Source: a bacterium (GTDB lineage Bacteria > Sysuimicrobiota > Sysuimicrobiia > Sysuimicrobiales > Segetimicrobiaceae). From it: DNA of 64,000 nt. Position numbers and translations under genes: made by a program. Under the pieces are notes generated by a model, which made no database searches, was not told the DNA's origin, and saw only the letters and a list, made by a program, of their open reading frames with translations. Positions 1 through 64,000 of the stretch are shown in pieces. Every line of letters begins with the position of its first letter. Position 1 is the stretch's first letter. The stretch is from assembly GCA_035295165.1 (NCBI GenBank), contig DATGJN010000092.1, forward strand, positions 1 through 64,000. The letters run 5' to 3'.

Positions 1-54
1 CCGCCGCACGCGTCCGATGACGTGCTTCACCAACGTCGCCAGTTGCGAGCGCAT
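1..54 (-). CDS. Possible 5' end of a divergent gene, cut by the window edge
   Basis: Reading leftward from an ATG at 54-52 there are 18 open codons to the edge (MRSQLATLVKHVIGRVRR). A weak GGAAG element lies about 11 bases upstream. The stretch is divergent from thrS and would share the intergenic region 55-190. No family can be assigned from so few residues, and it may be chance. Confidence 0.25.
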   Translation of the reverse strand, partial: MRSQLATLVKHVIGRVRR

Positions 55-175
55 TGTTTATGCGATCTTCCAGGCTACGAACAGACGCCAGGCGAGACGC
101 TCTCCCTCACGGGAATTTACACAAAAGACTTGACACTACCCCCCGTCACGGGGCCGTTCCGGCGCCCGCCGGACG

Positions 176-184
176 TGCTATAAT
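176..184 (+). promoter_or_regulatory. Extended -10 promoter of the thrS T-box transcript
   Basis: The sequence TGCTATAAT is a perfect extended -10 element (TG at 176-177, TATAAT at 179-184). No convincing -35 lies 16-18 bases upstream. A TTGACA at 130-135 is 43 bases away and cannot be its partner. The transcript should begin near 191, at the base of the T-box leader. Confidence 0.7.
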
Positions 185-190
185 CGTCGC

Positions 191-500
191 ATGGCATTCG
201 CCATCGGGGCCGCTCGCCGGCACCGGTGGCGACAAGGTAATGACGGGGACGAGTACGCCGGTCGACGGCCGGAAGAGAGGCGGGATCCAGGCTGAGAGTC
301 CCGCCCGGCCGGCGGCGGAACACCCCCCCTGAGCCGCGGGCGAGGTCACAACGCGAAGCCCGCCGGGTGTGCCCGTGAGCGCGCGCTGAGAGTTCTCGTG
401 GGAAGGGCCGGCGACCATTGCGGCCGACCCGCGGGAGAAGTGTGGGTGGAACCGCGGATCGCCTCCGTCCCAACGGACGGGGGTGATTTCTCTTTATTCC
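191..500 (+). promoter_or_regulatory. T-box riboswitch, threonine specific, upstream of thrS
   Basis: T-box leaders bind uncharged tRNA and open transcription of their synthetase gene. Here an AGTA-type specifier-loop side lies near 251-255 and a GC-rich distal stem I near 273-305. The 3' side of the specifier loop reads GGAACACC before CTGAG. It contains ACA at 320-322 and ACC at 322-324, both threonine codons. The conserved T-box core GGGTGGAACCGCGG is at 444-457. A terminator stem follows, CCTCCGTCC pairing with GGACGGGGG (462-483), then a T-rich stretch to about 496. The gene controlled is thrS, which agrees with the specifier. Exact stem boundaries need covariance folding. Confidence 0.88.
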
Positions 501-514
501 GAGGAGGGACGAGG

Positions 515-2461
515 ATGGACCCGCAGGTCACGATACGGTTCCCTGGCGGTAGCGCGAAGGCGTATCCGCGCGGCACGCCCCTCGCGACTGTGGCGCGCGA
601 CCAGGGGGCTCGGGACGCGCTGGCGGCCCGGGTCAACGGCGTCGAGCGCGACCTTGCGTCGCTCGTCGACGCCGACGCCGCAGTGGAGTGGCTCACGTTC
701 GCCGACCCGGCCGGGAGAACCATCTACTGGCACAGCACGGCGCACCTGCTGGCGCAGGCGGTGCGGGAGCTGTTCCCGCAGGCGAAGCTGGCGATTGGGC
801 CGGCGATCGAGGACGGGTTCTACTACGACTTCGACATCGGCCGGCCGTTTACGCCGGACGATCTCGCGCGCATCGAGGCGCGCATGCGCGAGCTCGCTGC
901 GCGCGACGAACGGATCGAGCGGCTGTCCGTGCCGCGCGCCGAGGCGCTGCGGCTGTTCACCGACGCCGGCGAGCGATACAAGGTCGAGCTGCTCGAGGGC
1001 ATCCCTGACGACCCCGTGAGCTTCTATCGTCAGGACGGGTTTCAGGATATGTGCCGGGGCCCGCACCTGCTGTCGACGGGGCGCATCAAGGCGGTGAAGC
1101 TGCTCAGCACGTCCGGCGCCTACTGGCGCGGCGACGAGCACCGGGAGATGCTCCAGCGGATCTACGGCATCTCGTTTCCGGCGCAGGCCGAGCTCGACGC
1201 CTACTTGGAGCGGCTCGAGGAGGCGAAGCGCCGCGACCACCGCAAGCTCGGGCGCGAGCTCGGGCTCTTTGCCGCCGTCGAGGAAGTCGGGCAGGGCTTG
1301 CCGCTGTGGCTGCCGCGCGGGGCGACGGTGCGGCGGCTCCTGGATCGGTACATCACCGATCTGGAGATGCGCCTCGGGTACCAGCACGTCCACACGCCCG
1401 ATCTCGCGAGCATCGAGCTCTACAAGATGAGCGGGCACTGGGACCACTATCGGGAGAACATGTACCCGCCGATGAAGGTGGACGACGAGCAGCTCGTGCT
1501 GCGCCCGATGAACTGTCCGCACCACATCATGATCTACAAGCACGGGCAGCACAGCTACCGCGAACTGCCCGTGCGGATCGCCGAGCTCGGCACCATGTAC
1601 CGATACGAGCGGTCGGGGGTGTTGTCCGGGCTGGCCCGGGTGCGCGCGATGACCCTCAACGACGCGCACATCTTCTGCCGGCCGGACCAGCTGACCGACG
1701 AGTTCGTGGCGGTCGTCCGGTTGATCCAGCAGGCGTATCGGGACCTCTCGCTCCGGGGATTCTGGTATCGGCTCTCGCTGCGCGACCCCCGGGACCGGAC
1801 GAAGTTCGTGCAGAACGACGAGATGTGGACGCTGGCCGAAGCGCAGCTGCGCGAGGCCATGCGGCGTCTCGAGCTCGAGTATCAGGAGGCGCCCGGCGAG
1901 GCGTCGTTCTACGGCCCCAAACTGGACGTGCAGGTCCCGAACGTGCTCGGCAAGGACGAGACGATCTCCACCGTGCAGATCGATTTCTACCTGCCGGAAC
2001 GTTTCGGCCTGGAGTACATCGGGGAGGACAGCCAACCGCACCGGCCCGTGATGATCCACCGCGGGGTGATCAGCACGCTTGAGCGGATGATGGCGTTCTT
2101 GATCGAACAGTACGCGGGCGCGTTCCCGCTGTGGCTCGCGCCGGAACAGGTGCGCGTCCTGCCGATCGCCGACCGCCATCGCGCCTACGCCGAACGCGTG
2201 CGGGAGGCGCTCGGCGCGCACGACGTCCGCGTCGAGGTCGACGCCAGCAGCGAGCGTACCGGCCACAAGATCCGGGAGGCCCAGCTCATGAAGGTGCCAT
2301 ACATGCTGATCGTCGGCGACCGTGAGGAGCGCGACGCGGCCGTGTCGGTGCGCAGCCGCGCCCGGGGCGACGAGGGCAGCCACGCGCTGACGGCGTTCGT
2401 GGCCCGCGTCGTCGACGAGATCGCGTCGCGCCGACACGACGACGCGCCGGCGGCGCCGTAG
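515..2461 (+). CDS. thrS: Threonyl-tRNA synthetase
   Basis: Charges tRNA-Thr with threonine in the cytoplasm. The 648-residue product has the full class II layout: N-terminal TGS domain (about 1-65), editing domain with HSTAHLLAQAV (73-83) and GFYYDFD (101-107), catalytic core, and C-terminal anticodon-binding domain. The three zinc ligands of the family are visible as Cys334 (MNCPHH), His385 (DAHIFC) and His515 (MIHRG). The ATG at 515 is chosen because GAGGAGG at 501-507 sits at ideal spacing. Reading farther upstream would run into the T-box core and terminator. Expression is expected to rise when tRNA-Thr is uncharged. It converges with the YceI-like gene and has no operon partner. Confidence 0.97.
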   Translation: MDPQVTIRFPGGSAKAYPRGTPLATVARDQGARDALAARVNGVERDLASLVDADAAVEWLTFADPAGRTIYWHSTAHLLAQAVRELFPQAKLAIGPAIEDGFYYDFDIGRPFTPDDLARIEARMRELAARDERIERLSVPRAEALRLFTDAGERYKVELLEGIPDDPVSFYRQDGFQDMCRGPHLLSTGRIKAVKLLSTSGAYWRGDEHREMLQRIYGISFPAQAELDAYLERLEEAKRRDHRKLGRELGLFAAVEEVGQGLPLWLPRGATVRRLLDRYITDLEMRLGYQHVHTPDLASIELYKMSGHWDHYRENMYPPMKVDDEQLVLRPMNCPHHIMIYKHGQHSYRELPVRIAELGTMYRYERSGVLSGLARVRAMTLNDAHIFCRPDQLTDEFVAVVRLIQQAYRDLSLRGFWYRLSLRDPRDRTKFVQNDEMWTLAEAQLREAMRRLELEYQEAPGEASFYGPKLDVQVPNVLGKDETISTVQIDFYLPERFGLEYIGEDSQPHRPVMIHRGVISTLERMMAFLIEQYAGAFPLWLAPEQVRVLPIADRHRAYAERVREALGAHDVRVEVDASSERTGHKIREAQLMKVPYMLIVGDREERDAAVSVRSRARGDEGSHALTAFVARVVDEIASRRHDDAPAAP

Positions 2462-2511
2462 CGCGCGCCGTGTGCGTCGCGAGCCCCAGCCGACGCTCGA
2501 CAAGACGACGG

Positions 2512-3102
2512 TCAGGGTTGTCGCGCGACGATGTGCAGCGTAATGGTGACGGGATCGCGCGCGACGAAGATGAACGCGCGCGGGTAGGGGATGCCGTAAT
2601 CGGCCATGTTGATCGAGGTCGTGACGTCGGCGAGGTATTGATGGGACAGCGCGGACACGGTTGCCGAGAACTGTTCCTCGCGGGTTACGTCGCGGAGCGT
2701 GAGCCGCCCTCGGACGGCGGCGGGGAACGGTCTGAGGGCCAGCCCGGGGCGGGCCGATGCGGTGCCCGCGAACGCAATCACGGGAAACCGGTCGGTGCGC
2801 AGATAGGTCGAGCGCATCGCGGCGTCGCGGAGCCCGACGCGCGTGGTCAGGTCGCCGGCATCGATCGTCGCGGCCACTTGCGCGACGTAGGCGTCGCCCG
2901 CCTGCATGACGACTACACGCCCCGAGACCCGGGTGGTCTTCCCCGAAAACCCCCCGCGGTTGTCCGGGACGAAGAACGCGGCCGACGAGTCGCCGGGAAC
3001 GATCTCGAACGTCCCCGTGGGCAGCAGACTCGGCAGCGGGGCCGCGACCGCCGGCGCGAGCAGCGCGGCGGCCAGTGTGACGGCGATCAGCGCAACGCGC
3101 AC
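2512..3102 (-). CDS. Secreted YceI-family lipid-binding-like protein
   Basis: YceI proteins are small secreted or periplasmic beta-barrels that bind polyisoprenoid or other hydrophobic ligands. The 196-residue product begins with a signal peptide (hydrophobic run about 4-17, then Ala-rich AVAAP). It then shows YceI features: the start of the barrel near PTGTFEIVPGDSSAAFFV, the segment MRSTYLRTDRFPVIAF, and a C-terminal strand ending PVTITLHIVARQP. The GTG at 3102 is preferred over an upstream ATG because GAGGAGG lies 5 bases before it and the signal peptide then starts at once. The ligand is unknown. It is divergent from holA. Confidence 0.8.
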   Translation of the reverse strand: MRVALIAVTLAAALLAPAVAAPLPSLLPTGTFEIVPGDSSAAFFVPDNRGGFSGKTTRVSGRVVVMQAGDAYVAQVAATIDAGDLTTRVGLRDAAMRSTYLRTDRFPVIAFAGTASARPGLALRPFPAAVRGRLTLRDVTREEQFSATVSALSHQYLADVTTSINMADYGIPYPRAFIFVARDPVTITLHIVARQP

Positions 3103-3194
3103 GGGCGCCTCCTCGCGAACCGCATCTACCGCGATCCTAGGTCGGCTTCGTATCGTGGGGGTCACGGACGGCGTCGGGGAGCGGGCGCGCCCCT

Positions 3195-4271
3195 ATGAGC
3201 GCGTCGCGGCCACCGCGAGCCGCCGGGGTCCGCGGCCGCGGCGCTGCGCGCGTCGCCTCCCCGGCGGCGACGAGCGGCCCCGCGGGTCGGACGCCACACG
3301 TTGTGCTGCTGCTGGGCGACGAGGACGTGCGCGCCGAGGAAGCGCTCCGGACGCTACTCGACGAGTGGGTGCCGGCCGACCAGCGCGCGCTCAACGTGGA
3401 CGTCCTCGACGCGGGCGAGACGCCGGTTCAAGCGATCATCACCCGGTGCGAAACGCTGCCGTTCTTCGGCCCCAGGCGCGTCGTCGTCGTCCGACAGGCG
3501 GGCGTCCTGCGCCCTGCGGATCAGGACGCGCTCGCCTCGTACCTCGAGCCCGCGCCGCCGTCGTCGTCGTTGGTGCTGGTCGCGGATGCTCTCGACCGGC
3601 GGCGCCGGCTCTACGGTGTCGTCCAGCGGGTTGGCAGGGTGATCCCGTGCGGCCGGCTCGATCCCGAGGCGCTTCCGCCGTGGGTTCGCGCTCGAGCGCA
3701 GCGCGAGGGAAAGACGATCGCGCCGGATGCGGCGCGCGCGCTCGTGCTGTTCGTCGGCAGCGGTCTTCGCGAACTCGGTCTCGAGGTCGCGAAGCTCGCC
3801 GCATATGTGGGCGAGCGCAAAGAGATCACGCTCGAAGACGTGCGGGCGGTCGCGAGCCACGTGGCCGAAGCCACCGTGTTTGAACTGATGGACGCGGTCG
3901 GGCGCCGAAGGGCGGGCCGCGCGCTGGACCTGCTGCAGACGGTGATCACGATGGGGGAGCCACCGGTGCGCATCCTGTACATGCTGGAGGATCAGCTCCG
4001 GATGCTCCTCCGCACCAAGACGCTCATGGAGCGGCGCGCGACGCCCATTGAGCGGCGTGACGTCCTCGGCAACCGGGCCTGGTTATACGAACGTTACCGG
4101 GAGCAGGTCTCGGCGTTCGGACGGCTGGACGCGGGAGAGATGCTGAGCACCTTGCTCGAGGTCGACGGGATGATCAAGACCGGCGCGGTGGCGCCGCGGC
4201 TTGCGCTCGAGACCCTCATCGTCCGCCTCTGCGCGCCTGGGCCGCTCGAGCAGGGGGCGGGGCGTCGGTGA
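3195..4271 (+). CDS. holA: DNA polymerase III subunit delta
   Basis: Delta subunit of the clamp loader, which opens the beta clamp on DNA. The 358-residue protein matches HolA in order: a P-loop-like but non-ATPase domain starting at HVVLLLGDEDVRAEEAL (about 35), a middle domain, and the helical collar domain with AVASHVAEATVFELMDAV and EPPVRILYMLEDQLRMLL. The first 33 residues are basic, low in complexity and not part of the usual fold, so the true start could be later, but no better in-frame start with a ribosome site is visible. The neighbour rpsT lies convergently downstream, a pairing seen in many bacteria. Confidence 0.9.
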   Translation: MSASRPPRAAGVRGRGAARVASPAATSGPAGRTPHVVLLLGDEDVRAEEALRTLLDEWVPADQRALNVDVLDAGETPVQAIITRCETLPFFGPRRVVVVRQAGVLRPADQDALASYLEPAPPSSSLVLVADALDRRRRLYGVVQRVGRVIPCGRLDPEALPPWVRARAQREGKTIAPDAARALVLFVGSGLRELGLEVAKLAAYVGERKEITLEDVRAVASHVAEATVFELMDAVGRRRAGRALDLLQTVITMGEPPVRILYMLEDQLRMLLRTKTLMERRATPIERRDVLGNRAWLYERYREQVSAFGRLDAGEMLSTLLEVDGMIKTGAVAPRLALETLIVRLCAPGPLEQGAGRR

Positions 4272-4302
4272 GCGATCCCCGCGCGGGTGTGGCGGCGAGG
4301 AC

Positions 4303-4563
4303 CTATGCCGGCGCGCCGGCGCGGGCGACCCGCTTCATCAATCGAGACTTCTTGCGCGCGGCGGCGTTTCGGTGGACGACGCCCTTGCGTGCGGCTGCGT
4401 CGAGCGCGCGAAGCGCCGCGCGAAGGTCGTCGGTGCTCGTGGCCCCAACCTCGCGGGCCTTTTTCACCAGCGTCTTGAGCTGAGAGCGCACGGCCTGGTT
4501 CCGCGCCGTGCGCACGGCGGCCTGCCGCTTCCGCTTCAGGCCGGACTTCGTCCGTTTTGCCAC
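4303..4563 (-). CDS. rpsT: 30S ribosomal protein S20
   Basis: Small-subunit protein that binds 16S rRNA. The 86-residue product is a Lys/Arg-rich helical protein with family hallmarks: MAKRTKSGLKRKRQA at the start, RNQAVRSQLKTLVKKA, and ARKGVVHRNAAARKKSRLMK near the end. It is monocistronic and convergent with holA. A strong promoter lies about 110 bases upstream (4674-4703), giving a leader of roughly 100 bases. That is long enough for the translational feedback known for S20 in other bacteria, but I see no specific element. Confidence 0.96.
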   Translation of the reverse strand: MAKRTKSGLKRKRQAAVRTARNQAVRSQLKTLVKKAREVGATSTDDLRAALRALDAAARKGVVHRNAAARKKSRLMKRVARAGAPA

Positions 4564-4673
4564 CCTGACACCTCCGTCGGTCTTGCTCGCGCCGCCGCGT
4601 CAGCCCGGGCCGCGCGTGATCCGGTGCGGCGGACCGCGCTCGCCACGCGGAGCGGCTGGAGCAAACGACGCTC

Positions 4674-4703
4674 ATTGTAGCATACGCCGCTCGGGCGGTT
4701 CAA
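4674..4703 (-). promoter_or_regulatory. rpsT promoter
   Basis: On the reverse strand TTGAAC (4703-4698) and TACAAT (4679-4674) are separated by 18 bases, close to the sigma-70 consensus. It is back to back with the murJ promoter about 50 bases away. Confidence 0.75.
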
Positions 4704-4748
4704 CCGATCGCGGACCTCCGCCGTCTCGCCGGGCGCCCGGCGCGCCTG

Positions 4749-4757
4749 TGCTATAAT
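4749..4757 (+). promoter_or_regulatory. Extended -10 promoter of murJ overlapping its upstream ATG
   Basis: TGCTATAAT is an exact extended -10 (TG at 4749-4750, TATAAT at 4752-4757). The expected start site near 4764-4766 lies only 2-4 bases before the ATG at 4768 and downstream of the other possible ATG at 4756. The message would be nearly leaderless. Confidence 0.65.
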
Positions 4758-4767
4758 GAACGGCGAC

Positions 4768-6381
4768 ATGGCTAGCGGAGAAGTCGACCTGACCGCCGCC
4801 CGCCGCCCGGCGGCGTCGGGCGGGTTGGCTCGGGCGGCCAGTCTGATCGCTGCCGGCACGATCGCGAGCCGGGTGCTCGGCCTCGTTCGTGACGTCGTGA
4901 TCGCGGCGATGTTCGGCGCCACGTCAGTGAAATCCGCGTTCGTGATCGCGTATTCGTTACCGTTCTTCGTCCAGCGGCTATTTCTCGGCGGGACCCTCAG
5001 CATCGTGTTTATTCCCACGATCACCCGGGTGTTGATGCGGGGGGACGCGGAGGAGACCGACCGCGTCGTCACGAGCACGTTCAACTTGGTGATCGTGATC
5101 GGGTTGCTCATGGTCGTCGTCGGGGTGCTGGCCGCGCCCGTGCTCGTGCCCATCGCGGCGCCGGGATATTTGACCACGAACCCCTCGGTGCTCACGCAGG
5201 CGATCGGGCTGACCCGCGTGATGTTCGTGTCCATGGTGTTCCTGGCGCTGTCCGCCTTCGCGACCGGATACCTCAACGTCCATCGGCAGTTCGGCGTGCC
5301 CGCGCTCGCGCCCACGGTGTTCAACCTCGTCATCATTGGCGGCGTGCTCGTGCTCGCTCCGCGAATCGGGGTCCTCGGGATCGCCTTCAGTTTCCTCGCG
5401 GGCTGGATCGCGCAGTTTGTGGTGCAGCTGCCCGCGGCCCGGGCCGCGGGGCTTCGATGGAGCCCCAAGATCGACCTGGCGCATCCCGTGATCCGTGAGA
5501 TGGGACGTCTCGCGCTGCCGGCGATGCTGGGGTTGGCCGTGATCGAGATCAACGCCAATGTGAACCGCTTCTTCGCGTCGTTCCTGCGCGGCACCCCCGG
5601 GGTCGACTACGTCGCGGTGCTCGACTACGCGTTCCAGCTCATCCAGGCGCCGGTCGCGATCTTCGCGCTCTCGCTCGCCACCGCGTTATTCCCGACAATG
5701 GCGCGGCACGCCGCGGGCAGCGGACACACCGCGCTCCGAGAGACGACGTCGCTCGGCCTGCGCGGCGTGTTCTTCACGATGATGCCGGTGATGGCGGCGA
5801 TCTTTACCGCGAGTCACTTGATGGTGCGCGTGATCTTCGAGCGCGGGGTGTTTCAACCCGCCGCGACGCAGGCCGTCGCCGCCGCGCTCGTGGCCTTCGC
5901 CGTGGGCACGGTACCGTACGCCGCCTACTACATCGTGACGCGCACTTACTACGCGCTGCACGACATGCGGACGCCGGTGCGGGTCGGCCTGTTTATGATT
6001 GCGCTGAACGCGATCGGCAACTTCGTGCTGATGCGGCGGTTCGGGTTTGTCGGGATCTCGCTCTGCACCTCGGGCGTCGCGGCCGCGAACGTCGCCGTGC
6101 TGCTGTGGCTGCTGCGCGGGCGTCTCGGCGGGCTCGGCGGCCGAGAGATCCTTGTCACGGCGGTCCGGACCACGATCGCGGCGGCGGCGCTCGCCGCGGT
6201 AATGGTGGTCACGCTGCGCGTCGTGGGAGGCGCGGTGAGCACCCAGCACCTTTCGGGGGCCCTCGTGCAGTTGGGCGCGGCGCTGCTGGCCGGCGGGGCC
6301 GTCTACCTGGCGGTGTGCGCCGTCCTGGGCGTCGAGGAGCTCGAATTGCTGCGGGCGTTCGGCCGGGGAGGCCGTGCCTGA
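4768..6381 (+). CDS. murJ: Lipid II flippase MurJ
   Basis: MOP-superfamily flippase that moves lipid II across the inner membrane for peptidoglycan synthesis. The product (537 residues from this start) is highly hydrophobic with about 14 transmembrane helices. It carries the N-terminal MviN pattern GTIASRVLGLVRDVVIAAMF, the Pro/Phe-rich FVQRLFLGGTLS loop, and the PYAAYYIVTRTYYALHDM segment typical of the family. An in-frame ATG at 4756 overlaps the -10 box and so is unlikely to be transcribed. The ATG at 4768 is preferred. No Shine-Dalgarno sequence is present, in keeping with a leaderless start. Confidence 0.93.
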   Translation: MASGEVDLTAARRPAASGGLARAASLIAAGTIASRVLGLVRDVVIAAMFGATSVKSAFVIAYSLPFFVQRLFLGGTLSIVFIPTITRVLMRGDAEETDRVVTSTFNLVIVIGLLMVVVGVLAAPVLVPIAAPGYLTTNPSVLTQAIGLTRVMFVSMVFLALSAFATGYLNVHRQFGVPALAPTVFNLVIIGGVLVLAPRIGVLGIAFSFLAGWIAQFVVQLPAARAAGLRWSPKIDLAHPVIREMGRLALPAMLGLAVIEINANVNRFFASFLRGTPGVDYVAVLDYAFQLIQAPVAIFALSLATALFPTMARHAAGSGHTALRETTSLGLRGVFFTMMPVMAAIFTASHLMVRVIFERGVFQPAATQAVAAALVAFAVGTVPYAAYYIVTRTYYALHDMRTPVRVGLFMIALNAIGNFVLMRRFGFVGISLCTSGVAAANVAVLLWLLRGRLGGLGGREILVTAVRTTIAAAALAAVMVVTLRVVGGAVSTQHLSGALVQLGAALLAGGAVYLAVCAVLGVEELELLRAFGRGGRA

Positions 6382-6390
6382 CACCGGGAC

Positions 6391-6419
6391 TTGTCATCAT
6401 ACCGAACAGGTGGTAGTCT
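6391..6419 (+). promoter_or_regulatory. Promoter of hrcA operon
   Basis: TTGTCA (6391-6396) is followed after 17 bases by TAGTCT (6414-6419), preceded by TGG as an extended -10. The start site would be near 6426, so the CIRCE operator lies at the very 5' end of the transcript. Confidence 0.6.
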
Positions 6420-6434
6420 GCTTTGAGACAGGGC

Positions 6435-6461
6435 TTAGCACTCGGCCGAGGGGAGTGCTAA
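6435..6461 (+). promoter_or_regulatory. CIRCE operator (HrcA binding site)
   Basis: A perfect CIRCE element: TTAGCACTC, nine spacer bases, GAGTGCTAA. HrcA binds this inverted repeat and represses heat-shock genes. It sits between the promoter and the hrcA start, implying autorepression of hrcA-dnaJ-prmA. Confidence 0.97.
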
Positions 6462-6478
6462 TCGGGAGAGTCCCGCCG

Positions 6479-7501
6479 ATGGGGCAGCTTGAGGGGCGAC
6501 GGCGCCAGATCCTGAGGGTGGTCATCGACGACTACATCGTCACGGCCGAGCCGGTGGGCAGTGAGGCGGCGCGGCAGCGGCATGGGCTGGAGATCAGCTC
6601 GGCCACCGTGCGCAACGAGATGGCGGCGCTCGAGGAACTGGGGTATCTCCACCAACCGCATCACTCCGCCGGGCGGGTACCGACCGACCAAGGCTACCGC
6701 GTGTACGTCGATTCGATGATCGCCGAGGAACAGGTGTCTGCCTCCGAGCGCCTGAGGATCCGGCGAACCCTGGCGGCGACGGAGTTCGACCAGGCCGTCG
6801 AACAGGCTGCGCGCGCGCTGGCGGTCATCACCGAGTGCGCGTCCGTGGTGTCCTCCCCGAAGCTCCCCCAGCAGGTGGTACGCCACCTGCATCTGATCCC
6901 GCTGACGCCGCGGCGCGCGATGGCGGTGATCATGACTGACGCCGAGGTGTTCGAGGGCAAGACGGTCGAGTTCGAGCAGTCCGTCAGCGCCGAGGAGTGC
7001 GACCGGTTGTCGCAGGAGATCAGCCGGCGGATCGCCGGCCGGCCGTTGAGCGACCTGACGGACCGGGTGCTCGCGACCGTGATCGGCGAGGCGGCGCACT
7101 ACCAGCGCGTGCTCGACCAGATCGGCCGTCTCCTCCGCGAGCGCATCGAGCGTTCCCCGGCGCGTGTGCACACTGAGGGGCAGGCCAACATTCTCAAGCA
7201 ACCGGAGTTTCAGGATGCCCGACGCGCCCAGCCCGTGCTCTCCGTGCTCGAACAGGGCGAGGCCGCGGCGGAGTTGCTCGGCGACGACGCCGGGGAGCGG
7301 GGGGTGCGCGTCACGATCGGCGCAGAAAACCGGAGGGACGAGATGAAGGATTGCGCCGTCGTCGCGGCGACCTACTACGTCGCCGATCGGCCGGCCGGGG
7401 TGCTCGGCATCGTCGGGCCGACCCGGATGCGGTATGGCCGGGTGATCAGCCTCGTCCGCTTCCTCGCTGACAGTCTGGGCGATACCTTGGAGCAGTTCTA
7501 G
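6479..7501 (+). CDS. hrcA: Heat-inducible transcription repressor HrcA
   Basis: Repressor of class I heat-shock genes acting at CIRCE. The 340-residue product has the N-terminal winged helix (GRRRQILRVVIDDYI, then SSATVRNEMAALEELGYLHQPHHSAGRVPTD split across the recognition region), a GAF-like middle domain, and the C-terminal signature YYVADRPAGVLGIVGPTRM. The ATG at 6479 follows GGGAGAG (6464-6470) at 8 bases and leaves CIRCE outside the coding region. It is followed after 7 bases by dnaJ. grpE and dnaK, which usually stand between hrcA and dnaJ, are absent here. Confidence 0.95.
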   Translation: MGQLEGRRRQILRVVIDDYIVTAEPVGSEAARQRHGLEISSATVRNEMAALEELGYLHQPHHSAGRVPTDQGYRVYVDSMIAEEQVSASERLRIRRTLAATEFDQAVEQAARALAVITECASVVSSPKLPQQVVRHLHLIPLTPRRAMAVIMTDAEVFEGKTVEFEQSVSAEECDRLSQEISRRIAGRPLSDLTDRVLATVIGEAAHYQRVLDQIGRLLRERIERSPARVHTEGQANILKQPEFQDARRAQPVLSVLEQGEAAAELLGDDAGERGVRVTIGAENRRDEMKDCAVVAATYYVADRPAGVLGIVGPTRMRYGRVISLVRFLADSLGDTLEQF

Positions 7502-7508
7502 CCGCGCG

Positions 7509-8603
7509 ATGGCACGCAACGACTACTACGAGATCCTCGGCGTTCCCCGTACCGCGACTCAGGACGAGATCAAGCGGGCGTTCCGGCAACTCGCCCGCGA
7601 GCACCATCCCGACGTGAACCGCGACCCCCAAGCGGACGAGCGCTTCAAGCTGATCAACGAAGCCTATCAAGTGCTGGGCGACGCGGAACGCCGGGCGCAG
7701 TACGACCGCGGCGGGGTGAACGGGGGCGCATTCGCCCCGTTTGGGGGTACGCCGTTCGACGATATCTTCGACATGTTCTTCGGGCAGCAGCGCGCGAAGG
7801 AGGGCGGCGGACAGGGACCCGAGCGCGGCAGCGACCTGCGCGTGACGTTGAAGATCTCGCTGGAAGAAGCCGCGCGGGGCGCCGAGAAACGGATCACGAT
7901 CACCCGCGAGGAAACGTGCGCGGCGTGCTTCGGCACCGGCGCGGAGAAAGGCAGCGCGGCGGAACCGTGTCCCGGATGCAAGGGGGCGGGGCAGGTGCGG
8001 TACAGCCGGCGGACCCCGTTCGGGCAGTTTGCGCAGATCGCGACCTGTCCTCAGTGCCACGGCGCGGGACGCATTGTTCGACGTCCCTGCCGGGACTGCC
8101 GGGGCACCGGGCGGGCCATGGTCCAACGCGAGATCACCGTGGAGGTCCCGGCCGGCGTGGACGACGGGACGCGGCTTCGCCTTCAGGGCGAAGGTGAGGC
8201 GGGGATGCGCGGCGGCGCCCGCGGCGATCTGTACGCGGATCTGACGATCACCGCGCACCCGGTGTTCTCCCGCGAGGGACACGACCTGCACTGCCACATT
8301 GGGATCTCCATGATCCAGGCGGCGCTCGGAGCGGAGATCGAGGTGCGGACGCTGGACGGAGCGGCCCCGCTCACCGTGACGCCGGGCGTGCAACCGGGCG
8401 CCACGCTGGTGCTCAAGGGGAAAGGGATGCCGGGGCTGCACGGCGGGCACGGCGACCTGGTCGTGCACGTCGCCGTGTCGATTCCGGAGGAACTGACGAA
8501 AGAGCAGGTCAAGCTCCTCGCGCAGTTTGCGAAGCTGCGCGGCGAACAGATCAAGCCCGCCCGAAAGAGTCTTCTCGAGAAGATGCGCGCCTACCTCGTG
8601 TGA
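7509..8603 (+). CDS. dnaJ: Chaperone DnaJ
   Basis: Co-chaperone that stimulates DnaK ATPase and delivers substrates. The 364-residue protein has a J domain with HPD at 33-35, a short Gly/Phe region (about 68-95), and four zinc-binding CxxCxGxG-type repeats with Cys pairs 137/140, 154/157, 180/183 and 194/197. Two C-terminal substrate domains follow. The second Cys repeat reads CPGCKGAG and the first CAACFGTG, both intact. It is translated from the CIRCE-controlled message and overlaps prmA by four bases. Its DnaK partner must be encoded elsewhere. Confidence 0.96.
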   Translation: MARNDYYEILGVPRTATQDEIKRAFRQLAREHHPDVNRDPQADERFKLINEAYQVLGDAERRAQYDRGGVNGGAFAPFGGTPFDDIFDMFFGQQRAKEGGGQGPERGSDLRVTLKISLEEAARGAEKRITITREETCAACFGTGAEKGSAAEPCPGCKGAGQVRYSRRTPFGQFAQIATCPQCHGAGRIVRRPCRDCRGTGRAMVQREITVEVPAGVDDGTRLRLQGEGEAGMRGGARGDLYADLTITAHPVFSREGHDLHCHIGISMIQAALGAEIEVRTLDGAAPLTVTPGVQPGATLVLKGKGMPGLHGGHGDLVVHVAVSIPEELTKEQVKLLAQFAKLRGEQIKPARKSLLEKMRAYLV

Positions 8604-9574
8604 CGGTCGCCCCCCGGCGCGCACCGGCCCGTGCCGTCGCTCGTCGCACGCCCCGCGCCGCCGGGCGAACCTGGGTTGAGATCACGGTCGACGTTTCCGT
8701 CGAGGCCTCGGAGGCGGCGATTGCCATCCTCGAGGAGTTACGGCCCGGCGGGCTGGTCGAGGAACCGCGCCCGCAGGCCCGCCGCCGTTTCCGCTGCTAT
8801 CTGCCGCCGTCCCGGCTGCTGCCCGTGACGCTCCGTGGGCTCCGCGCTCGTCTCATTGGGGTGCAGGCGTTCGGACTCGATCCCGGGCCCGTCCGGATCA
8901 CCCACCGACGGGTGGGCGCGCGCCGATGGGCTACGGCGTGGAGGCGGCACATCCAGCCGGTTCGCGTCGGCCGTCTGTTCGTGCGTCCCTCGTGGGTGCG
9001 CACGCCGGCGCCCGCCGGCTGCGTCGCGATCGAGATCGATCCCGGGATGGCGTTCGGAACCGGCCTCCACCCGTCGACACGGTTGTGCCTGCGCGCGCTG
9101 CCCAAGGCGGTCGCGCCGCCTCGGGGTGGCGGGGCATCGATCGTGTTCGACGTCGGGACCGGGTCCGGAATTCTCGCGATCGCCGCCGCCCGGCTCGGAG
9201 CCCGGCGCGTATGGGCGGTGGACAGCGATCCGGTCGCCGTCGCGGTCGCCCGCGAGAACGTGCGCCGGAACGGTGTCGCCGGTCGCGTGCGCGTCGTCCG
9301 GGGGGACGGACTCGACGGCGCCCCGGGTGTGGCCGACGTCATCGCGGCGAACATCGTCGCCGACGTCATCATCCCGATGCTGGCCGCCGCAAGGCGCCGC
9401 CTGGTCGCGGGCGGTGTATGCATCGGATCGGGCATCATCGCCGACCGTGTGCGGGACGTGCTGCGCGCCGCCAGCGCGGCGGGGTTCCTGCACCGCCGGA
9501 CGCTCGCCGAGGGCGAGTGGCGTGCCGTGGTGCTGGAAGCGACGCCCGTGCGGGCCCGGCGGCCGACCGCGTAA
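8600..9574 (+). CDS. prmA: Ribosomal protein L11 methyltransferase
   Basis: SAM-dependent enzyme that trimethylates ribosomal protein L11. The 324-residue product has a variable N-terminal domain, then DPGMAFGTGLHPSTRLCLRAL, the SAM-binding motif FDVGTGSGILAIAAARLGA (near residue 184), the acidic VDSDPVAVAVARENVRRN strand, and the PrmA-typical AANIVADVI. The GTG start overlaps the dnaJ stop (GTGA). The first 24 residues are Arg/Ala rich and may not be conserved. prmA follows dnaJ in many Gram-positive bacteria. The rRNA methyltransferase gene rsmE, often next, is not present here. Confidence 0.9.
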   Translation: MTVAPRRAPARAVARRTPRAAGRTWVEITVDVSVEASEAAIAILEELRPGGLVEEPRPQARRRFRCYLPPSRLLPVTLRGLRARLIGVQAFGLDPGPVRITHRRVGARRWATAWRRHIQPVRVGRLFVRPSWVRTPAPAGCVAIEIDPGMAFGTGLHPSTRLCLRALPKAVAPPRGGGASIVFDVGTGSGILAIAAARLGARRVWAVDSDPVAVAVARENVRRNGVAGRVRVVRGDGLDGAPGVADVIAANIVADVIIPMLAAARRRLVAGGVCIGSGIIADRVRDVLRAASAAGFLHRRTLAEGEWRAVVLEATPVRARRPTA

Positions 9575-9614
9575 CGATCCCGCGCCGCCTCCGGCAGGCG
9601 TGCCCCGCGCGTCC

Positions 9615-9644
9615 TTGCAACTTGCCGACCGGTCCATGTATAAT
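9615..9644 (+). promoter_or_regulatory. Promoter of a short transcript upstream of carA
   Basis: TTGCAA (9615-9620), 18 bases, TATAAT (9639-9644). The downstream transcript would start near 9651 and meet an intrinsic terminator at 9720-9745. Its ATGTATAAT core is also found in the carA promoter. Confidence 0.65.
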
Positions 9645-9650
9645 CGGACG

Positions 9651-9746
9651 GAGAACGCGGACCATTAACGATCTCCGGGAGGGATCGATGGTGCGCCGGT
9701 TGCTGGTGAACGCATGTGTGGGAGTCCTCTCGGGCTCCCGTTTTTC
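9651..9746 (+). ncRNA. Candidate terminated leader or small RNA upstream of carA
   Basis: Between a good promoter and a good intrinsic terminator lies a stretch of about 95 bases. It can form CGATCTC/GGGATCG (7 pairs, 5-base loop, about 9669-9687), which partly buries a GGGAGG ribosome site. An ATG at 9688 follows. The reading frame from that ATG begins MVRRLLVNACVGVL and runs through the terminator to 9918 inside carA. It could be a small RNA or an attenuating leader for carAB; the sequence does not decide. Confidence 0.45.
9720..9745 (+). terminator. Intrinsic terminator before carA
   Basis: GGGAGTCC, loop TCTC, GGGCTCCC (8 pairs including one G-T), followed by GTTTTTCTTG. It is the clearest rho-independent terminator in the window and lies 150 bases upstream of carA, between two promoters. 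Confidence 0.85.
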
Positions 9747-9830
9747 TTGTCCGCGCGGTCCCGTCCTCGACGATCCGAGATCCGCCCCGCCCGGCGCTGC
9801 CGGCGGGGGCGTCCTGAGGGAGGAGGAGCG

Positions 9831-9866
9831 TTGCATTTTTATGACCGCTTCATGTATAATTATGCA
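9831..9866 (+). promoter_or_regulatory. carA promoter with two overlapping ARG boxes
   Basis: TTGCAT (9831-9836), 18 bases, TATAAT (9855-9860). Box A, TGCATTTTTATGAC (9832-9845), matches 10 of 14 positions of the E. coli-type ARG box TGAATWWWWATTCA. Box B, TGTATAATTATGCA (9853-9866), matches 12 of 14. The centres are exactly 21 bases apart, the spacing of natural ArgR operators. Box A covers the -35 and box B the -10, so bound ArgR should block the polymerase. Confidence 0.75.
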
Positions 9867-9895
9867 TGCCGGGCTGAGGGCTCAGGAGGGACGCG

Positions 9896-11017
9896 ATGCG
9901 GGCGCGGTTGGCGCTTGAAGACGGAACGGTGTTCGCCGGCCGGGGGATCGGCGTGCAGGGATCGGCCGGGGGCGAGGTCGTGTTCACGACGGTGATGACC
10001 GGGTACGAGGAGGTGCTGTCCGATCCATCGTACCGGGGACAGATCGTGACGATGACCTATCCGCTCATCGGCAACTACGGGGTCAGCGGCGAGGCATGGG
10101 AGTCCGGTCGGCCGCACGTCGACGGCTTTGTCGTCGGCGAGTGCGCGGACCTGCCGCATCACTGGCAGGCGGAGCGGACGCTGGCCGCGTCGCTGGCGCA
10201 GTGGGGCGTCGTGGGCATCGCAGACGTCGATACCCGCCGTCTGGTGCGTCACCTACGCGCGGACGGGCTCAAACGCGGCGTCATCTCAACCGAGAGCGTC
10301 TCCGACGAGGCGCTGGTCGAACAGGCCCGGGCGGTGCCCGAGATCGGCACGCTCGATCTGGTCGCCCAAGTATCCGCGGAGACGCCGATCCATTATCCAG
10401 GACCGGGCCCGCGGATCGCGGTGATCGACTGCGGGGTCAAGCGAGGGATCGTCGACGCCCTGCGGCAACGGCGGTGCGACGTGTGGGTGCTTCCGCATCG
10501 GGCCGCCGCGGACGAGGTGCTCTCGCACGAACCCGCGGGGGTCGTGCTCTCACCGGGGCCGGGCGACCCGCGCCGGTTGTCGCATCAGGTCGCCCAGGTC
10601 CGGGCCTTGTGGGAGCGGCTTCCGTTGTTCGGGATCTGCCTCGGCCATCAGATCGTCGGGCGCGCCGCCGGCGCCGAGACGTTCAAGCTGCCGTACGGCC
10701 ACCGCGGCGGCAACCACCCCGTCAAGGACCTCGACAACGGGCGCGTCTACGTCACGACTCAGAACCACGGCTACGCGGTGGACGAGGCGTCGCTCGACGC
10801 CGCGGAGATGGTCGTGACCCACCGCAACCTGAACGACGGCACGGTCGAAGGGCTGCGCCACCGGCGGCTGCCGATCGTGTCGATCCAATACCACCCGGAG
10901 GGGCGCCCCGGCCCGCTGGACTCGTCCTACCTGTTCGATCAGTGGATGGAGATGGTCGGCGCCGGTCGGTCCCAGCACGTGACGCCCGCGACGATGCCGG
11001 CGGTCGGAGGCGGGTAG
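9896..11017 (+). CDS. carA: Carbamoyl-phosphate synthase small (glutaminase) subunit
   Basis: Releases ammonia from glutamine for carbamoyl phosphate, the shared precursor of arginine and pyrimidines. The 373-residue product has the N-terminal CarA domain and a class I glutamine amidotransferase domain with the triad Cys248 (FGICLGHQ), His333 and Glu335 ([10 protein letters not shown]). The ATG at 9896 follows AGGAGGG with good spacing. carB begins five bases after the stop. The ARG boxes on its promoter indicate control by arginine through the ArgR encoded at 31261. Confidence 0.97.
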
Positions 11018-11022
11018 CGCCG

Positions 11023-14000
11023 GTGTCGCGGGAAGACCTCCGCAAGGTCTTGGTGATCGGCTCGGGCCCGATCGTCATCGGGCAGGCCGCCGAGTTCGAC
11101 TACTCGGGCAGCCAGGCGTGCCGGTCGCTCTCGGAAGAGGGCGTCGAAGTGGTGCTCGTCAACAGCAACCCCGCCACGATCATGACCGACGTCGAGACCG
11201 CGGACCGCGTGTACATCGAGCCGCTCACGGTGGAGTTTCTGGAGCGCGTGATCGCGAAGGAGCGCCCGCAGGGCCTCCTGGCCACGCTCGGGGGGCAGAC
11301 CGGTCTCAATCTCGCGGTCGCGCTCGCCGAAGCCGGTGTGCTGGAGCGGTACCAGGTTCGCCTGCTCGGGACGTCGCTGCGCGCGATCCAGCAGGCGGAG
11401 GATCGGCAGCAGTTCAAGGACGCGATGCTGGCGTTCGGGGAGCCGGTGCCCGCGAGTACGATCGCGACCTCGGTCGAAGAGGCCCGCGCGTTCGCCGCGG
11501 ACATCGGATACCCGGTCGTCGTCCGCCCCGCGTACACTCTTGGCGGAACCGGCGGCGGGATCGCCCACGACCAGCGGGCGCTCGACGAGATCGCTTCGCT
11601 CGGCCTCTCCGTGAGCCGGATCGGTCAGGTGCTGATCGAGCGGTCCGTCGCGGGCTGGAAGGAGATCGAGTACGAGGTGATGCGGGACCGCGCAGACACC
11701 TGCATCACGGTCTGTAACATGGAGAACCTCGATCCGATGGGCGTCCACACGGGGGACAGCGTCGTGATCGCGCCCAGCCAGACGCTGACCGACCGCGAGT
11801 ACCAGCGGCTCCGCAGCGCGAGTCTCCGCATCATCCGCGGGTTGGGGATCGAGGGCGGGTGCAACATCCAGTTCGCGCAGGACCCCGACAGCGAGCAGTA
11901 CTACGTGATCGAGGTCAACCCCCGCGTCAGCCGGTCCAGCGCGCTCGCGAGCAAGGCGACCGGTTACCCGATCGCGCGGGTCGCGGCGAAGATCGCGCTT
12001 GGGCGTCGCCTCGACGAGATCCGGAACGCCGTGACTGGGCAGACGTCCGCCGCGTTTGAGCCGGCCCTCGACTACTGTGTTGTTAAGATACCGCGATGGC
12101 CGTTCGACAAGTTCCCGCAGGCGGACCGCCGCCTCGGGACCCAGATGCAGGCGACCGGTGAGGCGATGGCGATCGGAAGGTCGGTCGAGGAGGCGCTTCT
12201 CAAGGCGGTGCGGTCGCTCGACGCGAAAGCGGACGGGCTGTCCTACCCGGCGGCCGCGGCCTGGACGCGCGACGGCGTCCGGCGGCGGATCGCCGAGCCG
12301 TGCGACGAGCGGCTGTTTGCGGTCGCCGAAGGGCTCCGGCGCGGGATGATGCCCCAGGAGATCGCCGACCTGTCGCGTATCGACCTGTTCTTCATCCAGA
12401 AGATCGCCAACATCGTGGCGATGGAGGAGCGGCTGCGCAGGCACCGCGATGTCGGGACGCTGCGGGCGGCGAAGCGGTGCGGCCTCGCCGATCCGACGAT
12501 TGCGCGCGTGTGGGAGGTGGACGCCGCGGCCGTGCGGGCCGCGCGCCACGCCGCGGGGATGCGACCGGTGTTCAAGGTCGTCGATACGTGCGCGGGGGAG
12601 TTCCCCGCCCAAACTCCGTACTTCTATTCCACGTACGCGGAGGAGAGCGAGGTCCCCCCGAGTCCTCGCGCCCGCGTCGTCGTACTGGGATCCGGGCCGA
12701 TTCGCATCGGACAGGGCATCGAGTTTGACTATTCGAGCGTGCACGCGGTGAAGGCGCTGCGCGCCGAGGGGCTGGACGCCGTGCTGATCAACAACAATCC
12801 GGAGACGGTGAGCACCGACTTCGACGTCGCGAGCCGATTGTACATGGAGCCGCTCACGCTCGAGGACGTGCTCCACGTGGTCGAGGCCGAGCGGGCCGAC
12901 GGCGTGATCGTCCAGGTCGGCGGTCAGACCGGCCTCAATCTCGCCGCGCCGCTTGCGGAGGCGGGGGTGCGGGTGCTGGGGACGTCCGTGGACAGTTTGG
13001 ACGTCTCCGAGGACCGCGGGAGGTTCGGCGCGCTCCTGCGCCGGCTCGGGATCCCGCATCCCACCGGGGATGCCGTGCGGTCCGTGGAGGCCGGCGTCGA
13101 GTTGGCGGACCGGCTCGGTTATCCGCTGCTCGTCCGGCCGTCGTACGTGCTCGGCGGGCGCGGGATGGAGATCGTGGCGACGCGGGACGAGCTGGTCCGA
13201 TATCTGGAATACGCGTTCGACGCGGACACCGACCATCCGGTGCTGATCGACGTGTACCTCGAGGGGATGGAGGTCGAGGTGGACGCGATCAGCGACGGCG
13301 ACGGCGTGTACCTGCCGGGCATCATGCAGCACATCGAACGCGCTGGGGTGCACTCCGGGGACAGCGTCGCGGTGTTCCCCGCGCCCGGCCTCACGCCGGA
13401 GATATCCGATCAGATCGTCGCGCACACCGTGGCGATCGCGCGCGCGCTCGGGGTGCGGGGGTTTCTCAACATCCAGTTCGTCGTCAAGGACGGCACCGCG
13501 TACGTGCTGGAAGCGAACCTCCGCAGCAGCCGGACGATTCCGTTTGTGAGCAAAGCCGCCGGGGCGCCGCTGGTGCCGCTCGCGGTGCGCGTGATGCTGG
13601 GCGCGTCGCTCGCCGACCTTGGGTACCCCGGGGTCACCGTGTTGCCGCCGCCGTCCCGCGTGTCGGTCAAGGCGCCGGTGTTCAGCAGCGAAAAGCTGGG
13701 CCAGCTCGATGTGCTCCTCGGTCCGGAGATGACATCCACCGGCGAGGTGATGGGGCAGGACACCACGCTGCCCGGCGCGCTCTATCGCGCGCTCGTGGCC
13801 GCGGGTGTCGTGATACCGCAGGAGCGGGCGATGCTGGCGAGCATCGCCGATCGCGACAAGGGGCCCGCGCTGCCGCTGATCCAGCGGTTTGTCGACCTCG
13901 GCTTCGCCGTGTACGCGACGGACGACACCGCGCAGTTCCTAGAACAACACGGCGTCCGGGCGATCCACGTCAGCAAGAACGGCGGGACGCACACGGCGCT

Positions 14001-14223
14001 CCGGCTGATCCGCGAGCACGCGGTGGCGCTCGTGATCAACACGCCGACGCAGGGACGCACGCCGGGCCGCGTCGGGTTCGCGATGCGCCGCGCGGCGTTC
14101 GAGCGTCATCTGCCGTGTTTCACCTCGCTCGACACCGCCACCGCGTTCCTCGACGTGTTGATCGCGATCGAGCAGGGGCACATTCCGTCGCCGCACGCCG
14201 CGATGGAGGTCTCGCCGCTCTAG
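11023..14223 (+). CDS. carB: Carbamoyl-phosphate synthase large subunit
   Basis: Makes carbamoyl phosphate from bicarbonate, ammonia from CarA and two ATP. The 1066-residue protein is the usual length, with two homologous halves. Each starts with a [20 protein letters not shown]-like motif (first half near residue 8; second half [20 protein letters not shown] near 550) and each carries an ATP-grasp domain. A C-terminal MGS-like allosteric domain with [14 protein letters not shown] closes the protein. GTG at 11023 is chosen because GGAGG (11006-11010) precedes it and homology begins at once. The frame stays open upstream inside carA, but that part is out-of-frame carA sequence. Confidence 0.97.
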
Positions 14224-14415
14224 ATGCCGCTGGAGATGCGGCGGAAGTGCGAACGGTGCGGCCGCGCGCTGCCCCCCGACGCGGACGCGTACATCTGCAG
14301 TTTCGAGTGCACTTTCTGCGCAGTCTGCGCGGGCGCGATGGGGGACGTGTGCCCCAACTGCGGCGGCGAGCTCGTGCGCCGGCCGCGCCGGAAGCATCCC
14401 GCCGCGCCCCGCTAG
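14224..14415 (+). CDS. DUF1272 small zinc-ribbon protein
   Basis: A 63-residue protein with eight cysteines arranged as pairs (C9/C12, C25/C29, C32/C35, C43/C46), enough for two zinc sites, and the ending CPNCGGELVRRPRR typical of DUF1272. The function of the family is unknown. The ATG follows the carB stop directly (TAGATG), so it is probably translated by coupling from the carAB message. The Arg-rich tail suggests nucleic-acid or ribosome contact, but this is only inference. Confidence 0.8.
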   Translation: MPLEMRRKCERCGRALPPDADAYICSFECTFCAVCAGAMGDVCPNCGGELVRRPRRKHPAAPR

Positions 14416-14452
14416 CGGTCGCGGCGCGGCCCCGCAGGCGCTCCAGCCGCGT

Positions 14453-14520
14453 TTCACGACCTTTTCATGCGCCATTCACAACTTCTTCGTACGCCGTCCG
14501 TACACTGAAAAGCGTAGAAT
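14453..14520 (+). promoter_or_regulatory. Five 11-bp direct repeats and -10 box: activator array for the pump operon
   Basis: Hexamers TTCACG (14453), TTCATG (14464), TTCACA (14475), TTCGTA (14486) and TCCGTA (14497) start exactly 11 bases apart, so all lie on one face of the helix. This matches the hexamer plus five-base spacer layout of PhoP/PhoB-class OmpR regulators. A -10-like TAGAAT (14515-14520) begins 12 bases after the last repeat, and no -35 is visible. The operon encodes its own OmpR-type regulator, so autoregulation is likely. Confidence 0.7.
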
Positions 14521-14551
14521 CAATGTAGCATCAAAGCGGGAGGGATTGGCG

Positions 14552-14908
14552 ATGCGGAGAGGCTCTGGATACGCATTCTACGGGCTCCTGGCGGTTGGGA
14601 TCGTGCTCGCGGCGCTGGCCGCGGCGGCCGCGCCTGGGCTGGCGCAGGTGCGGATGCCCATCCACCCCGGCGGCCCCGGGTTCACGTACCCCGGGGGCGG
14701 CGGGTTCCGGTTCTTCTGGATCGCCGGGCTGTTCGCGCTGCTGCGGGTCGCGCTGATCGTCAGCGTCCTTGTGCTGATCTGGAAGGCGATTGGTGCGCGG
14801 ACGTTGTGGGCGCGCCCGGACGCCGCCACGCAGGTGCTGCGGGAGCGGTACGCGCGCGGGGAGATCACCGATGACGAGTACCACAAGCGACTGGCCACGC
14901 TCGGTTGA
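14552..14908 (+). CDS. Small membrane protein with C-terminal SHOCT domain
   Basis: The 118-residue product has an N-terminal hydrophobic segment (about 6-30, possibly a cleaved signal), a Gly/Pro-rich linker, a second membrane helix (about 50-75) and a C-terminal SHOCT motif (LRERYARGEITDDEYHKRLA). SHOCT domains are short oligomerisation modules at the ends of membrane or secreted proteins. The ATG at 14552 follows GGGAGGG at 7 bases; a TTG six bases earlier is less likely. It is the first gene after the repeat array, 7 bases before the response regulator. It may sense or modulate the envelope signal, but this is inference. Confidence 0.75.
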   Translation: MRRGSGYAFYGLLAVGIVLAALAAAAAPGLAQVRMPIHPGGPGFTYPGGGGFRFFWIAGLFALLRVALIVSVLVLIWKAIGARTLWARPDAATQVLRERYARGEITDDEYHKRLATLG

Positions 14909-14915
14909 CGGGGCG

Positions 14916-15605
14916 ATGCCTACCATCCTGGTCGTCGACGACGAGCCGCAGATCGTAGAACTGCTGCGGTCGTACCTCCAGCGGGACGGGTTCACCGTGG
15001 AGCAAGCGGCCGACGGCGAGGCCGCCCTGTCGGCCGTGGCGCGCGGGCACCCCGACCTGGTGGTACTGGACCTCATGCTGCCGCGTGTGGACGGTCGGGA
15101 AGTGTGTCGTCGAATTCGTGCCGAGGGGACGACGCCGATCATCATGCTCACGGCGCGCGACGAAGAGACGGACAAGTTGCTCGGGCTCGAGCTCGGCGCT
15201 GACGATTACATTACGAAGCCCTTCAGTCCTCGCGAAGTGGTGGCGCGTGTCCGGGCGGTGCTGCGCCGCGGCGTGCGGGAGGGCGCGAGCGTGATTCATG
15301 CCGGGGATCTCACGATCGACCTGCGCGCGCACGAGGTCACGCTCGGCGCGCGGCGCCTGGAGCTGACGCCGACGGAGTTCCGACTGCTCGAGACGCTCGC
15401 CAGTCACCCCAACCAGGTGTTCACGCGCATGCAGCTGATCGACCGCGTGCAGGGACACGCGTTCGAGGGGTACGAGCGCACCGTGGACGCGCACATCAAG
15501 AACCTCCGCGGTAAGGTGGAGCCCGATCCTCGTACGCCGCGGTATGTGCTGACGGTCTACGGAGTGGGGTACAAGTTCTCCGGTGGAGAGGACCATCGTG
15601 CGTAG
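14916..15605 (+). CDS. OmpR/PhoB-family response regulator
   Basis: DNA-binding output of a two-component system. The 229-residue product has a receiver domain with acidic pocket residues 8-9, phospho-acceptor Asp52 (VVLDLMLPRVDG), conserved Thr/Lys (MLTARDEE, YITKPFSPRE), and a C-terminal winged helix (LTPTEFRLLETLASHPNQVF, YGVGYKF). It begins 7 bases after the SHOCT gene and overlaps the kinase. The 11-bp repeat array upstream of the operon is the expected kind of target for this class, so it probably regulates its own pump. The stimulus is unknown. Confidence 0.93.
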   Translation: MPTILVVDDEPQIVELLRSYLQRDGFTVEQAADGEAALSAVARGHPDLVVLDLMLPRVDGREVCRRIRAEGTTPIIMLTARDEETDKLLGLELGADDYITKPFSPREVVARVRAVLRRGVREGASVIHAGDLTIDLRAHEVTLGARRLELTPTEFRLLETLASHPNQVFTRMQLIDRVQGHAFEGYERTVDAHIKNLRGKVEPDPRTPRYVLTVYGVGYKFSGGEDHRA

Positions 15606-16755
15606 CCTGCGCGCGAGGCTCAGCGTCGCGTTCGTCGTGATCGCCGTGCTCACCACGGCGCTGAACACCACGTTCGTGACGGTTACGTCGCGCACGATGT
15701 TTCGGCAGTACGTCGAGCAACGGCCCGACCAGGCCGCGAATATCCCGAGCGTCGGCACGCGGCCGGCCGGGCCGTCGCAGCAGACGGCCGAGCCGGAGCG
15801 GCATGGTCGATTCGGCTCCCGCGAACGGCTGTTTCAGTCGCGGATCCGCGAAGCGATCTGGGGCGGCACGCTCGTCGCGGCCGGTGTCGGCGTGCTCGTG
15901 GCGCTGTGGCTGGCGCGCCGGATCGCCCGGCCGGTCACCGATCTGACCCGGGCGGCGCGGGCGATCGCCGCAGGAAACGATGCGCCGACGGTTCCGGTGT
16001 CCGGCCGGGACGAGGTCGCGGATCTCGGGCGCGCGTTCAACCGGATGGCGGTGCAACTGGCTCAGGACGCAGAACAGCGCCGGCAGTTGTTTGCCGGGAT
16101 CACGCACGAACTGCGGACGCCGCTCGCGGTCATCCAAGGACAGTTGGAAGGGATGCTCGACCGCGTCATCGAGCCGACGCCGGATCGCATCGCCGGCCTG
16201 CACGGTCAGACCCTGCTGTTGCGCCGGCTGATCACGGACCTCCGCGACCTTTCGCTGGCGCAAGCGGGCCAGCTGCGGCTCCACCCGGAGACGGTCGACG
16301 TGGCCGAGCTCGTCTCGGAGGCGGTCGAGGCGTTCGCGCCGTCGTTCCATGATCGAGGAATCTCGGTGGAGCTCGCCGCCCCGAAGACGCTGTCGGTCAC
16401 GGCGGACCCGGACCGGCTCCGGCAGATCGTGCAAAACTTGGTGGACAACGCGCTCCGGTACACGCCGAGGGGGGGGACCGTGCGGATCACCCTGCGCTGG
16501 GAGAACGATGGCGTCCGGCTGGCCGTCGCGGATACCGGGCAGGGCATCGGCGCGGGGGACCTGCCGCACATCTTCGAGCATTTCTATCGGACGGACCAGT
16601 CGCGGACCCGGAGCAGCGGCGGGATGGGCCTCGGGCTTGCGATCGTGAAATCACTCGTCGAGGCGCACCACGGTCGCGTGACCGTGGAGAGCACCCCGGG
16701 CGCCGGAAGCACGTTTACGGTCGTGCTTCCGATGCGCCTACAGGAGGGAGCATGA
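15598..16755 (+). CDS. Sensor histidine kinase
   Basis: The 385-residue kinase has an N-terminal membrane helix (about 6-28), a short external loop of about 65 residues, a second helix (about 92-108) and a HAMP linker. A HisKA domain follows with the phospho-acceptor His170 in FAGITHELRTPLAVIQGQ, then an ATPase domain with NLVDNALRYT, DTGQGIGAGDLPHIFEHFYR and GMGLGLAIVKSL. The GTG at 15598 is preferred because GGAGAGG lies about 7 bases before it; another GTG at 15583 is possible. It overlaps the regulator upstream and the TolC-like gene downstream (ATGA). The small sensor loop fits recognition of an envelope or drug signal. Confidence 0.93.
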   Translation: MRSLRARLSVAFVVIAVLTTALNTTFVTVTSRTMFRQYVEQRPDQAANIPSVGTRPAGPSQQTAEPERHGRFGSRERLFQSRIREAIWGGTLVAAGVGVLVALWLARRIARPVTDLTRAARAIAAGNDAPTVPVSGRDEVADLGRAFNRMAVQLAQDAEQRRQLFAGITHELRTPLAVIQGQLEGMLDRVIEPTPDRIAGLHGQTLLLRRLITDLRDLSLAQAGQLRLHPETVDVAELVSEAVEAFAPSFHDRGISVELAAPKTLSVTADPDRLRQIVQNLVDNALRYTPRGGTVRITLRWENDGVRLAVADTGQGIGAGDLPHIFEHFYRTDQSRTRSSGGMGLGLAIVKSLVEAHHGRVTVESTPGAGSTFTVVLPMRLQEGA

Positions 16756-18155
16756 ACTGGCTAATGCTCGTTTCCATTCTCACCGCGGCGCTGCTGGCCG
16801 CGGGGTCCGGCATGCCCGGTGGCATCGCGTTGGCGGCGTCCGCGCCGGCCGGCCCGACGTCCGCGCAGGGACAGGCGCCGTCGGCGCCCGCGGGCCCGGC
16901 GTTGACGCTCGATCAAGCGATTCAGCAGGCGCTCGCGCAGAATCCACAGGTGACGGCGGCGCAGCAAGCGCTGGCGGCTGCCCAGCAGGGCATCACGATC
17001 GCCCGCACGGGGCTGGAGCCGACGGTGTCCCTGAACGGAAGCGGAAACTACGGCACGACGTCCGGCACGACGGTGACGTCCACCGGCGTCGCCCAGGTGC
17101 TCCCGAGCGTGCAGGGAACCGGCTCCGTGTCGTTCGTCGGCAGCGTGCCGCTGTTCGACGGCGGACGGACGAGCGCCGAGGTGGGCTCGGCGACCGCCGG
17201 CGTGGCGATCGCCGAGGCGGCGCTGCGGTTGACGCAGCAGAGCATTGCGCTCCAGACCGCGACCGCCTTCTTCAACGTGCTGAGCGCGGAGAAACTGACC
17301 GACGTTCGGCAGGCGCAGCTCAAGCAGAACCAGGACCAATTGGCGCAGACCCAGGCGCAGGTCAAGGCGGGGGTGGCGGCGCAGTCGGACGTCATCCAGG
17401 TCCAATCCCAGGTCGCGCAGGCGCAGGTGAACCTCTTGAGCGCCCAGGCTCAGATCGCCACGAGCAAGGCGGCGCTGCAGGCGCTGCTCGCCGCGGACGT
17501 TGCCGGGGCGGTCGAGGTCCAGGCCCCCGCCGCGCCGCCGGCGGCGGTGGCGGGCAGTGGCGCCACGGCCGTACAGCAGGCGCTGGCGAACCGGCCGGAG
17601 GTGGCGCAGGCGCAGGCCCAGGTCCAGTCGGCGCAGTCCGGGTTGGACCTCGCCCGCGTCAATGCCGGCCCGCAGATGAGCCTGTCGATCAATACCACCT
17701 ACACTCCGGCGAGCACGAACTCCAACCTCACCAACAACGTGGGGTACGGGCTCGGCGGCACCGTCAGCCTTCCTCTCTATGACTCCGGCAAGGGGCGGGC
17801 CGAGGTCCAGCAGGCGCAGGCGACGCTCCAGAGCGCCCAGGCCTCGCTCAGCGCAGCGCAGCTGTCGGTCCGACAGGACGCCTACCAGGCGTACCTCAAC
17901 GCGGTGCAGGCGGCTGCGAACCTGACCGCGACCGCGACGGCGGCCGCGGCGGCGGACGCGGCGCTGCAGGTCGCCCAAGGGCAGTACCGCGCGGGCGTGG
18001 GTACGATTCTGAACGTGACGACCGCAGAAGCGAACGCCGCGCAGGCCGACGTCAACGCGGTGAGCGCGGTGTACAGCTACCAGACGGCGTTGGCGACGTT
18101 GCTGCATGCCGAAGGGCTGCCGATTCAGAGCAGCGCGCTGGGAGGGACACAATGA
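16752..18155 (+). CDS. TolC-family outer-membrane efflux channel
   Basis: Outer-membrane channel of a tripartite pump. The 467-residue protein has a signal peptide (hydrophobic 5-29, ALAASA). Two repeated halves follow, rich in Ala and Gln with long heptad helices, including LTLDQAIQQALAQNPQV and VKAGVAAQSDVIQVQSQVAQ in the first half. The second half has the matching beta segment SLPLYDSGKGRAEVQQAQ and YRAGVGTILNVTTAEANAAQ. The two-repeat OEP layout is standard. It shares ATGA overlaps with the kinase before it and the membrane-fusion protein after it. Its presence is the best evidence in the window for an outer membrane. Confidence 0.92.
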   Translation: MNWLMLVSILTAALLAAGSGMPGGIALAASAPAGPTSAQGQAPSAPAGPALTLDQAIQQALAQNPQVTAAQQALAAAQQGITIARTGLEPTVSLNGSGNYGTTSGTTVTSTGVAQVLPSVQGTGSVSFVGSVPLFDGGRTSAEVGSATAGVAIAEAALRLTQQSIALQTATAFFNVLSAEKLTDVRQAQLKQNQDQLAQTQAQVKAGVAAQSDVIQVQSQVAQAQVNLLSAQAQIATSKAALQALLAADVAGAVEVQAPAAPPAAVAGSGATAVQQALANRPEVAQAQAQVQSAQSGLDLARVNAGPQMSLSINTTYTPASTNSNLTNNVGYGLGGTVSLPLYDSGKGRAEVQQAQATLQSAQASLSAAQLSVRQDAYQAYLNAVQAAANLTATATAAAAADAALQVAQGQYRAGVGTILNVTTAEANAAQADVNAVSAVYSYQTALATLLHAEGLPIQSSALGGTQ

Positions 18156-19630
18156 CAGGGACATTCGGCCGCGCAGGCCGCATCGCCGCGATCGTGCTGA
18201 TCGCCATCTTGATCGTCGGCGCCGGCGTCGTGGGATACCAGCGCCTGACCACGAGGCGCAACGGGGTGCAGTATGTGACGCGGCCTGTCGCGTACACGGA
18301 CATCACGTCGACCGTGAGCGAGACCGGCACCGTGAACCCCGTGGACGTGGTGCAAGTAGGTACGCAGGTGTCCGGGACGATCGCGGCGCTGAACGTGGAC
18401 TACAACTCCAAGGTGACCAAGGGCCAGATCCTCGCGGTTCTGGATCCAACGACCTTCCAGGCAACCGTCGCACAGGGCACCGCCAATCTCTCCGCGGCGC
18501 AGGCCACCGCCCGCGCCAGCGCCAGCGCGATCGAGCAGGATCTGTCCGCCGTGCAGGCGGCGACGGCGACCCTGGCGCAGCAGCAGGCATCGCTCCGGAG
18601 CGCGCAGGCCAACGCGGCGAAGGCCGCCGCCACGCTGGCGCTCGCGAAGACGACGGTGCAGCGGGACGCCGAGTTGCTGAAGCAAGGGTACATTCCGCAG
18701 AGCCAGATGGATACGGATCAAACGGCTCAAGCGGCGGACGCCGCGGACGTGGGCGCCGCACAGGCGGCGGTCCAGGTTGCCCAAGCGCAGGTGCAGGCCG
18801 CGTCGTCTCAGCTGCAGAGCACCCACGACCAGGTGACGACCGCGCAGTCGCAGGCGGCGGCCACGCAGGCACAGGCGACGGCCTCGGCCGCGCAGGTGCG
18901 GCAGGCCCAGTACAATCTGTCACAGACGCTCATCAAGAGTCCCGTGGACGGGATCGTGATGGCACGCAACGTGAGCGTCGGACAGACTGTGGCCGCGTCG
19001 TTTTCGACGCCGACGCTGTTCACGCTCGCGACGAACCTCACGGACATGCAGGTGGACACGTCGGTGGACGAGGCGGACGTCGGCAACGTCAAGATGGGGG
19101 AGAGCGCGCAGATCACCGTGACGGCGTTCCCCAACGTCACGTTCAACGGCACCGTCCAGCAGGTGCGCGTCAACCCGACCGTAACCAACAACGTCGTCAC
19201 GTACGACGCGGTCGTCGTTGTCCACGATAGCTCGGGACGCCTCCTGCCGGGCATGACGGCCCAGGTCGCGATCAACACCGGTACGCGGACCCACGTGCTG
19301 GCCGTGCCCACGGCCGCGGTGCTGTACCGCCCCCTCACGTCGCGGAGCGGCGGCGCGGGCGCCGCCGGGGGCGGTGGATCGCTGGTGCAGAGCGGGTCCA
19401 GCCAGCAGGGGCCTCCTGTCGCCGGCGCGCCGGGGTCTACAGTGACCGTGTGGATGCTCCGCAGCGGGCACCCCGCCCCGGTGCGCATCGTGATCGGTCT
19501 GTCCGACAACCAGAACATTGAGGTACGAAGCGGCAGTCTTCGAAACGGCGATGCTGTGATCGTGACCGAGCGGCGCGGCGGCGGAGGCGGTGCTCGGTCG
19601 GGCGGCGGAAGCTCAGGGGGCGGCCAATGA
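18152..19630 (+). CDS. MacA/HlyD-family membrane-fusion protein
   Basis: Periplasmic adaptor linking the inner-membrane pump to the outer channel. The 492-residue protein has one N-terminal anchor helix (about 10-30), the lipoyl/barrel-sandwich entry VNPVDVVQVGTQVSGTIAAL, a long Ala/Gln coiled-coil hairpin (about 105-255), the return QTLIKSPVDGIVMARNVSVG, a beta-barrel domain and a membrane-proximal domain. The tail is Gly-rich and unstructured. It overlaps both neighbours by four bases. The coiled coil is longer than in many MacA proteins, suggesting direct contact with the channel. Confidence 0.92.
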   Translation: MTGTFGRAGRIAAIVLIAILIVGAGVVGYQRLTTRRNGVQYVTRPVAYTDITSTVSETGTVNPVDVVQVGTQVSGTIAALNVDYNSKVTKGQILAVLDPTTFQATVAQGTANLSAAQATARASASAIEQDLSAVQAATATLAQQQASLRSAQANAAKAAATLALAKTTVQRDAELLKQGYIPQSQMDTDQTAQAADAADVGAAQAAVQVAQAQVQAASSQLQSTHDQVTTAQSQAAATQAQATASAAQVRQAQYNLSQTLIKSPVDGIVMARNVSVGQTVAASFSTPTLFTLATNLTDMQVDTSVDEADVGNVKMGESAQITVTAFPNVTFNGTVQQVRVNPTVTNNVVTYDAVVVVHDSSGRLLPGMTAQVAINTGTRTHVLAVPTAAVLYRPLTSRSGGAGAAGGGGSLVQSGSSQQGPPVAGAPGSTVTVWMLRSGHPAPVRIVIGLSDNQNIEVRSGSLRNGDAVIVTERRGGGGGARSGGGSSGGGQ

Positions 19631-20451
19631 CCGGGGACGCCACCACGATTGCGCCCGCGCCGGTCGGCACTGTGGACCGGGCGGGCGCCGCGGGCGCCGA
19701 TCCCTTGATCGACGTCCGCGATCTGACCAAAGTGTACGGCGAGGGGGCGACCGCGATCCGCGCGCTGCGGGGCGTTAGCCTCGTGGTGCGCCGCGGTGAG
19801 TTTGTGGCGATCATGGGGCCGTCCGGGTCGGGCAAGTCCACGTTCATGCACCTGCTCGGCTGCCTGGATCGTCCGACGTCGGGATCGTACCGGCTCGCCG
19901 GTCGGGAGGTTTCCCGACTGTCGCGCGACGAACTGGCGCTCGTGCGCAACCGCCAGATCGGCTTCGTGTTCCAGAGCTTCAATCTGCTCGCCCGGACGAC
20001 GGCGCAGGAGAACGTGGAGTTGCCGCTGCTGTACGCCGGCGTTCCCCGCGACACCCGCGTGGCGCGCGCCCGGGAACTGCTGCAGCAAGTCGGACTCGGC
20101 GACCGTCTCGGGCACCGCCCGAGCGAGCTGTCGGGTGGGCAGCAGCAGCGGGTCGCGATCGCGCGCGGACTCGCGAACGGCGCGCCGCTGCTGATGGCGG
20201 ACGAGCCGACCGGCAACCTCGACAGCGCGAGCAGCGCCGAGATCATGACGCTGTTCCAACACCTCAACCGCGTCCAGGGCATCACCGTAGTTCTGGTGAC
20301 TCACGACATGGACATCGCGGCGTGGTCGGAGCGCGTGGCCACGTTCAAGGACGGGTTGATCGTCGACGACCGGCCGTCCGCAGAAGCGGTTCCCTCGGCC
20401 GTCCGCGAGGCAGCGACCCGCGGGGCGTTGACACCGGAGGTGCGCGCGTGA
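19627..20451 (+). CDS. MacB/LolD-type ABC transporter ATPase
   Basis: Energises the pump. The 274-residue ATPase shows Walker A GPSGSGKSTFM, Q-loop FVFQSFNLL, signature [17 protein letters not shown], Walker B LLMADEPTGNLDS and the H-loop VLVTHDMD, all intact. About 35 extra N-terminal and 30 C-terminal residues flank the core. The family exports antibiotics, peptides or lipoproteins by mechanotransmission instead of substrate passage through the membrane domain. The permease is a separate gene, overlapping by GTGA, unlike E. coli MacB where the two are fused. Confidence 0.95.
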   Translation: MTGDATTIAPAPVGTVDRAGAAGADPLIDVRDLTKVYGEGATAIRALRGVSLVVRRGEFVAIMGPSGSGKSTFMHLLGCLDRPTSGSYRLAGREVSRLSRDELALVRNRQIGFVFQSFNLLARTTAQENVELPLLYAGVPRDTRVARARELLQQVGLGDRLGHRPSELSGGQQQRVAIARGLANGAPLLMADEPTGNLDSASSAEIMTLFQHLNRVQGITVVLVTHDMDIAAWSERVATFKDGLIVDDRPSAEAVPSAVREAATRGALTPEVRA

Positions 20452-21665
20452 GTCTTTCCAACCTGCTCCGCATTGCCTGGCAGGCGCTCCGGCGGAACAT
20501 TACCCGCTCCATCCTGACGATGCTCGGTATCATCATCGGTGTCGGCGCGGTGATCACGTCGATGGCGATCGGGGCGGGCGCGCAGGCGGCGGTCCTCGCG
20601 CAGATCGAGAGCCTTGGAGCGAACCTGCTCGTCGTCATCCCCGGGGCGATCACCACGGGCGGGGTGAACCTCGGCAGCGGCAGCCGCACGACCCTCACGC
20701 TGCCCGACGTCACCGCGATCGCCCAGACCGTGCCGGAGGTCGCCGGCGCCGCGCCGTACTCGCAGACGAGCGCGCAGGTGGTCGCGGGCGGGACCAATTG
20801 GTACACGGTGGTTGGCGGGACGACGCCGTCCTATACGACCGTGCGGAGTTGGGCGGTGGCGCAAGGCCGATTCTTCGCGCAGGCGGACGTGGACCAGGCC
20901 ACCAAGGTGGCCGTGCTCGGCGCCACCGTCGCGCAGAATCTGTTCCCCTCGGGCGGGGCGGTCGGCGCGACCGTGGTCGTCAAGAACGTCCCGTTCAAGG
21001 TCGTCGGCGTGCTCGCGGCCAAGGGGCAGTCGGGGTTCGGCCGCGATCAGGACGACGTGGTGATGGTCCCGATGACGACATTGCAGGCCCGGCTGACCGG
21101 GCAGACGTGGGTGAACAACATCTTTGTCTCCGCGACGACGCCGGAAGCCGTCCCCCTGGTCGTGGACGCGACCGAGCGGTTGCTCCGCCTCCGGCACCAC
21201 CTGACCGTCTCGCAGCCCGACGACTTCTCGGTCCGCAACATCGCGGACATCCAGCAGGTCCGCATTGCCACCTCGCAGACGCAGGCGCTGCTGCTGGCCG
21301 GCATCGCGGTCGTGTCGCTGGTCGTCGGTGGGATCGGCATCATGAACATCATGCTGGTCTCCGTCACCGAGCGGACACGCGAGATCGGCCTTCGCATGGC
21401 CGTGGGCGCCCGCGGGCGAGACATTCTCCTGCAGTTCCTGGTCGAGGCGCTGACGCTCGCGTGCGTCGGCGGGCTGATCGGTATCGGGATGGGGCTCCTC
21501 ACGGCCCAGGGCACGTCGGTTCTTGGGCACTGGCCCGTGCTCGTCTCCGGGTTCTCGATCGTGCTGGGGTTCGTGTCGTCGCTGGTCGTCGGCGTGGTCT
21601 TCGGATTCTATCCGGCGCAGCGGGCGGCGGCGCTCGACCCGATCGTGGCGCTGCGGTACGAGTAG
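20448..21665 (+). CDS. MacB/FtsX-like ABC permease
   Basis: Membrane subunit of the pump. The 405-residue protein has the MacB layout: helix 1 (RSILTMLGIIIGVGAVITSM), a large periplasmic domain (about 45-270), then three helices (LLLAGIAVVSLVVGGIGIMN, a second after FLVEALTLACVGGLIGIG, and a third after VLVSGFSIVLGFVSS). The ending DPIVALRYE is typical of the family. GTG at 20448 overlaps the ATPase stop (GTGA). It is the last gene of the operon. No clear terminator follows before the relic region at 21746. Confidence 0.94.
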   Translation: MSLSNLLRIAWQALRRNITRSILTMLGIIIGVGAVITSMAIGAGAQAAVLAQIESLGANLLVVIPGAITTGGVNLGSGSRTTLTLPDVTAIAQTVPEVAGAAPYSQTSAQVVAGGTNWYTVVGGTTPSYTTVRSWAVAQGRFFAQADVDQATKVAVLGATVAQNLFPSGGAVGATVVVKNVPFKVVGVLAAKGQSGFGRDQDDVVMVPMTTLQARLTGQTWVNNIFVSATTPEAVPLVVDATERLLRLRHHLTVSQPDDFSVRNIADIQQVRIATSQTQALLLAGIAVVSLVVGGIGIMNIMLVSVTERTREIGLRMAVGARGRDILLQFLVEALTLACVGGLIGIGMGLLTAQGTSVLGHWPVLVSGFSIVLGFVSSLVVGVVFGFYPAQRAAALDPIVALRYE

Positions 21666-21745
21666 GCGGGGGGCGCAACGAGGCCCCGGCGCATCAGCCG
21701 GCGACGTCGGCGCGGAGGAGCCACCCCGAAGCCGATCGCCTCCTC

Positions 21746-21973
21746 CTAGTATTTCCGGATTTCGGCTTCGGGGGCGGCCGCGGCGTCGAGCGCCTCCCGC
21801 AACGTGCGTCGGCCGTCGAATTGCCGGAGCACCCGCAGCCACCCTCCCGCGTCGTGCTCCGACAACGAGTATTGCACGTGGTTGTCGACGACGACGTACC
21901 AAAGATCGTCTGCCCCTGCATCCTCGCGGCGCACCAACCACACGTCGGGCGGCATGGGGAGCAGGGGCGGCAT
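21746..21973 (-). CDS. Small PqqD-like (RRE) protein, possibly a relic
   Basis: A 75-residue reading frame (69 from an inner ATG at 21955) whose composition is unlike the Arg/Ala-rich chance frames around it. The segment VQYSLSEHDAGGWLRVLRQF followed by DGRRTLREAL resembles PqqD-type peptide-chaperone domains, which bind leader peptides in ribosomal peptide pathways. The part WYVVVDNHVQYSL also resembles MbtH-like proteins, so the family is not certain. No Shine-Dalgarno sequence is visible. It abuts, head to head, a decayed nucleotidyltransferase. PqqD-like and PF14907-type nucleotidyltransferase genes often sit together in peptide-modification clusters, so this may be the remains of one. 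Confidence 0.45.
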   Translation of the reverse strand: MPPLLPMPPDVWLVRREDAGADDLWYVVVDNHVQYSLSEHDAGGWLRVLRQFDGRRTLREALDAAAAPEAEIRKY

Positions 21974-21976
21974 CGA

Positions 21977-22520
21977 TCGGTCACGGTCGACGGCACGATC
22001 GTCCCAACGCTGACCCCCGCGGACACGTTGCTGCTGCTGTGCGTCCATGCCAACCAGCACTACTGGGGCGGGTTGAAATGGATCTGCGACGTGGCCGAGC
22101 TCGTCCGGCCACCCCCGAAAATGGACTGGCGGCGGGTGCGCCGCGGCTGGGGTGCCGGCGTATGGTCGCGTTGGGCTTGCGACTGGCCCTCGACCACCTC
22201 GACGCACCCCTGCCGGGCGAGATGGCGGACGCCCTGCGAAACGACGCGCGCGCGACTCGCCTGGCCGGTGCGGTTTCCCGCGAGCTTCTCACGGAGGAAC
22301 CACGGCTGACTCTCGGACAGCGCGAATTCACCCCCCGTACCACGCCCACGAGGTGCTCGAGCGATTTCCGGACTGGAGCTTGGCCTTCGCGAAGTCTGCG
22401 CTCACCTGGTCTCCACATGACACGACGCTCGTCCATCTTCCCCAGTCGATGCGCGCGGTGTACTATCCATTGAGAGGTGCCCGGTTGCTCGTCAAGTTCG
22501 GGCTGCGGCCGCTGATGAGG
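21977..22520 (+). pseudogene. Frameshifted C-terminal remnant of a nucleotidyltransferase-family gene
   Basis: Three consecutive segments in three frames together resemble the C-terminal half of PF14907-type nucleotidyltransferases. The first has LTPADTLLLLCVHANQHYWG and LKWICDVAELV up to about 22140. The second has LGCRRMVALGLRLALDHL and PLPGEMADALRNDARATRLA up to about 22320. The third has DTTLVHLPQSMRAVYYPLRG and ARLLVKFGLRPL up to 22515. Frameshifts lie near 22136-22150 and 22320-22360. The N-terminal catalytic half is missing and is replaced by the reverse-strand PqqD-like frame. The gene is dead unless the assembly has errors. Confidence 0.6.
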
Positions 22521-22617
22521 CGGTCAGGGGGCGGGGGCATCGCGCGCTGCGGTGATCGGCGCGGGCGGCTGCGCCGGGGGCGTAGGCGTACGTTCGTGCG
22601 CGCGGGGAGCGGATGAG

Positions 22618-23853
22618 GTGTCGAATTCCGTCGGTGACCGTCGCCGGTCGGGTGCGCACGCCGGCGGGCGCGCGACTCGGTTCGTCGCGACCGCCTGCGC
22701 GCTCGCGGCCTGGTTCGCCGGCGCACAGGCACCGTCATCGGCGCAGATCTCGCCGCGGTCACCCATCCGGCACGTCATCGTCATCGTCAAGGAAAACCAC
22801 ACGTTCGACAACTACTTCGGGCAGTTTCCCGGGGCCGAGGGGGCGAGGACGGTGTCCCCCGGCGGGCGCAGGCAGTCGCCACCGGTTGCGGCGGACCGTG
22901 CGCCCGCTCCCGACAACTCCTTTGAGGCCGCCCACACCGCCTACGACCACGGGCGCATGGACCGGTTCGATCTCGTGCCGGGCGCGATCCAACACGGAGC
23001 GCCGCTCGGGTTCGCCCAGTACCGCGAGGCTCAGATCGCCGACTACTGGACGTACGCGCGCGAGTTTGTGCTCCACGATCGCTACTTCACCTCGGTGATG
23101 GGGCCGAGCACGCCCAATCATCTGTTCCTGGTCGCCGCGAGCTCGGGGGGCGCCATCAGCAACGCCCGCGGCGTTCCCCGCGACCTCGCGCCGTGCGCGA
23201 TGCCGTTCGGTGCGATCACCGTCCTCGATCGCGACGGAACGCCCGTGACCGCCAGGCCGTGCTTCGACATCCCGACGCTCCCGACGCTGCTTGCGGCGCG
23301 GTCGATCTCTTGGCGGGGGTACGGCTTCTGGGTCATGGATCTCCTGGCCCGCATCTACGCCGACCCCGCCCTGCGCGAGAACCTGCGCGGTCCCGGCGAG
23401 TTCGTCGGCGACGCGCGCGCCGGCCGACTGCCGGCGGTGTCGTGGGTGTTCGGCTTCCGGGACGAGCATCCGCCGCGCAGCGTCTGCGACGGCATGCGCT
23501 GGACCGTCGATCAGATCAACGCCGTGATGGCGGGACCGGACTGGGCGTCGTCGCTGATCGTCCTGACGTGGGACGATTGGGGTGGCTGGTACGACCACGT
23601 CCCGCCGCCGCAGGTCGACACCTTCGGGCTCGGCTTCCGCGTGCCGGCGCTCGTGATTTCGCCGTACGCGCGGCGCGGGTACGTGTCCCACCAACTGACC
23701 GAGCACGCATCGGTGCCGAAGACGGTGGAGGTGCTGTTCGGCCTGCCCGCGCTCACGGCGCGCGACGCGCGCGCCAACGCCCTGCTCGACGGCGTCGACT
23801 TCACCCAGGCGCCCCGCGCGCCGCTGTCGCTCGCTGCGCACGGCTGTCCGTAG
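22618..23853 (+). CDS. Secreted phosphoesterase (PF04185, phospholipase C / acid phosphatase type)
   Basis: Hydrolyses phosphate esters outside the cytoplasm; the family includes phospholipase C and acid phosphatases. The 411-residue product has an N-terminal signal region (basic, then hydrophobic [13 protein letters not shown], about 24-36). The family opening [20 protein letters not shown] (a metal and nucleophile region) follows, then [20 protein letters not shown], and late [16 protein letters not shown] with the metal-binding Asp/His. GTG at 22618 follows GGGGAG at 8 bases and sets the signal peptide near the start; an earlier GTG at 22552 is weaker. Substrate cannot be told. It stands alone between the relic region and the arginine operon. 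Confidence 0.82.
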
Positions 23854-23862
23854 CGCGATCGG

Positions 23863-23897
23863 TTGCAACTTTATTCATTTGTCAGTATAATTATTCG
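23863..23897 (+). promoter_or_regulatory. argC promoter with two ARG boxes
   Basis: TTGCAA (23863-23868), 17 bases, TATAAT (23886-23891). Box A, TGCAACTTTATTCA (23864-23877), and box B, AGTATAATTATTCG (23884-23897), each match 11 of 14 positions of TGAATWWWWATTCA. The centres are 20 bases apart, within the spacing range of ArgR operators. They cover the -35 and the -10. ArgR is encoded at the end of the same operon. Confidence 0.75.
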
Positions 23898-23929
23898 CAG
23901 CCTCGCGGACGGCGCGAGAGGGGGCGGCG

Positions 23930-24976
23930 ATGTCGGTTCGAGTGAGCGTGATCGGGGCCTCGGGGTACGGGGGCGCGGAGGCAGTTCGACTGCTGGCCAC
24001 GCACCCCGAGACGCGCCTGGTCCACGTCACCGCCGAGAGCCGCGTGGGACAGTCGATCGCCGACCTCTACCCGAACCTGCGCGGGTTCGTGGAGTTGGTG
24101 ACCGAACCCGCCGACGCGGCGGTGCTCGGCGAGGAGTCCGATCTCGTCGTCGTCTCGCTGCCGAGCGGAAAGTCTGCGACGTTCGTTCCGGAGCTGCTCG
24201 AGCGGGGCGCGCGCGTCATCGATGTCGGGGCAGACTTCCGGTTGCGGAACGCGTCCCTGTATCCGATGTGGTACAACTTCGAGCACGCCGCGCCCCAGTA
24301 CCTCGCGGAGGCGGCGTACGGACTCACGGAGTTGCACCGCGATGAGATCCGGGGGGCCAAGCTCGTGGCCGACCCGGGCTGCTACCCGGCGGCCGCGCTC
24401 CTCGCGCTCGCGCCGATGCTCCGCGCCGGCGTGGCGGCCCGCGACGGGATCGTGATTGACGCGAAGTCGGGCGTGTCGGGCGCCGGCCGGGGAGGAGCGG
24501 GCGGGGGGTATCCGTACGCGGAGACGAACGAGGACATCCGCGCGTACGGCGTGCCGAACCACAATCACACCGCGGAGATCGAGCAGGAACTGAGCGCCCA
24601 GGCCGGCGGCGATGTGCGAGTGACGTTTGTGCCGCACCTCGTCCCGATGACGCGCGGGATCCTGGTCACCGCGTACGTCCCGCTCGTCCGGCAGCTGGAC
24701 GGGAGCGAGATCGCCGCCCTGTACCGGGACGCCTACGCCGGCGCCCCGTTCGTCCGCGTGCTGCCGGACGGTATCCTGCCGCAGACGAAAGCGACGACGG
24801 GCAGCAACTACTGTGATCTGGCCGTGCGGGTGAACGCGCGCACGCGGACCGCGATCGCGGTCGCCGCGCTCGACAACCTGGGGAAGGGTGCGGCGGGGCA
24901 GGCGGTCCAGAACCTGAATGTGATGTTCGGTCTGCCGGAAACGTTGGGGCTCCGGACGCCCGGGCTGTACCCGTAG
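23930..24976 (+). CDS. argC: N-acetyl-gamma-glutamyl-phosphate reductase
   Basis: Third step of arginine synthesis: NADPH-dependent reduction of N-acetylglutamyl phosphate to the semialdehyde. The 348-residue protein has the nucleotide-binding GASGYGGAE (9-17), the active Cys151 in VADPGCYPAA, and the GAGRGGAGGGYPYAE and NHNHTAEIEQEL segments of the family. The ATG follows a purine-rich GAGAGGGGGCGGCG. It is the first gene of argCJBDGHR and is directly behind the ARG-box promoter. Confidence 0.97.
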   Translation: MSVRVSVIGASGYGGAEAVRLLATHPETRLVHVTAESRVGQSIADLYPNLRGFVELVTEPADAAVLGEESDLVVVSLPSGKSATFVPELLERGARVIDVGADFRLRNASLYPMWYNFEHAAPQYLAEAAYGLTELHRDEIRGAKLVADPGCYPAAALLALAPMLRAGVAARDGIVIDAKSGVSGAGRGGAGGGYPYAETNEDIRAYGVPNHNHTAEIEQELSAQAGGDVRVTFVPHLVPMTRGILVTAYVPLVRQLDGSEIAALYRDAYAGAPFVRVLPDGILPQTKATTGSNYCDLAVRVNARTRTAIAVAALDNLGKGAAGQAVQNLNVMFGLPETLGLRTPGLYP

Positions 24977-25061
24977 GCGCGCGGGCGGACACCCCGCGGT
25001 GCACCCGCGGGATCCCGACGCGCGCGGCACCAGGGACGGCCGCATCAAAGGAGGGCCTGGG

Positions 25062-26279
25062 ATGAGCGAGCGGGTCACGAGGTTGATCCAGGGAGGGGTC
25101 ACCTCGGCACAGGGATTCCTGGCTGCGGGCGTCCACTGCGGCGTGAAGCCGCAGAAGAAGGATGTCGCGTTGGTATTCTCACGAGGCCCGGCGGCTGCGG
25201 CGGGTGTGTTCACCACGAACAAGGTGAAGGCGGCGCCCGTGCTCCTCGACATGGAGCGCATACGTTCGGGGCGCGGACAGGCCGTGGTGCTGAACGCCGG
25301 CAACGCCAACGCCTGCACCGGGGAGCAGGGGATGCGAGACGCCCGCGAGATGGGGCAACTCGTGGCCGAGAGCCTGGAAATCTCCGAAGATCTCGTATAC
25401 GTCTGCAGCACCGGGGTGATCGGGCACCCGATGCCGATGGACGCGCTGCGCCGGGGGATTCCTGAAGCGGCGCGGGCCCTGGGCCCCGACGGCGCCGCGG
25501 CGGCCGAGGCGATTATGACGACCGATACCGTGCCGAAGACGGCCGCGGTGCAGATCGAGGTGGGGGGCCAGATCGTCACGATCGGCGGCATGACCAAGGG
25601 CGCCGGCATGATCCATCCACAGATGGCGACGACGCTCGCGGTGCTGACCACCGATGCCGCGGTGGCGCCCGCGGTGCTGCAGGCCGCGCTGCGGCGCGCC
25701 GCCGACCTATCGTATCATCGCATCACGATCGACGGCGACCGGAGCACGAACGACACGATGCTCCTCCTCGCCAACGGGGAGGCCGGCGTGCCGGAGATCA
25801 CCGGTCCGGGCGAGGCGCTCGACGCCTTCCAGGCCGGGCTGACCGCGCTGTCGGTCACGCTGGCGAAGATGGTAGCGCGCGATGGCGAGGGCGCCACCAA
25901 GCTGATCGAGGTGGTGGTGCGCGGCGCGGAGAGCGAGGAGGACGCCCACCGGGCGGCGATGGCGGTCGCGGTGTCGCCGCTCGTGAAGACGGCGCTCTAC
26001 GGCCGCTCGCCCAACTGGGGACGGATCCTCGCCGCGGTGGGCTATTCCGGCGCGGAGATGCAGCCGGAGCGGACGTCGGTGCGCATCGGGCCGGTGTTGG
26101 TCGCGGAGCGCGGCGGTGCGGTGGGCAGCCGCGAGACGCTCGACGAGGTCGTGCGGTACCTGGAGGGGGAGGACGTCCAGGTGGTCGTCGATCTCGGGCT
26201 CGGCAAGGGGGAAGTGACGGTCTGGACGTGCGATCTGACGGAGGGGTACGTGAAGGAAAATGCCGGATACATCTCCTAG
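25062..26279 (+). CDS. argJ: Glutamate N-acetyltransferase / amino-acid acetyltransferase
   Basis: Moves the acetyl group from N-acetylornithine to glutamate, allowing the cyclic arginine route; some forms also use acetyl-CoA. The 405-residue precursor is self-cleaved before a Thr nucleophile, here Thr190 in GAGMIHPQMATTLAVLTTDA. An ideal AAAGGAGGG (25047-25055) fixes the ATG at 25062. The C-terminal VWTCDLTEGYVKENAGYIS is typical. No argA or argE is nearby, and none is needed with ArgJ. Whether it is bifunctional cannot be read from the sequence. The end overlaps argB by 20 bases. Confidence 0.96.
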   Translation: MSERVTRLIQGGVTSAQGFLAAGVHCGVKPQKKDVALVFSRGPAAAAGVFTTNKVKAAPVLLDMERIRSGRGQAVVLNAGNANACTGEQGMRDAREMGQLVAESLEISEDLVYVCSTGVIGHPMPMDALRRGIPEAARALGPDGAAAAEAIMTTDTVPKTAAVQIEVGGQIVTIGGMTKGAGMIHPQMATTLAVLTTDAAVAPAVLQAALRRAADLSYHRITIDGDRSTNDTMLLLANGEAGVPEITGPGEALDAFQAGLTALSVTLAKMVARDGEGATKLIEVVVRGAESEEDAHRAAMAVAVSPLVKTALYGRSPNWGRILAAVGYSGAEMQPERTSVRIGPVLVAERGGAVGSRETLDEVVRYLEGEDVQVVVDLGLGKGEVTVWTCDLTEGYVKENAGYIS

Positions 26280-27138
26280 CGCAACGGCGGCGGCCGCTGG
26301 ACAGGGCGAGGTGATCGCCCAAGGGCTGCGGTACGTCGGCGCGTGGACCGGCAAGACCGCGGTCGTGAAGTTCGGCGGCAGTGTGCTCGAGATGAGTCAC
26401 GAGAGCACGCTGGCAGAGGACCTGGTGCTGCTCAAGGGCGCCGGAGTACACCCGATGCTCGTGCACGGGGGCGGCCCAGAGATCACGCGTGTGCTCGAAC
26501 GCATGGGCAAGACCTCGACGTTCGTCCAGGGGCTCCGCGTGACCGACGCGGAGACGATGGAGGTGGTCGAGATGGTGCTCGGCGGCCGGGCGAACAAGGC
26601 CCTCGTCGGCGCCATCATTCAAGCGGGTGGGCAGGCGGTCGGGATCAGCGGGAAGGACGGACGCATGCTGGTCGCGCGCAAGTACCGGGGCGACCTGGAC
26701 CTGGGGCAGGTGGGAGAGGTCGAGACCGTGAACCCGGAGTTGGCGATGAAGTTGAGCGGGGACGGCTACATTCCCGTGGTGGCCTCGCTCGGCATCGGCG
26801 AGGACGGGGCGAGTTACAATCTCAACGCGGACACCGCCGCGGGCGCCTTGGCCGTCGCCGTCGGCGCGAGCAAGTTCATCATCCTGACCGACGTCGCCGG
26901 GGTCTACCAGGACTATCACGGCGACCGGCGGCTGATCTCGGAGTTGCGCGCCGAGGACGCCCGGGCGATGATCCGGGACGGTGCGATCAGCCGCGGGATG
27001 ATCCCCAAGGTTGAGGCGTGTCTCGGCGCGTTGCACGGGGGGGTGCCGAGCGCGCACATCATCGACGGTACCGTCCCGCACGCCCTGCTCGTCGAACTGT
27101 TCACGGAGCGCGGGATCGGCACGATGCTCATGCCGTGA
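26260..27138 (+). CDS. argB: Acetylglutamate kinase
   Basis: Phosphorylates N-acetylglutamate; in many bacteria it is the arginine-inhibited step. The 292-residue protein has the Lys/Gly motif VVKFGGSVLE (about 36), the substrate loop MLVHGGGPEITRVLERMG, the ATP-site segment SKFIILTDVAGVYQ and GMIPKVEACLGALHGGVP. The N-terminal 20 residues are Ala-rich and could carry the mobile helix found in arginine-sensitive hexameric forms, though this is inference. It starts inside the last codons of argJ. Confidence 0.96.
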   Translation: MPDTSPSATAAAAGQGEVIAQGLRYVGAWTGKTAVVKFGGSVLEMSHESTLAEDLVLLKGAGVHPMLVHGGGPEITRVLERMGKTSTFVQGLRVTDAETMEVVEMVLGGRANKALVGAIIQAGGQAVGISGKDGRMLVARKYRGDLDLGQVGEVETVNPELAMKLSGDGYIPVVASLGIGEDGASYNLNADTAAGALAVAVGASKFIILTDVAGVYQDYHGDRRLISELRAEDARAMIRDGAISRGMIPKVEACLGALHGGVPSAHIIDGTVPHALLVELFTERGIGTMLMP

Positions 27139-27223
27139 GGGCCTCGGGCCATCGCGGCGTGGGCCGTCGCGTGACTGGTGGAAATGGTGGCGCAGCGGAT
27201 CGAGACCAGGGTGGAGGTGGGCG

Positions 27224-28465
27224 ATGACGACGAATGACGTGATCGAGCTGAGCGGGCGGGTGCTCACGCCGAACTATCCGCGGGCGCCGGTCGCGTTCCG
27301 CGAGGGTCGCGGCATGCGCCTGTGGGATCTGGAGGGCAAGGCGTACCTGGACTTTCTGGCCGGGATCGCCGTGGACGTGCTCGGTCACTGCCACCCGAAA
27401 CACGTCGCGGCGATCCAGCAGCAGGCGGCGTCGCTGATCCACGTCTCGAACCTGTTCCAGATTCCGCAGCAGGCCGAGCTGGGGCGCCTGCTCGTCGAGG
27501 TGACCGGTATTCCGGACGGGCGCGCGTTCCTCTGCAACAGCGGGGCGGAGGCGTGCGAAACGGCGATCAAGCTCGCGCGCAAGGGCGCGCGCACGCTGCG
27601 CGGCGAGGATGTCTACGAGATCATCGTCGCCAGCCACGGGTTCCACGGACGCACGATGGGCGCCCTGTCCGCGACGATGACCCCCGCCTATCACAAGGGG
27701 TTCGAGCCGCTGGTGCCCGGGTTCGTCGAGGTGCCGTTCAACGACATCGCCGCCACCGAGCGGGCGGTGACCGCGCGGACCGCGGCGATCATGATCGAGC
27801 CGGTGCAGGGGGAAGGCGGTATCCACGTGGGGAGCGACGAGTACCTGCGCGGGCTGCGCCGCCTGTGCGACGACCGCAGGCTGGTGCTCGTGTTCGACGA
27901 GATTCAATGCGGCTTCGGGCGCACCGGGAAGTGGTTCACGTATCAGCACGCCGGCGTCACCCCGGACATCGTCACGCTTGCCAAGGCTCTCGGGGGCGGG
28001 TTCCCGATCGGGGCGATCGTCGCCCGCAAGACGCTCGCAGACGTCCTGCAGCCCGGGACGCACGGGACCACGTTCGGAGGCGCGCCGCTGGCGTGCGCCG
28101 CGGCCACCGCGGTCATCCGGACGATCAACGAGGAACACCTGGTGGCGAACGCGGCGACGATGGGCGACTATCTCATGAGCCGGCTGCGCGACCTGGCCAA
28201 GGCGACGCCCGTGCTCAAGGAGGTCCGCGGCCGTGGGCTCATGGTCGCGGCGGAACTCGGGGTGCCGTCGGGGCCCGTGGTCGCGGCGTGCCTGGCGCGC
28301 GGCCTGCTCGTGAACGCGGTGCGCCCGACGGCGGTCCGGTTCGTGCCGCCATTGATCGTGACCCGGCAGGACATCGACGAAGCCGTCGGCATCTTCGGCG
28401 GCGTGCTCGCGGAGCAGACGGCGACGGCCGCGGGCGCCCCGGCTGCGAAGCCGGCGGGACGGTGA
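27224..28465 (+). CDS. argD: Acetylornithine aminotransferase
   Basis: PLP enzyme converting N-acetylglutamate semialdehyde to N-acetylornithine. The 413-residue protein has the class III motifs [61 protein letters not shown] and the PLP-Lys region [27 protein letters not shown] precedes the ATG at 27224. An 85-base gap separates it from argB; I see no promoter or terminator there. The argG start follows within 8 bases of its stop. Confidence 0.95.
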
Positions 28466-28472
28466 GGTGAGC

Positions 28473-29753
28473 ATGGTGGGGAAGCCCAAGAGCGTGGCCC
28501 TCGCGTACAGCGGGGGGCTCGACACGTCGGTCGTCATCCCGTGGCTGAAGGAGCGCTACAGCGGCTGTCGGGTGGTGGCCGTCGTCGCGGATGTCGGCCA
28601 GGGGGACGACTTCGACGAGGTGCGTGACAAGGCACGGAAGAGCGGCGCCGACGCGGTGCACGTAGTGGATGTGCGTCGGCTGTTCGTGACCGACTACATC
28701 TACCCGGCGCTGCGCGCGGATGCGATCTACGAGGGTCGCTACCTCCTCGGCACCTCGCTCGCGCGGCCGTTGATCGCGCGGGTGCAGGTTGAGGTGGCGC
28801 TCGCCGAGGGATGTGACGCGCTCGCGCACGGCTGTACGGGGAAGGGCAACGACCAGGTGCGCTTCGAGCTCGCGTACCAGGCGCTCGCCCCGCACCTCGG
28901 CGTGATCGCTCCGTGGCGCGAGTGGACGCTCGGATCGCGCGAGGAGGAAATCGACTACGCAAAAGCCCACGGCGTGCCGGTGCCGGTGACGCGCGAAAAG
29001 CCGTACAGTATGGATCAGAACCTCTGGCACCTGAGCTTCGAGAGCGGCATCCTGGAGGATCCATGGGCGGAGCCGCCGGCCGACATGTTTCGGCTGACCG
29101 TGGACCCGAGCGCGGCGCCGGACACGCCCGAATACGTCGAGCTCGGCTTCGAGCGGGGCCTCCCGGTGTCCGTTGACGGGAAGGTGCTCGATCCGGTGAC
29201 GCTCATCGAGACGCTGAACCGCCGCGCCGGCGCGCACGGCGTCGGGCGGGTCGACATCGTCGAGAACCGCCTCGTCGGGATGAAGAGCCGCGGCGTCTAC
29301 GAGACGCCGGGGGGCACCGTGCTGATGGAGGCGCACCACCATCTCCAGACGATCACGCTCGATCGGGACACGCAGCATTACAAGGGGTTGATCGCGCCGC
29401 GCTACGCGGAGCTCGTGTACAACGGCGTGTGGTATTCGCCGCTGCGTCGGGCGTTCGACGCGTTTGCGGCGGTAACGCAGGAAACGGTGACCGGGACGGT
29501 GCGGGTGAAGTTGTTCAAGGGCGCGTGTGCCGTCGTGGGGCGGAAGGCGGCGGCGTCCCTGTACAGCAACGCCCTGGCGACGTTCGGCCGCGGCGAAGGG
29601 TACGACCAGAAGGACGCCGTCGGCTTCATCCGGTTGTTCGGTCTGCCGACCAAGGTGTTCGCCGCCGTGAACCCGGACCTCACGCGCGACAGCGCCCCGC
29701 TACCGATCGAAGCGCCCGCGGGCCGGCACGGGCCCGCCGCGCCTCGCCGGTAA
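28473..29753 (+). CDS. argG: Argininosuccinate synthase
   Basis: Joins citrulline and aspartate with ATP. The 426-residue product has the PP-loop [18 protein letters not shown], the [14 protein letters not shown] motif and [14 protein letters not shown], all characteristic. GTG at 28467, six bases upstream, is an alternative start. The C-terminus carries an extra proline- and alanine-rich tail beyond the family core. The citrulline it needs must come from an ornithine carbamoyltransferase encoded outside this operon, since argF is not present between argD and argG. Confidence 0.96.
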
Positions 29754-29759
29754 GGGGCC

Positions 29760-31256
29760 GTGGCGGAGCCGAAGCGCCCGCGGGCGGACGACCCGGCGGC
29801 AGCGCGCCTGTGGGGCGGCCGCTTTCGGGGCGACCTCGACCCGAAGATCGCCGCGTTCACGACGTCGCTGCCGTTCGACCGGCGGATGTACCGGGCGGAC
29901 ATCCTTGGCAGTATCGCCCACGCGACGATGCTGGGCCGGTGCGGGATCGTGCCGCGCGCGGATGCGGACGCGATCGTCCGCGGTCTGCGTGAGATCCTCT
30001 CGGAGATCGACGCCGGCGTGCTCTCGATCGGGGGCGCCGAGGACATCCACACGTTTGTCGAGGCGACCCTGCGCGCGCGCATCGGCGACCCTGCGGGCCG
30101 GTTGCACACCGCCCGGTCTCGCAACGATCAGGTCGCGACCGACCTGCGCTACTATCTCAAGGCCGAAACCGTGAAGCTCGTCGGCCGCACCGTGGCGCTG
30201 CAGCAGGTGTTGTTGGCGCTCGCGGAGGCCCACCCGTCGGTGATCATGCCGGGGTACACGCATCTCCAGCGCGCGCAACCGGTGCTGCTCGCGCATCACC
30301 TCCTTGCCTACCTGTGGATGCTGCAGCGGGACGTGGGGCGGCTGCGAGACGCGTTCGGCCGGACCGACGTGCTCCCGCTCGGGGCCGCGGCGCTGGCCGG
30401 CACGTCGTACCCGATCGACCGCACGCTCGTGGCGTCGCTGCTCGGGTTCTCGCGCGTCGCCGAGAACAGCCTCGATGCCACGGCCGACCGAGACTTCGCC
30501 GTCGAGTTTACCGCCGCCGTCACGCTGCTGATGACCCACCTGTCGCGGCTGGCTGGCGAGATCGTGTTGTGGGCAACATCTGAGTTCGGGTTCGTGGAGC
30601 TGTCGGACACCATCAGCACCGGCAGTTCGATCATGCCGCAGAAGAAGAATCCCGACGCCGCCGAACTCGTGCGCGGCAAAGCGGCGCGCGTGGTCGGGGA
30701 CCTCGTGACGTTGCTGGCGATGCTGCGGGGCCTGCCGCTCGCGTACAACAGCGACATGCAGGAGGACAAGGAGGCGGTGTTTGACGCGGTGGACACGGCC
30801 CACGCGAGCCTGCAGGCGATGGGGCTCGTGCTGCACGGCATCCGATTCAACGCCGATCGGATCGCGGCACAGCTGCGCGGCGGGTTAATGGGCGCAACGG
30901 AGCTCGCCGACGCGCTCGCGACCCGGGGCATGCGGTTTCGGGAGGCGCACGAGCTCGTGGGCCGCATTGTGCTGTACGCGCAGGATCAGGGCCGCGAGCT
31001 GTGGGAGCTGTCGCCGGACGAATACCGGCGGTTCAGCGCCCTCCTTGAAGACGGCGCCGAGCTGACCACACCCGCCGGCGCCGTCGCGAACAAGCGCTCC
31101 GCGGGCGGCACCGCGCCCGAGCGCGTTGCCGAGCAGCTCGGCGAGGCACGCACGGTGATCGCCAAGAACCTCTCGTGGCTGGCGGGGCTGCCCGCGGTGC
31201 CGGTCGAACGTGACGCGTCGGTCGCCGTGGATCCCGGAGCCGGGCGGGGCCGGTGA
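29760..31256 (+). CDS. argH: Argininosuccinate lyase
   Basis: Last step of arginine synthesis, splitting argininosuccinate to arginine and fumarate. The 498-residue protein has LWGGRFRGDLDP, the TARSRNDQVATDLRYYLK motif, the catalytic GSSIMPQKKNPDAAELVRGK signature and GDLVTLLAMLRGLPLAYNSD. A GTG start at 29760 lies 6 bases after argG. The C-terminal 25 residues extend past the usual end. The argR ATG follows the stop by 4 bases, so both are in one message. Confidence 0.96.
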   Translation: MAEPKRPRADDPAAARLWGGRFRGDLDPKIAAFTTSLPFDRRMYRADILGSIAHATMLGRCGIVPRADADAIVRGLREILSEIDAGVLSIGGAEDIHTFVEATLRARIGDPAGRLHTARSRNDQVATDLRYYLKAETVKLVGRTVALQQVLLALAEAHPSVIMPGYTHLQRAQPVLLAHHLLAYLWMLQRDVGRLRDAFGRTDVLPLGAAALAGTSYPIDRTLVASLLGFSRVAENSLDATADRDFAVEFTAAVTLLMTHLSRLAGEIVLWATSEFGFVELSDTISTGSSIMPQKKNPDAAELVRGKAARVVGDLVTLLAMLRGLPLAYNSDMQEDKEAVFDAVDTAHASLQAMGLVLHGIRFNADRIAAQLRGGLMGATELADALATRGMRFREAHELVGRIVLYAQDQGRELWELSPDEYRRFSALLEDGAELTTPAGAVANKRSAGGTAPERVAEQLGEARTVIAKNLSWLAGLPAVPVERDASVAVDPGAGRGR

Positions 31257-31260
31257 TCCG

Positions 31261-31782
31261 ATGACGTCCGGTTCGCGTCGGCGCGTGCGCGCGACCGCGC
31301 CAGCCGGACGCGATTCGACCCGCGCGGACCGCGAGCGCCGGATCCGCGAGATTCTCAGCCAAGAGCCCGTGGAAACGCAGGAGGAACTGGTCGAACGGCT
31401 CAGGCGGCAGGGGCTCGCAGTCACCCAGGCGACGGTGTCGCGCGACATCAAGCGGATGGGGCTCGTCAAGGTGCCGTGGGCGGACGGTCGCTCGCACTAC
31501 GTGGCGCCGGAAAAGCCTTCCCCGGTGGACGTGCTTCGCCGGCTCCAGCATGCCGTGACCGAATACGTGCTGTCCGCCGAGACCGGCGAGGCTTTGGTCG
31601 TCATCCACACGCTCACCGGGCGCGCGAACGCGGTCGCGGCCGCGATCGACGAGATGCAGTGGGACGACGTCGTCGGCACGGTCGCAGGCGACGACACCAT
31701 CCTGGTTGTGCCCCGCCGACGCGCGATGCGAGACCGTGTGCTGCTCCGCCTTCGTGATCTGATGGAGGGCCGCGCTCCGTAA
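31261..31782 (+). CDS. argR: Arginine repressor ArgR
   Basis: Arginine-dependent repressor of arginine genes. The 173-residue protein has an N-terminal winged helix (RIREILSQEPVETQEELVER, then TQATVSRDIKRMGLVKVP) and the C-terminal oligomerisation and arginine-binding domain ending VVGTVAGDDTILVVPRRRAM, with the arginine-binding GD pair. About 20 extra basic residues precede the DNA-binding domain. ATG at 31261 is preferred over an in-frame start inside argH. Its targets in this window are the ARG-box pairs at carA and argC, so it controls its own operon. Confidence 0.95.
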   Translation: MTSGSRRRVRATAPAGRDSTRADRERRIREILSQEPVETQEELVERLRRQGLAVTQATVSRDIKRMGLVKVPWADGRSHYVAPEKPSPVDVLRRLQHAVTEYVLSAETGEALVVIHTLTGRANAVAAAIDEMQWDDVVGTVAGDDTILVVPRRRAMRDRVLLRLRDLMEGRAP

Positions 31783-31901
31783 CAACTTCTGCCGGCGGGA
31801 TCGGCGCGTCATCCGCGGGAGGTGTCGGCACGCCGAGGGACGAAAACTTCTCGTCGATACGGACGCTGTGCCGTAGCGTTCCCGAACGAGGCGAACAGCC
31901 G

Positions 31902-32357
31902 ATGGAAGTCTGGGTCACGAACCTCCAAAACAAGATCGCCGTTGAGCCGAATTTCATCCGGGATGTCGTGAGCGAAGTGCTGCGCCTTGAAGGCCACCGA
32001 AACCCACCAGACGTGAGCGTGGCACTGGTCGACAACACATACATCCGCATGCTGAACCGGGAGTATCGTGGCACCGACCAACCCACCGACGTGCTCGCGT
32101 TTCCGATGGAACCGGACCGCGACGGCTCCGGGGAGCCGGCGCTCGGCGACATCGTCATCTCGGTGGAGCGCGCGCGGGAACAGGCCCGCCAGTTCCGACA
32201 TCCGCTGCGCCGTGAGGTCGCGTTGCTCGCGGTGCACGGATTGCTGCACCTGCTCGGGTACGAAGACGAGACCGAGGCGGGCGCGTCGGCGATGTGGTCC
32301 AGACAAAAGATGCTGCTGGAGAAGATCCTCGGCGCGGAGGCCCGGGACGCGCGGTAG
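31902..32357 (+). CDS. ybeY: Endoribonuclease / rRNA maturation factor YbeY
   Basis: Zinc-dependent endoribonuclease for 16S rRNA 3' processing and ribosome quality control. The 151-residue protein has the family stretch RMLNREYRGTDQPTDVLAFP and the metal motif LAVHGLLHLLGYEDET. The usual motif is HxxxHxxxxxH; here the first two His are present but the third position is Asp (HGLLHLLGYED). That change could alter metal binding or activity. It precedes dgkA, a common order, while phoH, the usual upstream gene, is missing. Confidence 0.9.
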   Translation: MEVWVTNLQNKIAVEPNFIRDVVSEVLRLEGHRNPPDVSVALVDNTYIRMLNREYRGTDQPTDVLAFPMEPDRDGSGEPALGDIVISVERAREQARQFRHPLRREVALLAVHGLLHLLGYEDETEAGASAMWSRQKMLLEKILGAEARDAR

Positions 32358-32454
32358 CGGATTCCGCCGCTGCCGTTGGGCACCGCCGCGGTCCGGCGTG
32401 GGACGGCTGCGTCCGAGACGCCCCGCGCACGCGCGCCGCCCGGTCCGTTCGTAG

Positions 32455-32916
32455 ATGTCCGCTCGATCATCCCGCCCGCGGTCGTTCCTGACGTCGGTCG
32501 CGTGCGCCGTCCGGGGTCTCACCGGCGCGGCGCGCACGCAGCCGCACATGCGGGTCCACCTCGTGCTCGCCGCGGCCGCGCTCGTCACCGGCGCGTGGGC
32601 CGGGTTGACCGGGGTCGAGCTCGCCGTGATCGCGCTCGCGGTTGGCCTCGTGCTTGCGGCGGAGCTCGCGAACACAGCGATCGAATGGTTGACGGATGCC
32701 GTCCACCCCGAGCCGGGGCCGGTGGCGGCCGCCGTGAAGGACGCCGCCGCCGCGGCGGTGCTCGTCGCGGCCGCGGTCGCCGTATGCGCGGGCGCGTTCG
32801 TGCTGGGCGCGCGCATCGGCGCGCCGACCGCGGCCGTGGATCGCGGGCTTCCTCTGCTGGCCGCGGCCGCGTGCCTGGTGGCGCTCGCCGCCGGAGCGGC
32901 GCGCGTCCGTCGATGA
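32455..32916 (+). CDS. dgkA: Diacylglycerol / undecaprenol kinase
   Basis: Small integral membrane kinase that phosphorylates diacylglycerol or, in Gram-positive types, undecaprenol. The 153-residue protein has an amphipathic N-terminus with AVRGLTGAARTQPHMRVHLV, three membrane helices, the catalytic AAELANTAIEWLTDAV and the VKDAAAAAVLVAA motif. The C-terminal helix is longer than usual. It sits between ybeY and a CorC-family gene, its common neighbourhood. Confidence 0.88.
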   Translation: MSARSSRPRSFLTSVACAVRGLTGAARTQPHMRVHLVLAAAALVTGAWAGLTGVELAVIALAVGLVLAAELANTAIEWLTDAVHPEPGPVAAAVKDAAAAAVLVAAAVAVCAGAFVLGARIGAPTAAVDRGLPLLAAAACLVALAAGAARVRR

Positions 32917-32974
32917 GTCGCGTGCGCGCGTCCCACAGGCGCGTTCGGCGGAGTCGCCCGCGCGGCGGCGTCCG

Positions 32975-32989
32975 TGGTATAAGTATAGT
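32975..32989 (+). promoter_or_regulatory. Extended -10 promoter for the CorC-family gene
   Basis: TGGTATAAG (32975-32983) is an extended -10, followed directly by TATAGT (32984-32989). No -35 is evident. It lies about 80 bases upstream of the GTG start at 33068. Confidence 0.5.
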
Positions 32990-33067
32990 GATGACGATCG
33001 CGAACGCACCCTTGAGCCGGTCGACGCGCGGCGCGCGCACCACGCGGGACAGGTAGGTTATCCCGCC

Positions 33068-34360
<1,293 letters not shown>

Positions 34361-34399
34361 ATGGAGCCTCCCTGGCTGCCTCCGCCGTTTCGCCGTTCG

Positions 34400-35485
34400 C
34401 TATTGGATGAGGTGCAGGTCGCCGAACTCGTGCCAGAGGTAGCCCCCAGCAATGGCGGCGCGATATGCCTCGGCCAAGTGAGCGCGCCCGGCGAACGCCT
34501 CGAGCATCGCGAGGTGTGATGCGCGGGGTTCGTGGAATCCCGTCAGCAACGCGTCCACGGCGCGCACCCCGCGTTGCGGGGTCACCACCAGATCGGTCCA
34601 ACCCTCGCTCGCGATGACCTCCTGATCGACGGTGGCGGCGCTCTCGAGCGCCCGGACCACCGTCGTGCCGACCGCGACGACACGCCGGCCCCCACGCCGA
34701 GCGGCCCGGATCGCGGCCGCGGTCCCGGACGGCACGCGGTACCACTCCTCGGCCGGCGGTTCGTGGCGCTCCGGGCTGGCTACCCCGGCGTGCAGCGTGA
34801 TGTGCGCCAGCCCAATTCCGCGCCGCGCGGCGCGCGCCAGCACCGCCGGGGTAAACGCCCGACCAGCCGAGGGCATCTCCGCCGAGCCTGGCTCGCGCGC
34901 GTACACCGTCTGGTACGCGTCGAGCGGCCACGTTCCGCGGACGTACGGGTAGGCGATCGGCCGTCCGTGCCGGCCCAGGTACTGGCGCAGCGGGGTGGGC
35001 AGATCGAGACGTGCGATCCAGAGGCGCCGGGATCCCGGATAGGTGATGAGCAGGCGCGCTCGGGCGCCGTCCGGCAGTTCGAGCGTCTCGCCCGGTTCCG
35101 GGTCGACCTCACGCGGTTCGACGATCCAGAGCCCGGCGGGGAGCCGGGTGGAGAGGTGGAGGGCCGCCGCCGTCCCGTTGCTCCGCCGCGCCCGCAGCGC
35201 CGCCGGGAGCGTCGCCGAGTCGTTGACGATCAGGAGATCGCCGGGCGCGAGGTGCTCCGGCAGATCCGCGAACCGGGCATGAACGATCGCTCCGGTGTCC
35301 CGGTGCGTGACGAGCAGGCGCACGCCGTCGCGGCGAAGCCCACGCGCCTCGGGCGGTTCGTGTGCTTCGAGGTCCGGCGGTAGCGCGAACTCCAGGGGTG
35401 CCGCGTCCAGCGGCAGGGTCTCGGACGGAGCGGGTTTCGTGACCCCAGACGCCCGCTCGAGCGCGGCCGCCGCCGTGCAGGTCAT
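34400..35485 (-). CDS. QueA-like S-adenosylmethionine ribosyltransferase-isomerase
   Basis: QueA transfers the ribosyl part of SAM to preQ1 in tRNA to make epoxyqueuosine. The 361-residue product has QueA landmarks: PGDLLIVNDSATLPAALRAR, AYQTVYAREPGSAEMPSAGR, FTPAVLARAARRGIGLAHIT, LHAGVASPERHEPPAEEWY and GGRRVVAVGTTVVRALESAA. The N-terminus (LPPDLEAHEPPEARGLRRDG) and the missing tgt neighbour recall the divergent actinobacterial-type group, whose substrate is unproven. I therefore withhold the symbol. ATG at 35485 overlaps the SDR stop by four bases, so the two are translationally coupled. Confidence 0.75.
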   Translation of the reverse strand: MTCTAAAALERASGVTKPAPSETLPLDAAPLEFALPPDLEAHEPPEARGLRRDGVRLLVTHRDTGAIVHARFADLPEHLAPGDLLIVNDSATLPAALRARRSNGTAAALHLSTRLPAGLWIVEPREVDPEPGETLELPDGARARLLITYPGSRRLWIARLDLPTPLRQYLGRHGRPIAYPYVRGTWPLDAYQTVYAREPGSAEMPSAGRAFTPAVLARAARRGIGLAHITLHAGVASPERHEPPAEEWYRVPSGTAAAIRAARRGGRRVVAVGTTVVRALESAATVDQEVIASEGWTDLVVTPQRGVRAVDALLTGFHEPRASHLAMLEAFAGRAHLAEAYRAAIAGGYLWHEFGDLHLIQ

Positions 35486-36237
35486 CGGAGCACGCTCCCG
35501 GCCGGGTCCGCCATGCGCTGCGCTTGGAACCGTCCGAACGGCGCCGCTTCCCGCTCGACCAGGGAGACGAACGCCGGCGCCACGGCCGCGGGCGACGGCA
35601 GGTGCGACAGGTCGACGCCGGGTTCCGCCTGCTCGTGCATGCGCGTGTTCATGTCGCCGGGATCGACGACGTAAACGCGGATCCCGAGGCCGTCGAGTTC
35701 GGCGGCGAGGACGCGGGATAGGTGCTCGAGCGCGGCCTTGCTCGCCCCGTACCCGCCCCACCCCGGATACGCTTCGACGGCGGCGTCCGACGTCACGTTG
35801 AGGATCAGGCCACAACGCCGCGCCTGCATCGACGGCAGAAGGCCCTGGATCAGTGCGTGTGGGGCGAGGACGTTGACACGCAGGACCTCCCACAGGGCTT
35901 CGGGGCCGAGATCCGCGAGGCGCGGCATCGGGCTGGGGCCGAGCGCAGACGCATTATTGACGAGGATGTCGACCTGGCCGAACCGCTCAAGCCCGGCCCG
36001 AACAAGCGCGGCGATGTGGTCCGGGTCGCCGAGGTCGCCGGCGAGCGCCAGGACGTCTTCGGGTCCGACCGCGTCGCGCGCTTCCGCGCGAATCGTGCGA
36101 ACGGCCCGCGCGAGGGCCTCCTCGTCCCGCGCGGTGAGCACCAGTCGCGCCCCCCGGCGCGCGAACACCTTGGCCACTTCGAGTCCAAGCCCCCGGGATG
36201 TGCCTGTGATGAGCGCAACCGAATCGCGAAGCTGCAT
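35482..36237 (-). CDS. Short-chain dehydrogenase/reductase
   Basis: Cytoplasmic NAD(P)-dependent oxidoreductase. The 251-residue protein has the Rossmann motif TGTSRGLGLEVAKVFARRGA, the NNAS segment (DILVNNASAL), and the catalytic Ser-Tyr-Lys set in LNVTSDAAVEAYPGWGGYGASKAALEH (shown here as parts: Ser in VTSDAA, Tyr and Lys in GYGASKAAL). An NADP or NAD choice is unclear. GGAGGAGGC lies about 7 bases before the ATG at 36237. It is followed with overlap by the QueA-like gene. Its substrate is unknown. Confidence 0.88.
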   Translation of the reverse strand: MQLRDSVALITGTSRGLGLEVAKVFARRGARLVLTARDEEALARAVRTIRAEARDAVGPEDVLALAGDLGDPDHIAALVRAGLERFGQVDILVNNASALGPSPMPRLADLGPEALWEVLRVNVLAPHALIQGLLPSMQARRCGLILNVTSDAAVEAYPGWGGYGASKAALEHLSRVLAAELDGLGIRVYVVDPGDMNTRMHEQAEPGVDLSHLPSPAAVAPAFVSLVEREAAPFGRFQAQRMADPAGSVLR

Positions 36238-36580
36238 GAGCGTTGCCTCCTCCGGACGTTCCTTGTCACTTAGTGTGCGCCATCGTCCCCTCACGCCACA
36301 CCGTGCGTCGTGCGGGGCGTGCTTCCGGTCGTAGGAGCGGTCGCGGCCCCTGTCCGGGAGGACAGGCGACGAAACGGCGAGCCGCCGAGGGGGGGAGCCG
36401 GCGTCGCCGTGCGATGGAGCCGCTGAGGGGGAATCGTGTCAACGCAGCCCCGATCTCGTGCTGGTGTCCGAAGCCCCTAGGGACATCCCTCGAGGCAGCG
36501 CCGTGAACGCGGGATCGGTGTCCTCCCGGCGTGGAGGGATGATTGAGGCGGAAGCAACTCCGGGAGTGGATGCGCCGACA
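36238..36580. other. 343-base gap between the SDR start and the NarL-type regulator end
   Basis: I see no gene here. It holds the SDR ribosome site and two stable inverted repeats: CCTGTCC/GGACAGG at 36349-36366 with a GGGA loop, and GGCGACG/CGTCGCC at 36365-36408. A reverse-strand TTGACA (36443-36438) has no -10 partner at proper distance. No clear terminator for the regulator gene is visible. Confidence 0.5.
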
Positions 36581-37201
36581 CTAGAGGAGCCCGCGCCGCG
36601 CCGCCTCCGCAACCGCCTGCGCGCGGGTTTCCGCGCCCAGCTTGTTCAGGATCGACCCTACGTGGAACTTGACCGTCCGCTCCGTGATGGCGAGGCGGGT
36701 CGCGATCTGCTTACTGGAGAGACCGTCGGCGACGAGGCGGAGCACCGTGCGCTCTCTCGGCGTGAGCGTCCTGCCGCGTTCCGGCGCGCGGACCTCAGTC
36801 AACACCTTTGCCGCGATTCTCGGGCTGAGGTGCGAGCCGCCTTCGTGAACGGCCCGGATCGCCCGCGAGATCTCATCCCCCGTGACGCCCTTCAGGAGGT
36901 ACCCTCGGGCGCCCGCCCGCAGGGCTCCGAGCACCCGCTCGTCGGTATCGTATGCCGTCAGCACGATGACGCGTGTGTTGGGAGCCGCCGTCGAGATGCG
37001 CGGGATCGCCTCGACACCATTCATGTCGGGCAGCTCCAGGTCGAGGAGCACGACGTCGGGTCGATCCCGGCCGGCCGCGGCGATCGCGTCCGCGGCGGAG
37101 CCGGCGGTGCCGATCACCTGGATCTCAGCGTCATCCTCGAGGATCGCCACGAGCCCCTCGCGGACCACTGGATGGTCGTCCACGATGAGGACGCGGATCA
37201 C
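36581..37201 (-). CDS. NarL/FixJ-family response regulator
   Basis: Output regulator of a two-component pair. The 206-residue product has a receiver domain with acidic residues at 8-9 and phospho-Asp54 (VVLLDLELPDMNG), conserved Thr and Lys (VIVLTAYDTD, GYLLKGVTGDE), and a LuxR-type helix-turn-helix (LTPRERTVLRLVADGLSSKQ, then ERTVKFHVGSILNKLGA). GTG start overlaps the kinase stop (GTGA), so the two are co-translated. Targets are unknown; the nearest downstream genes are the SDR and the QueA-like gene. Confidence 0.94.
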   Translation of the reverse strand: MIRVLIVDDHPVVREGLVAILEDDAEIQVIGTAGSAADAIAAAGRDRPDVVLLDLELPDMNGVEAIPRISTAAPNTRVIVLTAYDTDERVLGALRAGARGYLLKGVTGDEISRAIRAVHEGGSHLSPRIAAKVLTEVRAPERGRTLTPRERTVLRLVADGLSSKQIATRLAITERTVKFHVGSILNKLGAETRAQAVAEAARRGLL

Positions 37202-38532
37202 GTCGGCGTGCCTTCGAGCGGGATCGACGCGCCCACGGTCGTGCCGTGCCCCGGCGTGCTTCGGATGCGCAGCGTCCCCCGCAGCAACTCGGCCCGTTCT
37301 CGCATGCCGACCAAACCAACGCGGCCGTCTGCGACGCGCGCGGCGGCGAAGCCCCGGCCGTTGTCGTGGATGGTCAGGTGCGCCCGGCGCCCTCGCGTCT
37401 TGAGCGTGACGGTCACCTCGGTGGCCCGGGCGTGCCGGCGCACGTTCGTCAACGCCTCCTGCGCGATGCGGAACAGTTCTGACTCGGCGCCGGCGGGGAG
37501 GGGTGTCGCCCCGGACGCATCGACTCGGATACGGATGCCCGTGTCGGCGGTGACCGCGCGAGCCAGGGCGGTAAGGGCCTCGGGGAGCGGACGACCGGCG
37601 AGCGCGGTGCCGCGCAGCGTGAGCACCGACCGGCGCGCTTCCTCCAGGCTGTCCCGCGTGACGTCGAGCGCGCGCTGGACCCGTTGTCGTGCGCGCTCGG
37701 GGTTGCGGTCGAGCTGTCGCACCGCGGTTTCCAGATGGAGCGCGATCGCCGTGAGCGCCTGGGCGAGCGTGTCGTGGATCTCTCTGGCGAGCCGTGTGCG
37801 CTCCTCCGCTCGCGCGAGCCGCGCGCTGCCCTCGGCGAGCCTCGCCCGCTCGATCGCGATCGCCACCTGGTAGGCGATGGTCGAGAGCAGACGCAATTCG
37901 TCGGCGGTCAGTTCCCGCCACGACGGTCCCGTCACGTTCATGATCCCGAGCGGTGTGTCCCGAAAGTAGAGCGGGATGCTCGCATGGTACGCGAGCCCGC
38001 GCGTCAGGTCCGTCGCGCGCTGCCGCACCGCAGGTCGGAGGCGACTGCACTCCATGACGTCGATGTTCTTCGGCGTGAGCCGACCCTCGCGAAACTCGTC
38101 CAGGCACCAGCACGAGCGTCCGGCCATGCGCACGGGTTCTTGAAGGTACGGCGGCAGGTTCCGCGCCGCGGCGTTGTAGAATCGGCCCGTCTCGGGGTCA
38201 CGCAGCCAAACCCATCCCGTGCGCAGGTCCAGTAAGTCGGCGACCATGGCGAGCGTCTGCTCGAGCGCCCGCTGGACGTCCGGCGCGCTGTTGAGGGCTT
38301 CCGCGATCGCGTTCAGGATCCGCAACTCCCGCGTGTGTCGGTCGTGCGCCGCCGTGCGCGCCGGCGCGCGGCGCGTCTCGGACGTCGAGCGGACCCCACC
38401 CGCCGGTTTCCTCGTCACGTGCGTCACGTCTCCGCTCGTTCTACGGTAGCCGCTGGCGCCGCCCGCCGCACCGTCGGTCCGGCCGGCTGCGTCCCCGGCC
38501 ATTCGGACAGGTGGCGGCTCCGAGTGGCGCAC
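37198..38532 (-). CDS. NarL-type histidine kinase with GAF domain and Cys cluster
   Basis: Soluble sensor kinase partner of the downstream NarL-type regulator. The 444 residues comprise a variable N-terminus, a GAF domain (about 70-235) and a HisKA_3 domain with phospho-His253 (AREIHDTLAQALTAIALHLE). An ATPase domain follows (ELFRIAQEALTNVRRHA, TIHDNGRGF, GLVGMRERAELLRGTL). The GAF has Cys141 and Cys143 (GRSCWCLDEF) and Cys162 (VMECSRLR), which could bind a metal or iron-sulfur cluster. No membrane helix is seen. GTG at 38532 directly follows the SIS gene stop; a later GTG near 38427 is possible. Confidence 0.9.
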   Translation of the reverse strand: MRHSEPPPVRMAGDAAGRTDGAAGGASGYRRTSGDVTHVTRKPAGGVRSTSETRRAPARTAAHDRHTRELRILNAIAEALNSAPDVQRALEQTLAMVADLLDLRTGWVWLRDPETGRFYNAAARNLPPYLQEPVRMAGRSCWCLDEFREGRLTPKNIDVMECSRLRPAVRQRATDLTRGLAYHASIPLYFRDTPLGIMNVTGPSWRELTADELRLLSTIAYQVAIAIERARLAEGSARLARAEERTRLAREIHDTLAQALTAIALHLETAVRQLDRNPERARQRVQRALDVTRDSLEEARRSVLTLRGTALAGRPLPEALTALARAVTADTGIRIRVDASGATPLPAGAESELFRIAQEALTNVRRHARATEVTVTLKTRGRRAHLTIHDNGRGFAAARVADGRVGLVGMRERAELLRGTLRIRSTPGHGTTVGASIPLEGTPT

Positions 38533-39627
38533 TTAGAGGGTGACCCGCGCGTAGGCCTGCGCAAAGCGCGCATCCTGCAGCCGGAACCCGTCGGGGTTCG
38601 TCCCGCGGGCCATCGCCAGGTGGTATGCGAAGAGTTGCAACGGGACGACGCACGTGAGCGCCGCGAGCGGCTCCGGGACCCGCGGCACCGTGCACACGCC
38701 GGCGCCGGGCGGCGGTTCGACGCTGCCGTCGCCGACAACAAAGAGGCCCGCACCGATCGCACCGACCGCGGCGGCGAGATCCGCAACGCGCGTCTGAGCG
38801 GGGCCCTGCGGCGCGATCAGCACGAACAGATCCTCGGGCTCGGCGCACTGGAACGGTCCGTGCAGCATCGCCTCGACGCTCATCCCCTCGGCCTGCAGGT
38901 AGGACGTCTCCTTGATCTTGAGCGCGGCCTCCTGGGCCGTGACCGCTCCAGGCCCGCCGCCGGCGAGCCAGATCCTCCGCCGTCCTACACGCGCCCGCGC
39001 CTCCACCGCGACGCTCGGTTCCGTCCCGAGGGCGGTGCGGAGTGCCTCCGGCACATCGGTGCGCAGGAACGCGGACCCGAGCGGCCGCCGTCCCGTGCGA
39101 CGACCACCGAGCTGGTCGGCCACGGTGGCGAGGGTCGAGACGGCCCCGATGTAACTGATCGTGTGCGCGGAGGACCGTTCCTGTGGCACGGTGTGCAGCG
39201 TGACGTCGGCGTGTGCAGCGCCCGTCGGTCCGTCCTCGCCGGTGATGAGCATCGTGAAACATCCCGCCTCAGCGGCGCGCGCGAGCGATGCGGCGGTGTA
39301 ACGTTTGGTGCCGCGGTGGCTGATGCCGAGCACCGCATCGTCACGCGCGAGCGCGGGACCGTACAGTGCGAAGTCGAACGCGTGAACGGCGCGGACCGGA
39401 AGGCCGCCGCCGTACGCCCCCACGAGGTATTCTCCGATCTGCGCCGCGTGGTACGACGTGCCGATGCCCACGAGAAAGAGGCGCGCACACGAGGCGAGCC
39501 GTTCGACGAACGCTTCGGTCGCCGCTTCCGTCCGATCGCTGACGCGCGAGAACGCGTCCGGCTGGCCTTGGATCGCGTCGTACATGAAGTACGGGTGATT
39601 CGCGCGCGGGCCGGGCGCCGTGCTCAT
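38533..39627 (-). CDS. SIS-domain sugar-phosphate isomerase/deaminase (GlmS-like, no glutaminase)
   Basis: The 364-residue protein has two SIS sugar-isomerase domains (RLFLVGIGTSYHAAQIGEYL in the first, RRRIWLAGGGPGAVTAQEAA with LKIKETSYLQAEGMSVEAML in the second). It ends RFAQAYARVTL. These match the isomerase half of glucosamine-6-phosphate synthase, but the N-terminal glutaminase is absent. It may deaminate or isomerise an amino-sugar phosphate with free ammonia. ATG at 39627 follows GTGGAGGTG at 6-7 bases; a longer frame upstream is not protein-like. It leads a reverse-strand series with the kinase starting right at its stop. Confidence 0.85.
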   Translation of the reverse strand: MSTAPGPRANHPYFMYDAIQGQPDAFSRVSDRTEAATEAFVERLASCARLFLVGIGTSYHAAQIGEYLVGAYGGGLPVRAVHAFDFALYGPALARDDAVLGISHRGTKRYTAASLARAAEAGCFTMLITGEDGPTGAAHADVTLHTVPQERSSAHTISYIGAVSTLATVADQLGGRRTGRRPLGSAFLRTDVPEALRTALGTEPSVAVEARARVGRRRIWLAGGGPGAVTAQEAALKIKETSYLQAEGMSVEAMLHGPFQCAEPEDLFVLIAPQGPAQTRVADLAAAVGAIGAGLFVVGDGSVEPPPGAGVCTVPRVPEPLAALTCVVPLQLFAYHLAMARGTNPDGFRLQDARFAQAYARVTL

Positions 39628-39925
39628 TCCAAGCACCTCCACGACAGTCTCAAGTGTACGTGAACCTGCCGGCCTCTGGTCATCCGATCCGGAGACCACA
39701 ACGGATCCGGGCAAGGCAGGATACTGAGTTGGGTCACCCGGATCCCCTCCTGAAGCCGGCCCGCGCGGCGGATCGCGGGCACGGACCAGCGGAGGAGTCT
39801 GCGACACCACCGGCCATCATGAGATAAACTAGAAGCCACTCGGAACTCGCGACGGCGATCAATTTCTCGACGAGTCATGAAGACCCTCCCGCATCTCCGG
39901 TGGCGGGAGGGCTCTCCGGGAGGTC
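39628..39925. other. 298-base divergent gap with inverted repeats
   Basis: No gene seen. It lies between divergent SIS and YetF-like genes. It contains GGATCCGGG (39703-39711) pairing with CCCGGATCC (39737-39745), GCCCGCG (39759-39765) pairing with CGCGGGC (39774-39780), and CCTCCCGC/GCGGGAGG close to the YetF-like start (about 39890-39915). The first two would fold in the reverse-strand leader of the SIS gene. Confidence 0.55.
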
Positions 39926-40507
39926 GTGCGGTGTGGCGTCTTCGTTCCTGAGCTCTCGCGCGCCGAAAGGGTCATCCGGCCGGTGCTGGTCTACCTGTTC
40001 CTCGTGGTCGTGGTCCGCCTGGCGGGCCGGCGGCAGTTGGCGCAGCTGAACTCATTCGACCTCGTCATGCTCATGATGCTGGCGCACACGGTGCAGAACG
40101 CCACGATCGGCAACGACAACTCGATGGTCGGTGGCCTGATCGGCGTGAGCGCCCTGATTCTCGTGAACTACCTGGTGACGCGTTTCCTCTACCGCCGGCC
40201 CGCGATCGACCGGCTGTTGGAAGGAGCGCCGACGGCGCTGATCCAGACCGCCAAGATCGTCCCGGAGAATCTCGCGACGGAGGCCATCACCGAAGAAGAG
40301 TTGATGGAGGCCGTGCGGAAGCAGGGCTTCGGGTCGCTCGGGCACGTGGCCGAAGCAACGCTGGAGCGAGGGGGCGTGATCAGCGTGGTGCCTCGGACGA
40401 CAGCCGAAGAGCGGATCCGTCATGTGGACAGGAAGTGCGACGCCATCCAAGTGCAGCTCGATGAGTGGCGGCGGCTGCTGCGACCGCACGACGCGCAGCC
40501 GTCGTAA
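39926..40507 (+). CDS. YetF/DUF421-family membrane protein
   Basis: The 193-residue protein has three N-terminal membrane helices and the family motifs YLFLVVVVRLAGRRQLAQLN, FDLVMLMMLAHTVQNATIGN and a soluble domain with LLEGAPTALIQTAKIVPENL and ITEEELMEAVRKQGF. The family role is unproven; related proteins are tied to spores or membrane maintenance. GTG at 39926 is preceded by GGGAGG with very short spacing. cdd follows within 15 bases. Confidence 0.85.
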   Translation: MRCGVFVPELSRAERVIRPVLVYLFLVVVVRLAGRRQLAQLNSFDLVMLMMLAHTVQNATIGNDNSMVGGLIGVSALILVNYLVTRFLYRRPAIDRLLEGAPTALIQTAKIVPENLATEAITEEELMEAVRKQGFGSLGHVAEATLERGGVISVVPRTTAEERIRHVDRKCDAIQVQLDEWRRLLRPHDAQPS

Positions 40508-40522
40508 GGGAGGATGGGACGG

Positions 40523-41002
40523 ATGACGCACGTGATGCGGGTGCGAGCGTCGAAGAGGACATCGTCGGGGGCGGCGCCGCTCGCGCCGGCCCTGCGCCGG
40601 CTCGTGCGCGCGGCGGTCGCGGCGCGGCGACGCGCGTACGCGCCGTACTCCCGTTTCACCGTGGGCGCGGCGGTGCTCGCCGTCGGCGGCGCGATCTACA
40701 CGGGCTGCAACGTGGAGGACGCGTCCTACGGGCTGACGGTCTGCGCCGAGCGCGTGGCCATCCACACCGCCGTTGCGGCCGGTCGGCGCCGTCTTCGCGT
40801 CGTAGCCGTCGCCGGGGCGCCCGGCATCAGCCCGTGCGGCGCCTGCCGCCAGGTGATGGACGAGTTCGGCGTGGAGACCGTGATCCTGGTATCTCCCGCG
40901 ACCGAGCCGGTCGTTCTCGCGCTGCGGGACCTGCTGCCCCGTCCGTTCGCGAGGCGCGCGGGGTCGGCTCCTCCCCGGGAGGCGCGGCGTGCCGGTCTAT
41001 AA
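40523..41002 (+). CDS. cdd: Cytidine deaminase
   Basis: Deaminates cytidine and deoxycytidine for pyrimidine salvage. The 159-residue protein has the zinc motif with Cys-Ala-Glu (GCNVEDASYGLTVCAERVAI) and the second part GISPCGACRQVMDEFG. The ATG at 40523 sits 9 bases after GGGAGG and is preferred over an ATG at 40514 that nearly touches it. The C-terminus has an extra Arg-rich tail overlapping the recO start by 14 bases. era, often between cdd and recO, is absent. Confidence 0.93.
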   Translation: MTHVMRVRASKRTSSGAAPLAPALRRLVRAAVAARRRAYAPYSRFTVGAAVLAVGGAIYTGCNVEDASYGLTVCAERVAIHTAVAAGRRRLRVVAVAGAPGISPCGACRQVMDEFGVETVILVSPATEPVVLALRDLLPRPFARRAGSAPPREARRAGL

Positions 41003-41774
41003 GGCCGAGGGAGTCGTGCTCCGGCGGCAGGTCATCGGCGAGGCGGACCGGACGATCACCCTTCTGACCCGTGAGTATGGCAAGCTGCGGGCGGTGGCAC
41101 GCGGTAGCCGGAAGATCACGAGCCGGCTCGGCGGTCTCGTCGAGCCGTTCACCCACGGCCGGTTTCTGCTGGCGCGTGGACGCTCGCTCGACATCGTCGC
41201 GCAGGTCGAGGTCGTTCGGGCATTCCCCCGGATCCGTGATGATCTCGTCAGGTCCGGGTACGCTGCGTACGTCGCCGAGTTGGTGGACCGGTTTCTCCCG
41301 GAGCGCGATCGCCATGAGGACGTCTTCGACCTCGTACTCCGCGCGCTCGCCGGTCTCGAGCAGGCGGATGAAGAGGCCGCCGAGATGGGGACGCTCTGGT
41401 TCGGCCTCCGCCTCGCGTCGGACCTCGGTTACCGCCCGGAGGTCGAGACATGCGTCGAGTGCGGGCGGAGCCTACCCCGGCAGGCCGCCGGGCCGGTTGC
41501 GGCCTGGGGCTTCAGCCCCGGCGCGGGCGGCGCGCTCTGCCCCGCATGCGCGGCGGGCCAGCCCGAAGTGATCCCGGTCGCCCCCGGCGTGCTGGCGATG
41601 TGCGGGTACCTGCTGCGCACGTCGCCGGAACAGGCCGGGCGGCTGCGCGTGCCACCCGCGCAGCGACATGACCTCGCGCGGTTGGTGCAGATCCACTTCG
41701 AGTACCAGTTGGACGCCAAGCTCCGCGCCCCGGCCGTGATCGGACGCCTCCGGCAGGGCGGGCCTGGGTCATAG
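40989..41774 (+). CDS. recO: DNA repair protein RecO
   Basis: Helps load RecA at gaps during RecF-pathway repair. The 261-residue protein has the N-terminal OB fold (AEGVVLRRQVIGEADRTITL, YGKLRAVARGSRK), a helical middle domain and a zinc site with CVECGRSLP and ALCPACA. GTG start overlaps cdd. A strong inverted repeat just after the gene (41802-41835) may end the transcript. Confidence 0.93.
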   Translation: MPVYKAEGVVLRRQVIGEADRTITLLTREYGKLRAVARGSRKITSRLGGLVEPFTHGRFLLARGRSLDIVAQVEVVRAFPRIRDDLVRSGYAAYVAELVDRFLPERDRHEDVFDLVLRALAGLEQADEEAAEMGTLWFGLRLASDLGYRPEVETCVECGRSLPRQAAGPVAAWGFSPGAGGALCPACAAGQPEVIPVAPGVLAMCGYLLRTSPEQAGRLRVPPAQRHDLARLVQIHFEYQLDAKLRAPAVIGRLRQGGPGS

Positions 41775-41801
41775 ATCCGTCCGTCGATCGCCGGCTAGCA
41801 T

Positions 41802-41835
41802 GACCGGGCCGGGCCCGTCCTCGGCCGGCCCGGTC
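41802..41835 (+). terminator. Stable inverted repeat after recO
   Basis: GACCGGGCCGG and CCGGCCCGGTC form an 11-pair perfect stem with a 12-base loop, 27 bases after the recO stop. No T-tract follows, so termination would be atypical or the structure protects the 3' end. Confidence 0.5.
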
Positions 41836-41905
41836 CGTCGTGCGGCGCGACGCCGTCTAGGCGGCCGCGATCCCGGGCATCGTGCTAGCGAGGGGGCGTG
41901 GCGGC

Positions 41906-44900
41906 ATGGACAGCGGTCGTGACGTCGGAAACCTGCGTCGTGCAACGCGCCGTCCGGCCGGGGCGGCGCCCGACTCCGGCTTTCGCCTCCTCTTCGATCA
42001 CAACCCCCTGCCCATGTGGGTGTTCGACCGCAAGACACTCCGCTTCCTCGAGGTCAACGCGGCCGCCGTCGAGCACTACGGGTATTCGCGGGAAGAGTTC
42101 CTGGCGATGACGATCGCGGACATTCGTCCGCCCGAGGACGTGCCTCGACTGCGCGCAGACGTGTCGAACCGACCGCTCGGACTGCGCCGGTCCGGCGAGT
42201 GGCGACACCGTCTCAAAACCGGCGAGATCATCGACGTCCAGATCACTTCGCATTCGTTGCGCTTCGGTGGACGAGACGCCGTGCTCGTCGTCGCGCAGGA
42301 CATCACCCGGCAGAAGCGCGCCGAGAAGACCCATCGGGCGACCCAACAGGCGCTGCGGGAGAGCGAAGTTCGGTACCGCAGCCTGTTCGATGGGATGCCG
42401 GCTGGCCTGTACCGCACCACGCCGGCCGGACAGTTCCTCGACGTCAACGCCAGGCTGGTGAGCATTCTCGGGTATCCAAGCCGCGACGATCTCCTGGCCG
42501 TCAACGCCTCCGATCTCTACGTCGACCCCGACGTCCGTCGGCAATGGAGCCACCGTCTCGAGCGCGACGGCGCCGTGACCGAGTCCGAGGTCCAGGTGAA
42601 ACGATACGACGGATCGTGGATCTGGATTCGGGAGAACGCCCGATCGGTGCGGAACGGCGCCGGCCGCGTCGTCTGCTACGAGGGCGCGGTCTCGGATGTG
42701 ACGCGGCGTCGGGAGGCGGCCGCGCACCTCGAAGCGCTCAACGACATTGTCCTGGCGGCCGCTGGCGCCGCCGACCTGCGGACGTTTCTCGGGACGCTGC
42801 TCGACCGGACGCTCGCGGTCCTCGAGGGGGAGCGCGGCGGCGTGTGGCTCACGTCGGAACCGGACGCCCACGTCACGCGCAACATCGCCCCCGACGTTAG
42901 TGTAGCGCGCGTCGCCGAGGCGGCGGCCGCCGGGTTGGACTTCTCGCGGGTCGTCGCGGTGGACGATTGGGAGACGCTCACGGGCCCGCTCGCGGACACG
43001 CTCCGGCCGGCGCTGCGCCGGGCCGGCGCCGCCGGGGCATCATTGACCGGACCGCTGCTCGTCGACGGCCGCGTGATCGGTGGCTTTGCGATCGCCACGT
43101 CCCGGCCGCGCCGCTGGTCGCCGGGCGAGATCAAGCTGGCGGAGGCGGTCGGCCGGCAGGTCGGGTCCGTCGCGGAGCGCCTGCGGCTGCTCGACGAAGT
43201 GCGGGCGCACGCGCGGGAGATGGACGCCGTGCACAGCTTCGGCACCGCGCTCCGGCGGGCCGGCGATCTTGATGATCTGTACGCTCTGATCACCGAGCGC
43301 ACGATGGCGTTCCTGCAAGGCGCGCACGCCTCGCTCGTGTTGGTGGAACCCGACGGCGCGACGTTCCGGTGTGCGTGCGCGCGCGGCGTCGAGACGGTGG
43401 CGGAGGGGGCGACGTTTCCGATCGCGGGTAGCATCTCCGGGAGGGCCATCGATCTCGGCGGCGCGTTCCTGACCTCCGACCTCACGGCGGAGCCCGAGTC
43501 CGTGGGCGGGCTCTCTCCCGCCCGGGGCACCATGGGCCCGTGCATCGCGGTGCCGATGCGGGAAGGAGAGCGCGTGATCGGGGCGTTGGCGATCGCCCGC
43601 CTGCGCGGGTCAGCGCTCGGCCCGTTTGCCCCCCGCGACGCCGGCACGCTGACGGCGCTCGCCGAGCTCGCGAGTAACGCGATCCATCGGGCGCAGCTCA
43701 CGCAGCAGCTCGCGCAGGAACTGGAGAATCTCCGGGGGCTGTACGAAAGCGCCCAACGGATGGCGGGGGTCCTCGACCTCCCGCGCCTCGCCCACGACGC
43801 CGTGGCGCGATGCGTCGACGTCTTCGGCGTGTCGCTTGCGTGGATCGCGACGCTCGACGCGGGAGGCCGCCCGCGGCTCGTGGCCGGTCACCCGGCCGAC
43901 ACCGACCTGCCGCAGTACATCATCGCGCTGTGGTCCGAGTCGACGGCCCAGGGCGCGATCGGGCGGTCCCTGACTGGCGGGGATACCGTGGTGGTGGAGG
44001 ACGTCGCGCGGTCCGACACGCCTCCGCCGTGGGAGCCGGCCCTGCGGGCGCGGGGCCTTCGCAGCGTGGGCGCGTTTCCGCTCATCAGCCGGACGCGCAC
44101 GTTCGGCGTGCTCGCATTGTACAGCCGCCAGCCGGGTTTCTTCACGAGCCAGCGCGTCGCGTTTCTTCGCGGCTACGCGCACCAGTTGGCGGGAGCCCTG
44201 GAGAACGCCCGGCTGTACGACGAAACGGTGCGCCGCTCTGCGCAGCTTCAGGCGCTTCGAGAGATCGATCAGGTGATCACCGGTAGCCTGGACCTCGGCG
44301 TCAGCCTGAACGTCGTGCTCGCCAAGGCCATGGCGCTGTTGCGCGTCGACGCGGCGTGCGTGTTGTTGTTCAACCCGCACACCCAGATCCTCGAGTACGC
44401 CGCCGATCACGGGTTTCAGACCGCGGTGTTGCGTCACGTGCGCATCAATCTCGGCGAAGGCCTCGCCGGTCGCGTCGCGCTCGAGCGCCACGGTCTCGGC
44501 GTCCCGGACCTGGACGCCGCTCCCGACACGCTAGTGATGACCCGGTTGCCTCAGGGTCGCACGGAGCGCTTCAAGGCCACGTATGCGGTCCCGCTCGTCG
44601 CCAAAGCGCAGCTGCTCGGCGTGTTGCAAGTGTTCTATCGGCATCCAGTGTTGTTCGATGAAGACTGGCTTGAGCTTCTGGGTATGCTGGCGGCGCAAAC
44701 AGCGATCGCCATCGGCGACGCCCGGCAGTTCGAGGCGCTGCAGCGGTCCAACGCGGATCTCGCGCTCGCCTACGACACGACGCTCGCCGGGTGGGCCCGC
44801 GCGATGGAGCTCCGGGACCGCGACGTCGAGGGGCACACGCAGCGCGTCATGGACACAACCGTGCGCCTCGCGAGCCGGCTGGGGGTGTCGGCCGACGAGC

Positions 44901-45343
44901 TGGTGCACGTCAGACGTGGCGTGCTGCTGCACGACGTCGGGAAGCTCGGGGTGCCCGATGCCGTGTTGTCCAAGCGCGGCCCGCTCACGGACGAGGAGCG
45001 GGCGGTGATGGAGCGCTATCCGGCATATGCGTACACGCTGCTGACGCCGATCCCGTACCTGCGTCCGGCGCTGGATATTCCCTACTGTCATCGCGAGAAG
45101 TGGGACGGCACGGGATACCCCCGCGGCCTCAAGGGCGAGCAGATTCCGCTGGCGGCGCGGATCTTCGCCGTCGCGGACGTCTGGGACGTCGTGCGATCGG
45201 ACCGTCCCTACCGGCCGGCGTGGAGCGACGAGGCAGCGACGGCGTATCTGCGCGGCCACGCGGGCACGCAGTTCGACCCGACGGTGGTCGAAGCGTTCCT
45301 CCAGATGGTCCGCGAGGAGTTCTCAGCCGCCAAGACGACGTGA
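41906..45343 (+). CDS. Multi-sensor PAS/GAF HD-GYP phosphodiesterase
   Basis: Probable cyclic-di-GMP phosphodiesterase. The 1145-residue cytoplasmic protein begins with two PAS domains (about 20-140 and 150-285), followed by about four GAF domains (roughly 290-440, 440-600, 620-770 and 780-930). It ends with HD-GYP (about 945-1130). The output domain has VEGHTQRVMDTTVRLASRLG, LLHDVGKLGVPDAVLSKRG, CHREKWDGTGYPRGLKGEQI and RIFAVADVWDVV, all metal and GYP residues intact. ATG at 41906 follows GAGGGGG at 9 bases. No membrane helix is seen. Which ligands the GAF domains sense is unknown. It separates recO from glyQ, where a sensor of this kind is unusual. Confidence 0.92.
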   Translation: MDSGRDVGNLRRATRRPAGAAPDSGFRLLFDHNPLPMWVFDRKTLRFLEVNAAAVEHYGYSREEFLAMTIADIRPPEDVPRLRADVSNRPLGLRRSGEWRHRLKTGEIIDVQITSHSLRFGGRDAVLVVAQDITRQKRAEKTHRATQQALRESEVRYRSLFDGMPAGLYRTTPAGQFLDVNARLVSILGYPSRDDLLAVNASDLYVDPDVRRQWSHRLERDGAVTESEVQVKRYDGSWIWIRENARSVRNGAGRVVCYEGAVSDVTRRREAAAHLEALNDIVLAAAGAADLRTFLGTLLDRTLAVLEGERGGVWLTSEPDAHVTRNIAPDVSVARVAEAAAAGLDFSRVVAVDDWETLTGPLADTLRPALRRAGAAGASLTGPLLVDGRVIGGFAIATSRPRRWSPGEIKLAEAVGRQVGSVAERLRLLDEVRAHAREMDAVHSFGTALRRAGDLDDLYALITERTMAFLQGAHASLVLVEPDGATFRCACARGVETVAEGATFPIAGSISGRAIDLGGAFLTSDLTAEPESVGGLSPARGTMGPCIAVPMREGERVIGALAIARLRGSALGPFAPRDAGTLTALAELASNAIHRAQLTQQLAQELENLRGLYESAQRMAGVLDLPRLAHDAVARCVDVFGVSLAWIATLDAGGRPRLVAGHPADTDLPQYIIALWSESTAQGAIGRSLTGGDTVVVEDVARSDTPPPWEPALRARGLRSVGAFPLISRTRTFGVLALYSRQPGFFTSQRVAFLRGYAHQLAGALENARLYDETVRRSAQLQALREIDQVITGSLDLGVSLNVVLAKAMALLRVDAACVLLFNPHTQILEYAADHGFQTAVLRHVRINLGEGLAGRVALERHGLGVPDLDAAPDTLVMTRLPQGRTERFKATYAVPLVAKAQLLGVLQVFYRHPVLFDEDWLELLGMLAAQTAIAIGDARQFEALQRSNADLALAYDTTLAGWARAMELRDRDVEGHTQRVMDTTVRLASRLGVSADELVHVRRGVLLHDVGKLGVPDAVLSKRGPLTDEERAVMERYPAYAYTLLTPIPYLRPALDIPYCHREKWDGTGYPRGLKGEQIPLAARIFAVADVWDVVRSDRPYRPAWSDEAATAYLRGHAGTQFDPTVVEAFLQMVREEFSAAKTT

Positions 45344-45368
45344 TAAGATAGACGTCGGAGGTGGTCTC

Positions 45369-45611
45369 ATGGAGATCGACCTGGAGCGGGTCCAGCGGGC
45401 GCTCGCCCACTTCGGATCCGCGATGGAGGAAGCGCAGCGCATCGTGCGGCGCGGCCCCGCCGGCGCCGTGCGGATCCACACCGATGATCGGGTCATCGAG
45501 TTGCCGCTGAGTTGGGCGGCCGCAGGGCTCGCCGCGTTCGTCGTCGCGACCATGCTCACCTCGCTGCCGGTGCGCCGCGAACGAGAGGAGGAACCGCTCG
45601 GGATCGGATAG
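45369..45611 (+). CDS. Small hypothetical membrane protein
   Basis: An 80-residue protein with a charged N-terminal half ([20 protein letters not shown]), a beta-like segment [17 protein letters not shown] and one membrane helix (about 50-66, [17 protein letters not shown]). A charged tail follows. GGAGGTGG stands before the ATG, so it is likely translated. I do not recognise a family. It lies 25 bases after the HD-GYP gene and just before glyQ. Confidence 0.6.
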
Positions 45612-45666
45612 GGCGACCGGCTCCGCCTCTCGCCAAGGGCAGCCGCTCGATTCGCAGGAGGACCCC

Positions 45667-46551
45667 ATGACATTTCAAGACCTCATCCTCGGCCTGGAGC
45701 GGTATTGGGCCGCCCGCGGATGCGTGATCGCCCAACCGTATGATCTGGAAGTGGGCGCGGGCACGATGCACCCGGCCACGTTCTTGCGGGCGCTCGGACC
45801 CGAGCCGTGGGCCGTGGCGTACGTCCAGCCGAGCCGGCGGCCGGCCGACGGCCGCTATGGCCAGAATCCGAACCGCCTCTACCAGCACCATCAATACCAG
45901 GTCATCCTCAAACCCTCCCCCGACGACGTGCAGGATCTCTATCTCCGCAGCCTCGGCGCGTTGGGGATCGAGCTGCGCGACCACGACCTCCGGTTCCTCG
46001 AGGACGACTGGGCGGACCAGACGCTCGGGGCGTCCGGCGTCGGGTGGCAGGTGTTTCTGGACGGTCAGGAGATCAGCCAGTTCACCTACTTTCAACAGGC
46101 CGGCGGGATCGATCTGCCGGTGGTGCCGGTGGAGCTGACGTACGGGCTGGAGCGCATCGCGCAGTTCGTGCAGCGCAAGGACAACATCTTCGACCTTGAA
46201 TGGGCGCCCGGGGTCACATACGGTGAGATCCGGCGGGAGGAAGAGTTTGAGCACTCCAAGTACGCGTTCGAGCACGCAGACGTGCAGATGTTGCGGGACC
46301 AGTTCACCGCGAACGAGGCCGAGGCGGGCCGGTTGCTCGACGCCGGCCTCATCGTGCCGGCGTACGAGCACGTGCTCAGGTGCTCCCACACCTTCAACCT
46401 GCTCGACGCGCGCGGGGCGGTCGGCGTCGCGGAGCGCGCAAGCCTAATGGCCCGGTGCCGGATGCTGGCACGGCGTAGCGCGGAACTCTATCTCAAGCAT
46501 CGCGAAGATCTGGGCTGGCCCCTGCTCCGGAAGCGGCACGATGCCGCGTAA
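45667..46551 (+). CDS. glyQ: Glycyl-tRNA synthetase alpha subunit
   Basis: Catalytic subunit of the bacterial alpha2-beta2 glycyl-tRNA synthetase. The 294-residue protein has the class II features: [33 protein letters not shown]-type region (read as [11 protein letters not shown]), [20 protein letters not shown] and [28 protein letters not shown] precedes the ATG. glyS overlaps by 11 bases. No T-box is seen before it, unlike thrS. Confidence 0.97.
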
Positions 46552-48739
46552 CCCCCGGACGACGTCCCCATCGGCGCGGCGCCCCCGCCCGGCGGCGCGG
46601 ACCGGCACTCCCGCGCGCCTTGTCTTCGAGATCGGCTGCGAGGAGCTGCCGCCGCAGGCTGCGTGGGATGGAGCGCGGCAGCTCGCAGACGGCGCGCGGA
46701 GCGCGTTCGAGGCAGCGCGGATCACCGTGGGCGAGATCCGCGCCGTCTCGACACCCAGGAGGCTCGTGCTGATCGTCGAGGACGTCGCGTCCCGCCAGTC
46801 CGATCTCGTTCGCGAGGTGCGGGGGCCCGCCGCGCGCGCGGCGTTCACCCCCGACGGGCGCCCGACTCCGGCGGCCGAGGGGTTCGCGAAGGGGCAGGGC
46901 GTGCCGGTGGGGGCGCTTGAGCGGCGTGCGACGCCCCAGGGGGAGTATGTGTACGCCGTGCGGCGCGAGCCGGGAGAGCTGGCGGCGCGGGTGCTCGGCG
47001 CGCTGCTGCTGCAACTCGCCGCCGGGCTGGCGTTCCCGAAGCCGATGCGGTGGGGGACGGGGACGGTGCGGTTCAGCCGGCCGGTGCGGTGGCTGGTCGC
47101 GCTCTTCGGGACCCGTGTTGTCGCCTGCGAATTCGCCGGGGTTCGGGCTGGACGGCGGACGTACGGGCATCGGATCCTCCACCCGAGGTCGGTGGCGGTC
47201 GCCTCCGCCGGCGTCTACGAGGCGACGCTGCGGCGAAGTTTCGTGTTGGTCGATCCGGAGGAACGCCGGCGGCGCATCACAGACGCGGCGACCCGAGCCG
47301 CCCGGGCGGTCGACGGTCGTCCGATCCTCGACCCGGACCTGCTCGACGAGACCGTGCAGCTTGTGGAATGGCCGGAGGCATTCGTCGGCCACTTCGCCGA
47401 GGAGTTTCTCGCGCTCCCGCGCGAGGTGCTGATCACGGTGATGCAGCACCACCAGAAGTACTTCGCGGTCGAGGACGCCGCGGGGCGGCTGCTGCCCGCG
47501 TTCGTGGCGGTGCGCAACGGCAACCGGCGCGGGCTCGCCACCGTTCGCGAGGGAAACGAGTGGGTGTTGCGGGCGCGGCTCGCCGATGGCCGGTTCTTCT
47601 TCGACGAGGACCGCAAGCGGCGGCTCGAGGACCGGGTCCCGGCCCTCAAGGACCTCGTGTTCCTCGACCGGCTCGGCACGATGGCCGACAAGACGGCGCG
47701 CCTGGAGCACCTGGCGCGCATCCTCACCCGGCTGCTCGGACTCTCGACGTCCGACGGGCAGCTGCTGGCGCGCGCCACGCATCTCAGCAAGGCCGATCTC
47801 GTTACCCAGGTGGTGCGCGAGCTGCCGGAGCTCCAAGGCATCATGGGCGGCATCTACGCCCGGCTCGACGGGGAACCTGCGCCGGTCGCAGACGCGATCC
47901 GCGAGCAGTATTTGCCCCGCGGCACCACCCTGCCGGCCTCGACGACCGGCGCGCACCTGGCGCTGATCGACAAGGTCGATACGCTGCTCAGCGCGCTCGC
48001 GGCGGGCATCACGCCGAGCGGGTCGCAGGACCCGTACGGCCTCAGGCGTGCGGCGTCTGGGATTGTTGCGATCGTGCTGCGACACGAGATCCGGGTGAGC
48101 ATGGACACCCTCGCGCGTGAGACCGGCGTCATCCCGGCGGCGGATGAGGCGCGCGTGCTCCACGAGTGGCGGAGTGCGCTGCGCCAGCGTCTCCGTGCGG
48201 CGCTGATCGACGAGGGAATCAGTTACGATACCGTCGACGCCGTGCTCGAGGCCGGCGCCGACGATCTGATCGACGCGGCTGCTCGGGCGCGCGCGCTGTG
48301 GGAGTTTCGGCGGACGGCGGCGTTCGCCAGCGTGTACACGGCGTTCGACCGGGCGGCTCGGATCCTGCCGAAGGGTGTCGGGGGGGAGATCCGCGAGGAG
48401 CTCTTCGCCGCACCGGCGGAACGTGCGCTGCTCGGGAGCCTGCGCAAGGCGCAGGACGTCGCGGGCGCGGCGGCGCGGCCGGGCGATCAGGCCGTCCAGG
48501 ACGGCGCCGCGCGCGGCGCGGACGCGCTCGTCCGGCGGTACGGGATGGCGCTCGCGCGGCTTGCCGGGCTGGCCGGTCCCGTGGATCGGTTCTTCCAGGA
48601 CGTGCTGGTGATGGATCCCAACGAGACGATCCGCCAGAACCGCTTCGCGCTGCTCGCGGGCGTGGTCGGGTTGATCCGGCCGATCGCAGACCTGTCGCGC
48701 GTCGTCGTCGGAGAAGGAAAGGCGGCGACGTCCTCCTAA
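46541..48739 (+). CDS. glyS: Glycyl-tRNA synthetase beta subunit
   Basis: tRNA-binding partner of GlyQ. The 732-residue protein starts its conserved part at [16 protein letters not shown], with [55 protein letters not shown], an HD-like region, and a C-terminal anticodon-binding domain ending near [20 protein letters not shown]. About 25 Arg/Pro-rich residues precede the usual start. It overlaps glyQ by 11 bases. ppdK starts about 60 bases later. Confidence 0.96.
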
Positions 48740-48802
48740 ACGCACAGTGGTACCGCGGACGATCCGATACTCAGAACCATTACAAGGTGAGGTGACTTGA
48801 GG

Positions 48803-51577
48803 ATGGCAGTACGCACTCGCGCAAAGGCGTCCGGGCGACGCGTGTCCGCGCCGCGCCGGCGCAGTGCGGCAACTCTGGCGAAAGGGAACGCCCGCAAGGG
48901 CATCTGGTTGTTCGAGGAAGGCAACGCGACGATGCGGGACCTGCTCGGCGGCAAGGGCGCCGGGCTCGCAGAGATGAGCCAGGTCGGACTCCCGGTGCCG
49001 CCAGGGTTCACGATCACGACCGCGGTGTGCAACGCGTACAACGCGCGGGGCCAGCAGTTTCCGGCGAGCTTGATGGATGAGGTGCGCCGCGCGCTCGCGA
49101 CGGTCGAGCGCAAGATGGGCAAGAAGTTCGGCGACCCCGAGAACCCGCTGCTCGTCTCGGTGCGGTCCGGGGCGAAGTTCTCGATGCCCGGGATGATGGA
49201 CACGGTGTTGAACCTCGGGTTGAACGAAGCCACACTCCGCGGTCTCGCGGCGCTCACCGGCAACGAACGGTTCGCACAGGATGCCTACCGCCGCTTCGTG
49301 CAGATGTTCGGGAAGATCGTCCTCGACGTTCCCGGCGACAAGTTCGAGGCGATCCTGGAGGCGCACAAGCATCGCACCGGCGCCCGCATCGACACCGACC
49401 TGAGCGCGCAGGACCTGCGCGAGATCGCGCAGGCGTTCAAAGACCTGATCCGGCGGGAGAAGGGTGTGGAGTTCCCGACCGACCCGTGGACGCAGCTGGA
49501 GCTGGCGATCCGCGCGGTGTTCGACTCGTGGATGGGAAGGCGCGCGGTCGACTACCGGAACTTCAACAAGATCGCCCACGACCTCGGGACCGCGGTCAGC
49601 GTCCAAACGATGGTGTTCGGGAACATGGGCGAGGACAGCGCGACCGGCGTCGCCTTCACGCGCAACCCCGCGACCGGCGAGAAGAGCCTGTACGGCGAGT
49701 ATCTGCCGAACGCGCAGGGCGAGGACGTCGTCGCGGGCATCCGGACGCCGCACCCGATCTCCCAGATGTCCAAGGAGATGCCGGGCGTGTACACGCAGTT
49801 CCAGAAGGTCGCGACCATGCTGGAACGCCACTACAAGGAGATGCAGGACCTCGAGTTTACGGTCGAACGCGGCAAGCTGTGGATGCTCCAGACCCGCACC
49901 GGCAAGCGGACGGCGCAGGCCGCGGTGAAGATCGCCGTGGACATGGTGCGGGAGAAGTTGATCTCGAGGGACGAGGCGCTGTTGCGCGTCGAGCCGGACC
50001 AGATCTACCAGCTGCTGCTGCCGCGATTCGATCCGGACGACAAGACGGCCGCGGAACGGGAAGGCAAGCTGCTCGCGACCGGCCTGAACGCGTCGCCCGG
50101 CGCCGCGACCGGCGTCGCGGTGTTCGATCCCGACACCGCGGTCGAGATCGGGCAGCAGGGCACGGCCGTGATCCTCGTGCGCCCCGAGACGAACCCCGAC
50201 GACGTGCACGGGATGCTCGCCGCGCGGGGCATCCTGACGGCGCGGGGGGGCGCGACGAGCCACGCCGCGGTCGTGGCGCGGGGGCTCGGCAAACCCTGCG
50301 TTGCGGGGGCCGAGGCGATCCGGGTGGACCCGCAGAGTCACCAGTTCAGCGTCAACGGCACGATCGTGCGCCAGGGCGAAGCGATCTCGATCGACGGCAC
50401 GACCGGCGAGGTGTTCGGCCGCGCGATTCGCACGATCGACCCGGACGTCAGCAAGGATCGCGATCTGCAAACGCTGCTCGGGTGGGCCGACAAGACGCGG
50501 CGGCTCGGCGTGTGGGCGAACGCCGACTATCCGCGGGACGCGGCCCGGGCACGGGCGTTCGGCGCCGAGGGCATCGGGCTGTGTCGGACCGAGCACATGT
50601 TCTTCGAGGAGGACCGGCTCCCGATTGTCCGCCGCATGATTCTCGCCGAGACGGAGGCCGAGCGGCAGCGCGCACTCGATGAGCTCCTCCCGATCCAGCG
50701 GCAGGATTTCGTCGGCATCCTCCGCGAGATGGCGGGGATGACGGTCGTCATCCGGTTGATCGACCCGCCGCTGCATGAATTCCTGCCGCAGTACGACGAG
50801 CTGCTGATCGAGGTGACGGAGCTGCGCGTCCGCGGGAACAACCCCGCGGAGCTCGCGGAAAAGGAGCACCTGCTGCGTGAGGTTGCGAAGATGCGCGAGC
50901 AGAACCCGATGCTGGGGCTCCGGGGGATCCGCCTCGGCATCATGTTCCCCGGCATCATCGATATGCAGACGCGAGCGATCCTCGAGGCGGCATGCATCCT
51001 GGCCAAGGACGGCGTGCGCACGCATCCGGAGATCATGATCCCCCTCGTCGGCCACGTGAACGAGCTCAAACTCGTCGAGGACCGCGTCCGCCCGCTCGCG
51101 GACCGCGTCATGACCGAGCAGGGCGTGCGGGTCAAGTACAAGTTCGGGACGATGATCGAGGTGCCGCGGGCGTGCGTCGTCGCCGACGAGATCGCGCAGG
51201 TCGCGGAGTTCTTCTCGTTCGGCAGCAACGACCTGACGCAGCTGATCTTCGGGTTCAGCCGGGACGACGCGGAGGGGAAGTTCCTGCTGGAGTACGTGAA
51301 CATGAAGATCCTGCCCGAGAACCCGTTCCAGGTGCTCGACGAGAAGGGGGTCGGGGCGTTGATCGACCAGGCGGTGCGGCTCGGCCGGCGGACGCGCTCC
51401 GACATCGAGCTCGGGATCTGCGGCGAGCACGGCGGGGATCCGGCGAGCGTGGAGTTCTGCCACCGGGTCGGGCTCAGTTACGTCAGCTGCTCGCCGTACC
51501 GCGTGCCCACCGCGCGCCTCGCGGCGGCACAGGCGGCGCTCAAGGAGAAGCGGGCCCGCGGCGAGCGTGACCGGTAG
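48803..51577 (+). CDS. ppdK: Pyruvate, phosphate dikinase
   Basis: Interconverts pyruvate and phosphoenolpyruvate with ATP and phosphate, a gluconeogenic step. The 924-residue protein has a 40-residue basic extension, the ATP-grasp start (LLGGKGAGLAEMSQVGLPVP), the phospho-His domain (ARGGATSHAAVVARGLGKPC), and the PEP barrel with GLCRTEHMFF, VPRACVVADEIAQVAEFFSF, SNDLTQLIFGFSRDD and the catalytic Cys (GLSYVSCSPYRVP). The ATG at 48803 fits AAGGTGAGGTGA upstream. The Thr-Ser-His region is the site that regulatory kinases modify in relatives. Often found near glyS and dgt in Gram-positive genomes. Confidence 0.96.
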   Translation: MAVRTRAKASGRRVSAPRRRSAATLAKGNARKGIWLFEEGNATMRDLLGGKGAGLAEMSQVGLPVPPGFTITTAVCNAYNARGQQFPASLMDEVRRALATVERKMGKKFGDPENPLLVSVRSGAKFSMPGMMDTVLNLGLNEATLRGLAALTGNERFAQDAYRRFVQMFGKIVLDVPGDKFEAILEAHKHRTGARIDTDLSAQDLREIAQAFKDLIRREKGVEFPTDPWTQLELAIRAVFDSWMGRRAVDYRNFNKIAHDLGTAVSVQTMVFGNMGEDSATGVAFTRNPATGEKSLYGEYLPNAQGEDVVAGIRTPHPISQMSKEMPGVYTQFQKVATMLERHYKEMQDLEFTVERGKLWMLQTRTGKRTAQAAVKIAVDMVREKLISRDEALLRVEPDQIYQLLLPRFDPDDKTAAEREGKLLATGLNASPGAATGVAVFDPDTAVEIGQQGTAVILVRPETNPDDVHGMLAARGILTARGGATSHAAVVARGLGKPCVAGAEAIRVDPQSHQFSVNGTIVRQGEAISIDGTTGEVFGRAIRTIDPDVSKDRDLQTLLGWADKTRRLGVWANADYPRDAARARAFGAEGIGLCRTEHMFFEEDRLPIVRRMILAETEAERQRALDELLPIQRQDFVGILREMAGMTVVIRLIDPPLHEFLPQYDELLIEVTELRVRGNNPAELAEKEHLLREVAKMREQNPMLGLRGIRLGIMFPGIIDMQTRAILEAACILAKDGVRTHPEIMIPLVGHVNELKLVEDRVRPLADRVMTEQGVRVKYKFGTMIEVPRACVVADEIAQVAEFFSFGSNDLTQLIFGFSRDDAEGKFLLEYVNMKILPENPFQVLDEKGVGALIDQAVRLGRRTRSDIELGICGEHGGDPASVEFCHRVGLSYVSCSPYRVPTARLAAAQAALKEKRARGERDR

Positions 51578-51625
51578 TCGCCGGCGCCGAGGCCTCGCCC
51601 GCTCGAGCGCGGATCGAGGAGACGG

Positions 51626-51657
51626 GGGTCCGGCCGGCCGAGAGGCCGGCCGGACCC
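51626..51657 (+). repeat. 14-bp perfect inverted repeat with GAGA loop between ppdK and dgt
   Basis: GGGTCCGGCCGGCC, loop GAGA, then GGCCGGCCGGACCC. The stem is perfect and the loop fits the GNRA class. There is no T-tract, and it lies 22 bases before dgt, so it may act in RNA stability or as a weak terminator. Confidence 0.6.
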
Positions 51658-51679
51658 GCAGGGGGGCGATTGGAAGCCC

Positions 51680-52762
51680 ATGACGCCGCGCGAGACCACC
51701 GAGGCGTTGGAGGACAAGGTGCTGTCGACTCGCGGCGCGCGAAGCGCACGCTCGCGGGGCCGGCAGCGGCCCGAACCGTTGGACTTCCTGCGCACCGAGT
51801 TCCAGCGCGATCGCGATCGCATCGTGCACTCGAAGGCGTTCCGTCGGTTGATGCACAAGACCCAGGTGTTCGTGGCGCCCGAGGGCGACCACTACCGGAC
51901 CCGACTGACGCACACGATCGAGGTCGCACAGATCGCGCGCACGATCGCGCGCGCGATCCGCATCAACGAGGATTTGACCGAGGCGATCGTACTCGCCCAC
52001 GATCTCGGCCATCCGCCGTTCGGCCACGCCGGCGAGGAGGTGCTCGACCACCTCATGGCCGATCACGGCGGATTCCGACACGATCTGCAGAGCCTGCGGA
52101 TCGTCGAGGTGCTCGAGCGTCGCCGGACGCGCGACGGCGCGTACGAGGACGGCCTGAACCTCACGTGGGAGGTGCGGGACGGCATCGGCGGGCACTCCAA
52201 AGGCCGGAAGGACCTGGAGGTGCTTCCGGGGATCGAGGAAGCGCTCCCCGAGCGGGTGCCGGAGACGATCGAGGGACAACTGGCGCGCGTGGCTGACCGG
52301 ATCGCCTACATCCACCACGACACCGACGATGCGATTCGTGCCGGGCTGATCGATGAGCGGGACGTGCCGGCGTCCGTCCGGAGCGTCCTCGGCGAAACGC
52401 GCGGCCGGTGGGTGGACACGACGGTGCGCGACATCGTCAGCCACTCCACGGACACGCCGCGTCTGGGTATGAGCGACACGGTCCGTACCGCCCTCAACGA
52501 GCTCAAGGAGTTCCTGTTCACGACCGTGTACTTCGGCTCGGCCGCCAAGGCCGAGGTCGGCAAGATGCAGCGGCTGCTGGAGGTTTTGTTCGCTTACTAC
52601 GTGGAGCACCCGGAGGAGATCAACCCGGACGCGCGCCGGTTGCTGGACGAAGGCCGGGCGACCGTGCACCGCACGGTGTGCGACTTTCTTGCCGGGATGA
52701 CCGATCGCTTTGCGATCCGGACTCAGGAGCGGCTGTTCGTCCCGAAGGCGTGGGGTTTCTAA
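51680..52762 (+). CDS. dgt: dGTP triphosphohydrolase-like HD protein
   Basis: Cleaves dGTP or other dNTPs, probably controlling nucleotide pools. The 360-residue protein has FRRLMHKTQVFVAPEGDHYR, the HD motif pieces TRLTHTIEVAQIARTIARAI and IVLAHDLGHPPFGHAGEEV, and the late IAYIHHDTDDAIRAGLI. The length is that of the short Gram-positive type. GGAAG lies just before the ATG. The gene often precedes dnaG and rpoD, but here an unrelated reverse-strand transporter follows. Confidence 0.9.
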   Translation: MTPRETTEALEDKVLSTRGARSARSRGRQRPEPLDFLRTEFQRDRDRIVHSKAFRRLMHKTQVFVAPEGDHYRTRLTHTIEVAQIARTIARAIRINEDLTEAIVLAHDLGHPPFGHAGEEVLDHLMADHGGFRHDLQSLRIVEVLERRRTRDGAYEDGLNLTWEVRDGIGGHSKGRKDLEVLPGIEEALPERVPETIEGQLARVADRIAYIHHDTDDAIRAGLIDERDVPASVRSVLGETRGRWVDTTVRDIVSHSTDTPRLGMSDTVRTALNELKEFLFTTVYFGSAAKAEVGKMQRLLEVLFAYYVEHPEEINPDARRLLDEGRATVHRTVCDFLAGMTDRFAIRTQERLFVPKAWGF

Positions 52763-52774
52763 GGCGTGCGGCGG

Positions 52775-53578
52775 TCATCCGCCGCCGAGGTACAACGATT
52801 CCAGCCCGACGAGCCTCTGGGTGATGAGCACGACGACGAGGGCCATCCCGATGCTGATCGTGCCCGCTACGGCGGCCGTGGGATCGAACGAGAACCGCAG
52901 GTAGTCGAACAGTTCGATCGGCAGCGGGGTCGTGCCGACGCCGCTCAACAGCAGCGAGATATTGAACTCGTCGTAACTCGTGACGAACGCGAACACCGCC
53001 CCGGAGATGAGCCCCCCTTTGATCAGCGGCAGCGTGATCCGCCAGAACGTCTTGAACGCGTCGGCCCCGAGATTGCGCGCCGCTTCTTCCAGCGTGCGGT
53101 CGAACCGGATGAGCACCGCGCTTGTGATGAGGAACACGTAGGGTACGCAGATCAGCGTGTGGCCGACGATCAGCCCCGCGAGCCCGGTCTTCTCCCATCC
53201 GACCGCGTAGAAGAAGATCAGCAGCGCGATGCCGGTGAGGATACCGGGCACCGCAAGCGGTGCGACCATCAGAATCCGCAGTGTGTTGCGGAACCGTCCG
53301 GAGAACCGGACCACCCACAGACTGGCCATCGTGCCGACGACGGTCGCACACACGGTGACCACGGTCGCCAGTTCGAGGCTGAACCGGAGCGATCGGGTGA
53401 ACGATCGACTGTGGGCGAACGCGACGAACCATCGAATCGACAGCCCCTCGGGCGGGAACCGGAGATAGGCGCCCGAGTTGAGCGCCGCGAGCACGACGAC
53501 GACGATCGGCGCCAGGAGAAACGCGTAGACCAGGCCGACGGCGAGGTTCATCCACAACCGCTCGCGGGGTCGGATCAT
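52775..53578 (-). CDS. Spermidine/putrescine-type ABC permease (PotC-like)
   Basis: Second inner-membrane subunit of a polyamine/opine/iron-type importer. The 267-residue protein has six membrane helices and the permease loop EEAARNLGADAFKTFWRITLPLI. The ATG at 53578 is chosen because the longer frame upstream is a non-protein-like Ser/Arg run. It follows the PotB-like gene by 22 bases. Confidence 0.9.
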   Translation of the reverse strand: MIRPRERLWMNLAVGLVYAFLLAPIVVVVLAALNSGAYLRFPPEGLSIRWFVAFAHSRSFTRSLRFSLELATVVTVCATVVGTMASLWVVRFSGRFRNTLRILMVAPLAVPGILTGIALLIFFYAVGWEKTGLAGLIVGHTLICVPYVFLITSAVLIRFDRTLEEAARNLGADAFKTFWRITLPLIKGGLISGAVFAFVTSYDEFNISLLLSGVGTTPLPIELFDYLRFSFDPTAAVAGTISIGMALVVVLITQRLVGLESLYLGGG

Positions 53579-53600
53579 CGTGGAAGGGCGCCCCGGTGCG

Positions 53601-54488
53601 TCACGACAGATGAGCCGCGCGGCCCATCGCGCGGACGTAGAGCCAGATGACGGCGAGCGAAATGACGAAGAAGAGGATGGCGAACGCGCTGCCCCCCGGC
53701 CAGTTGAAGAGCTCCGTGACGGTGCGAACGACGAGCAGCGGCACGGTGAGCACCGTGAAGCCCCCAAGAAGCGACGGGATCACGTACGAGCTGACCGTGA
53801 GGACGAAGACGAGGATCGTGCCGGCGAACACGCCGGGCAGGCTCAAGGGTACGACGACGCGCCAGAACGTCCGCCAGGCCCCCGCGCCGAGCGACCGCGC
53901 AGCGAACTCGAGCTCCGGGTCGATGTGTTGGATCGTGCCGGCGATCGACAGCACCATGAACGGGATGAACACATGCACGAGGCCGATCAGTACGCCGGTG
54001 TTGTTGTACATCAACGGCGCCCCTCGCAGCCCGACGGCGCGCAGGAACTGGTTGACGAGCCCGGTGTCCTGCAGCAGAATCATCCATCCGTACGTCCGGA
54101 TCAGCACGCCCACGAGCAGCGGCGAGATGACGAGGACCATCAGGACGCCCCGCAGCCGGCGGGGCGCCCGGGCCAGATGGTACGCGAGCGGGTAGGCGAG
54201 CACCAACGAGATCGCGGTCGTGACCCCGCCGATCCACAGCGTATGCCAGATCACCTGCCAGGTGAACGGATCGCGCAGCAGCGTGGTATAGTTGCCGAGC
54301 GTGAGGACGCGCAGGTACGGCGCGCGGTGGCTCGGCGTCATGAGGCTGATCACGAGCAGGTTGAGGTACGGCAGGACGAAGAAGACGACGAGCACGGCGA
54401 GCGCCGGGGCAACGAGCAGGTGGCGGCCGACGACGCGCCGTGAGGCGTCGGCGGCCGCGCCGTTGGCTGCGGCGCGTGCGACGGCCAC
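53601..54488 (-). CDS. Spermidine/putrescine-type ABC permease (PotB-like)
   Basis: First permease of the same importer. The 295-residue protein has six helices (LVAPALAVLVVFFVLPYLNL at the start) and the ATPase-contact loop EFAARSLGAGAWRTFWRVVV. The start is GTG at 54488, just downstream of the ATPase stop. It pairs with the PotC-like permease, as in potABCD systems. The substrate cannot be told from the permeases. Confidence 0.9.
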   Translation of the reverse strand: MAVARAAANGAAADASRRVVGRHLLVAPALAVLVVFFVLPYLNLLVISLMTPSHRAPYLRVLTLGNYTTLLRDPFTWQVIWHTLWIGGVTTAISLVLAYPLAYHLARAPRRLRGVLMVLVISPLLVGVLIRTYGWMILLQDTGLVNQFLRAVGLRGAPLMYNNTGVLIGLVHVFIPFMVLSIAGTIQHIDPELEFAARSLGAGAWRTFWRVVVPLSLPGVFAGTILVFVLTVSSYVIPSLLGGFTVLTVPLLVVRTVTELFNWPGGSAFAILFFVISLAVIWLYVRAMGRAAHLS

Positions 54489-54490
54489 GG

Positions 54491-55570
54491 CTAGCCGTCC
54501 CCCCGCGGCAGCGCCCAGCCCGCCGCGGGGTCGAACGACACGGCGACGATGTCGCCCACGCGCTCCGGCGCACTCACGTTCCCCTGGATACGCAGGACCA
54601 AGTCTCGCCCGACGTCCACGCGGAAATCGATGAGGGCGCCGAGAAACGTGCGCTCGCGGACGGTGCCCCGCATTCGGTTGCGGCCGTCCTCGGGCGAGAC
54701 ATCCGGGCGGCGGAACTCGAGGTGCTCAGGGCGGATGCTGAGGAGCGCGTCCGCGCCCTCTCGCAACGACGCGTCGCCGAGCGACGAGACGTGGCCCCCG
54801 GCCGTGTCGAGTACGACGCGGTCGCCGGCGCGCGCGCGCACGCGCCCGGGGATCAGATTGGTGAGCCCGATGAACCCGGCGACCGCAGCCGACCGCGGCC
54901 GCTGATAGACTCGTTCCGGCGGATCGTACTGCTGCAGCACGCCGTTCATCAGGACTGCCACGCGGTCGGCCAAGACGAGCGCTTCCGCCTGGTCGTGCGT
55001 GACGTACAGCGTCGTGATGTGGAACTCCCGCTGCAGCGATCGGATGTAGAACCGCATCTCTTCGCGGAGCTTCGCGTCCAGGTTGGCGAGGGGTTCGTCA
55101 AGCAGCAGGACGCTCGGGTTGATGATCAGGGCCCGCGCCAGCGCCGTCCGCTGCTGTTGGCCTCCCGAAAGCTGGCGCGGATACCGCCGGCTCAGGCCAC
55201 GGAGCCCGACCTTCTCGACGATCTCGCCCACGCGGCGGCGTACTTCGGTGCGGTCGATCCCCCGCATCTCGAGTCCGAACGCCACGTTCTGTTCGACGGT
55301 GAGGTGCGGGAACAATGCGTAGTTCTGAAACACCATGCCGCAGTTGCGTTTCTCCGGAGGCGCGTCGGTCACGTCGGCGTCCCCAAGCCGCACGCGCCCC
55401 TCGGTCGGCGTCTCGAAGCCCGCGACCATCCGGAGCGTCGTGGTCTTCCCGCATCCCGACGGACCCAGCAGGGCGACGAGCTCGCCGGACCCAAGCTCGA
55501 GCGTCAGGTCCTGGACCGCGACGGCGTCGCCGAACCGCTTCGTCAGGTGATCGAGGGTGATTTGGGCCAT
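54491..55570 (-). CDS. Spermidine/putrescine-type ABC ATPase (PotA-like)
   Basis: Energises the importer. The 359-residue protein has Walker [15 protein letters not shown]-loop [21 protein letters not shown], signature [16 protein letters not shown], Walker [20 protein letters not shown] and an H-loop [11 protein letters not shown], followed by a C-terminal TOBE domain (about 280-355). All key residues are intact. It is the second gene after the binding protein, in the order D-A-B-C. Confidence 0.95.
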
Positions 55571-55685
55571 CGTCGGTTAGGCCGGCGTCTCCGCCACGCC
55601 TGCTGGCCGGCGCGGCGTGGCGAGGCGGCGCGCGGATTCTCGAGATCGGCGGGCGCCCCGGGACGGGCGGATGTTCACGTCGGCG

Positions 55686-56846
55686 TTAACAGTGCCCGGT
55701 CACCTCGTGGTTCCACGCATCCGTCATCGCCTCGCGCGCGCCCGAGTTGTTGAGCCACACGTAGTCCCAGCGGGGAATGCGCGTCAACTGGTCCGGGGTG
55801 ACGGGGATCAACTTCTGGAGGTCGCTGCTGATCGTCACATGGCCGTTGGCTGGCGTCCAGTAGAACTTCTCTGTCCACTTCTGCTGGACGGGCGGGCTCA
55901 GCCAGTAGTTGATGAACGCATACGCGAGATCTTTGACTTTGCTCCCGGCCGTCACGTTCATATCCTGCTCGAACATGCCACAGTAGCCTTCCTTGGGGAG
56001 CACCCACTCGACAGGGAGCCCCTTGGCTTTGAGAAACGCCCAGTCGGGGGCGTCGATCACGCCGACGTACGTCTCGCCCTGGGTCAGCATCGTCTGCTCC
56101 GTGCCGCTGAAGTCCACCTGGCGCGCCGCGCACAGGTTCTTCGCGATCCAGTCGACCGCCGGTTTGTAGTTCTTGTAACTGCCCGTCAGAATCTGGGACA
56201 TCTTCATCACGTGCTGCGGTTCGCCCGAGTTCCCGATGGTGAAGATCGTCGTCTTGTTCCCGTACTTTCCCAAGTCGGTCCACGATTTCGGGACATCCTT
56301 GACTTGGTCGGACCGGTAGGTGATCCCAAGCGCGCCGACGAGCCCCAGGACGCCCACATCTTTGGGCTGGCGCAACGGTTTCGGCACGAACGCGAGGTTC
56401 GGCAACTTGTCCGCGGGCAGCGGCGCGAAGTAGCCTTCGAGGCGCAGTTGCGCCAGATAGGTTTCGTTGGTGACGAAGATGTCGTACGGCGGGTTGCTCT
56501 TTCCCGCGGCCTGCATCTTGGCGAACCAATCCTTCGCGAGCCCGATCGCCAGCTCCACCTTGGCGCCGGTGAGGGCCTCGAACGGCGGGATGTGTTCCTG
56601 CTCCATGAAATCCTGCCAGGTGCCCCCGTAGCTCGTGACCACGAGGGTCTGGCCCTTGAACTGCCCCGTCTGAGCGAACGCGGGATACCCCTCGCCAAGG
56701 GCGCTGATGAGCGTCGACGCGGCTCCAAGGCCAATACCCAGCGACGTCAGGCGGTGGAGGAGTTCGCGCCGCGTGAGATGCGCGGCGCTGGCCGGATGGA
56801 GCGTGCGTCGTACCTCGCGATGCCGCAGCAGATCAGCGATGTGCAT
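55686..56846 (-). CDS. Extracellular solute-binding protein (PotD-like), Tat-type signal
   Basis: Captures substrate outside the cytoplasmic membrane. The 386-residue protein has a signal region with a twin-arginine pattern LTRRELLHRL (about 25-34) followed by a hydrophobic run, then a family II binding-protein fold with QTLVVTSYGGTWQDFMEQEH, KSNPPYDIFVTNETYLAQLR and NVTAGSKVKDLAYAFINYWL. A 115-base gap separates it from the ATPase gene. The Tat-type signal suggests it folds before export. It is divergent from the DUF1177-AroM-malate synthase genes. Confidence 0.9.
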   Translation of the reverse strand: MHIADLLRHREVRRTLHPASAAHLTRRELLHRLTSLGIGLGAASTLISALGEGYPAFAQTGQFKGQTLVVTSYGGTWQDFMEQEHIPPFEALTGAKVELAIGLAKDWFAKMQAAGKSNPPYDIFVTNETYLAQLRLEGYFAPLPADKLPNLAFVPKPLRQPKDVGVLGLVGALGITYRSDQVKDVPKSWTDLGKYGNKTTIFTIGNSGEPQHVMKMSQILTGSYKNYKPAVDWIAKNLCAARQVDFSGTEQTMLTQGETYVGVIDAPDWAFLKAKGLPVEWVLPKEGYCGMFEQDMNVTAGSKVKDLAYAFINYWLSPPVQQKWTEKFYWTPANGHVTISSDLQKLIPVTPDQLTRIPRWDYVWLNNSGAREAMTDAWNHEVTGHC

Positions 56847-57033
56847 CGATGCCTCCGCGGTACAGCGTGTGCGCGCCGGCGTCTCGGCCCGCGGCGTTCA
56901 CCGAGTGTTCCACCCGCGTGGCGGACGTTCCTTCAGCACCGCACGAGGGCATTGTTGTACGTCGCGAGAATACTCCTCACGGCGGGATGCCGTAGGGCTT
57001 CCGCGTATGACGGCGCGTTCGGGGAACGGCCGC

Positions 57034-57984
57034 ATGGCGCTCAAGCAGACGCTCGAAATCATGGAACTGGTCGATTCGGCGCGGGCCTCCGGCAGCCGCG
57101 TCGCGGCACTCCTGAAGGCGAGGGGGCTCGACCATGTGTCCGTCGAGCCGATCCGCGGATCGCGGGGCGCGACCGAGTTCCTCACCGTCACCGTTCCGGG
57201 TCGTACGGGCAAGCTCGTCGGCGGCGCGGCCCCGACCCTCGGGGTGGTCGGTCGTCTCGGGGGGCTCGGCGCTCGGCCGGAACGGATCGGGTTGGTGTCC
57301 GACGGCGATGGGGCGGTGACGGCGCTCGCCGTCGCCCTCAAGCTTGCCGATATGGCGCGGGAGGGTGACCGTCTGATCGGCGACGTGCGCGTCGCCACGC
57401 ACGTGTGTCCGAATGCGCCTACGCAGCCGCATGAGCCGGTCCCGTTCATGGGGTCGCCCGTCGATATGCGGACGATGAACCAGCGCGAGGTGGATCCCGC
57501 GATGGACGCCGTTTTGTCCGTAGACACCACTCGCGGGAACCGGATCGTCAATCGCCGCGGCATCGCCATCTCGCCCACGGTCAAGGAAGGGTACGTGCTT
57601 CGGGTCAGCGATGACCTGCTGGATCTGATGCAGATCGTCACAGGGCGTCCGGCGGTGGTCCTCCCGATCACCACTCAGGACATCACACCGTACGGCAACG
57701 GCGTGTATCATGTGAACAGCATTCTTCAGCCGAGCGTCGCGACGAGCGCGCCGGTCGTGGGAGTGGCGCTGACGGCCGAGATCGCTGTCCCGGGTTCGGC
57801 GACGGGGGCCAGCCAGGCGACGGACATCGAACAGGCCGTGCGGTTCTGCGTCGAAGTGGCCAAGGCGTTTGGCGCAGGCGGGTGCCGATTCTACGATCCA
57901 GCCGAATACGCTCGGCTGCTCGAACTCTACGGATCGCTCTCGTGCTTGCAGGGGTCAGGAACCGAACGGCGTGCCGCACATTGA
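57034..57984 (+). CDS. DUF1177 family protein
   Basis: The 316-residue protein matches the DUF1177 family in the opening MALKQTLEIMELVDSARASG, the middle THVCPNAPTQPHEPVPFMGS and the late GNGVYHVNSILQPSVATSAP. The function is unknown; relatives sit next to aroM and transporter genes. GGGGAAC lies 7 bases before the ATG at 57034, and this start fits the family; an earlier ATG at 57007 is possible. No signal peptide is seen. It leads a three-gene message and is divergent from the PotD-like gene. Confidence 0.85.
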   Translation: MALKQTLEIMELVDSARASGSRVAALLKARGLDHVSVEPIRGSRGATEFLTVTVPGRTGKLVGGAAPTLGVVGRLGGLGARPERIGLVSDGDGAVTALAVALKLADMAREGDRLIGDVRVATHVCPNAPTQPHEPVPFMGSPVDMRTMNQREVDPAMDAVLSVDTTRGNRIVNRRGIAISPTVKEGYVLRVSDDLLDLMQIVTGRPAVVLPITTQDITPYGNGVYHVNSILQPSVATSAPVVGVALTAEIAVPGSATGASQATDIEQAVRFCVEVAKAFGAGGCRFYDPAEYARLLELYGSLSCLQGSGTERRAAH

Positions 57985-58018
57985 GGGGCGCGACGTGGAG
58001 CGCGCAGGAGGGGGAGCC

Positions 58019-58771
58019 ATGCGGACCGTTGGGTTCGTCACGATCGGACAATCGCCCAGACTGGACCTGATCGACGAGTTCGACCGGGCGCTCCAACATG
58101 CGCGGCTCGTGCAGGCGGGCGCGCTCGACGGCTTGAGCGACGCCGAGATCGCCCAGTTCGCACCGCGCGACGACGATGCGGTTCTCGTCAGCCGTCTGCG
58201 CACCGGGCGTGAGGTGCGGCTCGCGCACGGCTGCGTCGCACCCAGGGTGCAGGCCGCCGTGCGCCGGCTCGAATCCGAGGGGGCCGACCTCATCGTGCTC
58301 CTCTGCACCGGCGACTTCCCCGACCTCGTGTCCCGCGGCGCGGTCGTGTGCCCGAACCGGATGTTCCCGCACGTCGTCGCGGCGGCGCTCGAGGGCGTTC
58401 GGGCGCCGGGCCGGGAAGCGCGGCTGGGCGTGACGGTGCCTGACGCCGCGCAGGTGCCGTGGGCGGAGACTCACTGGGGTCGGCTCGCACCGGCGACCGC
58501 CGTCACGGTGTCGCCGTACAGCGAGTCGGGCGCGCTGGACGCCGCGGGGCGGGCGCTCGCGGCCGCCGGTGTATCGCTCGTGGTGATGGACTGCATCGGC
58601 TACACGAGGGCGATGCAGGGTGCGCTGGCGCGCGCGGCCGCGGCGCCAGCGGTGTTTGCGACCGGTGCGGTCTCGATGATCGTGCGGGAACTGCTCGCGG
58701 GGGCCGCCGCGCCTGAGTACGTCGGGCCGACGGCGACGCCACAAGACTTCTCGGCGGGAGCGGGACGATGA
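58019..58771 (+). CDS. AroM-family protein
   Basis: The 250-residue protein matches the AroM family: [18 protein letters not shown] at the start, [20 protein letters not shown] in the middle and a C-terminal region with [20 protein letters not shown]. The family is related to racemase-like folds, with no proven reaction. AGGAGGGGG fixes the ATG at 58019. It follows DUF1177 by 34 bases and overlaps malate synthase by ATGA. The DUF1177-AroM pair recurs in other bacteria beside transport genes. Confidence 0.88.
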
Positions 58772-60381
58772 GCGACGGTCACACGGGGAGTCGCGTTGAC
58801 GGCGTCGAGGTCACGGGGGTGGTGGAGGCCCGGCTTGCACCGGTGCTGAGCCCCGACGCGCTCCGGTTCGTCGCGCGTCTGCACCGCGAGTTCAACCCGA
58901 CGCGGGTGGCCCTCCTTCGGGACCGCGCCGATCGGCAGGCCGCATTCAACGCCGGGGCGCTCCCAGCGTTCCTCTCCGCCACGCGGAGCATCCGCGAGAG
59001 CGCGTGGCGCACGGCTCCGGTTCCCGACGACCTTCAGCGGCGGCACGTCGAGATCACCGGCCCCGCGGAGCGGAAGATGATCATCAACGCGCTCAACTCT
59101 GGCGCGGATGTCTTCATGGCCGACTTTGAGGACGCGCTCTCGCCGACCTGGGCGAACGTCCTCGAGGGACAGCAGAATCTTATCGACGCGGCAGGTCGGA
59201 CGATCGCATACACCAGCCCGGAGGGGAAGACGTACCGGCTGGGCGAGACGATCGCGACGTTGCTCGTCCGTCCGCGCGGCTGGCACCTGACCGAGAAACA
59301 CGTGCTCGTGGACGGACGACCGATCGCCGCGGGGCTCTTCGACTTCGGGCTCTACTTCTTCCACAACGCGCGGCGTCTGTCGGAACGGGGCACCGGACCG
59401 TACTTCTACCTGCCCAAGCTGGAGAGCCACACCGAGGCACGGCTGTGGAACGACGTGTTCGTCGCGGCGCAGGACGCGCTCTCGGTGCCGCGCGGCACGA
59501 TCAAGGCGACCGTGCTCGTCGAGACCGTGCTTGCCGCGCTCGAGATGGAAGAGATCCTCTACGAGTTGCGGGATCACTCCGCCGGCCTGAACGCCGGTCG
59601 ATGGGACTACATCTTCAGCGTCATCAAGAAGTTCCGGGACCGCCCGGGGTTCGTGCTGCCCGACCGTGCGCAGGTGACGATGACCGTGCCGTTCATGCGG
59701 GCCTACACCGAGTTGCTCGTCCGGACATGCCACCGGCGGGGCGCGCATGCGATCGGCGGCATGGCCGCGTTCATCCCCAACCGCCGGGACGCGGCGGTGA
59801 CCGAGGTGGCGTTGGCCAAGGTTCGGGAGGACAAGGTCCGCGAGGCGCAGGCCGGCTTCGACGGCACCTGGGTCGCCCACCCGGACCTCGTTGCGGTGGC
59901 GGCAGGTGTTTTCGACCGGGTGCTCGGGTCGCGCCCGCACCAGGTCGAGCGCCTGCGCGACGACGTCCACGTGACGGCGCGTGAAATCCTCGACGTGCGC
60001 GTGCCGGGCGGCGAGACGACGGAGGCGGGCCTGCGCAACAACATCAGTGTCGCACTGCAGTACCTCGAGGCGTGGCTCGGAGGCTCCGGCGCCGTGGCGA
60101 TCTACAACCTGATGGAAGACAGTGCGACGGCGGAGATCTCCAGAAGTCAGGTGTGGCAGTGGGTGCGCCACGGGACCGCGCTCGCCGAGCACCGGCATGT
60201 CAGCGCCGAGTTGGTGCGTCGGATGTGCGACGAGGAGGTCGCCCGGCTGCGCCGTGAGCGCGGGGACACGGGCGGTGCCGCGGGTCGGCTCGATTGGGCG
60301 CGGAAGCTGTTCGAAGAGGTGGCGCTCAGCGAGACGTTTGTGGAGTTTCTGACGCTTCCCGGGTACGCTGCGTTGGACTGA
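58768..60381 (+). CDS. aceB: Malate synthase A
   Basis: Condenses glyoxylate and acetyl-CoA to malate. The 537-residue protein is the length of the A form, with [93 protein letters not shown] and [20 protein letters not shown]. The ATG overlaps the AroM stop. No isocitrate lyase gene is nearby, so its glyoxylate may come from another source, such as breakdown of the imported compound. It converges with the oxidase operon with only four bases between stops. Confidence 0.96.
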
Positions 60382-60385
60382 CCGG

Positions 60386-60709
60386 TTAGTGCAGCCCCAA
60401 GATCCTGGCGGCGTCCGGCACAACGCCCCAGAACATCACCAGCGCGAGCGCAATCAGCGGGATCACGATGACGTACATCATGACCAACCGCTCGAACTTG
60501 AGGTTCATGTAGTACGCGCCGATGAGGCTGGCCTTCAGGCACGCCGTGATGAGCAGGATCGTGACGCGCATCGCGGCCGGGAGCGCGAACACGAGCACGA
60601 CGCTGACCTCGACCGCGGTGAGGACGAGCAAGATCAGCCACGCCGTGAGGAACGTGCGCGGCGGTGCCATGTGATCATGTTCGACGATCTCCGGGTCATG
60701 GTGATGCAT
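60386..60709 (-). CDS. Cytochrome c oxidase subunit IV
   Basis: Small accessory subunit of the haem-copper oxidase. The 107-residue protein has a His-rich start (MHHHDPEIVEHDH) and three membrane helices (about 20-42, 50-70 and 76-98), as in the prokaryotic type. GGGAGGG with good spacing sets the ATG at 60709. It is the last gene of the oxidase operon. Confidence 0.88.
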   Translation of the reverse strand: MHHHDPEIVEHDHMAPPRTFLTAWLILLVLTAVEVSVVLVFALPAAMRVTILLITACLKASLIGAYYMNLKFERLVMMYVIVIPLIALALVMFWGVVPDAARILGLH

Positions 60710-60725
60710 TCGTTGCGCCCTCCCG

Positions 60726-61349
60726 CTACAGTAGGTAGATCGACGGCCAGATGAATACCCACACGAGATCGACGAAGCCCCAGTACAGGCCCGCGACCTC
60801 GAGCCCGCCAGCCCCGGACAACCCTTTGGCGATGCGATGCGCCATCGCCCACAGGTACACGCATCCGCCGACGACGTGCAGCCCATGATAGCCGGTGATG
60901 ATGAAGAACGTGAAGCTGAACGCCGGCACTCCCCAGGGATTGGTGTTCAGCCGGGCCCCGTCCGCGATGAAGTGCGTCCACTCCGTCGCCTGGAGCGCGG
61001 CGAAGATGAACCCCGCCACAATCGTCGCCGCGATAAACCACACCGCTCGTTGCCGGGCGCCGCGCCGGGCCTCGTAGACCGACAGCGCCATCGTCGTGCT
61101 GCTGCAGATCAGGATGACGGTCATGATGCCGACGAGCCGGATGTTCATGATGTGCGCCCGGTCGGGCCACGTCGGACTCCCGAGGCGGAGCGTCCACAGG
61201 CCGATCAGCATGCCCGAGAACGTCAGGGCATCGGACATCAGGAACAGCCACATCATCAGCTTGCCCCAGCCGACGTCGAACGGCGACCGCCCCCCGTCCC
61301 ACCTCGAGGCCGCCGTCTGATCCGGCTCGTGTGCACCTACCGCCGTCAT
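60726..61349 (-). CDS. Cytochrome c oxidase subunit III
   Basis: Membrane subunit supporting the catalytic core. The 207-residue protein has five helices and shows FFIITGYHGLHVVGGCVYLW and GLYWGFVDLVWVFIWPSIYL at the end, both characteristic. Two ATGs stand in tandem; the second (61349) has better spacing from GGGGAGG. It differs clearly from the second subunit III-like gene upstream. Confidence 0.93.
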   Translation of the reverse strand: MTAVGAHEPDQTAASRWDGGRSPFDVGWGKLMMWLFLMSDALTFSGMLIGLWTLRLGSPTWPDRAHIMNIRLVGIMTVILICSSTTMALSVYEARRGARQRAVWFIAATIVAGFIFAALQATEWTHFIADGARLNTNPWGVPAFSFTFFIITGYHGLHVVGGCVYLWAMAHRIAKGLSGAGGLEVAGLYWGFVDLVWVFIWPSIYLL

Positions 61350-61377
61350 CATCGCCTCCCCAGTGTCGCCGCCCCCG

Positions 61378-62025
61378 TCAGACCCAGAACAGGAGCACGA
61401 ACAGGTACACCCAGAGCAGGGCCATGAAGTGCCAGTATGTCGCGCAGTTCGTGATCCCGGCGTGATTCTGCGCGGTGTAGCGCCCGCTCCACGTCCCCAC
61501 CAGCACGAGCGCCAGCGCGGCGATGCCGCCGAGCAGGTGCACGCCGTGGACCGCGGTCAGCACGTAGAAGAACGAGCTGTGGGGGTTCGTGGTCAGGAAC
61601 AGACCCTGCGCGGCGAGTTGCCGCCACGCGACGACCTGGCCGAGGACGAACAGCAGGCCGAGCGTCGCCGTCGCCTCGACCCCGCGCCGCAGCCCGGCGA
61701 CGTCCCCCGATCGAATGCGCCGGCGCGCCCAGTCCAGGGTGACGCTGCTGCTGAGCAGCACGGCGGTGTTGAGCCACAGCACCCAGGGCGCCGCAAACTC
61801 GACCCAGCCCGTTTCCTGACGGCGGACCAGGTACGCGCTGGTGAATGCCAGAAACAGCATCGTGACTGCGGCGAGGAATGCCGCGACCCCGAGCAGACCC
61901 GTCCCGACCGGTGCCGGCTCGCGCCCCGGCGCGGCGCCTCCGCCCGAAGGTCCCCGTCCCCGGCCGCCGAGGCCGCGGAGGGGGGAGCCCGGGCGTTGGC
62001 GTTCAACGAGTTGCGTCGGCATCAT
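61378..62025 (-). CDS. Second cytochrome c oxidase subunit III-like protein
   Basis: The 215-residue protein has a Gly/Pro-rich N-terminus (about 1-40) and five helices with the family motifs FFYVLTAVHGVHLLGGIAAL and NCATYWHFMALLWVYLFVLL. Its sequence is distinct from the next gene, so the operon has two subunit III-type genes. One may be a paralogue or an assembly factor-like form. Both contain the expected His and Trp pattern near the end. Confidence 0.88.
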   Translation of the reverse strand: MMPTQLVERQRPGSPLRGLGGRGRGPSGGGAAPGREPAPVGTGLLGVAAFLAAVTMLFLAFTSAYLVRRQETGWVEFAAPWVLWLNTAVLLSSSVTLDWARRRIRSGDVAGLRRGVEATATLGLLFVLGQVVAWRQLAAQGLFLTTNPHSSFFYVLTAVHGVHLLGGIAALALVLVGTWSGRYTAQNHAGITNCATYWHFMALLWVYLFVLLFWV

Positions 62026-62066
62026 CGCTCCTGGATGACCCCGTGTGGGTCACCGCGCCCCCACGT

Positions 62067-63824
62067 CTACGCTTCTCCGCCGCCCGCGCTCGCGGCAACG
62101 GGCACCGCCTGCACGGTCTGCGGCACGTAATCATCCTTGGCGCCGGGGACGCTGTAGTCGTACGGCCACCGGTACACCGTCGGCAGCTCGCCCTCCCAGT
62201 TCCCGTGCGGCGGCGGCGTCGTGGTGGTCCACTCGAGCCCGTTCGCGCGCCACGGATTCGGGCCCGCCGCGGGGCCGTGTTTCAAGCTCCAAAAGAAGTT
62301 GAAGATGAAGAAGAGCTGGGCGAATCCGAGCAAGAACGCGCTCAACGAGATGAACACGTCGACCGGCCCGGTGTTCGCGAGGAAGGGGTACGCGGTGTTT
62401 TCGTAGAGCCGCCGATCGTTGGAGTGGATCCCGATGAAGTGCATGGGGTAGAAGGTGCCGTAGATGCCGATGAACGTGAGCGCGAAGTGGATCTTGCCGA
62501 GCGTCTCATTCATCATGCGGCCGAAGAACTTCGGGTACCAGTAGTAGGTCGCGGCGAGAATCGCGAACAGCGACGCGCTCGCCATGACGAAGTGGAAGTG
62601 AGCGATGATGAAGTAGGTGTCGTGCAGGTAGATGTCGACGGGCGCGATGGCCAGAAAGATGCCGCTCAACCCGCCCGTGACGAACACGGACACGAACCCG
62701 ATCGCGAACAGCAGCGCGGTCGTGAAGTGAATCCTCCCGTGCCACAGCGTGGTGCACCAGTTGAACGTCTTGATCGCCGACGGGACCGCGATGATGATCG
62801 TGGATCCCATGAACGCGGCGCCGAGCAGCGGGTGCATGCCGCTGACGAACATGTGGTGGCCCCAGACGAGGAAGCTCAAGAACCCGATCGCCGAGATCGA
62901 CAGCACCATCGCCTTGTAGCCGAAGATCGGCTTGCGCGAGAACGCTGAGATAATATCCGACACGACGCCCATCGGCGTGAGGATCAGGATATACACCTCC
63001 GGGTGGCCGAAGAACCAGAAAAGGTGCTGCCACAGCAGCGGGTCGCCGCCCTGGTGGGCGACGGCTCCGCCCCCGATGATGAGGTTGGACGGTTCGAAGA
63101 AGCTCGTGCCCGCAACCCGGTCGAGCAGCAGCAGCCCGAGGGCGGCCATCAACACGGGGAACGTGAGCAGGGCGAGCACCGCGGTGACGAACGCGCCCCA
63201 GATCGTCAGCGGCAGGCGGCCCATCGACATGCCGCGCGTCCGCATGTTGAGGATCGTCGTGAGAAAGTTCAGCGAGCCGAACAGCGAGGAGACGACGACG
63301 AACAGGATGGCGATGATCCAGAGCGTTTGGCCGAGTCCCGCCCCACCTTCGGCCGCGGGGACTCCGGAGAGCGGAGCGTAGGAGGTCCACCCGTTGCCGG
63401 CCGGGCCGCCCGGGACGAAGAACGACGCGAGGATCGTGAGCACCCCGGGGACGAACGTCCAGTAGGAGACCATGTTCAGGAACGGAAACGCCATATCCCG
63501 GGCGCCGATCATCAACGGGATCAGCAGGTTGCCGAGCCCGCCGGTGAGCATGACCGTCAAGAAGAAGAAGATCATGATCGTGCCGTGCATCGTCACCGTC
63601 TGCAGGTACTGCTCCGGGTTGAGGACGCCGTTGTCGGGCCACCCGAGATGAGCGCGCATCAACATCGCCATGGCGCCGCCGACGAGCGCCATGAACATCG
63701 TCGTGAGGAAATACTGCTTCCCGATCATCTTGTGGTCGAGGCTGAAGATGTAGTGCCGGATGAAGCTCTCTTTCGGGTGGGCCTCGTGGGCCGCCTCCGG
63801 CTGGTGTACCGCAACCGCGTCCAT
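62067..63824 (-). CDS. Cytochrome c oxidase subunit I
   Basis: Catalytic subunit that reduces oxygen and pumps protons. The 585-residue protein has the low-spin haem and copper ligands and the crosslinked Tyr: MHGTIMIFFFLTVMLTG (first His ligand), LFWFFGHPEVYILILT (His-Tyr pair with the Glu), FLVWGHHMFVSGM (two His) and YFIIAHFHFVMASASLF (haem ligands). GARDMAFPFLN keeps the Asp of the D channel, while the following Phe replaces an Arg common in other forms. The ATG follows AGGAGA. It leads into subunits III. Confidence 0.97.
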   Translation of the reverse strand: MDAVAVHQPEAAHEAHPKESFIRHYIFSLDHKMIGKQYFLTTMFMALVGGAMAMLMRAHLGWPDNGVLNPEQYLQTVTMHGTIMIFFFLTVMLTGGLGNLLIPLMIGARDMAFPFLNMVSYWTFVPGVLTILASFFVPGGPAGNGWTSYAPLSGVPAAEGGAGLGQTLWIIAILFVVVSSLFGSLNFLTTILNMRTRGMSMGRLPLTIWGAFVTAVLALLTFPVLMAALGLLLLDRVAGTSFFEPSNLIIGGGAVAHQGGDPLLWQHLFWFFGHPEVYILILTPMGVVSDIISAFSRKPIFGYKAMVLSISAIGFLSFLVWGHHMFVSGMHPLLGAAFMGSTIIIAVPSAIKTFNWCTTLWHGRIHFTTALLFAIGFVSVFVTGGLSGIFLAIAPVDIYLHDTYFIIAHFHFVMASASLFAILAATYYWYPKFFGRMMNETLGKIHFALTFIGIYGTFYPMHFIGIHSNDRRLYENTAYPFLANTGPVDVFISLSAFLLGFAQLFFIFNFFWSLKHGPAAGPNPWRANGLEWTTTTPPPHGNWEGELPTVYRWPYDYSVPGAKDDYVPQTVQAVPVAASAGGGEA

Positions 63825-63856
63825 GGAGTCTCCTTTTCCTCAGCGCGCTCGGCGAG

Positions 63857-64000
63857 CTACTTTTCCTGGGACTGGAGCCATTGGTCGAACGTACTCTGGC
63901 TCTCCACGATGACGTTCCCCCGCATCGTGTAGTGACCGACGCCGCAGAGCTGCGCGCAGACGATCTGGTAGTTGCCGGCTTTGTCGGGCGTGAACCAGAC
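63857..64000 (-). CDS. Cytochrome c oxidase subunit II, C-terminal part, cut by window edge
   Basis: The last 47 residues of subunit II are present, reading VWFTPDKAGNYQIVCAQLCG then VGHYTMRGNVIVESQ and ending at a stop at 63859-63857. The CuA-binding pattern Cys-x3-Cys-x3-His-x2-Met is intact. It lies 32 bases before subunit I. The rest, with membrane helices and other CuA ligands, lies beyond the edge. Confidence 0.93.
   Translation of the reverse strand, partial: VWFTPDKAGNYQIVCAQLCGVGHYTMRGNVIVESQSTFDQWLQSQEK

Follow-up and report, generated by a model that had tools for sequence, protein, structure and literature searches.

The PHO boxes of the Streptomyces OmpR-family regulator PhoP, which serves the phosphate regulon, have a GTTCAC-like core. 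They are built from 11-nt direct repeat units, sometimes four in a row (PMC7866108). In E. coli, the boxes of both PhoB and ArcA have an 11-bp spacing, and ArcA sites with 3-5 such repeats are known, some of them footprinted (PMC3798270). PhoB sites cover the -35 region (PMC3348028). Systems of the BaeSR/CusSR type link a kinase and an OmpR-family regulator to an envelope efflux pump, and phage-shock and Lia-type loci combine SHOCT-like domains with two-component systems and transporters (PMC11237479). In our literature search, SHOCT genes were found close to two-component systems within phage-shock loci, whereas an operon with the layout described here was not.

The locus studied here consists of an array of 11-bp direct repeats and a seven-gene operon behind it, in a window of 64,000 nucleotides (the whole stretch of DNA that was analysed; Table 1). 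Similar to the E. coli pho box, the array has direct-repeat half-sites that lie over the -35 region beside a -10 element, next to a regulator of the OmpR/PhoB family, but its half-sites read TTCAC/TTCAT rather than the PhoB word and are four in number, the operon carries a SHOCT gene and a pump, and the regulator falls below the PhoB cut-off. It shares with E. coli ArcA the multiple 11-bp repeats and the OmpR-family regulator, whereas ArcA mostly represses and its sites take no set position with respect to the promoter, and the distance to the -10 is invariant here. The 11-nt direct repeat units and an OmpR-family regulator are also common to Streptomyces PhoP, from which the locus differs in regulator group and operon content, the PhoP units belonging to a phosphate regulon. 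Different from the BaeSR/CusSR-type systems, the kinase and the regulator do not reach the cut-offs for BaeS and BaeR, and the operon encodes a MacAB-type ABC transporter rather than an RND pump and includes a SHOCT gene. Compared to phage-shock and Lia-type loci, the SHOCT protein is paired with an OmpR-type regulator, and no PspA, PspC or Toastrack domain is present among the Pfam matches of the operon. Since multi-repeat ArcA sites at 11 bp and 11-nt PhoP units are known, the kind of element is already known; the element is real, comparatively well supported and ordinary in kind, and its anatomy is corrected below.

Table 1. Positions of the repeats, promoter elements and genes of the locus in the window
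Feature	Position	Strand	Basis or remark
Half-site 1, TTCACG	14453..14458	+	T/G-T-C-A in 18/18 aligned promoters
Half-site 2, TTCATG	14464..14469	+	Hexamer check and promoter alignment
Half-site 3, TTCACA	14475..14480	+	Hexamer check and promoter alignment
Half-site 4, TTCGTA	14486..14491	+	Hexamer check and promoter alignment
Hexamer 5, TCCGTA	14497..14502	+	Overlaps likely -10; weak match; rejected as repeat
Likely -10, TACACT	14501..14506	+	9 bases from half-site 4; NANNNT at exact offset in 18/18 promoters
Earlier proposed -10, TAGAAT	14515..14520	+	Counterpart TACAAT within genus only; possible secondary start
RBS for SHOCT gene, GGGAGGG	14538..14544	+	Sequence
SHOCT membrane protein, 118 aa	14552..14908	+	Pfam SHOCT 8.6e-8; hydropathy
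OmpR/PhoB-family response regulator, 229 aa	14916..15605	+	Pfam Response_reg and Trans_reg_C
Sensor histidine kinase (HAMP, HisKA, HATPase_c)	15598..16755	+	Pfam domains
TolC-type outer membrane factor	16752..18155	+	Pfam OEP 4e-66
MacA/HlyD-type periplasmic adaptor	18152..19630	+	Pfam and curated models
MacB-type ATPase	19627..20451	+	Pfam and curated models
MacB-type permease (MacB_PCD, FtsX)	20448..21665	+	Pfam and curated models

The seven genes, with overlaps from the regulator through the permease, had been recognized in the preliminary description, and each of these junctions indeed overlaps. The first gene product has hydrophobic segments at residues 12-30 and 57-75 and a C-terminal domain that belongs to the SHOCT family (32.1 bits against a Pfam gathering score of 27). 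A receiver domain (2.2e-33) and a Trans_reg_C winged helix (1.6e-26) place the regulator in the OmpR/PhoB family, with MtrA and RegX3 as its nearest solved chains, and the kinase contains two hydrophobic segments with about 58 residues between them and an alternative start upstream at 15583. By curated models the regulator is near MtrA, PhoB and BaeR and the kinase near BaeS, its best NCBIfam model. Nevertheless, the regulator scored below the cut-offs of the PhoB orthologue model (235.8 bits against 296.2), the MtrA orthologue model (250.3 against 300) and the BaeR model (232 against 380), and the kinase below that of BaeS (265.2 against 500), indicating that both are family members without a named orthologue. 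The last four genes encode, as judged by their domains, a MacAB-TolC tripartite ABC pump with an OEP factor, an HlyD-type adaptor, a MacB-type ATPase and a MacB_PCD/FtsX permease, in which the MacB part is divided between two genes and the scores stay under the equivalog cut-offs for E. coli MacA and MacB.

The stretch 14453-14491 reads TTCACGACCTT TTCATGCGCCA TTCACAACTTC TTCGTA, with a hexamer step of exactly 11 bases. This repeat is real, and with hexamer-like half-sites placed head to tail 11 bp apart it has the form of a tandem direct-repeat box of the OmpR/PhoB type. On both strands of the window, four TTC at spacing 11 occur once and four TTC at spacings 7-10 or 12-15 not at all. When the array was scored over five positions per half-site (20 points) plus the TA...T element (maximum 23), the site at 14453 reached 22 for array plus -10, and wherever else in the window a score of at least 16 was obtained, it came from this array read with a shift of one or two units. 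Genome-wide scans were carried out as pattern searches: the 4.79 Mb genome has the full pattern without mismatch a single time and lacks the reversed control pattern even when 2 mismatches are allowed. Of the five hexamers at 11-base steps in the preliminary description, all are present at the positions given there and the first four stand far above chance, but the fifth, at 14497, is a weak match that is not conserved as a repeat in the orthologs, and it was rejected. A DUF1272 protein of 63 residues is encoded at 14224-14415, where its gene immediately follows CarB and is separated from the array by 37 bases, and a DUF1272 gene also lies upstream of the array in both genus relatives (L009 and L010).

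Nine relatives of the family have all seven genes in unchanged order, two of them with operons split between contigs, and their regulators are 76-90% identical. A search for the repeats before such orthologous operons had been proposed earlier, with their absence or loss of phase as the refuting outcome; the claim withstood this test, the repeats being found in phase in seven of the nine, from three genera. The other two, both of a fourth genus, g3, have a decayed array that keeps half-sites 1 and 3 and the -10 and has lost the TTC of half-sites 2 and 4. Within the family the whole unit TTCACAACTTC (half-site 3) is nearly invariant, as is the longer word TTCACAACTTCTTCG in the orthologous operons, and half-site 4 is TTCGAA, TTCGTA or TTCGAC, being mostly TTCAY or TTCGC elsewhere in the order.

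Conservation in phase upstream of orthologs, as expected of a tandem box, extends to ten further operons from three other families of the order, whose regulators are 64-69% identical. The arrays of these ten operons stand 0.5 to 1.9 kb ahead of the regulator gene, and among the one to three genes that intervene there is always a SHOCT gene. The ten operons outside the family scored 17-20 of the 20 half-site points; among 1,860 dinucleotide-based resamplings of 2-kb upstream stretches, a score of 17 was reached once and 18 never, and spacings of 9, 10, 12 and 13 gave only background in the upstream-region comparison. No array was found upstream of seven related regulators (61-70% identical), whose operons form one clade in the regulator tree. 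In 79 upstream regions from relatives in other phyla, 11-bp arrays were no commoner than those at 9, 10, 12 or 13 bp; the link between array and regulator was not found outside the order. In two genomes of the array-less clade (G030 and G038), arrays precede TolC genes that stand apart from the regulator at a distance of about 9 kb, which is suggestive only. Such an arrangement, with array and TolC gene about 9 kb from the related array-less regulator on the same contig, is seen in two genomes of family f2, at L294 (9347, plus strand) and L295 (1799, minus strand), and in one of them a MacA-like adaptor follows TolC.

On these comparisons, we consider it likely that the locus has a PhoB-type activator promoter that is autoregulated by the operon's own OmpR-family regulator, and the array is most likely the landing site of that regulator. 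Throughout the order the array accompanies orthologs of the regulator, also where different genes intervene, which points to the cognate regulator. So do paralogous regulators (58-61% identical) with a changed recognition helix: regulators with the helix ERT(V/I)DAH carry TTCAC arrays, and those with ERAIDSH have TCCAC arrays before their own operons. This joint change supports, without proving, the regulator-site assignment, since it comprises four arrays of one clade and hence one evolutionary event. Both observations bear out the earlier proposal of an OmpR/PhoB-class box at 11-bp steps before the regulator's own operon. In one such paralogous operon (L161; G000:C119), with a TCCAC array at 2994 and the regulator at 3599, the first gene encodes a small membrane protein without Pfam match, followed by regulator and kinase; a second TCCAC-type array at 5444 precedes a gene resembling a short-chain dehydrogenase.

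Alternatively, the array may be bound mainly by another OmpR/PhoB paralog, for instance a phosphate or global envelope regulator, with the operon in a wider regulon and not chiefly self-regulated. The genome has eight other regulators that match that of the window at E <= 1e-50, and the pattern including the -10 had 36 matches in 12 family genomes (one being the window's array shifted by a unit), against none for its reversed control in the same genomes. With spacing and -10 offset unchanged, several matches lie before unrelated secreted proteins and some before phosphate genes; the latter encode a PhoU (identified by visual inspection of the sequence), a fusion of DUF47 with a winged helix, and a protein with an MGS domain, probably a methylglyoxal synthase. 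The TTCAC-type box thus appears common to several paralogous regulators, and its presence before both kinds of genes means that the box alone does not name the signal. As the same box stands before genes likely under other paralogs, a paralog could bind here as well. Nevertheless, we regard control mainly by another paralog as unlikely, given the array's travel with the regulator's orthologs, the changed array before the own operon of the helix-changed regulator, and the near invariance of the longer word in the family's orthologous operons.

Further arrays of this type were seen in other settings. Four TTCAC arrays (G000:C26:2983, C35:3903, C46:18625 and C116:44905) precede genes for small proteins that look secreted, one of which has a PepSY domain, and the start codons come about 110-120 bases after the array start; these are candidate regulon members. 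A weaker array with 2 mismatches (L286; G000:C94:33199) lies about 90 bases upstream of an HMA heavy-metal-domain protein, a possible metal link. L268 (G003:C172, array at 59086) and L221 (G026:C1, array start near locus base 2245) encode fusion proteins of 318 and 314 residues, respectively, each preceded by its own 11-bp array; they combine a PhoU-like (DUF47/PhoU_div) domain with an OmpR-type winged helix and lack a receiver domain, the former confirmed by Pfam and the latter read from the sequence. They are possibly one-component phosphate regulators, and a limited literature search found no description of such a fusion.

The distance between array and promoter also bears on the direction of control. 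NANNNT was found at offset 48 in 18 of the 18 array-aligned promoters (14 of them TANNNT) and at any other offset from 40 to 69 in at most 4 of 18, and the array positions did not move when the -10 was left out of the score, at every locus having an array. TACACT is therefore the likely -10, from which a transcript start is expected at about 14512-14515. The preliminary description had chosen TAGAAT at 14515, which was probably misplaced and is rejected as the -10, its conservation being confined to the genus. It was right about the lack of a -35: no sigma-70 promoter match was found. As at PhoB-type (class II) promoters, the box takes the place of the -35 at a fixed distance from the -10, and these two features together give the geometry of PhoB-activated promoters, with the box over the -35 region.

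That the regulator binds the array to repress the operon, with release or exchange on signalling, seems very unlikely. An array so near the -10 would also allow bound protein to block polymerase, and ArcA, of the same family, mostly represses (PMC3798270); however, there is no -35 for an activator-independent promoter, and the fixed distance between array and -10, which repressor sites do not need, fits direct polymerase contact. The probability that the repeats arose by chance in a TTC-rich stretch and have no regulatory role, as their short and degenerate hexamers might allow, is close to nil, and we reject it in view of the in-phase conservation over four families, controlled by shuffles and by alternative spacings, and of the reversed control patterns, which had no match in the family's genomes.

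For the preferred reading, autoactivation by the operon's own regulator, we propose the following mechanism. The four TTCAC-like half-sites, 11 bp apart on one helix face, would bind two dimers of the regulator; with half-site 4 ending 9 bp before TACACT, the box would cover the -35 region, and the bound regulator would contact RNA polymerase in place of the missing -35. Phosphorylation of the regulator by the kinase would turn on the operon for the SHOCT protein, the regulator, the kinase and the MacAB-TolC-type pump, giving positive autoregulation coupled to an efflux output. The sequences themselves show an array in constant phase, at a set distance from the -10, linked to the regulator throughout the order and changing with the recognition helix of the paralogs; binding, activation rather than repression, and dependence on phosphorylation are what we infer. 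An envelope-stress or drug-response role is plausible, and the signal may, as a guess, be envelope, metal or drug stress.

Each TTCAC-type operon that was examined has a SHOCT gene separating the array from the regulator gene. This reverses the earlier view that a SHOCT protein as first gene was the unusual part: it is constant, and the pump is the family-specific part. The cargo is MacAB-TolC in the window's family and, in other families, a periplasmic-looking protein of about 240 residues without Pfam match; three genomes of other families have a cupredoxin-like protein (Pfam was run on one). Other families have Met-rich SHOCT proteins, which together with the cupredoxin hint at copper or silver, but the SHOCT protein of the window is not Met-rich. 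SHOCT-like domains have been proposed to anchor complexes at the membrane (PMC11237479). We may guess that the SHOCT protein here is a membrane accessory that adjusts the activity of kinase or pump. Tentatively, and short of calling it probable, we suggest an order-wide three-part module, in which the SHOCT protein, produced from the autoregulated promoter ahead of the regulator, would be a dedicated accessory of kinase and regulator (a scaffold or feedback sensor, comparable to CpxP in its relation to CpxA), the cargo would be lineage-specific, and the two-residue helix change accompanying TTCAC to TCCAC would be a readable specificity code.

A little-known bacterial order thereby gains a well-defined regulator-site pair that is readable from sequence. 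With the box, its set spacing from the -10 and the parallel change of helix and box among paralogs, regulons can be predicted, and the way in which OmpR-family regulators gain new specificity can be tested directly. In addition, SHOCT proteins, whose function has been little studied, are placed as the constant companion of a sensor-regulator pair.
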